Shown: positions 1 through 21,925 of the stretch, piece by piece
Position numbering within the stretch: the first letter of the stretch is position 1
Layout of the letters: each line of letters starts with the position of its first letter
From: a virus
Length of the DNA stretch: 21,925 nt
Direction: 5' to 3' (one strand)
Virus record (IMG/VR): IMGVR_UViG_3300044622_000669
Span: 1 to 21,925 of that record
The notes under the pieces: generated by a model
What the model saw: the letters and a program-made list of their open reading frames with translations, nothing else
Told to the model about the DNA's origin: nothing
The model's database searches: none
Position numbers and translations under genes: made by a program

Positions 1-115
1 ATGTCAGCGTCGGCTCGGCACTTGGAAAAATCGCGCTCTGTCGCGGTGTGATGGGTGTGATGGGTGTCGTCGAGTGGTGTGTGTGCATGTGTGTGTGCTG
101 TGGTGATGCGGTCAT
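1..115 (-). CDS. Start of an unidentified gene, cut by the window edge
   Basis: An open frame begins at an ATG (115-113) that overlaps the TGA of the HNH gene as ATGA, the usual coupling in this genome. It stays open for 38 codons to the window edge. The visible N-terminus is rich in His, Thr and Pro and then reads RQSAIFPSAEPTL. The first part is encoded by a CA-rich tract with a short tandem repeat, so the composition is unusual. HNH genes often sit beside terminase genes in actinophages, so a terminase subunit is possible, but no motif here shows it. Confidence 0.45.
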   Translation of the reverse strand, partial: MTASPQHTHMHTHHSTTPITPITPRQSAIFPSAEPTLT

Positions 116-384
116 CGGTTGCTCTTCCTGATGTTACATGAGCGGTGTGCTGCTGCTAGTGGTGACAGTGGGTTGTGCGGCAGTATGTGATCTGCGGTGA
201 AGGGGTCGTCTGGTATCGCGCCGAGTCCACAGATGTGACATGTGGTGGCTGTGTCTCTGATCTGCTGTGCTGCGCGTCGGTAGTCGCTGTCATACAGTGA
301 GTCGTGTTGTCTCTGACATGTGTCGCACCTAGTGATGCGTGTAGTGAGTGTGCCGCAGTTGATGCAGGGTCGTCTGATGGTCAT
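112..384 (-). CDS. HNH endonuclease
   Basis: This 90-residue protein has two Cys pairs at the N-terminus (C7/C10 and C20/C23), then C49-x2-C52, a DH pair (65-66), H80 and a closing C83-N-x-x-K. That is the layout of small zinc-ribbon HNH endonucleases, in which the DH and the final His/Asn hold the metal and water for DNA cleavage. In HK97-like phages such proteins act with terminase in genome packaging; others are free-standing homing nucleases. The start overlaps the stop of the methyltransferase gene as ATGA, so the two are translationally coupled. The packaging role is inferred from the family. Confidence 0.85.
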   Translation of the reverse strand: MTIRRPCINCGTLTTRITRCDTCQRQHDSLYDSDYRRAAQQIRDTATTCHICGLGAIPDDPFTADHILPHNPLSPLAAAHRSCNIRKSNR

Positions 385-1718
385 GTGGTCTGCTGCCAGT
401 CGTCTGACATGATCAGTTCGCCGCAGCGTTCGGTGGCGGCCTTAGGGTTGCCCTTGACGAACACCAGCACATTCTGGTGCAGTTTGACCATCTTCCTACT
501 GCTGCGCATGTACCGTGATGCCTGCATCGCACCAGTGCCGATCATGTTCACGAGTATGGCTTCGTTGTAGAGACGCAGACCTGCCTGCTGTGCAGCGTCG
601 ATGGTCTGGCTGACGAAATTCATATACAGACCTTTGCTATCTCGGTAGTCACCGACGACGATCGCAGCGAATGAGTCATCGCGTAGATGGCTCACTGTGT
701 CTCTGATGATCTGTGCATATGAGTCTGCGAAGTCTGTCGCTGTCATGGCTGACAGGTCTCGTGGGTCGTCGCTGTATTGTTCGAGATCACCGTATGGTGG
801 GCATGTGAGTATGAAGTCTGCGGTGAGTCCGTCGAGTAGGTCGGTGATGTGTGTGCTATCGCCTTCTATCCAGATCGGCTGTGGCTTGCCACCTGTGACG
901 ATGCGCTGTGCCTGCTGTCGGTTGGCGATGATCTGCTCTGCTCGTAGGTCGATGCCGTGATACTGGCGGCCTAGTAGTGATGAGACTATGCCGCGCACTG
1001 AGCCACCTGCGAATGGGTCGATGATGACAGCATCTGGTGCTGTGAACCATCTGACTAACAGTTCGGTGAGTACAGGGTCGAAGATCGATGTGCCGTTTGC
1101 TAGGCGTGAGTCTGGTGACATCGTGCCACTGACTATGAAAGATTCGTTGTTATGTGTGAGATCACTCTCTCTACCGATATCTGATTCGATACCTAGTGAT
1201 ATCCATTCGTTTTTTCGTTTCTGCCAGTAGCCCTGTCGTGTGTCGAGTATTGAGAATGGTGGTACACCGAACTGCTCATTGAGTCCGATGCTGTAGTCAT
1301 CTAGTTCTTTCAGGTCTCTGATCAGTTCGTCGAGTGCGTCACCGTCGAAGAGTGTGCCATCGAGACCGAGATCGGTGGCTGCGAGTTCCTGCAGTAGATC
1401 GCTGAGTGCGGTGTCATCGTAGGTCGCAAGATCGTTCGCTCGGTTATCCACTAGCAGTATGCGCAGTGCCTGCTCGTCGTCGCACTCGACATATGTCGCT
1501 GCGATGTGTGACCAGCCGAGTGATCGTGCTGCTGCCAGTGTGTGATTGCCTGCGAGTACATGACCTGTGCTGCGCTGCACGACGATCGGCCTGTACTGGC
1601 CATGTGCTGCCAGACTCTGACAGATAGCACCGACATCACCCTGTCTGATGTTTCGTGGGTGTGTGGTGACTGCGGTGATCTCGATCGATAGGTCGCTGAT
1701 CTCTGGTCTGATGTTCAT
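381..1718 (-). CDS. ParB-like domain fused to a DNA methyltransferase
   Basis: This is a 445-residue, two-part protein. Residues about 8-115 look like a ParB/sulfiredoxin-type domain, with HPRNIRQGDV, QYRPIVVQ and the GNHT box at 58-60. Residues about 200-425 are a SAM-dependent amino-methyltransferase with motif I DPFAGGS (234-240), acidic GIDL (255-258) and catalytic TCPPY (305-309), followed by a C-terminal strand HQNVLVFVKG. CPPY in place of DPPY is tolerated in N4-cytosine/N6-adenine enzymes. No restriction nuclease lies beside it, so it is probably an orphan methylase that protects phage DNA or marks sites. The target site cannot be read from the sequence. The upstream gene stops 7 bases before this start. 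Confidence 0.88.
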   Translation of the reverse strand: MNIRPEISDLSIEITAVTTHPRNIRQGDVGAICQSLAAHGQYRPIVVQRSTGHVLAGNHTLAAARSLGWSHIAATYVECDDEQALRILLVDNRANDLATYDDTALSDLLQELAATDLGLDGTLFDGDALDELIRDLKELDDYSIGLNEQFGVPPFSILDTRQGYWQKRKNEWISLGIESDIGRESDLTHNNESFIVSGTMSPDSRLANGTSIFDPVLTELLVRWFTAPDAVIIDPFAGGSVRGIVSSLLGRQYHGIDLRAEQIIANRQQAQRIVTGGKPQPIWIEGDSTHITDLLDGLTADFILTCPPYGDLEQYSDDPRDLSAMTATDFADSYAQIIRDTVSHLRDDSFAAIVVGDYRDSKGLYMNFVSQTIDAAQQAGLRLYNEAILVNMIGTGAMQASRYMRSSRKMVKLHQNVLVFVKGNPKAATERCGELIMSDDWQQTT

Positions 1719-1725
1719 GCTGTGC

Positions 1726-1920
1726 TCACTTTCCTTCTATGTGTGGTTGATTATGGCTCTGCTCATCGGTCATCTCACGCCATGTCGAATATGAGAAGGC
1801 CAGTATTCGATCACCGTCGAGTGCGCACCATGTCGGTGCATCTGAGTCGCAGCCACAACCTGTCACGCGATCACCTGATGTGATGATCGTGTGACAGGTC
1901 AGGCACTCGATGCGTCTCAT
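1726..1920 (-). CDS. Small Cys-rich, probably zinc-binding protein
   Basis: A 64-residue protein with C6-x2-C9, then GCGC (Cys 22 and 24) and WC (Cys 32), followed by LDGDRILAFSYSTW. Two Cys pairs before a short acidic Asp-Gly strand suggest a zinc ribbon. The arrangement recalls small phage zinc-ribbon proteins of unknown function, but I cannot name a family with certainty. Its ATG overlaps the stop of the preceding gene as ATGA, so it belongs to the accessory operon feeding into the methyltransferase. Confidence 0.7.
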   Translation of the reverse strand: MRRIECLTCHTIITSGDRVTGCGCDSDAPTWCALDGDRILAFSYSTWREMTDEQSHNQPHIEGK

Positions 1921-2120
1921 GATGTCAGTGCTTCCACATATGCCTGACGCGCTTCAGCACAGATGTTGCACTCGATGCGTGCACTGGTGCAGATATCGAA
2001 GTGACTCATCATCGTCGCAAGGTTGCGCCATTTATCTATCTCACGCATCAGAGCCATGTTCGCTCTGCGCAGGTCTTGCAGTTGATCATGACTGCCCCAG
2101 TTCGAGTTATACCTGCTCAT
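1917..2120 (-). CDS. Small hypothetical protein with a CxxC
   Basis: A 67-residue protein whose first half is charged and helical (DQLQDLRRANMALMREIDKW). The second half carries three Cys (residues 44, 51 and 54), the last two as a CxxC in ECNICAEA. A metal site is possible but incomplete in a monomer. It is coupled to both neighbours by ATGA overlaps. I do not recognise the family. The compact operon and the overlaps are the main evidence that it is translated. Confidence 0.6.
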   Translation of the reverse strand: MSRYNSNWGSHDQLQDLRRANMALMREIDKWRNLATMMSHFDICTSARIECNICAEARQAYVEALTS

Positions 2121-2257
2121 GATGCAGAGTCGATCTGATCGATCGGTGGGTCATCGATCAGTCGCTCTGCATCAGCGACCAGCATAGAGAGACCCCATGC
2201 AAACGCGCCGATGATGATGAGTACGCCGATGGCTGAGACAGCCATCACTGGTGTCAC
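2117..2257 (-). CDS. 46-residue single-span membrane protein
   Basis: This short frame starts with GTG (2257-2255), which overlaps the TGA of the coiled-coil gene, and ends in TGA overlapping the next ATG. A CAGGGAAT ribosome-binding sequence lies 7 bases upstream of the GTG. The product has one hydrophobic segment at about residues 5-28 (VMAVSAIGVLIIIGAFAWGL), followed by an acidic tail rich in Asp and Ile. It would sit in the host membrane with a short charged tail. The function is unknown. The overlaps at both ends and the clean membrane span support it as a real gene. Confidence 0.6.
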   Translation of the reverse strand: MTPVMAVSAIGVLIIIGAFAWGLSMLVADAERLIDDPPIDQIDSAS

Positions 2258-2493
2258 AGTTCGATTCCCTGCTGCAGATGCAGTGTGAGCCTGTCGATGC
2301 GTGCACCCTGCTCGCTGATGATCTGCTCTAGTCGTGCGGTCTCTGCCATGAGTAGATCGACCGATGCGCGTGCACGCTCTGTGTTGAGTCGTGCTTCATC
2401 TCGGTCTTCTCTCATGCGCTCGATCGTCACCTGCATATCGTCGGTGCGTGCCTGCCAGTGCTGCAGTTCAGCCTGTGTGCTTTCGTCGGTCAT
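2254..2493 (-). CDS. Small coiled-coil protein
   Basis: A 79-residue, strongly charged protein predicted to be almost wholly alpha-helical. Residues 5-75 show heptad-like spacing of Leu, Met and Ile among Glu, Arg and Gln (AELQHWQ, IERMREDRDEARL, LMAETARLEQIISEQGARIDRLTLHL). It probably forms a dimeric coiled coil. No enzymatic motif is visible. It overlaps the 49-residue gene upstream by 26 bases in another frame, and its stop overlaps the next GTG start. Confidence 0.65.
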   Translation of the reverse strand: MTDESTQAELQHWQARTDDMQVTIERMREDRDEARLNTERARASVDLLMAETARLEQIISEQGARIDRLTLHLQQGIEL

Positions 2494-2617
2494 GATGTCG
2501 CCTTTCTATCTCGTGTTGTAGTGCTTCTACTGTTGCGATCAGTCGCTCTTCGTCGAGCCTGCCGACTGGTATGCGTCGCAGGAAGTCGATCGCGTTCTGT
2601 AGATCGATGATCTTCAT
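2468..2617 (-). CDS. 49-residue helical protein
   Basis: The ATG (2617-2615) has a good ribosome-binding sequence, GAAGGGAAA, just upstream, matching those of other leading genes in this phage. The product begins MKIIDLQNAIDFLRRIPVGR and continues LDEERLIATVEALQHEIE, which suggests two amphipathic helices. The frame ends at 2468, inside the start of the coiled-coil gene. The function is unknown. The gene is supported by the ribosome-binding site, the amphipathic pattern and the fact that it fills the gap after the DUF932 gene. Confidence 0.6.
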   Translation of the reverse strand: MKIIDLQNAIDFLRRIPVGRLDEERLIATVEALQHEIERRHHDRRKHTG

Positions 2618-2659
2618 AGTTTCCCTTCAGTGTGGTGCACATCATAGGTGCGAGCGTGA

Positions 2660-3664
2660 TCATCTGGCGACCCCTGCGAGCATCGAGACGACCTGACGAT
2701 CTGCAATGTCGGTCTGACCTGTGAGTGTATCCATCATGGTGCGCTCGATCATCGAGCGGCCGTTGCGTGTCGGCTTGACATGCTGCCGCCATGTGTTCAC
2801 TGTCTGCAGTGCACCAAATGCTGTGCCCCTGAACGGTGCACACCTGATGTCGGTCTGCCACATCTGACGCAGAGTGGCGCGAGTGTTGGCTGCGCGTGTC
2901 TGTGACTGCTGACTCTCAATGTCTGACGATGGTACGAGCACTGTCAGGAAGCGGTCGAAGTGTTTATCGGTGACGGTCATCGCCATCAGTTCTTCGATCT
3001 CTGCTGCGAAGTCTGCTTCGAGTGAGTGCACGATCTGCAGTGCCTGTCGAGCATCGGCCAGTCTGAGATGCGACTGTGATGTGTGCCGCACGCTGTGCTG
3101 CTCTGACTGCTCTCGCAGTGCCTGATTGCGTGTGTTGTCACACACCACGATCGTGCAGGTGCGCTTGTAGAGCGTCGCGATCTCACCGTTGAATGATGTG
3201 GTGGCGAGTAGGTGTGGTCTGAACTCGATGCCTGCTGCAGTGCAGTTCTCTGGCATCTCGATCTGCACCCAACCGATAGCACCGCCTTTGAGTACACCTG
3301 CTGTGCCGATCTGTAGATCGTCGTCGAGCAGATTACCTACCTGCGTGAGCAGCCACTCATCGTACTGGTGTGGCTGATATGTCTTCGATGGTACGCCGAG
3401 CACCTGCCATGTGTCGTCGCGCACGATCGCTTTGCGGTTCGGTACTTCGATCAGTCGATCATCTGGTGTGGTGATGTGCATCGGCATCTCGACTGCGTGC
3501 CATGCGAATAGTCTGCGTCGCACATCTTCTACAGGTATCGCACCTGTGTAGTGATTCGGCTCTGCACTCTGCAGGTCTTGCTTGTGATGCCATGCCAGAC
3601 CGCGCTGATCGGTGAAGCCGACCAGCACCTGCGTGTTCAGTGTCTCTAGTGTCTCTGCGCTCAT
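2660..3664 (-). CDS. DUF932 / phage-plasmid-like protein
   Basis: A 334-residue protein resembling the DUF932 family (TIGR03299, 'phage/plasmid-like protein'). The family features I recognise are an N-terminal RGLAWH segment (21-26), the VPNRKAIVRDD..VLGV..KTYQPHQ block (74-100), the KGG..GWVQIEMPE block (126-139) and a CDNT box (175-178) after LYKRTC. Members occur widely in phages, plasmids and actinobacteria; their biochemical role is unknown. The ATG at 3664 overlaps the upstream TGA as ATGA. The frame is open further upstream, but that part duplicates other genes and lacks a better start. The C-terminal half is helical and polar. Confidence 0.85.
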   Translation of the reverse strand: MSAETLETLNTQVLVGFTDQRGLAWHHKQDLQSAEPNHYTGAIPVEDVRRRLFAWHAVEMPMHITTPDDRLIEVPNRKAIVRDDTWQVLGVPSKTYQPHQYDEWLLTQVGNLLDDDLQIGTAGVLKGGAIGWVQIEMPENCTAAGIEFRPHLLATTSFNGEIATLYKRTCTIVVCDNTRNQALREQSEQHSVRHTSQSHLRLADARQALQIVHSLEADFAAEIEELMAMTVTDKHFDRFLTVLVPSSDIESQQSQTRAANTRATLRQMWQTDIRCAPFRGTAFGALQTVNTWRQHVKPTRNGRSMIERTMMDTLTGQTDIADRQVVSMLAGVAR

Positions 3665-3864
3665 TTGGTGTTGCCCTTCTTCATGATGTTGTAGGTGAGT
3701 AGTGCGAGCAGCGTCATCGAGATGACGAAGCCTTCGGTTGATGGGATAGGTGCAGATGGGTCTGTGGTCTCTAGGCCACCTGCACATGCGATGCCTGTGA
3801 GTAGCAGCACGAGTGCTGCGATGTTCTTCGTGCGATTCCACTTGTACTGATCGATCACTCTCAT
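3661..3864 (-). CDS. Small two-span membrane protein
   Basis: A 67-residue protein with two hydrophobic segments, about residues 14-30 (IAALVLLLTGIACAGG) and 46-60 (FVISMTLLALLTYNIM), joined by a Pro/Ser/Thr loop, with a basic C-terminus (KKGNTK). The ATG at 3864 overlaps the upstream stop as ATGA, which fixes the start over the longer open frame. The topology could suit a holin-like or superinfection-type membrane protein, but nothing in the sequence is diagnostic and it lies far from the lysis cassette. Confidence 0.65.
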   Translation of the reverse strand: MRVIDQYKWNRTKNIAALVLLLTGIACAGGLETTDPSAPIPSTEGFVISMTLLALLTYNIMKKGNTK

Positions 3865-4229
3865 GGCCGTACCTGCCAGACCAGTGACATCACTGGCTCG
3901 TCGAGAGTTGCACCGAACTTCCATTCGCAGTAGATCGTCAGATGGCCGCTCTTCACCTTGTCTGGTGGGTTGCTACCATCGTACATACCGACGAGTCGCC
4001 AGATGCCGCCTGTCTCGCTGCACATCTCGATGATCACAGTCGGCGTACCTGACACTGCAGGTACTGAGACACGCACATTCTGCTGTGACATCTTGACATG
4101 ACACTTGACTTCCACACTGTCACTCACTCGCACGACGACGGTCTTGATAGTCGGCATCAGTCGCAGTGCAGATATGTGCAGCAGTTGATGGAATCGTGGC
4201 TCTGTATTGATGTATGCGATGCTCATCAT
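3861..4229 (-). CDS. Hypothetical beta-rich protein
   Basis: A 122-residue protein with alternating hydrophobic and polar residues over residues 28-120 (TVVVRVSDSVEVKCHVKM, VRVSVPAVSGTPTVIIEM, GIWRLVGMYDG, HLTIYCEWKFGA), suggesting a small all-beta fold. There is no signal peptide and no recognisable motif. It starts at tandem ATG codons, the first overlapping the previous TGA, and its own stop overlaps the next ATG. I do not recognise the family. Confidence 0.6.
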   Translation of the reverse strand: MMSIAYINTEPRFHQLLHISALRLMPTIKTVVVRVSDSVEVKCHVKMSQQNVRVSVPAVSGTPTVIIEMCSETGGIWRLVGMYDGSNPPDKVKSGHLTIYCEWKFGATLDEPVMSLVWQVRP

Positions 4230-4450
4230 GCACCCACGATCAGTGTCAGTGGTCGTGCGTGATAGCCGAGCACCGTGACTTCACCAGTGCTCGTGACGAT
4301 TTCCATGATCTGGTCGATGGCCATTTCATTCGCCTGCTCGCTGTGATCATCACAGAAGTAGTTCGGAACGCCGACGGTCATGGTGATGACCAGCAGTGTT
4401 TGATCGTTGGGCACGAGACCCTGACCGATCGTGTTTGATATGTCTGTCAT
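4226..4450 (-). CDS. Small hypothetical protein
   Basis: A 74-residue protein starting MTDISNTIGQG. I chose the ATG at 4450 because AAAGGGGAATAC lies directly upstream and matches the ribosome-binding sequence of other leading genes. The frame stays open upstream to an ATG at 4540 and a GTG at 4579, so a longer form cannot be excluded, but the extra residues are His/Ser-rich and lie across palindromes. The core has two beta-like stretches (TLLVITMTVGVP and EVTVLGYHARPLTLIVG) around an acidic helix. The function is unknown. Confidence 0.6.
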   Translation of the reverse strand: MTDISNTIGQGLVPNDQTLLVITMTVGVPNYFCDDHSEQANEMAIDQIMEIVTSTGEVTVLGYHARPLTLIVGA

Positions 4451-4473
4451 GTATTCCCCTTTGGTAGATGTAT

Positions 4474-4504
4474 CTGATGGCTCATCAGTCATGCTGTCAG
4501 CATG
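4474..4504 (-). repeat. Two adjacent palindromes in a leader
   Basis: Two inverted repeats lie back to back upstream of the gene starting at 4450. On the minus strand CATGCTG-A-CAGCATG (4504-4490) is a perfect 7-1-7 palindrome, and CTGATG-AGC-CATCAG (4488-4474) is a 6-bp stem with a 3-base loop. The second ends 23 bases before the ATG, close to the spacing of the hairpins of cassettes A and B. They may be operators or mRNA hairpins. No convincing promoter was found beside them. Confidence 0.45.
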
Positions 4505-4542
4505 AGACTGTGACACATGGGTGTGACACAGTTTCGCCATGT

Positions 4543-4749
4543 CTATCGATGCCTGTATGTCGGGTCGATCTGGTGACACCTGCAGATGTCGTCGATCGCG
4601 ATCTCAGAGCCGCAGGTGACGCAGGTGGCTGAGTGTTTGATCGATGGCCTGAAGTCGATGCCGTGTGTGAGATAGGTGTGCAGTGATAGATCGGTCGATC
4701 GGCGTGTGGTGTGCTCACAGAATGAGCAGGTGTGCAGTGCGGTGCTCAT
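4543..4749 (-). CDS. Small zinc-finger-like protein
   Basis: A 68-residue protein with two possible metal sites. The first is C8-x2-C11 followed by H24 and H29 (CSFCEHTTRRSTDLSLHTYL), close to a C2H2 finger. The second is C43-x2-C46 then C56 and C58 (CVTCGSEIAIDDICRC), a zinc-ribbon-like arrangement. Such proteins usually bind nucleic acid or other proteins. It starts within the stop of cassette B as ATGA, so it is co-transcribed from the cassette B promoter. The target is unknown. Confidence 0.68.
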   Translation of the reverse strand: MSTALHTCSFCEHTTRRSTDLSLHTYLTHGIDFRPSIKHSATCVTCGSEIAIDDICRCHQIDPTYRHR

Positions 4750-5012
4750 GATGCCACCTGCTGATCGTAGATGCGATACTTCGTGGCCTTGCCGTTGATG
4801 CGGTAGGTGTTCCCATCAGAGCAGGTGATCAGGTAGTACTTGCCGACCACATCAGTACCGCCGAAGGCTATTCTGTCTCGCTGCTCTACTGAGACCACTG
4901 TCGTCAGTCGATCTACTGCGTCGAGTGTGTAGTGCATGTGGTCGCCTAGCAGACCGATGACATCACCAGCCTGCAGATGCTTCGCTGTCTTCTTACCGAT
5001 CACCGTGTTCAT
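4746..5012 (-). CDS. Cassette B small protein (MNTVIGKK family)
   Basis: An 88-residue paralogue of the protein at 5707-5976, about half identical to it. Both share the N-terminus MNTVIGKK, a GDV.GL.G motif, the SVEQ strand, the exact block ITCSDGNTY and the C-terminus QVAS. Alternation of hydrophobic and polar residues suggests a small beta-barrel. The start is fixed by AAGGGGAAAAT just upstream and by agreement with the paralogue; a longer in-frame start at 5045 lies in the leader hairpin. It has its own promoter and 5' hairpin, and its stop overlaps the zinc-finger gene. I do not recognise the family; an RNA- or DNA-binding role would be speculation. Confidence 0.75.
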   Translation of the reverse strand: MNTVIGKKTAKHLQAGDVIGLLGDHMHYTLDAVDRLTTVVSVEQRDRIAFGGTDVVGKYYLITCSDGNTYRINGKATKYRIYDQQVAS

Positions 5013-5029
5013 ATTTTCCCCTTCGTCTG

Positions 5030-5045
5030 ATGGCCATCTGGCCAT
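5030..5045 (-). promoter_or_regulatory. 5'-terminal hairpin of cassette B mRNA
   Basis: On the minus strand ATGGCC-AGAT-GGCCAT is a perfect 6-bp stem with an AGAU loop. It begins exactly 7 bases after the -10 box, which places it at the first base of the transcript. It ends 17 bases before the ATG. The same position, loop and stem length recur in cassette A with different stem bases. It could be a 5' mRNA stabiliser, a translational operator or a repressor site. Confidence 0.65.
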
Positions 5046-5052
5046 GACTCAA

Positions 5053-5081
5053 ATAGTACCCATCTGGCTGACTGGTTGCAA
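5053..5081 (-). promoter_or_regulatory. Sigma70-type promoter of cassette B
   Basis: The -35 box is TTGCAA (5081-5076), the spacer is 17 bases and the -10 box is TACTAT (5058-5053). The promoter sits within and just after the stop of the preceding gene (stop at 5087-5085). Predicted initiation about 7 bases after the -10 box falls at the first base of the hairpin. Confidence 0.75.
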
Positions 5082-5084
5082 GCA

Positions 5085-5354
5085 TCATTTCGGCATCTCA
5101 GCGATGGTGGTCGAGTGGGTCGGCGCAGCCGCTCGCGCTATGGCGAACCGCAGGTCTGTGGCCAGATCGTTCTGACCGATGTGGTCGAGATAGGCCAGAG
5201 CGTTCTCGATGGTCTTGATCGTCTGCCTGACAGTCTGCTGTGATGATCGTCGGTGGCGTGCGATGACCCTGACCGCGACGGTCAGGCACTCGCGTCTGAC
5301 TGACTGCAGGTGCTGCTGCTCGATGCGGTCGTCGGTGAGATCGTAGAGATACAT
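5085..5354 (-). CDS. Hypothetical helical protein
   Basis: An 89-residue, largely helical protein, rich in Arg, Gln and Asp (LTDDRIEQQHLQSVRRECLTVAV, QTVRQTIKTIENALAYLDHIGQNDLATDLRFAIARA). There is no membrane segment or metal site. The ATG at 5354 overlaps the previous stop as TGATG, so it follows the HTH gene in the cassette A operon. Its 3' end abuts the -35 box of cassette B. The function is unknown. Confidence 0.62.
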   Translation of the reverse strand: MYLYDLTDDRIEQQHLQSVRRECLTVAVRVIARHRRSSQQTVRQTIKTIENALAYLDHIGQNDLATDLRFAIARAAAPTHSTTIAEMPK

Positions 5355-5710
5355 CAGTGACCCCTGTCTGCTCGTGGGTCACGCACTTCCCAGACACCGC
5401 GCTGCACCTTGCGGAAGCGGTCGGTGTGGTTGTTGATGAGTCGATGTGCACGCTCAGATGTGACACCGAGTGTGGCTGCCAGATCGTGCTGTGTGATGTG
5501 TGCAAAGAGATTCGCTGTGCACCACTGCAGCATCGTCTGCTCGATGATCTCGATGGTCTTCTCGATGTCAGGGTTGGCTGTCGCTGCTGTCAGCATCTGC
5601 TCGATGTCTGACGATGGCACTGCCTGCCTGATGCTCATAGGTACAGTCGCGACCCACATAGGTCGGCCGTACTCGACGATCGCTGTCTCGATGACCTGAT
5701 GTGGTGTCAT
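5354..5710 (-). CDS. Winged-helix DNA-binding protein, putative
   Basis: A 118-residue protein. Residues 72-110 read as a helix-turn-helix with wing: ITQHDLAATLGVTSERAHRL is a helix-turn-recognition-helix and RKVQRGVWEVRD a beta wing. Residues 1-70 are helical and could dimerise. It is translationally coupled to the cassette A protein (ATGA overlap) and shares its promoter, so it is a natural candidate regulator of the two cassettes or of phage timing. The DNA-binding call rests on the HTH pattern; the target is inference. Confidence 0.65.
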   Translation of the reverse strand: MTPHQVIETAIVEYGRPMWVATVPMSIRQAVPSSDIEQMLTAATANPDIEKTIEIIEQTMLQWCTANLFAHITQHDLAATLGVTSERAHRLINNHTDRFRKVQRGVWEVRDPRADRGH

Positions 5711-5976
5711 GATGCCACCTGCGCATCGAAGATGAAGTACTCGCGAGCACTGTTGCTGATGGCGTAGGTGTTACCGTCTGAGCATGTGATGTCATAGATC
5801 TTGGTGGTAAGCCAAGTGCCAGCGAAAGGCATCTCGCACCCAGACTGCTCTACTGAGAGCACTGTCACCAGACGCTCATCATGCTCATCTGTGAAGTTCA
5901 GCCAGTTGCCGATCAGACCGACAACATCACCAGACTGAATCTGGTTCACTTTTTTCTTACCGATCACCGTGTTCAT
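5707..5976 (-). CDS. Cassette A small protein (MNTVIGKK family)
   Basis: An 89-residue protein paralogous to the one at 4746-5012. It shows the same order of elements: MNTVIGKK, a SGDVVGLIGN turn, the strand VTVLSVEQ, the exact ITCSDGNTY block and the C-terminal QVAS. A small beta-rich fold is likely. It is the first gene of a short operon (this gene, an HTH protein, an 89-residue protein), driven by the promoter at 6020-6048 through a leader with a 5' hairpin and AAGGGGAAAAT ribosome-binding site. Even the bases around the following ATGA junction match cassette B, so the cassettes arose by duplication. The function is unknown. Confidence 0.75.
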   Translation of the reverse strand: MNTVIGKKKVNQIQSGDVVGLIGNWLNFTDEHDERLVTVLSVEQSGCEMPFAGTWLTTKIYDITCSDGNTYAISNSAREYFIFDAQVAS

Positions 5977-5996
5977 ATTTTCCCCTTATTGATCTG

Positions 5997-6012
5997 GTAG
6001 GCATCTGCCTAC
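5997..6012 (-). promoter_or_regulatory. 5'-terminal hairpin of cassette A mRNA
   Basis: On the minus strand GTAGGC-AGAT-GCCTAC forms a perfect 6-bp stem with an AGAU loop, starting 7 bases after the -10 box and ending 20 bases before the ATG. Compared with cassette B the stem bases change in a compensated way while the loop is unchanged. As DNA it is also a perfect palindrome and could be an operator overlapping +1. Confidence 0.65.
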
Positions 6013-6019
6013 AAGAACA

Positions 6020-6048
6020 ACAATAGCAGATCGGCCGACTGATTGCAA
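6020..6048 (-). promoter_or_regulatory. Sigma70-type promoter of cassette A
   Basis: The -35 box TTGCAA (6048-6043), a 17-base spacer and the -10 box TATTGT (6025-6020) match the layout of the cassette B promoter. It lies in the longest gene-free stretch of the window (5977-6186), between the secreted lysozyme and cassette A. Confidence 0.75.
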
Positions 6049-6060
6049 GTATCTTTATTC

Positions 6061-6075
6061 CCATACAGGGTATGG
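6061..6075 (-). terminator. Hairpin upstream of promoter A, possible terminator
   Basis: CCATAC-CCT-GTATGG is a perfect 6-bp stem with a 3-base loop, followed on the minus strand by GAATAAAG. It sits between the end of the lysozyme gene and promoter A. It lacks a U-tract, so termination is only suggested; it could also be an upstream regulatory palindrome. Confidence 0.35.
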
Positions 6076-6186
6076 TCGGCCAGATGCCTACAAGATCGGC
6101 TGCAGGTCATCAGCGCGTTTGCGTCACCGATATGACCATCTGCCTGAGATGCCAGATATCGATCACCACAGAGCGTCACAGATGCC

Positions 6187-6699
6187 TTACATCGACCAGT
6201 GACCGAGACCGCCGTTGTCGAGCAGATACCGAGCGACACGCAGGTTGCAGTCGAGTGTCAGCAGCAGGTCGATCGAACCACCACAGGTCTTCCGTGTGAC
6301 CGTCTTCCATGATGAGTTGATCTGCAGCAGACCTGAGTCATATGTGCCATTTCGGTTGAGAGTCCAGATGATATTGCCTGCACTATCCCATCGAGCGTTG
6401 ATGGCCTGTGGTCGGCATCGAGATTCACGCCATGCGATATACGAGAACGCTTCGACAGGTAGCAGACCGTGATCAGCAAACGCCTGCTCGAACTGTGGGC
6501 ATCTCTGCGAGTCGTCACTCGACACTCTCGATGGCAGTGGCAGCACTGTCGTCGTAGTCGATGTGAGTACTGCATCTGGTGTCGGCTGAGCGAACACTGT
6601 CGATGTGATCGTCGTCGGTGCTGCGGCGTGCGCAGGTACGAGCAGCAGACATGTGACTGCTGTGATGATCGAGATAGATACTGCTGAGAGTCTTTGCAT
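6187..6699 (-). CDS. Secreted lysozyme/transglycosylase-like protein
   Basis: This 170-residue protein begins with a classical signal peptide (MQRLS, a hydrophobic core ending at LLLVPAHAAA), then a Thr-rich linker to about residue 60. It ends in a lysozyme-like domain: AWRESRC holds the likely catalytic Glu, GLLQIN is the SLT/lysozyme substrate-cleft motif, and a Cys pair follows (KTCGGS, TLDCN). It should be exported and cut host peptidoglycan glycan strands. The ATG at 6699 is preferred, with AGGTGA five bases upstream; a GTG at 6708 is the alternative. It follows the replication initiator, not the holin/endolysin cassette, which is unusual. Confidence 0.78.
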   Translation of the reverse strand: MQRLSAVSISIITAVTCLLLVPAHAAAPTTITSTVFAQPTPDAVLTSTTTTVLPLPSRVSSDDSQRCPQFEQAFADHGLLPVEAFSYIAWRESRCRPQAINARWDSAGNIIWTLNRNGTYDSGLLQINSSWKTVTRKTCGGSIDLLLTLDCNLRVARYLLDNGGLGHWSM

Positions 6700-6704
6700 G
6701 ATGC

Positions 6705-7499
6705 TCACCTGCTTCGGTGTTGGGCACTGATCTGCTTATAGAGATCGAGTGCGGCGGCCTGCTCATCTGGCGGTCTGTGTGATATCGACTCTAGCATCTC
6801 ATCGATCGAGATACCAGTGCGAGCGCATGATGCACCGAACGACATCGCATCATCGATGCGCGGCTCTCGCTTCTGTACTGGCTTCGGTATAGATGTGACT
6901 ACATCGTTCCATCGCTGCTGTGTCAGCCATGTGGCCATATGTGCGCAGTACCGCATCTCGGTGATAGTCATCGCATACTGAGTGATCGCATCGATGATCA
7001 CATCGACTGCAGGTGTCTCTGCATCAGTACACATCTTCTGCCATGCACGCCATGCTGCAGCCTTCGCGACCTTTCGTGGATACTGCTTCCATGCTGTCTC
7101 AAACTGGTCACGAGTAAGTGACGGTTCTTTACGGTTCAGTAAGTAGGTATGCGATGTGTCAGAGTGTGGCCTTTCTACTCTCACAGTGTGGCCTTCCGCA
7201 GTGCTAAGGCCATCGTCAGTGTGGCCTTTCTCTGCGTGACCTAGTAGCCGATACTTCCCGACCTTGCCACGACCTGCACCAGCAGGCTCGACGATCTCGA
7301 TCAGATCATCACGCACCATCTGTGCGATCGACAGCCGCACCCAGTTCACCGAGCAGCGAGCCTTGCGTGCCAGAGTCGTCTGTGATGGCCAGCAGATGCC
7401 TTCATCACTAGCGAAGTCAGCCAGAGCCAGATGCAGCAGCAGACGCTCACCGCGATACGGTGACGACAGCCAGACCTGCGATATCCACTTCACACTCAT
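6705..7499 (-). CDS. Phage replication initiator, winged-helix type
   Basis: A 264-residue protein. Residues 15-72 are a winged helix of the HTH_36/phage-O type (RLLLHLALADFASDEG, WPSQTTLARKARCSVNWVR, LIEIVEPAGAGRGKVGKYRL). A linker of about 90-130 follows, then a helical domain starting FETAWKQYPRKVAKAAAWRAW, a pattern common in phage replisome organisers. It probably binds the origin and recruits host helicase or loader. The start has TAGGGGAACATAG upstream. The linker DNA carries three repeated boxes (7162-7230) and other repeats, so the gene appears to contain its own origin, as lambda O does. No polymerase or helicase is in the window. Confidence 0.78.
   Translation of the reverse strand: MSVKWISQVWLSSPYRGERLLLHLALADFASDEGICWPSQTTLARKARCSVNWVRLSIAQMVRDDLIEIVEPAGAGRGKVGKYRLLGHAEKGHTDDGLSTAEGHTVRVERPHSDTSHTYLLNRKEPSLTRDQFETAWKQYPRKVAKAAAWRAWQKMCTDAETPAVDVIIDAITQYAMTITEMRYCAHMATWLTQQRWNDVVTSIPKPVQKREPRIDDAMSFGASCARTGISIDEMLESISHRPPDEQAAALDLYKQISAQHRSR
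7113..7230 (-). repeat. Iteron-like repeats inside the initiator gene, putative origin
   Basis: Three 14-base boxes on the minus strand read GAAAGGCCACACTG (7230-7217), GGAAGGCCACACTG (7197-7184) and GAAAGGCCACACTC (7175-7162). They are spaced 33 and 22 bases apart, whole helical turns at 11 bases per turn. The third is in a different codon phase, so the match is not a protein repeat. Next to them at 7143-7113 is a second motif: CTTACT, GAACCGT, AAA, GAACCGT, CA, CTTACT. The position, in the linker of the initiator, mirrors lambdoid origins. The origin call is inference. Confidence 0.6.
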
Positions 7500-7521
7500 C
7501 TATGTTCCCCTATCTATCTGA

Positions 7522-7989
7522 TTAGTCGAGATGACCTGTATCGATCGCCAGAGCGACCAAATCTGCGAGCACTGACAGACGCATCACTGCGATGCCATCA
7601 CTCTCACCATCAGGCATACATACCAGCACGAACGGTCGCACATCACCAAATGCTCGATGCGGTTCACTCTGCGCTTCAGCAGACCTGTATCGAGTCACCA
7701 CTGGCGATATCTGTGCACCAGCCTTCACTTCGAGTCGCAGCGCACCACCCCACAGTTCTTCATGTCGAGTGTTTGCACCACCGATACCGAGACGCTTCCG
7801 AGCGACACGCGCCTTCGCATCACCCTTCGCACGATTCCGCTTACCGCGTGCCACAGGGTCGCCACAGCCTTTGACTCGACGCTTCCCATCACGAGACTCA
7901 CGACCGAGAGCACCGAACTTCGGGCACTGCTCACCGAGTGTGCACTTGTCGCGCCGACCCTGACACTCGCCTTTGCGCTCATCAGTCAT
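7522..7989 (-). CDS. PD-(D/E)XK nuclease-like protein, possible resolvase
   Basis: A 155-residue protein. The N-terminal 45 residues hold four Cys (9, 16, 22 and 42), a possible zinc site. A very basic stretch follows (RGKRNRAKGDAKARVARKRLG). The core RHEELWGGALRLEVKAGAQ carries an acidic residue (E76/E77), E87-V-K89 and Q93, the spacing seen in PD-(D/E)XK nucleases including Holliday-junction resolvases. The end is beta-rich (RPFVLVCMPDGESDGIAVM). The ATG at 7989 overlaps the previous gene by 8 bases. It sits in the replication/recombination operon, which fits a junction-processing role; the resolvase assignment is tentative. Confidence 0.65.
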   Translation of the reverse strand: MTDERKGECQGRRDKCTLGEQCPKFGALGRESRDGKRRVKGCGDPVARGKRNRAKGDAKARVARKRLGIGGANTRHEELWGGALRLEVKAGAQISPVVTRYRSAEAQSEPHRAFGDVRPFVLVCMPDGESDGIAVMRLSVLADLVALAIDTGHLD

Positions 7990-8272
7990 GATGCGACCAT
8001 GTGATGATCTCATGCAGCAACTCATATCCACAGATGGTCAGATCAGCAGACGACATCGACGACATGGCATCGATCGCATCTGCGATATCGACACGCAGCA
8101 GGCCGCGATGGTGGTGTGCAGAGATCATCATCATCACGAGCGATCTCGCAGCACGCTCATAGTCGAGCACCTGCTCACTGAGCATGGCGACGAACGCGCC
8201 ACTCGACTCATTGACCGCGATGGGTTCAGCGATATCGTTCCAGTCAGGTAGATCATCATCAGCGACTGGCAT
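7982..8272 (-). CDS. Hypothetical acidic/helical protein
   Basis: A 96-residue protein with an acidic N-terminus (ADDDLPDWNDIAE), then helices with several Met and His (VMMMISAHHHRGLL, MSSMSSADLTICGYELLHEIITW). No motif is recognised. It lies two bases after the WhiB stop and overlaps the next gene by 8 bases, so it is part of the early operon. The function is unknown. Confidence 0.6.
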   Translation of the reverse strand: MPVADDDLPDWNDIAEPIAVNESSGAFVAMLSEQVLDYERAARSLVMMMISAHHHRGLLRVDIADAIDAMSSMSSADLTICGYELLHEIITWSHHD

Positions 8273-8273
8273 A

Positions 8274-8507
8274 CTAGACGCGATTCTTCCGCATCACTCT
8301 GCGCTCTAGTGGTGTATATCCACCGAACATGCCCCACTTATCGTCGGTCGATTCTAAGTCGATCACCATCGCCAGACATTGTTTGCGCACCGCACACATC
8401 GAGCACACTGCTCTCGCTGCTGTGTAGGCATCTGGCTCTCGTGCGTCTCGTGGGAAGAATACTTTCGTATCCATAGAGATACAGTTGGCACGATCGCGCC
8501 ATCTCAT
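8274..8507 (-). CDS. whiB: WhiB-family iron-sulphur regulator
   Basis: A 77-residue protein with the WhiB signature: C9, then C35-x2-C38-x5-C44, which bind a [4Fe-4S] cluster, followed by the glycine-rich turn WGMFGGYT (58-65) and a basic tail (RRVMRKNRV) for DNA contact. WhiB-like proteins bind the primary sigma factor and tune transcription in Actinobacteria; phage versions such as TM4 gp49 repress host whiB2 and can alter superinfection. It is coupled to the nuclease gene upstream (ATGA overlap). Its place in the recombination/replication operon suggests early expression. It is the best single indicator of an actinobacterial host. Confidence 0.93.
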   Translation of the reverse strand: MRWRDRANCISMDTKVFFPRDAREPDAYTAARAVCSMCAVRKQCLAMVIDLESTDDKWGMFGGYTPLERRVMRKNRV

Positions 8508-8962
8508 GCGATCAGTGTGTTGATATCACTGAGTGGCAGGAATCGATCGGCTGTGAAGAAGCACATCGACTCATCACGCATGATCACATCTCGGTGTGTC
8601 GTCGCTCGATCATTGACTCGTCGAGTCTCAATGCGATATCTCTCATCTCTGAGATCGAGCAGGAAGTCATCGTCACTACATGCGACCATGATGATCGGTA
8701 CGATCATGCGCAGACCTGCTGCAGTTTGCAGTCGAGCCACTTTGATAGTGCTGATCATGTAGTCATGCTGCGCAAAGTAGTCATATGAGTATGTGCGGCA
8801 TTTGATCTCTAGCACTGCCTTTGGGTTGCGGTACTCACTGAGTGTGCGATCGTAGTGTTGATACATCTGACCGCTCTCGATCTGACCGCGCCAGTGTTCT
8901 CTCAGTCGATCGACTGCTGCCTGCTCACGCTGCCGATCTGTCGATGTCTCGAATGTTCTCAT
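8504..8962 (-). CDS. PD-(D/E)XK nuclease-like protein
   Basis: A 152-residue protein. D38 in HYDRT, then E52-I-K54 in AVLEIKCR, gives the D..ExK catalytic pattern of PD-(D/E)XK enzymes, followed by a helix (YMISTIKVARLQTAAG) and the strand RMIVPIIMVACSDDDF that completes the fold. The long N-terminal helix is charged. It lies directly behind the annealing protein (ATG two bases after the stop) and before WhiB, so a role in processing recombination or replication intermediates is likely. Whether it cuts junctions, flaps or ends cannot be told. Confidence 0.7.
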   Translation of the reverse strand: MRTFETSTDRQREQAAVDRLREHWRGQIESGQMYQHYDRTLSEYRNPKAVLEIKCRTYSYDYFAQHDYMISTIKVARLQTAAGLRMIVPIIMVACSDDDFLLDLRDERYRIETRRVNDRATTHRDVIMRDESMCFFTADRFLPLSDINTLIA

Positions 8963-8963
8963 G

Positions 8964-9668
8964 TCACACTTCCATCAGTTTCGATATCAGTGATGATGCT
9001 TCCTTGCTCGTGATCGATGTCATCGACTCGACCTGTCGCTGCAGTGCATGAGTAGCGAACTCTGGCAGATCGGCCACAGACTTCTCACGAGCCAACTTCT
9101 GTATCAGACCCATCTGCTTCTGCGACGCGATAGCAGCCAGTGATCGCACACGCTCACGCTGTGGCTCTGGTGTAGGCATATCGACGACAGTCGCACCGAA
9201 CGCTTCAGCGATCTCTGCAGGTGTCAGTGTCTGAGTGTCATCAGCAGCAGGCACAGGCTTCGCTCTGCTACCCAGTGCAGCACGACCCTTCGCAGGGTGA
9301 TCATCAGATGATCTATCCATCTGACGATTGACCACTTCGTTTGCTGATGCGATGTGTGGCTCATCTACTGCGAGAGCAGCCATGATCGCACGACCCCATG
9401 CAGAAGTTTCAGCGTTCATCACTTCACTGTCACGAGTGAAGTTCGTGCGACCCATCACAGGCTCTGCAGCACATGCGATCGCAGGCATCTGATCATCTGG
9501 TGTGCGATAGCACGCTGCTGTATAGACGATGAACTCGCGGCCGCCGATATCGACGATGCGGAATGGCTGAGCAGGGTCTGCAGGTCGCAGTACCGCTTCA
9601 GGGTGCTTGGCTCTGAGTTGTCTGATGCGCTGTGCAACATCGACATAGCCTTCGAGTGAGTATGACAT
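8964..9668 (-). CDS. Single-strand annealing protein (ERF/Rad52-like), putative
   Basis: A 234-residue protein. The N-terminal domain (YVDVAQRIRQLRAKHPEAVL..., then strands FRIVDI and REFIVYTAACYR) ends with SEVMNAETSAWGRAIMAAL (81-99), matching the 'ETSAxGRA' motif common in ERF/Rad52-like phage annealing proteins. A low-complexity linker follows, and the C-terminus SQKQMGLIQKL...TSKEASSLISKL is a tail often seen on such proteins. It would coat ssDNA made by the neighbouring exonuclease and anneal homologous strands. GAAGGGAATATAG lies just upstream of the ATG, two bases after the exonuclease stop. The specific family is moderately certain. Confidence 0.72.
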   Translation of the reverse strand: MSYSLEGYVDVAQRIRQLRAKHPEAVLRPADPAQPFRIVDIGGREFIVYTAACYRTPDDQMPAIACAAEPVMGRTNFTRDSEVMNAETSAWGRAIMAALAVDEPHIASANEVVNRQMDRSSDDHPAKGRAALGSRAKPVPAADDTQTLTPAEIAEAFGATVVDMPTPEPQRERVRSLAAIASQKQMGLIQKLAREKSVADLPEFATHALQRQVESMTSITSKEASSLISKLMEV

Positions 9669-9670
9669 GT

Positions 9671-10630
9671 CTATATTCCCTTCGGTTTGACAGTGCGCAT
9701 GACACGCACTGGTGCTGATTGTGTTGTGTACTGTGCCACCAGATCAGGCTGATCTGATCGCAGAGACTTGAGATCGACTGACTCACGACCTGCCTGCTCA
9801 CGCCATGTGATGACAGTGCGACCATCGATGCGGCCTTCATCTGCGTCGAGTAGCAGCCGAGCGAGATGATCTTTGGCAGCCTGCTCGATGGTGTCTGCCT
9901 GCTTCTTTAGTGCTCGTGCTTCTTCGAGATCGCGCACCCAGTCGATAGCGTCTGGTGGTAGATCAGTCGCTCGACGCTCGATGCGCCACAGCGATGCGAT
10001 CTGGTCTGCACTCATCTGATCGATCAGGCCATCAGGCTGCACGCCTGCATCTACTGATGCACAGAATATCTCGGCCTGCTCTGCGAGCATATCCATCGCC
10101 TGATTGTTCTTCGGTACTTCCATAGTGCTGATGCGCATATCACGATCGAGCACACACAGCCATGCGTCTGCACCTGTCACATACTGCTGTGCATATATCT
10201 GCCACAGGTACTCTGGTGGCACATCGGCCAGTGACGAGATCGAATATTTGCGTGTCGTCTTGATCTCACCGATCAGCACAGGCTGCGACTGCGTGATGGC
10301 AGTACCTGCATCGACAGCATCAAGTGTCACAGTCCAGCGACCAGATCGATACATGATGTCAGGTGTGACGAGCGGTATGTCGAGTCGTCGTGATAGCACA
10401 GTGACGAGTGCAGGCTCTAGATCATTGCCGACCTGCATCGCTGCTGTCGGTGAACTGATCGTCGGCTCGGTGCTCTTCCGATACCACAGATCAGCCTGTG
10501 ACATGAACGCTGACGAGTCCATCAGTGCAGGTGCTTCACTGCCACCCAGTGTGCAGAGACCATTCTCGTCTCGGTGTCTTATCTTCAGCCAGTCATATGT
10601 TCCATGAGTGGGTTTCTCGATGATGATCAT
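9671..10630 (-). CDS. YqaJ-type recombination exonuclease
   Basis: A 319-residue protein of the YqaJ/lambda-exonuclease branch of PD-(D/E)XK nucleases. Visible motifs are LGGSEAPALM (28-37), GNDLEPAL with E72, D104-A-V-D107 as the metal-binding Asp, E122-I-K124 in VLIGEIKTT, and Q144-IYAQQY (QxxxY). The helical C-terminal part (DLEEARALKKQADTIEQAAKDHL...) is typical of phage YqaJ proteins. It degrades dsDNA ends 5' to 3' and hands the ssDNA to the annealing protein encoded next. The ATG at 10630 is chosen because AAGGGAACAC precedes it; an earlier in-frame ATG lies in the leader palindrome region. It is the first gene of the early operon. Confidence 0.87.
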   Translation of the reverse strand: MIIIEKPTHGTYDWLKIRHRDENGLCTLGGSEAPALMDSSAFMSQADLWYRKSTEPTISSPTAAMQVGNDLEPALVTVLSRRLDIPLVTPDIMYRSGRWTVTLDAVDAGTAITQSQPVLIGEIKTTRKYSISSLADVPPEYLWQIYAQQYVTGADAWLCVLDRDMRISTMEVPKNNQAMDMLAEQAEIFCASVDAGVQPDGLIDQMSADQIASLWRIERRATDLPPDAIDWVRDLEEARALKKQADTIEQAAKDHLARLLLDADEGRIDGRTVITWREQAGRESVDLKSLRSDQPDLVAQYTTQSAPVRVMRTVKPKGI

Positions 10631-10649
10631 GTGCAGTGTTCCCTTCATT

Positions 10650-10667
10650 AGATGTGTATTTACATCT
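10650..10667 (-). promoter_or_regulatory. Leader palindrome before the exonuclease gene
   Basis: AGATGT-AAATAC-ACATCT is a perfect 6-bp inverted repeat ending 19 bases before the exonuclease ATG, the same distance class as the hairpins of cassettes A and B. A weak promoter may precede it (CTAACA, 17 bases, TACACC), but the match is poor. It may be an operator or a 5' mRNA hairpin controlling the early operon. Confidence 0.45.
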
Positions 10668-10720
10668 TGCACTAAGGGTGTACCACAGTTGTGTGATGGT
10701 GTTAGTCATCTGAGTAAAGT

Positions 10721-10761
10721 GGCTGCGACTGGCCGATCGGTGAACCAGACCAGTCACAGCC
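10721..10761 (-). terminator. Strong hairpin between late and early operons
   Basis: Two 12-base arms (10761-10750 and 10732-10721) pair along their full length with a single G-U pair, around a 17-base loop. The hairpin begins 3 bases after the stop of the 126-residue gene. There is no clear U-tract, which is common for actinobacterial terminators. Its position at the junction of the late and recombination units supports transcription termination. Confidence 0.6.
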
Positions 10762-10763
10762 TG

Positions 10764-11144
10764 TCAGTCGGTTGGGAAGGGGAAGACCGAACCAACTGAA
10801 CTATCAGACAATACTGTGACCTGCGTGATCATGGCAACAGGTATGGCGAGCAGATGATCGAGCATCGCATCATCAGTGACTGACTGTGCGATCACCACAT
10901 GACCAGTCTTTGCACCAGATATCAGATACCCCACAGAGCACACCACACATGGCACATCTTCGATCTCATCGACAGACTGCCACCCAGTGCCGACGCTGTG
11001 AGCGTCGAGCCATCTGACATGCACCAGAGACTCGATGCGATCAGTCGTCATCATCGACCCCACGATCACCGCAGATTGGGTGCGGCTGTATTGGCTCATC
11101 GCATCTACATGGCGGCCGTCTAGCACCGACGAGATACATCTCAC
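10764..11144 (-). CDS. Conserved-type phage hypothetical protein
   Basis: A 126-residue protein starting at a GTG that overlaps the phosphoesterase TGA (GTGA). The core VHVRWLDAHSVGTGWQSVDE, then PCVVCSVGYLISG, HVVIAQSV and AIPVAMITQVTVL follows a pattern I associate with small phage proteins of unknown function (W.D, GW, VGYL, I-P, then a final strand). It is probably all-beta. An internal ATG at 11102 is the alternative start but lacks a ribosome-binding site. It is the last gene before the hairpin. Confidence 0.62.
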   Translation of the reverse strand: MRCISSVLDGRHVDAMSQYSRTQSAVIVGSMMTTDRIESLVHVRWLDAHSVGTGWQSVDEIEDVPCVVCSVGYLISGAKTGHVVIAQSVTDDAMLDHLLAIPVAMITQVTVLSDSSVGSVFPFPTD

Positions 11145-12211
11145 CAGCCTTCGGACTTGCGATCTACACAGAAGATCGGTGCTTGTATCGTGATGCCCTT
11201 CTCAGGTGCGACGATCGCGAGAGCCTGCTGCGGCTGCTCGAAAGAGAAGTTGCTTATGTAGGCATACTCGTCGTATCCCTTCATCGAACCATTGACGACC
11301 ATCGATGGTGATGGCAGATACTGATGCCAGTGACCGAGCCAGAGAGTCTGAAACGATGCGCCTGTGGCAAGGTATCTCTGAGCCTTGCGTGCACGCATGC
11401 GCATGATAGGTGGATAGATGCCACCGATCGAGCCGCCACCCTGTGTCTGATCACCGTGAGTCAGCAGATGATGTGTGTCATAGATCGCGATCAGTGCATC
11501 AGATGACTCTGGTATTTGGAATGTGATACGCCGATCATCAGCGAAGTGACGCTCTAGCATCTTGGCAAGCAGCCAGTCAAAGTTAGTGCGAGCACGCAGT
11601 TTCATTCTTGGCTTGCGAGTTGTGCGACCATGATTACCAGCGACCGCAGCGATGTGCACCTTCTTGAACTCGCCTGCCAGTAGATCAATGGCAGATGCGA
11701 TCTGCTCTGCCCAGTAGAGCAGCGAGCCGAGCATCGTATCTTCGTTCGTCTCTTTCAGTTCTTCATGTATGTCACCACTGAAGATGTCACCGCCGAGCAT
11801 CAGCACCACACCGTCATATTTCATACCTGCTAGGTGATGACGCGCCATCTTGATCACATTCTGTGACCACCGTTTCATGCGCAGTACAGCGATGGTGCGG
11901 TTATATGCGTTGAGACCATCGACTTCTTCTGGCTCGACTATCTCATCGAGATGCAGATCAGACAGCATCAGCACCAGAGTCGCAGCACTGGCTTTCGTCT
12001 TGGCTTGCGGCTGTAGCCACTTGATCGGCTGTATCTTTGCGTTCTCTACCTGCTCGACGACATCGAGTGTGCGACGCACCTGCTCTAACTGTGTGGCGAT
12101 ACGCGCCATCTCACTGATAGCACTGTCACGCTCACGCCTGACCTTCAGTACTTCAGCACGCAGCATCTCGCTGCCATCAGAGACTGCTGATATCTCGTCA
12201 CCGAGACTCAT
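11141..12211 (-). CDS. Calcineurin-like metallophosphoesterase
   Basis: A 356-residue protein. Residues 12-60 form a predicted coiled coil (EMLRAEVLKVRRERDSAISE and on). The rest has all five metallophosphoesterase motifs: SDLH (84-87), GGD (140-142), GNH (192-194), HGD (252-254) and GHWH (293-296), which bind two metal ions. Family members include Mre11/SbcD-like nucleases and phosphodiesterases; phage copies are common, and their substrates are mostly unknown. It overlaps the small HTH-like gene upstream by 4 bases and lies between lysis and recombination genes. A nuclease role in DNA processing is plausible but not shown. Confidence 0.88.
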   Translation of the reverse strand: MSLGDEISAVSDGSEMLRAEVLKVRRERDSAISEMARIATQLEQVRRTLDVVEQVENAKIQPIKWLQPQAKTKASAATLVLMLSDLHLDEIVEPEEVDGLNAYNRTIAVLRMKRWSQNVIKMARHHLAGMKYDGVVLMLGGDIFSGDIHEELKETNEDTMLGSLLYWAEQIASAIDLLAGEFKKVHIAAVAGNHGRTTRKPRMKLRARTNFDWLLAKMLERHFADDRRITFQIPESSDALIAIYDTHHLLTHGDQTQGGGSIGGIYPPIMRMRARKAQRYLATGASFQTLWLGHWHQYLPSPSMVVNGSMKGYDEYAYISNFSFEQPQQALAIVAPEKGITIQAPIFCVDRKSEGW

Positions 12212-12432
12212 CGAAGTGCAGTTCGATAGTTACTGATCACAGACTGTGCGAGAGATATACCGCGTCGAGACAGAGCACGCACGATCGATGACTGTGGTAC
12301 AGAGTGATCATCTAGTGCAGCCTGTAGATCGGCCGCATCTTCTTCTGTCATCGCTTGCATGATCTCATCTAGTCGGTTCTTCCGACCTGACTTGCATCTA
12401 CTCGCGTCGATCTCTTCCCTTAGATTTCCCAT
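12208..12432 (-). CDS. Small HTH-like protein
   Basis: A 74-residue protein. The ATG at 12432 is preferred over one 48 bases upstream because GAAGGGAATATCG precedes it. Residues 40-72 (VPQSSIVRALSRRGISLAQSVISNYRTAL) look like a helix-turn-helix of the type found in small actinophage DNA-binding proteins, after a helical N-terminus (NRLDEIMQAMTEEDAADLQAAL). The start lies 35 bases inside the preceding membrane protein gene, and the stop overlaps the phosphoesterase start. The DNA target is unknown. Confidence 0.62.
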   Translation of the reverse strand: MGNLREEIDASRCKSGRKNRLDEIMQAMTEEDAADLQAALDDHSVPQSSIVRALSRRGISLAQSVISNYRTALR

Positions 12433-12631
12433 CGATATTCCCTTCGTGATGCCAGTCGAGATGTGTATCGACTTTATCACCGATGCGATTCAGCAATCTA
12501 TAGACCGCACTGATCTGATCTGTGACTAGAGCGTGATCGTCACGGTTCTCTCGACGCATACTGGTGATGAGCGCAGCCATGACACCACCTACCGCAGTGA
12601 CTACTGCGACGACGATCGCTGTGTTATCCAC
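12398..12631 (-). CDS. Small membrane-anchored lysis-region protein
   Basis: A 77-residue protein starting with GTG, 8 bases inside the endolysin gene. It has one N-terminal hydrophobic segment (residues 5-24, AIVVAVVTAVGGVMAALITS), then a charged helix (DHALVTDQISAVYRLLNRIGDKVDTHLDWHHEG). An N-terminal anchor with a soluble helix ending near DxHLxWH recurs in phage lysis regions, where such proteins accompany holin and endolysin. Its role, perhaps as holin partner or spanin-like helper, is inferred from position. Confidence 0.65.
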   Translation of the reverse strand: MDNTAIVVAVVTAVGGVMAALITSMRRENRDDHALVTDQISAVYRLLNRIGDKVDTHLDWHHEGNIDGKSKGRDRRE

Positions 12632-13124
12632 CAGCCTGAGCAGCCAGACTCTGCTCGATCAAAGCAAAGGCTGCCTTCATAGCGGCAGCATCATCAGCCA
12701 TCTTCGGTGAGACTTCCACATGCAGCCAGTCGCCTGATGGCGCACCTGACACTGTTGGCTTGTCATACTTCTGCCATGCACCGCGATCACATCGCCATGC
12801 TCTTCCATGCGGCTCAGGGAAATAGTCAATGATCATCTCTAGGCCGATCGCGTCAGCGTGCTGAGTTAGTAGTTTGCACCACTGCATACCAGCAGCACGA
12901 CCACCACCCTTGCCCTTGCCCATCTGCCTATATGACAGATCGACTGCGCGACCAGTCGCGTGCACACTCAGAGATTCCTTTCCCTTCATATTCCTGATGC
13001 CCCAGTCACCGTTATTCCATAGGCCACTACCAGAGAGACGCACTACTTCATCGATCAATACTTTCAGACCAGCACGCCGACCCTTCGCAGCACCATCTGA
13101 GTTCCCTGTGTACTTGCGTGACAT
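12624..13124 (-). CDS. Endolysin, M15-type peptidase
   Basis: A 166-residue protein with the metal-binding pattern of peptidase M15 (D,D-/L,D-carboxypeptidase or endopeptidase): SLSVHATGRAVDLSY gives His55 and Asp62, and GDWLHVEV gives the third ligand His135 with Asp132 nearby. It would cut peptide stems or cross-links of host peptidoglycan. There is no signal peptide and no separate cell-wall-binding domain, so export depends on the holin. The ATG at 13124 overlaps the holin stop as TGATG; a GTG lies one codon earlier. It sits directly behind two small membrane proteins, a standard lysis cassette. Confidence 0.85.
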   Translation of the reverse strand: MSRKYTGNSDGAAKGRRAGLKVLIDEVVRLSGSGLWNNGDWGIRNMKGKESLSVHATGRAVDLSYRQMGKGKGGGRAAGMQWCKLLTQHADAIGLEMIIDYFPEPHGRAWRCDRGAWQKYDKPTVSGAPSGDWLHVEVSPKMADDAAAMKAAFALIEQSLAAQAGG

Positions 13125-13402
13125 CACGAAACCTTCGTGCGCTTCGATGCCTTCTTCGCAGGTGACATACCACCGAACGCTTGATCGATCTCATCGCGAG
13201 TCAGTGTGCCATCGACAGCAGCCTTCGCTAACTGCTCGACTACCTTCGCCACTGCAGCAAATCCTGCGAGAGCAGCAGACTGCCAGAGTGTGATATCAGC
13301 ATCAGAGACTGAGTTGATCACACTCGACCCTGTGATGATCGCCAGTGCTGACGATAGGAATAGTGCGACGATGCGCTGCGCGATCTCTTGTGCTTTCTTC
13401 AT
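13124..13402 (-). CDS. Holin, putative
   Basis: A 92-residue protein with hydrophobic segments at about residues 10-30 (IVALFLSSALAIITGSSVI) and 38-56 (TLWQSAALAGFAAVAKVVEQ), and a basic C-terminus (KKASKRTKVS). Two spans with a short loop and a charged tail, just before the endolysin, is the class II holin layout (r1t-like in actinophages). It would form membrane lesions that release the endolysin. Both ends are coupled to neighbours (ATGA before, TGATG after). Confidence 0.78.
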   Translation of the reverse strand: MKKAQEIAQRIVALFLSSALAIITGSSVINSVSDADITLWQSAALAGFAAVAKVVEQLAKAAVDGTLTRDEIDQAFGGMSPAKKASKRTKVS

Positions 13403-13569
13403 TGGTCTGTGTCTTTCAGTGATGTGAGTAGTAGATGCACCACCAGAGCGATGATGCTGATAGACCAGCCTAACCGACGAGTAGAGCCAGAGAGAGTGAT
13501 CAGCACTAGACCTGTACCTGCGAGAGTCCAGATCAGACCATGCACTTCATCGACCCATTTATTTGCCAT
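13399..13569 (-). CDS. 56-residue two-span membrane protein, holin/antiholin candidate
   Basis: The short frame starts at ATG 13569 and ends in a TGA overlapping the holin ATG. It encodes MANKWVDEVHGLIWTLAGTG, then a first hydrophobic segment (about 12-28) and, after GSTRRLG, a second (about 35-50, SIISIIALVVHLLLTS), ending in KDTDQ. Size, topology and tight coupling to the holin suggest a second holin or an antiholin. It lies two bases before the end-to-start gap of the PA14-stalk gene (that gene stops at 13575). The function is inferred from position. Confidence 0.65.
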   Translation of the reverse strand: MANKWVDEVHGLIWTLAGTGLVLITLSGSTRRLGWSISIIALVVHLLLTSLKDTDQ

Positions 13570-13574
13570 CTGGC

Positions 13575-14960
13575 TTATCTCTTTCGTTGTGACTGACTTT
13601 GGCTGCCGCTCGAAATAGGAACTGGCAGCACGAATGTTAGTGCAGTCACAGCGATCACCGCACGACGCTGACCGACGCTGATAGTGCTTCCTGCAGGCAC
13701 ATATGAAGAGAGTGCATCACTGGCGAAGATATCGACAGCAGACTCGAACGATTCCTTTACATCGTCAGACGCATCACTGATGATGTCACCTATCTCAGCG
13801 ACCTGCTCATCGGTCAGCATCTCGAAGGCTGCAGAGTCTGTGATGGCCGCTATGTCTGCCACTGTGATCTGATCAGGTAACACATCGGCCAGACCTGCGA
13901 CTGCATTAGATAGGTCAGATAGTTCCTGTATCAGATCGACGGTTGTCTCGGTGACTGGTGTCGTCTCGACTGTGGTATCGACCGCAGGCACAGTCGTCTC
14001 GATCACAGGGGTTGTGGTAGTAGTCGCAACTGCAGTCGTAGAAGGTGCAAAACTCGAAGTGGTGCTGATGACAGGCACAGTCGTCTCTGGTGCAGTGGTA
14101 GGCGGCCATGTGGTACTCGTCTCGATCGGTGTCTCTGTAGTGGTGGTCGATGGTACAGCAGGTGGCTCGGTAGTGGTAGTCGATGTCTGTGTCGGTACAG
14201 GTGCTGCAGTAGTCGTGGTACTCGTGGTGGTACTCGATGTGGTCACAGGTATCTGTGATGTAGTCACATAGATAGTCGATGATGTGGTGGTACTCGATGT
14301 GGTGGTACTCGATGTGGTGGTACTCGATGTGGTGGTGTCTGGCACTGTGGTATCTGGCATCGTCGTATCAGGCACAGTCGTATCAGGCACAGTCGTATCA
14401 GGCACAGTCGTATCAGGCACAGTCGTATCTGGTATCGGCTCACTGGTAAATGACTCAGGCTGCACGATCGCCCAACCCTGACCATCGATGTTCCATGCAA
14501 GCATGAAGCAAGTACCACCGCCATTCTCATATACCCACGCATCGAGACTCTGCACACCAGCATCTATATCGAGCAGACCTGACTCAGTAGCAGAGCAACC
14601 CTGATCTACCCACGAACCGAACTGATGTGTACCGATAGTGACCATGCCACCATCATCAGACGCAAGCCAGAACTCGATCGTGTCGTGCTCTGGTATCTGT
14701 ATCGCACCTGTGTAGTGCAGCATAAAGAGATCAGTACCACACTCACCGAACTGCTGCTCTGGTGTATCCCATGTGGCATTGATGAAGTCGAGTGTGCCCT
14801 GACCGCACACAGGGTACTGATCATCTGACATGACAGGTGGTATCTCATCGATGCTGTACCCAGTGACAGCGAGACCTGTGACTACATCAGCAGATGCAGG
14901 TGCTACCCATGCGAGTGCAGCGACTGGCGCAAATATCAGCCAACGAGAAGTGCGAGCCAC
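13575..14960 (-). CDS. Secreted PA14-like protein with Thr/Pro stalk and C-terminal anchor
   Basis: A 461-residue protein with a Sec signal peptide (hydrophobic 8-20, likely cut after PASA, residue 24). Residues 26-172 are PA14-like: FMLHYTGAIQIPE, the hallmark FWLASDDGGMVTIG (97-110), and GGTCFMLAWNI, with paired Cys that could form disulphides. Residues 177-345 are a Thr/Pro/Ser stalk of PDTTV and TTTSS pentapeptides. Then comes a helical acidic region (345-420), and near the end one hydrophobic span (429-445) followed by a basic tail (RKR). PA14 domains bind glycans. This looks like a host-surface protein made from the phage, or a virion adhesin. It lies between the fibre and holin genes. 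Confidence 0.8.
   Translation of the reverse strand: MARTSRWLIFAPVAALAWVAPASADVVTGLAVTGYSIDEIPPVMSDDQYPVCGQGTLDFINATWDTPEQQFGECGTDLFMLHYTGAIQIPEHDTIEFWLASDDGGMVTIGTHQFGSWVDQGCSATESGLLDIDAGVQSLDAWVYENGGGTCFMLAWNIDGQGWAIVQPESFTSEPIPDTTVPDTTVPDTTVPDTTVPDTTMPDTTVPDTTTSSTTTSSTTTSSTTTSSTIYVTTSQIPVTTSSTTTSTTTTAAPVPTQTSTTTTEPPAVPSTTTTETPIETSTTWPPTTAPETTVPVISTTSSFAPSTTAVATTTTTPVIETTVPAVDTTVETTPVTETTVDLIQELSDLSNAVAGLADVLPDQITVADIAAITDSAAFEMLTDEQVAEIGDIISDASDDVKESFESAVDIFASDALSSYVPAGSTISVGQRRAVIAVTALTFVLPVPISSGSQSQSQRKR
14279..14432 (-). repeat. Two adjacent 15-bp tandem repeat arrays
   Basis: Within the PA14-stalk gene, 14366-14425 is four identical 15-base units, flanked by diverged units out to 14336-14432 and encoding PDTTV. 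Next to it, 14281-14336 is three identical 15-base units plus a partial, encoding SSTTT. The unit length keeps the frame, so copy-number change by slippage would only lengthen or shorten the stalk. Confidence 0.85.
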
Positions 14961-14965
14961 ATCAT

Positions 14966-15160
14966 CTAGCCAAGTAGCAGTGTGGCTTCATCGGCTGTGA
15001 TACCAAGTTTGGTGAGCAACGCTTCACGGGCTGCTGCTTTGACTACGAGAGCATCGGCTTTTGCTTTTGCGTCTGCTTGGTCGGCTGCTACTTGTGCAGG
15101 GTCTCGCGGTTCTAAAAAGATTGGGCAAACACTATCTGTTGGTGTGATGTCTGTTTTCAT
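14966..15160 (-). CDS. Small fibre-associated protein
   Basis: A 64-residue protein: an N-terminal polar part (TPTDSVCPIFLEPRDPAQVAAD), an Ala/Lys helix, and the end LLTKLGITADEATLLLG. Short proteins with this ending are, in my recollection, common directly after tail-fibre genes in uncultured aquatic phages; their role (chaperone or fibre cap) is not established. The ATG overlaps the fibre stop as ATGA. Its base composition and codon use match the 3' half of the fibre gene and not its other neighbours, so the two probably arrived together. Confidence 0.68.
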   Translation of the reverse strand: MKTDITPTDSVCPIFLEPRDPAQVAADQADAKAKADALVVKAAAREALLTKLGITADEATLLLG

Positions 15161-16065
15161 TGATTGTACCCGTACACGCTCATCGTGCCTGTAATAGTTC
15201 CAAGAGTTGGAAAAATAGTAAAACCGTCATAACTGACTGTCTGATTATGTGTTGCGCCTTGCATAGAAAAGTATCCGCCGTTGGTGTCGTTCATTGCAAA
15301 AGTAAAAATTCCTGTTGCTGCTGCTATTTGTGGATTGAAAAACTCATTACTTGCAAAATTGATTAGCGTTGTAGTGATGTTGTTATTTAAGGTTAGTAAA
15401 TTGTTTGTTGAATCTGAACCCGAAACGGCTGCGTTAGTAGAAACTGCTAACTGTGCAACATAACTGTTAGCAGTAGTGTTGTCTGTTCCTGCAGCCCGTA
15501 ATCTTAGTTTCAGGTCTGTTGCTGTAGAACATGTATGTTCCAAAACCATCTTGTAATTGCGATACGAACTAGTAAAAACGCCGTTCAATGAAACACTAGA
15601 CGCACCCGAATATGTAACTTGACCAACGGCATTAGCCGTACCTGTTCCACTACCAACCGCAACCGAAGTTGGTGTAATTGGAATAAGACCGCCACCGATT
15701 GCAGCAACACCGTTTGCTTGAAACACGCTGACACCTGCGCTACTGAAATATAAAGTGCCACCACCATACTGTGCGAGTGCGAGACTGCCTGTAGTAGAAA
15801 CTGTTGCTGTACCAGCAGTGATCGTGCATACACCTGCACCGATATTGAGCAGCGTCAGAGTGTCGCCTGCTGCGAACAGCGAAGTATTTACTGTGATCGT
15901 GGTAGCACTAGCAGAGTTCATCACAACTTTAGTTCCAGCATCAGCAGCGACCAGCGTGTAACTGGCTGTCTTAGTCGAGACGGTTTGATTGTAGTCGTTT
16001 GCCTGCAGTGTATTCATCTGCGCTGCAGTAAGAACCTGACTCGCTGTAAAGGTCTGTCGTGCCAT
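15157..16065 (-). CDS. Receptor-binding tail fibre/minor tail protein
   Basis: A 302-residue protein. The N-terminus ARQTFTASQVLTAAQMNTLQ resembles the virion-attachment segment of aquatic phage tail proteins. Residues 34-115 (YTLVAADAGTKVVMNSASATTITV..., ITAGTATVS) are beta-solenoid-like. Residues 150-302 (FTSSYRNYKMVLEH..., YDGFTIFP, ending ITGTMSVYGYNQ) match a C-terminal domain often found in such fibres and thought to recognise the host. It follows the minor tail gene by 19 bases. The 3' part (about 15160-15780) is much richer in A+T and has no GATC, unlike the 5' part, indicating a domain swap. Confidence 0.75.
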   Translation of the reverse strand: MARQTFTASQVLTAAQMNTLQANDYNQTVSTKTASYTLVAADAGTKVVMNSASATTITVNTSLFAAGDTLTLLNIGAGVCTITAGTATVSTTGSLALAQYGGGTLYFSSAGVSVFQANGVAAIGGGLIPITPTSVAVGSGTGTANAVGQVTYSGASSVSLNGVFTSSYRNYKMVLEHTCSTATDLKLRLRAAGTDNTTANSYVAQLAVSTNAAVSGSDSTNNLLTLNNNITTTLINFASNEFFNPQIAAATGIFTFAMNDTNGGYFSMQGATHNQTVSYDGFTIFPTLGTITGTMSVYGYNQ

Positions 16066-16084
16066 AGTCGGTCAGTGTACTTGA

Positions 16085-17341
16085 TCAGGCCAGTGCGTTG
16101 CTACCGTCGAGCGTACCGAAGGTGATGTCGTCAAGAATAAACTCATAGACAATCTGCGTGTTGTATAGGCCGAGAGTCAGAGTATGGGTGCTCGGTGTGA
16201 TCTGGTGCTTTATGTTGTCTATACCGTAGAGACTCGTGACAGATGATGGTGTGCCGACATCGAATGATCTGGTGATCTGCACCACATCGCCTATCTCTAG
16301 GCCGATGACTGTGGCACGCTCGCCAGATTGTAAGTCTGAGACTCTGAGCATTAGATCGTCGAATCTGAACTGTGGTACAGCGTAGGCATCTAGCAGATCT
16401 TGTGTGAGCGTCAGAGCCTGTGCGTCGTCTGAGAGCAGCAGATCATCGAACGCGAGTGTGGCGATACCGTACTCGGTCTGGCTCGCAGCATCATCTGATG
16501 TCTGTACTGTGCCGCCTTCGATGAATGCCTGCACACGGTTATACAAGAACTGTTGGCCATAGGCCACATTGAGACCTTGATATGCGATGTCGATCGTAGG
16601 TGACTGATCAGTGAATGTTGCAGAGATCGATGCGAAGGCTGCGGTAACTCGATCAGTGAATGTTAGATCGCCGTTGCCTGCGATGAAGCAAAGCCCCTGC
16701 TCTGACTCTGCTATGCGCTGCAGATATGACAGTGCATTCGTGTTTGGTGCGATCACATAGTCACCGAGTGTCGCAGTACCTGTCGCGATAGATCGTGTTG
16801 CAGGATACGAGATTTCAGGAAGGTCGAGCAGATATTGGACTCGTGCACCAGATAACTCTTCGACTGGTGTCAGCGCGATCTCTGTGGCTGTGTTAGCGAG
16901 AAGCACGAAGTCATCTGCTGCTGTGATCGTCACAGTGCTGAGTTGATAGTCATAGTTCACAGCGATGTCTGTGATGCGGCCAGTGAAGATCGGTGTGCCG
17001 CCAGATGAGACTGTCACTTTGCGTCGCGGTGTCACACCAGACTTGCCTGTGGTGATGTCATAGAACGGTGATGATGTGTTGAGTGGGTCGAAGCGTCGCT
17101 CGTTATCGCTGAGCCGCATGGTCATCGTGCCTGCGCGGAATGATTCAAACTCATCAGATCGGCCACGACCGATCGCCAGTTCCATGATGTACTCTGCGAC
17201 ATCTGTACCGAGTAGCGTGCCATCAAGATAGTTCTGATCGAGCACACCTAGACCTGCATCATCGAGTGTGAATGGGTCTGCAGGAAATCCTAGTTGACAT
17301 AGCACGCTGATCTGCTCGCCATAGACGAGAGTTGTCGCCAT
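16085..17341 (-). CDS. Minor tail protein, baseplate hub-like
   Basis: A 418-residue protein placed directly after the tape measure (stop 17344, start 17341). The N-terminal 150 residues carry repeated beta motifs (MTMRLSDNERRFDPLN, RRKVTVSSGGTPIFTGRITDIAVNYD, VTITAADDFVLLAN), typical of minor tail/hub proteins of actinophages. The middle (SYLQRIAESEQGLCFIAGNGDLTFTDR) is the usual hub strand-turn. The end has VIGLEIGDVVQITRS and HTLTLGLYNTQ, which fit OB-like hub domains. It should form the ring at the tail tip that joins tube and fibres. No enzymatic motif is seen. Confidence 0.78.
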   Translation of the reverse strand: MATTLVYGEQISVLCQLGFPADPFTLDDAGLGVLDQNYLDGTLLGTDVAEYIMELAIGRGRSDEFESFRAGTMTMRLSDNERRFDPLNTSSPFYDITTGKSGVTPRRKVTVSSGGTPIFTGRITDIAVNYDYQLSTVTITAADDFVLLANTATEIALTPVEELSGARVQYLLDLPEISYPATRSIATGTATLGDYVIAPNTNALSYLQRIAESEQGLCFIAGNGDLTFTDRVTAAFASISATFTDQSPTIDIAYQGLNVAYGQQFLYNRVQAFIEGGTVQTSDDAASQTEYGIATLAFDDLLLSDDAQALTLTQDLLDAYAVPQFRFDDLMLRVSDLQSGERATVIGLEIGDVVQITRSFDVGTPSSVTSLYGIDNIKHQITPSTHTLTLGLYNTQIVYEFILDDITFGTLDGSNALA

Positions 17342-17343
17342 GA

Positions 17344-20160
17344 CTACACCACCGCTTGCGCAGTGAGTGGTAGGTATCCGTTGAGACGCTCATATTGTTT
17401 GAGAGCCTTCACGATGTCATCACCCACTGCTCTGCCATCTGTACCCATACCAGCATTGACTGTGATGTTGATCTCTGTGTTCCCCATCACACCAGATCGG
17501 TTCAGTGGTATCACTGCTTCCGCACCGTTCTCACCGAGCAAAGCCTGCACTGGTCGTGTCACGATTCCACCCTTAGCGAGTGCCAAACCAGCCTTCTTGT
17601 ATTGGTCATACAGTTTGGGGAACTGCTTCCGAGCAGCGACCACAGGTGTATCTGATCTCAGTGCTGCTGAGTTTGGGTGTAGCGCATTGACTGCCTGCAT
17701 AAATGAGCCGAACAGACCACCGCCACTACTAGATGCGCCGCCACCTGTGATCACATCACCAGATGAATCAACCTTTGCCTGAACTGCTGCAGGTGTCTGA
17801 CCGCGTACTGTCGCAAGTTCTGCTTCTGCGTCACGCAGTTTGCGCACTGCTTCGGTCTCACGATCGATGGCATCAGTGACACGATCGGTCGCATCTACCT
17901 GCTTCGACTTCGCTTCGTTTAGTTCATCGAGCGCAGACTTGTATGTGACCGACCCTTCCTGCGCACCGTAGGTCACTTCAGTGAGTAGTGTCTCTGCTTC
18001 CTGCAGCGCGACCGTCGCATCGTACTGTGTATCTACTGCATCAGCGACAGACAGTTTTGCTTCAGCGAGAGCGATCTCTGCTTCTCTGATCTCGGCAGGT
18101 GTCGAATCGACATTCTTCCGCACATCTTCCAAAGCCTGCTCTGCAGTCTTGACAGCCTGCGTCGCACCTTCCAGACCGTACCCTGCACGCTCAGAGTCAC
18201 GCGCAGCCTTAGCACGCTCACGCTCAGCATCATTGGCCTGCTTCGACCCCTTGCCATATCCACGAACAACCTGATCGAAATATGTCTGCGCTGCAGTCAC
18301 CTTGTCTGTTGCCTTCGACAGATCATCTCGTGCCTTCGTCACAGCCTTAGTCGCATCAGTCGCGCTCTTCGCTGCACCAACCGAGTTGCGCACAGCGTCG
18401 CTGTACTTCTTTAGTTTCTCGACTACATCATCGAGTTTCTTTTTCGCGCCGCCACCACCCTTACCGCCACCACCATCGAGAGTGCCACCTAGTTCAGCAG
18501 CAGCCACATCGAGTGTCGTCGTCGCACCAGCAGCGACAGTCGCTGCACCACCGAGTGACTCAAACTTCGAGTTCACTTGCATCAGATCTTTAGCAGTCAT
18601 GCCCATCTGTGTGCCGAGTTTCTTCGTGTCGATAGTGATCTCAGGAATGTTCGGAATCAGTGGTATCGAGTTGAAGGCTCTGATCAGAGCATTGACTGCA
18701 CCGATCGCGATGTTCGCCAGAGCCTGCTTCATGTCATCGAACTTCGATATAAAGAATTTGACTGCACCGACTGCGATATTCCCTAGACCCTTGAAGAAGC
18801 CGACGAAGAGATCAGGCAGAGCAGCGACCAGTGCGACTATCGCACCACCGAGACCGACGATGAGTGAGCCACCCAGAGTCGCCAGCCACTTGACCAGTGA
18901 GCCTGTGAGTCTGGCCGCATATCCAAGCAGCATCGGGATACCGTCAGACAGAAGCCACTTACCTAGATCACCAAAGAATGTCACCAACTGTGCAGGCAAC
19001 TCTCGCGCTGCAAGAGATATCCATGAAACCAGTTTGTCACCGAGACGCTGCACATTCGTGACCAGTGCAGGCAGCGCAGTGCCGATCAGGAACTTGGTCA
19101 GACCCATGCTGAAATCTTTCATCGCTTGAATGATCATCGGTATGCGCGGTGTGACCCAGCCGATGAGTGCATCACCGAGTGAACTGATAGCGCGGCCTAG
19201 CATCGGCAGACCTGTATCACGAATGTATGCGGCAGCCTTCCCGATGAAGTCTGCGAACGCTGCAGCGAAGATGGGGAAGCCAGTCTTGATCTTCTCTGCG
19301 ATGAAGTCGAGACCACCAGCGAGACCACCAGTGCTGAGCGATGCAGAGAAATCTGTCAGCAGTGGCATCACCTTCGTCGAGACCACACCGAGTATCGATG
19401 TGAAAGCAGGAATGAGTGCTGTGCCGATCTGTGCTGAGACATCTTTGAACTGTGCTGCGAGTATGCGCTGACGGTTGGCCACACCTTCACTCGTGCGATC
19501 GAAGTCGCCTTGTGCCAGTGTCGAGTCTTTCATGATCAGCGCATATGCGGCCTGAGTCTTGGCAGTGATGTCGAGTGCACCTGCACCGTCATACAGACCG
19601 AGTGCTCGTGCTTCTTCTTTGAGTCGAACATCATTGATCGCGATACCAAACCGCTTCAGTGGCTCGGTCTCACCAGACAGACCAGAGCGCAGTGCGAGTA
19701 TCGCATCATCGACGCTTGTGTTGTTGAATGATGCAAGGTCGGCAGCGAGACCTACGAGTGATGTGCTCATCTCTTGCGCCATCGGCTGAGTGACACCGAA
19801 GGCCTGCATCAAGTTCCCATATGTGCCTGCGGCTTCCAGTGCGGCCTGCTCAGAGATACCGAGATTCTGTGCTGCACTCTTAGCGAAGTCGCGCACCGCT
19901 TTAGACGATGAGCCGAACACCACATCGACCTTGCTCAGTGATTCCTGCAGGCTGCTGCCCATGTCGATGAACTTCTTTGCAGTCACTGCGGCTGCAGTAC
20001 CGAACGCGGCTGTAGCAAGTGCCATCGTCTTCATAGATGGCAGAGCAGACGACATGCGCTTTCCCATATTGACAGTGGCATCACCAGTGTCTTTGAGTGC
20101 ACCTATCGCAGACTTCGCGTTACCGAATATCTGTAGAGTGAGTTTGCGTGCGCCTGCCAT
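17344..20160 (-). CDS. Tail tape measure protein
   Basis: A 938-residue protein, the longest in the window. Residues about 70-260 match the TP901-type core (SLQESLSKVDVVFGSSSKAV, ALRSGLSGETEPLKRFGIAI, TLAQGDFDRTSEGVANRQRI). Residues about 290-490 have repeated hydrophobic helices (GGSLIVGLGGAIVALVAALP, FVGFFKGLGNIAVGAVKFF). Residues 585-790 are a long coiled coil (DVVEKLKKYSDAVRNSVGAAK and on). The C-terminus has LLGENGAEAVIPLNRSG, the common tape-measure ending. It sets tail length (at 0.15 nm per residue, roughly 140 nm, an estimate) and enters the host with DNA. No lysozyme or peptidase domain is visible. Confidence 0.95.
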   Translation of the reverse strand: MAGARKLTLQIFGNAKSAIGALKDTGDATVNMGKRMSSALPSMKTMALATAAFGTAAAVTAKKFIDMGSSLQESLSKVDVVFGSSSKAVRDFAKSAAQNLGISEQAALEAAGTYGNLMQAFGVTQPMAQEMSTSLVGLAADLASFNNTSVDDAILALRSGLSGETEPLKRFGIAINDVRLKEEARALGLYDGAGALDITAKTQAAYALIMKDSTLAQGDFDRTSEGVANRQRILAAQFKDVSAQIGTALIPAFTSILGVVSTKVMPLLTDFSASLSTGGLAGGLDFIAEKIKTGFPIFAAAFADFIGKAAAYIRDTGLPMLGRAISSLGDALIGWVTPRIPMIIQAMKDFSMGLTKFLIGTALPALVTNVQRLGDKLVSWISLAARELPAQLVTFFGDLGKWLLSDGIPMLLGYAARLTGSLVKWLATLGGSLIVGLGGAIVALVAALPDLFVGFFKGLGNIAVGAVKFFISKFDDMKQALANIAIGAVNALIRAFNSIPLIPNIPEITIDTKKLGTQMGMTAKDLMQVNSKFESLGGAATVAAGATTTLDVAAAELGGTLDGGGGKGGGGAKKKLDDVVEKLKKYSDAVRNSVGAAKSATDATKAVTKARDDLSKATDKVTAAQTYFDQVVRGYGKGSKQANDAERERAKAARDSERAGYGLEGATQAVKTAEQALEDVRKNVDSTPAEIREAEIALAEAKLSVADAVDTQYDATVALQEAETLLTEVTYGAQEGSVTYKSALDELNEAKSKQVDATDRVTDAIDRETEAVRKLRDAEAELATVRGQTPAAVQAKVDSSGDVITGGGASSSGGGLFGSFMQAVNALHPNSAALRSDTPVVAARKQFPKLYDQYKKAGLALAKGGIVTRPVQALLGENGAEAVIPLNRSGVMGNTEINITVNAGMGTDGRAVGDDIVKALKQYERLNGYLPLTAQAVV

Positions 20161-20172
20161 GATCAGTGCAGT

Positions 20173-20829
20173 CTATTCTGGAAACGCTTGGCCTGTAATG
20201 CGATCGATCGCTGTCTGATATAGACCAGTGATGTACTGCTCACGATCACCCACAGCACGATATAGAAAGAAGTCGCGACCCTTCTGCGACTGCTTGAACT
20301 GATTCCAGCCCCTGATCACTTTGATACCACCAGACTTCGTGCGTGCTATCTCGACAGCCTGACCGCCGAGACGCTTCGAGATTGTCTTGCCTGACGACTC
20401 GACGCTCTGACTCTCTACACGCTTGACGACGACATCTACATCTTCACCATGACGCACCAGAGTGGCACGAGATCGACGACCGCGCACATTCGGTTTCTTG
20501 ATCAGACGACGAGTATCACGATGAGCACCAAAGTTTGCGCCACCGAAGTACGGAACTTCTTTGCCGCCACCTGTGACAGCCACACGCAGTTTGCTTGATG
20601 ACTGCTGCAGTGATGCTGCGGCTGACTTTTCCATCTTCGTACCAGCGATCTGATTTGCTCGCCTGATGATGATCTCTGCTACTGCTTCGTTCGCCTTCTG
20701 TATGATCTCTTCGCTGTGACCTGCATCTGCAGCGTTCTTGATCGACTTGATGAACTGTGTGTAGTTGATGATCTCGATCTTGCCGAACTGATCTTTCTGA
20801 CCTTTGATCTCGATGCGCTCAGATGCCAT
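20173..20829 (-). CDS. Tail/neck structural protein, HK97 gp10-like, tentative
   Basis: A 218-residue protein between the tail chaperone and the tape measure. The N-terminal half is helical (TQFIKSIKNAADAGHSEEII), then ASLQQSSSKLRVAVTGGG and PYFGGANFGAHR, and the C-terminus WNQF..., FFLYRAVGDREQYITGLYQT and AFPE. The 'FGxxFG ... FLYxA ... Y ... AFP' pattern is one I associate with gp10-like proteins of tailed phages, but the match is loose. A basic stretch (KKPNVRGRRSRATLVRH) lies in the middle. The ATG is 7 bases after the chaperone fusion stop. Confidence 0.55.
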   Translation of the reverse strand: MASERIEIKGQKDQFGKIEIINYTQFIKSIKNAADAGHSEEIIQKANEAVAEIIIRRANQIAGTKMEKSAAASLQQSSSKLRVAVTGGGKEVPYFGGANFGAHRDTRRLIKKPNVRGRRSRATLVRHGEDVDVVVKRVESQSVESSGKTISKRLGGQAVEIARTKSGGIKVIRGWNQFKQSQKGRDFFLYRAVGDREQYITGLYQTAIDRITGQAFPE

Positions 20830-20835
20830 GCGTGA

Positions 20836-21257
20836 TCACCTGCGCTTGCGGCTTTGCTTGGCACGCCACTTCAGATACTCGATCAGAGTGTTGAGCATCG
20901 TCTCTGACTCGGCCATCAGTGCTGACGGTGCGATGCCAGTCTCGATCGCGAGTGATGCAATCAGCCAGTGGTAACTGTCGTCGCCAAAGGGTTACCACCT
21001 TCTTCGGCTTTGCTGTCGTCAGCCATCTCGACATCTTCAACAGTCTGAATCCAGTCAGGGTCAAACTTGAGACTGGTGTTCTTGCATCGAGTCTCTGCAG
21101 ACCATGCGAGCCATGCGAGATCAGTGAGCCTGATCTCTTGCTCGAACTTGGCGACACTGCGTGACCATGTTCTCTCGAACGATACGAAGTCTGCGAAGCG
21201 TGCGGTGACATCTCTCGTCTCGCCATCTGTAAAGTGAACTGTCAGTGCGATCTTCAT
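20836..21257 (-). CDS. Tail assembly chaperone G-T, made by -1 frameshift
   Basis: The long form reads the G frame for 91 residues, slips back one base at CCCTTTG (20991-20985), and adds 49 residues beginning GDDSYHWLIASLAIETGIAP and ending in a Lys/Arg-rich tail (KWRAKQSRKRR). Total length is 140 residues, ending at the TGA 20838-20836. The extension has no start codon of its own near the junction, and its sequence (WLIASLAIETGIAPSAL.., then helix) matches the T-domain pattern of siphovirus chaperones. The fusion binds the tape measure and guides tail-tube assembly. The stop is 7 bases before the next ATG. Confidence 0.82.
20961..21257 (-). CDS. Tail assembly chaperone G (unshifted)
   Basis: A 98-residue protein made when ribosomes do not shift. 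The N-terminal part (TVHFTDGETRDVTARFADFVSFERTW) and the helix LTDLAWLAWSAETR resemble the G chaperones of siphoviruses; the end (EDVEMADDSKAEEGGNP) is acidic and flexible. G, in excess over G-T, coats the tape measure before tube polymerisation. The ATG follows AAAGGGGAACATAG, the strong ribosome-binding sequence of this phage, after the major tail gene. Confidence 0.8.
   Translation of the reverse strand: MKIALTVHFTDGETRDVTARFADFVSFERTWSRSVAKFEQEIRLTDLAWLAWSAETRCKNTSLKFDPDWIQTVEDVEMADDSKAEEGGNPLATTVTTG
20985..20991 (-). other. CCCTTTG slippery heptamer for -1 frameshift
   Basis: In the G frame the bases read C CCT TTG, which fits X XXY YYZ with X=C, Y=T. After a -1 slip the two tRNAs can re-pair on CCC and TTT. 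A small CAGT-TACC-ACTG hairpin lies 9 bases downstream. The shifted frame continues open for 49 codons. Confidence 0.8.
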
Positions 21258-21282
21258 CTATGTTCCCCTTTCGGTATGTGAT

Positions 21283-21690
21283 TTAGGCTGTGGTCTTTAC
21301 CAATGTGCCGCCAGTGAATGAAAGCGAAGTCATCGCCAACTCACCGACTGCTGCAGCGACAGGTGTGTGCGCTGCCAAGAAAGTATTGGAAACCGTGTAA
21401 AGCGGATTCGTCGTGCTGGTCGATGCACTCGATGGTCGCACCGTGACAGTGGTCTGTGTGCCGACGAGTGGGAAGACAGTCGCTTCAACTTCTGATGCTG
21501 CAAAATCTTGCATGAACTCGACATCTACTGTGATGTTCTGCAATCCACCAACAAAGGTGTGACCACTGCTACCAAAGGTTGTTGATTCAACACTGTCGAT
21601 CTCATAGGTAAGGGTCACGCTGTTTGCGCGGTCGCTGAGTACTACACCGTTCACGGTGATGTCTGCGTTAGTAAGTACGAGTTGAGCCAT
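21283..21690 (-). CDS. Major tail protein
   Basis: A 135-residue protein with strand-rich sequence (QLVLTNADITVNGVVLSDRANSVTLTYEI) followed by ESTTFGSSGHTFVGGLQNITVDVEFMQDF, VFPLVGTQTTVTVRP and ELAMTSLSFTGGTLVKT. This is the tail-tube fold pattern of small siphovirus major tail proteins: an immunoglobulin-like beta sandwich that stacks into the tube. Its place just before the chaperone pair and tape measure agrees. It starts one base after the previous stop. The length is at the short end for the family, with no added C-terminal Ig domain. Confidence 0.82.
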   Translation of the reverse strand: MAQLVLTNADITVNGVVLSDRANSVTLTYEIDSVESTTFGSSGHTFVGGLQNITVDVEFMQDFAASEVEATVFPLVGTQTTVTVRPSSASTSTTNPLYTVSNTFLAAHTPVAAAVGELAMTSLSFTGGTLVKTTA

Positions 21691-21691
21691 G

Positions 21692-21862
21692 TTAGATATC
21701 TTCTTTCTTGTCGATCAGTTTCTTTGATGCTGCTGTGGCTGCTACGAGATGACCTGCAGATACGAGAGCATCGACATCTAGTGACTCTAGTTGAGATGCA
21801 CTTACCGTGTCACCTAACTCGAAGCCTGCCAGTCGATCACTTGCCACTGTGTATGTCGTCAT
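21692..21862 (-). CDS. 56-residue hypothetical protein
   Basis: The ATG at 21862 has AGGAAGG upstream. The product reads MTTYTVASDRLAGFELGDTV, then SASQLESLDVDALVSAGHLV, and ends in a Lys-rich tail (ASKKLIDKKEDI). The order strand-GFELGDTV-helix-'ALVxxGHLV' recurs in small phage proteins of the head-tail region whose role is unknown. It is too short for most automatic calls, but it fills the gap exactly: one base before the major tail gene and 12 bases after the preceding stop. Confidence 0.7.
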   Translation of the reverse strand: MTTYTVASDRLAGFELGDTVSASQLESLDVDALVSAGHLVAATAASKKLIDKKEDI

Positions 21863-21874
21863 AGTTATGCCTTC

Positions 21875-21925
21875 CTAAGCGTGCACTACAACTGTGCACT
21901 GTACTTGCAGGAACTCTGCTTCGGC
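21875..21925 (-). CDS. C-terminal end of a late gene, cut by the window edge
   Basis: The frame open from the window edge ends AEAEFLQVQCTVVVHA then TAG (21877-21875). The following gene starts 12 bases later with a good ribosome-binding site, so this is very probably the end of the preceding late gene. In this position siphoviruses usually encode a tail terminator or head-tail connector; the strand-like ending would suit a tail terminator, but 16 residues cannot decide it. Confidence 0.55.
   Translation of the reverse strand, partial: AEAEFLQVQCTVVVHA

Follow-up and report, generated by a model that had tools for sequence, protein, structure and literature searches.

Two matched cassettes in an actinophage sequence

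The DNA analysed here (the window) is IMG/VR virus record IMGVR_UViG_3300044622_000669, a stretch of 21,925 nt in which two cassettes, A and B, lie on the minus strand (Table 1). Since the window carries a WhiB gene and the cultured relatives of its tape measure are mostly Arthrobacter, Microbacterium, Gordonia and Curtobacterium phages, the host of the virus is almost certainly an actinobacterium. In agreement with the original prediction, we found at both cassettes a matched promoter, a 7-nt gap, a 6-bp stem with an AGAT loop, a Shine–Dalgarno (SD) sequence and a gene for an MNTVIGKK protein. The two cassettes, separated by an 89-aa gene and an HTH-like gene, represent a duplication that has diverged; the DNA copies are 77% and 71% identical, and proteins A and B share 53% identity.

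Table 1. Positions of the promoter, hairpin and gene features of cassettes A and B in the window.
Feature	Position	Strand	Sequence and remarks
−35 box, promoter A	5081-5076	(-)	TTGCAA; TTGCAA/TTTGCA-type −35 recurrent in related phages
−10 box, promoter A	5058-5053	(-)	TACTAT; 17-nt spacer from −35
5'-terminal hairpin A	5045-5030	(-)	ATGGCC AGAT GGCCAT; 7 nt after −10; folding energy −8.7 kcal/mol; predicted +1 A 5045, first stem base (position rule from related promoters)
Shine–Dalgarno, gene A	5023-5018	(-)	AAGGGG
Gene A	about 4746..5012, ATG 5012	(-)	88-aa MNTVIGKK protein, all-beta model
Gene between cassettes	5085..5354	(-)	89 aa; in sister phage L015 the homologue is preceded by a separate hairpin promoter
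HTH-like gene, downstream of B	5354..5710	(-)	118 aa; HTH match sub-threshold
Gene B	about 5707..5976, ATG 5976	(-)	89-aa MNTVIGKK protein, paralogue of A
Shine–Dalgarno, gene B	5987-5982	(-)	AAGGGG
5'-terminal hairpin B	6012-5997	(-)	GTAGGC AGAT GCCTAC; 7 nt after −10; folding energy −9.0 kcal/mol; predicted +1 G 6012, first stem base
−10 box, promoter B	6025-6020	(-)	TATTGT; 17-nt spacer from −35
−35 box, promoter B	6048-6043	(-)	TTGCAA

Neither protein A nor protein B matches any Pfam or PHROG family. Members of the MNTVIGKK family are 82-100 aa long and share an invariant CSDGNTY motif. The model of the gene A protein (pLDDT 84) gave only weak barrel matches in a fold search (KOW/SH3-type barrels of EF-P, L2 and Mfd; none at E<=0.001). 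The HTH-like gene has full-length relatives in about 50 related contigs. Searches with the A protein, the HTH protein and one further early protein found no close relatives among cultured phages, and no relatives were found in GTDB genomes. The left arm of hairpin A (ATGGCC, window 5030-5045) also provides an in-frame upstream ATG, from which a longer, 99-aa form of protein A is possible: MARWPSDEGENMNTVIGKK.

Perfect inverted repeats with a 6-bp stem and a 4-nt loop occur only 13 times in the 21.9-kb window. Four pairs of boxes fit the pattern TTGNNN-N16-18-TANNNT, and a stem follows two of these, promoters A and B, at an offset of 7 in both cases. Neither promoter is picked up by a general σ70 scan, since that scan scores matches to TTGACA.

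A single contig (L003 and L013) is 99.7% identical to the window and adds no information. A VPDTT-type repeat gene (window 14281-14402) gives extra gapped matches between the window and L013, and its repeat number may be changing. The sister phage L015 is about 77% identical to the window, with a rearranged gene order, and has two hairpin promoters, before its single MNTVIGKK gene and before the 89-aa gene. Its stems are ATAGCC AAAT GGCTAT (6 nt after TAGATT) and GTGGCC AGAT GGCTAC (6 nt after TACATT). At the four sites of the window and L015, all 24 pair cells are paired (100%), both sides have changed in three of the six pairs and the loop is kept in one orientation, whereas pairing drops to 17-50% in slid controls. 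The AGAT loop is not conserved beyond these two close phages. When the whole of IMG/VR was scanned with a pattern in which only the 3' arm was fixed, the window lineage and L015 matched at 6/6 pairs and there were no other real matches; the remainder were unrelated chance matches in coding sequence, with pairing at 1-4 of 6 positions.

Hairpin promoters recur before unrelated genes

Homologues of the HTH gene were found at 79 loci. From these loci and the MNTVIGKK relatives we listed 50 hairpin sites, about 45 of them convincing, on about 41 contigs, each with a −10 box, a gap of 5-8 nt, a stem, an SD sequence and an open reading frame. The −35 box in these related phages is most often TTGCAA, TTGCAT or TTTCAT, and some promoters of the family are without a strong hairpin (L065 3674, L068 3198 and L009 4797). 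The listed sites precede many unrelated genes and have unrelated stem sequences. A covariance model of the wider family (E <= 0.5) gave 44 matches in 43 related sources, nearly all before early genes, and none in 628 kb of outgroups. It did not match the sites of the window and L015 themselves, which are tied to the wider family by architecture and homologous operons, not by sequence. Rfam (release 15) gave no match above the gathering score for the window and 12 related loci. In L038, L060, L070 and L080, orthologous promoters upstream of the KQVRWKCAICDHG gene carry a 5-bp stem (ATCGG/CCGAT) with an A-rich loop of 9-10 nt; these hairpins were missed by the strict scan.

The distribution of the sites bears on the earlier idea of a special regulatory pair, in which the hairpins would be the target of the MNTVIGKK proteins or of the HTH protein. 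No HTH homologue was detected in L005 and L009, yet hairpins are present there, and most hairpin contigs have no MNTVIGKK homologue in the sequence examined, absences that are soft in that the contigs are fragments. Among such fragments, L004, L005, L006 and L008 have an MNTVIGKK gene that is not immediately preceded by a hairpin promoter. Since hairpins precede many unrelated genes and occur without either homologue, the proposed pair is neither needed nor supported, and both proteins were rejected as hairpin partners. What is retained of the two-site interpretation is selection on an RNA hairpin, and this selection extends far more widely than the pair in the window.

The stem lies at the predicted transcription start

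We computed folding energies over 22-nt windows for 121 promoters picked hairpin-blind. Folding peaks 2-8 nt after the −10 box (−2.8 kcal/mol, compared with −1.45 kcal/mol for shuffled sequence), and upstream the energy is close to that of shuffled sequence. At offsets 3-8 we counted 27 unbulged stems, against about 2.5 expected. When the bases after the −10 box are counted from 0, base 5 is a pyrimidine in 27/27 hairpin promoters, base 6 is a purine (A or G) in 24/27 and base 7 is T in 24/27. This pyrimidine-purine pattern at bases 5-6 places the predicted +1 at the first stem bases; the predicted first nucleotide is usually A after a pyrimidine, and usually stem base one or two. At the two window promoters the purine (A 5045, G 6012) is one base further than in related promoters and is still the first stem base. 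As expected of a 5'-terminal stabiliser, the stem is therefore at or near the predicted 5' end.

At offsets of 5-7 we counted 47 distinct hairpin sites, compared with 3-18 in shifted windows. Outgroup viral contigs (452 kb) gave two sites at these offsets, one of them a true family member, three cultured actinophages gave none, and T7 and lambda together gave two. Hairpins in outgroup phages are thus at chance level.

Pairing is kept while stem sequence varies

Promoters chosen as orthologous by their gene retain a hairpin, and its stem differs from one to the next. In one such family the stems are TATCAGG/CCTGATA (L009), TGAGGC/GCCTCA (L073) and ATCAGCC/GGTTGAT (L069), with TGGGG/CCCCA (L056) and TCAGG/CCTGA (L036) at other promoters of the same family. 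Promoters of MNTVIGKK genes have GTAGGC/GCCTAC (window B), TTATCAGCAAGA/TCTTGCTGGTAA (L007) and TGGGG/CCCCA (L012, L055). Across 18 aligned sites, 20 cells show double changes and the covariation score is 0.62, compared with 0.30 for shuffled (0/500) and at most 0.16 for slid alignments; pairing was considered in choosing this set, a bias that only the hairpin-blind and ortholog tests avoid.

Once all types of mismatch were permitted, G-T/T-G combinations (18-21) exceeded A-C/C-A combinations (6), with a p-value of 0.006-0.02 that is indicative only, the sites being partly related by descent. Shifted positions showed no such excess. A DNA site is expected to show no strand preference for G-T over A-C, and the excess of G-U wobbles over A-C mismatches therefore points to RNA rather than DNA. 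Pairing rather than sequence is kept, as in a 5'-terminal stabiliser. The original prediction of selection on a 5'-end RNA hairpin accordingly withstood a covariation check in related phages, where stem changes preserve pairing and homologous and orthologous promoters retain it via double changes and G-U pairs. Overall, these sequence comparisons support selection on an RNA hairpin right at the mRNA 5' end. An intrinsic terminator or attenuator was considered and rejected: no U run follows the stem, the sequence continuing with CAGA.. or GTTCAAG.. and then the SD sequence, and none is listed at the sites.

A probable role in 5'-end protection

By analogy with known 5' stem-loops, the hairpin probably shields the mRNA 5' end from decay and thereby prolongs the phage message. 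RNA polymerase would begin on the first base of the inverted repeat or beside it, and the nascent mRNA would fold into a stem-loop of 5-8 bp that leaves almost no 5' nucleotide unpaired; the ribosome-binding site comes next. RNA pyrophosphohydrolase and the 5'-end-sensing RNase E and RNase J should act poorly on such a paired 5' triphosphate end, and the message would be longer-lived. Pairing alone would matter, which would be why the stem sequence drifts freely with compensation. The observations behind this reading are the position of the element, its recurrence, its covariation and its independence from gene identity.

An element of identical geometry is DrrS (MTS1338) of Mycobacterium tuberculosis, also a short stem-loop in an actinobacterial setting, in which a 5-bp 5' stem has A+1 as its first base, at least two added unpaired 5' nucleotides are destabilising, and transfer of the stem-loop to lacZ raises expression threefold, so that it is portable to another transcript (PMC5360333). 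DrrS is, however, one bacterial small RNA, whereas the phage element is the recurrent start of many mRNAs; no sequence relation between them is shown. In E. coli, bla mRNA is stabilised by a 5' hairpin, which hinders RppH, and stem-loops at the very 5' end of ompA and papA shield from 5'-dependent decay; protection by 5' hairpins is known from B. subtilis too (PMC3997798). These E. coli examples, ompA and papA, are single host genes, whereas the phages have a compact promoter-hairpin-SD cassette before unrelated genes. The T7 phi10 leader and other phage 5' structures likewise start an mRNA with a stem-loop before the SD sequence, although the T7 case involves a phage polymerase and a fixed initial sequence, and the actinophage contigs have host-type promoters and freely varying stems. 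Against protection, esxB 5' hairpins did not stabilise a reporter in M. smegmatis (the leader was tested as its cleaved form), and genome-wide in this species 5' folding and half-life are uncorrelated (PMC11728522). The family promoters named above that have no strong hairpin, and the covariance model that does not recover the window's own sites, also count against this reading.

The open-licence literature searched described no such element in actinophages. Individual genes with 5' stem-loops are known; in this one phage group the stem-loops seem to be a default design rule, in which compensatory change keeps hairpins at many promoters. From this rule transcription starts can be predicted to one or two bases, and the promoter, hairpin and SD sequence together make a compact, portable cassette. 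Whether 5'-end decay limits gene expression in actinobacterial phages is directly testable, and the published evidence conflicts (DrrS for, esxB against). More tentatively, and with slightly less than even confidence, we suggest that in an entire clade of uncultured actinophages a large part of the transcripts begin with a base-paired +1, a sequence-free, promoter-encoded RNA 'cap', which may help them to resist 5'-end-dependent decay in the host or RNA-targeting defence.

Alternative readings of the hairpin

What tells against a sequence-free shield is that A-rich loops are frequent (AAAA, AAATA) and many stems begin AUC, so that recognition by a protein is possible. The hairpin might then be bound by an RNA-binding regulator, from the phage or its host, that controls translation or decay and reads the shape, the AUC start and the A-rich loop. 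Its nearness to the SD sequence would suit such a regulator, as would the weak likeness of the gene A model to KOW/SH3-like RNA- and RNA polymerase-binding barrels. We nevertheless regard this as unlikely, since the stem sequence is free, the loops vary (AGAT, GATC, ACC, TAAAGAG) and no one gene partner is shared by every hairpin contig: an HTH homologue is not detectable in L005 and L009, and most contigs are without an MNTVIGKK gene.

It is less likely again, and to our minds improbable, that phage repressors bind the inverted repeats as DNA operators at +1. Operators at this position are common, and the spacers of the window and L015, together with upstream positions 6076-6091, hold related GGC-N4-GCC-like words, as tandem operators would. 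However, the stems are unrelated among promoters of one phage and differ at orthologous promoters, G-T mismatches exceed A-C, the register to the predicted +1 is fixed and the loop is kept in one orientation at the four close sites; CAGATG is also a common word in the window genome (63 copies). A dimeric-repressor dyad was rejected on the unrelated stems and the G-T excess, and the pair of DNA operators first offered as the alternative is largely excluded for the hairpins. Related GGC/GCC-ATCT/AGAT-GCC/GGC words lie in promoter spacers at window 5059-5075 and 6026-6042, upstream of B at window 6076-6097, and at L015 11359-11376 and 12140-12157; elsewhere in the family, too, there are spacers with dyads (L051 GGGTGTgccaACACCC). 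These spacer and upstream repeats could be true DNA operators beside the RNA hairpin.

Finally, a role at initiation, in which early RNA folding aids promoter escape or prevents backtracking or R-loops and does not affect decay, would fit the strict position at the predicted start equally well but is very improbable, as the stem folds only once its 3' arm leaves the polymerase, which is after escape, and the literature searched holds no precedent.

Structures near the Shine–Dalgarno sequence

Some leaders show further structure close to the SD sequence. In many relatives, among them L032, L037, L062, L065 and L067, the SD sequence lies 20-24 nt downstream of the −10 box inside ACCCTGAGGAGGGA, which can itself fold into a 4-bp hairpin (CCCU/AGGG). 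Folding shows another peak at that position, and this hairpin could be a second, translational, control element. In the short leaders of L063 (3090) and L074 (6691), the 5' stem seems to be paired with CCCTGA of the SD leader (TCAAGG AAAA CCCTGA), so that a single structure might serve as the mRNA cap and also contact the SD sequence.

Follow-up and report, generated by a model that had tools for sequence, protein, structure and literature searches.

The initiator gene analyzed here carries three copies of an iteron-like box within the DNA for its linker, followed on the sense strand by a tandem GAACC array, and sequence comparison indicates that an element of this kind recurs in initiator genes of proteobacterial and actinobacterial phages, in which it occupies the same place. 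Both parts, their place, their orientation, and a constraint at the DNA level were established by sequence analysis. The reading that we favor, with somewhat better than even confidence, is that a phage replication origin is built into the initiator gene and is composed of iterons and a constant, directional GAACC array. The plan of such an origin is ordinary, and it is the shared element that is unusual.

The window, i.e., the whole stretch of DNA that was analyzed, corresponds to a virus record that is 21,925 bases long. No end repeats were reported for it, and hence it is probably a fragment of a virus genome. The presence of a WhiB-like gene (Table 1) fits an actinobacterial host, in agreement with a preliminary description in which the virus was taken for an actinophage. 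In a relative, L020, a similar protein is encoded at nearly the same location. Scans of the window for Rfam families and for tRNAs gave no matches. Other genes on its minus strand included a DUF932 gene (2660-3841) and an exonuclease-like phosphoesterase (11141-12211, PHROG 284), and proteins similar to both were found in the ORF list of L020. Two neighboring small genes, also on the minus strand (4746-5045 and 5707-5976), resemble a duplicated pair, as they contain direct repeats of 143 and 97 bp that are 77% and 71% identical and lie approximately 960 bp apart. Additionally, the ORF at 13575-14960 contains 15-bp tandem repeats (14065-14451) that give rise to threonine-rich protein repeats, and its C-terminal stretch may be a membrane anchor.

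The initiator matched the Pfam family HTH_36 (PF13730) with an E-value of 3e-7 and a score above the gathering score, and this was the sole family above threshold in the Pfam scan of the protein. Its best PHROG was phrog_270, annotated as "replication initiation protein" (E 6e-25). By profile, the protein is classified as an O-like, HTH_36 phage replication initiator. The AlphaFold2 model (mean pLDDT 73.6, pTM 0.35) included a winged helix at residues 1-86, a disordered stretch at residues 89-127, and a helical domain at residues 130-263. On this model, the peptide predicted to be encoded by the boxes and the GAACC array belongs to the disordered linker or lies at its edge, which bears out the earlier placement of the boxes between the winged helix and the C-terminal domain. 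A fold search of the PDB returned no match below an E-value of 0.001 and only weak winged-helix matches, including the N-terminal domains of the plasmid initiators 4pql, 5kbj, and 4pt7. Two contigs contained a gene identical to that of the window, and a protein search of genome contigs found no relative.

Table 1. Features of the window that bear on the candidate origin, with the basis of each assignment or its state in the closest relative (L006).
Feature	Position	Strand	Basis or remark
WhiB-like gene	8274-8507	minus	PF02467, E 1e-16
Initiator gene (264 aa), coding for an HTH_36 winged helix, a disordered linker, and a helical C-terminal domain	6705..7499	minus	
DNA coding for the winged helix, residues 1-86	7242..7499	minus	AlphaFold2
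Iteron-like box 1, AGAAAGGCCACACT	7218..7231	minus	degraded to CAGATACCCACACT in L006
DNA coding for the disordered linker, residues 89-127	7119..7235	minus	pLDDT <50
Iteron-like box 2, CGGAAGGCCACACT	7185..7198	minus	core conserved in L006
Iteron-like box 3, AGAAAGGCCACACT, in a different codon phase	7163..7176	minus	conserved in L006 with the same 22-bp spacing
Spacer between the boxes and the GAACC array, with a TACCTA(T/C) block common to several relatives	7138..7162	minus	linker alignment
GAACCGTAAAGAACCGTCA, in which the conserved GAACCRTCA element occurs twice with a 10-bp spacing	7119..7137	minus	pattern scan, reversed control, homolog survey
Outer CTTACT copy	7113..7118	minus	judged incidental; partner at 7138-7143 absent from L006
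DNA coding for the helical C-terminal domain, residues 130-263	6711..7112	minus	AlphaFold2

The word AAGGCCACACT was found exactly three times in the 21,925 bases, at 7163, 7185, and 7218 on the minus strand, and the window contained no further copy even when one mismatch was allowed. The spacings of 22 and 33 bp, which place all three copies on one face of the helix, agree with those first described. When the boxes are taken as 14-mers, the first is identical to the third, and the middle one matches at 12 of 14 positions. They encode the peptides EKGHT, AEGHT, and ERPHS, from which it follows that the codon phase of the 7163 box differs from that of the other two, and the claim to this effect was upheld. 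A threefold occurrence of any 11-mer was not obtained in any of 2000 protein-preserving and 2000 dinucleotide-preserving shuffles.

Comparison with relatives provided further insight into the boxes. The initiator of L006, which is 70% identical to that of the window, retains boxes 2 and 3 with their 22-bp spacing. Across residues 101-131, the same codon was used at 23 of 25 identical residues, whereas in the remainder of the gene, beyond the linker region, this held for 93 of 138 (Fisher p 0.015), a single comparison with one close relative whose result could be mimicked by local recombination. This codon match, a check that the preliminary description had proposed, lends modest support to a DNA-level constraint on the boxes. 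The initiator of L020 (45% identical) shares no box and carries a different repeat, (G/A)(T/A)(T/A)AGGGGATACT, at the box position, yet it has AAGAACCGTCAAGAACCGTC in common with the window. Repeats of the AAAGG, ATAGGTCACACTCTG, or AAACCCCATT type were found at the same position in further relatives. Such a pattern would be expected if iterons and the domain that binds them diverged in step, and by this comparison the AAGGCCACACT boxes appear to behave like iterons. Two AAGGCCACACT copies located 18 bp apart in another contig (L008, 11639-11667) were set aside, as the contig is full of short repeats, the DNA is of low complexity, and no initiator gene was found nearby.

Beside the boxes, the sense strand of 7113-7143 reads CTTACT-GAACCGT-AAA-GAACCGT-CA-CTTACT, as had been noted, and after the boxes the gene continues with CTTACTGAACCGTAAAGAACCGTCACTTACT. 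The CTTACT flanks are present in the window. As a repeat they are probably incidental, since just one copy occurs in L006, and the outer repeat was dropped as a part of the element. Two copies of GAACCGT arose in 19 of 2000 protein-preserving shuffles and in none of 2000 dinucleotide shuffles. The class proposed here comprises genes with at least two GAACC-type units on the sense strand, 3' of the iterons and before the C-terminal domain, and the window contains such units at 7119-7137. An antisense promoter within the array, suggested by a TTGACG-like -35 on the reverse strand, was also considered and dropped. As judged by eye, the spacer of L030 has a TATATA at about a suitable distance from the -35, and a matching -10 was not seen in the window, in L020, or in the Pseudomonas type.

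Initiator homologs were gathered by protein search and dereplicated to 50 ORFs. When all 7-mers were counted with no prior motif, GAACCGT was the most widely shared, occurring in 37 of the 50 homologs; the pair that had been mentioned as a mere aside to the boxes is thus the most widely shared element of the set, and it is absent from lambda O. The degenerate form GAACC[GA]T was found in 42 of the 50, a prevalence that may be overstated because both query alignments of the survey consisted of element carriers, and at least two copies were found in 34. Copies on the sense strand numbered 85, versus three on the antisense strand and 18 +/- 4 in protein-preserving shuffles. They were distributed over the three codon frames (41/27/17), and nearly all lay at a distance of 335-440 bp from the start of the gene, on the 3' side of the variable iterons. 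The most frequent spacings were 10 bp (16 cases), 11 bp (11), 12 bp (7), and 22-23 bp (7). Among the eight homologs without the strict word, three had one-mismatch forms, four had a common CATCCGTCC repeat, and one was truncated. A separate cluster of four viral contigs had a CATCCGTCCTAT repeat in place of GAACCGTCA in the initiator linker; with the core CCGTC in common, this repeat may be another form of the element.

Clustering of 76 carriers placed 75 of the N-terminal domains in one cluster, while the C-terminal parts formed 11 clusters, and the element is hence not tied to one C-terminal domain. As judged from this clustering, the element goes with the winged-helix family, with the host, or with both.

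The array was also sought by pattern in 2.9 million viral contigs, where GAACCGTNAAGAACCGT (GAACCGT-NAA-GAACCGT) matched 39 stretches, 34 of them inside ORFs with an HTH initiator N-terminus and in codon frames 23/7/4. The reversed pattern matched 36 stretches, none of which lay in an HTH initiator ORF (Fisher p 3e-16), the HTH profile for this comparison having been built from homologs that were found through element carriers. Since the reversed pattern was nearly as frequent, the raw count of exact matches was rejected as evidence, and gene context alone discriminates between the two. Pfam's own HTH_36 independently matched 40 of the 45 proteins examined, a set that includes three non-initiator ORFs, two ORFs cut at the N-terminus, and four named phages. 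Among 84,980 genomes, a 20-mer form was matched at four loci, each of which lay in an initiator-like prophage gene and was preceded by repeats. In a random sample of Gammaproteobacteria, the exact word occurred in one of 369 genomes, which was the seed genome, and the exact 16-base form is therefore uncommon in gammaproteobacterial prophages.

Named phages that carry GAACC[GA]T included Pseudomonas phi2, Stenotrophomonas CUB19, Bordetella PHB09, and Arthrobacter Galaxy and LittleTokyo, as well as EBPR podovirus 2 and a Microcystis phage. A 45-nt Pseudomonas form retrieved 25 Pseudomonas phage records, many of them annotated as O-like or primosomal proteins, while a direct BLAST search of named phages with the decamer in a 30-nt query returned little. 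A second form, GAACCAGTCA, was carried by Salmonella As1, E. coli 2H10, Vibrio D65 and D77, and Stenotrophomonas BUCT709, with steps of 17 and 12 bp. A scan for two copies of GAACCAGTCA returned at least 120 stretches, and 73 of the 80 examined were within HTH initiator ORFs. At these loci, the repeats in front vary and the element behind them stays constant. The GAACCAGTCA form was present in 892 of 5,426 complete E. coli genomes, where, among the matches listed, 25 of 25 were in genes with a helix-turn-helix domain. Neither a GAACCRTCA nor a GAACCAGTCA array was found in lambda O, Lactobacillus LJ, E. coli PhiR49, Acinetobacter TT23, or a Brevibacillus plasmid. The element is hence not universal, which weighs against the two-part reading. 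The initiator genes of Vibrio 1.205.O, Vibrio K72, and Aeromonas 4_D05 contain CCTAACA-like repeats every 11-12 bp, which come after iteron-like repeats at the GAACC position and are possibly another, third form of the element.

When 250 bp to each side of the element were considered, the 20 bp of lowest stability coincided with it in 36 of 42 loci, compared to a mean of 10 and a maximum of 16 in 100 protein-preserving shuffles. The spacer (Table 1) forms part of this minimum, which is a feature of the homologs taken together. Within positions 6501-7700 of the window, by contrast, the 20 bp of lowest stability were intergenic and upstream (7511-7530) and not at the GAACC element, which counts against the two-part reading. 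GC skew, another check that had been proposed, did not mark an origin: the cumulative maximum was 1.3 kb from the candidate in the window and inside the boxes in L006, and the polarity of the maximum was terminus-like, so that skew was discarded as not diagnostic.

In the origin proposed here, the first part would be the phage-specific iterons (three AAGGCCACACT copies on one helix face), bound by the winged helix of the same protein, and this pair of iteron and winged helix would diverge quickly between phages. The second part would be the directional and constant GAACCRTCA array immediately 3' on the sense strand, with units usually about one or two helix turns apart, which would occupy the position of the AT-rich unwinding region of lambda. 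As the stability minima suggest, the iteron-bound initiator may strain the adjoining weak DNA, leading to opening there. The array would be held in one orientation by the initiator, a helicase loader, or a host factor, and its orientation could in turn direct the loading of the helicase onto a defined strand. Origin activity, iteron binding, unwinding, and a reader of the GAACC array are what we infer. The near-helical spacing of GAACCRT would suit a double-strand binder, and the 17-bp step of the enteric form would not; being off helical phase, this step counts against the two-part reading. The constant orientation beside weak DNA would suit strand-specific capture.

Several other explanations of the repeats were weighed against an origin of this kind. 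Conservation of the protein, namely of an NRQEPS motif and EGHT-like linker repeats, could produce repeated DNA with no role of its own; indeed, the array always encodes NR(Q/K/N/H)EPS within the family of the window initiator, and boxes 1 and 2 share one frame. This explanation is nevertheless scarcely credible, given that box 3 is in another frame, that the array is read as NRQEPS, EPSRTV, or RTVKNR depending on the phage, that the linker is predicted to be disordered, and that protein-preserving shuffles yielded 18 copies against the 85 observed. The boxes might instead be operators through which the winged-helix protein regulates transcription or translation of its own gene, with the origin located elsewhere. 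We consider this quite improbable: the boxes are deep inside the gene and not at a promoter, the protein families group the window protein with replication initiators, and the layout matches that of ori-lambda (PMC3349717), although HTH_36 is a general DNA-binding fold and the candidate origin is known from sequence alone.

Two further explanations accept the boxes or the array as DNA sites and assign the array a different role. It could be a recombination joint for the swapping of modules, in which case the boxes would be iterons and the array would have no part in initiation. Its location where the winged-helix/iteron module meets the C-terminal module is what such a joint would predict, as is the single cluster of N-terminal domains (75 of 76) beside 11 clusters of C-terminal parts. 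However, the array occurs in all three codon frames, so that an exchange inside it would often break the frame, and a joint needs neither tandem copies nor near-helical spacing nor a stability minimum; a joint is accordingly rated as rather unlikely. A site for a host protein, either an architectural or a replication factor, in place of a phage protein is a doubtful possibility that deserves more weight. Under this explanation the form of the array would follow the host group, and GAACCAGTCA does dominate in enteric and Vibrio phages while GAACCRTCA is found in Pseudomonas, Bordetella, and actinobacterial phages. The same form also occurs alongside unrelated C-terminal domains, and the near-helical spacing fits a double-strand binder. 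Against it, the near-identical words of actinobacterial and proteobacterial phages would require a host factor of conserved specificity, the array is unlike a DnaA box, and both forms were found in Stenotrophomonas phages (BUCT709 and CUB19).

Beyond the window, the odds appear about even that the GAACCRTCA and GAACCAGTCA arrays represent a widespread, undescribed origin element that extends across phyla and has one conserved reader, with the iterons and the winged helix changing freely. A description of the array was not found in the open-access full-text literature when longer motif strings and NRQEPS/NRKEPS were searched, and the top-ranked matches of the 9-mers were unrelated by title. Judged from open-access papers, the shared array is apparently undescribed, in that we could not find an account of it. 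Many phages and prophages carry an O-like HTH_36 initiator with an unmapped origin, and if the proposal is true, the origins of a large class of uncharacterized temperate phages could be located from sequence alone. A constant word beside variable iterons would also make it possible to test cleanly which factors open a phage origin and load it, as the iteron pair would set the identity of the replicon and the constant word would do a shared job, making the two separable. The commonness of the enteric form in E. coli opens the question to tests in laboratory strains.

The closest known systems include the O-like/HTH_36 initiators of Pseudomonas, Arthrobacter, Vibrio, Salmonella, and E. coli phages (PHROG 270, 391, and others), of which the window protein is a member by profile. 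The named examples have iteron-like repeats of their own and a GAACC-type array in the same place as the window, and they differ from it in the iteron sequence and often in the C-terminal domain. HTH_36 is also found in replication-region proteins of the Eru replication units of non-lambdoid Stx phages, as in the window initiator; the Eru regions lack lambda O and P, and the terms "iteron" and "origin of replication" are absent from the paper describing them (PMC8951638). In lambda, the origin lies in gene O, where a 38-bp AT-rich sequence adjoins a set of four 18-bp iterons (PMC3349717). The window resembles lambda (J02459) in having origin-like repeats in the linker-coding DNA of the initiator. 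In lambda, DNA that opens easily comes next on the 3' side of the sense strand, and a stability minimum takes this place across the homologs, whereas the deepest minimum in the window is the upstream intergenic one. The window differs from lambda in its iteron, in the family matched by its initiator, and in its array, as lambda has neither GAACCRTCA nor GAACCAGTCA. The earlier suggestion of a lambda-like plan with a different iteron is therefore supported in part: the plan is consistent with the iteron-like boxes in the linker, the PHROG 270 match, and the comparison with L006. The iteron plasmid origins of RK2 and F contain repeated 13-mers in the unwinding element, and strand-specific reading of such repeats is known for plasmid Rep proteins and for DnaA at DnaA-trio origins (PMC10797057). 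The window resembles both the RK2/F and the DnaA-trio origins in that the initiator repeats stand next to another series of repeats, which here lies in the putative unwinding element. In contrast to the plasmid repeats, which vary between replicons (PMC10797057), the GAACC array is intragenic, has approximately 50% G+C, and is similar across phages of different phyla.
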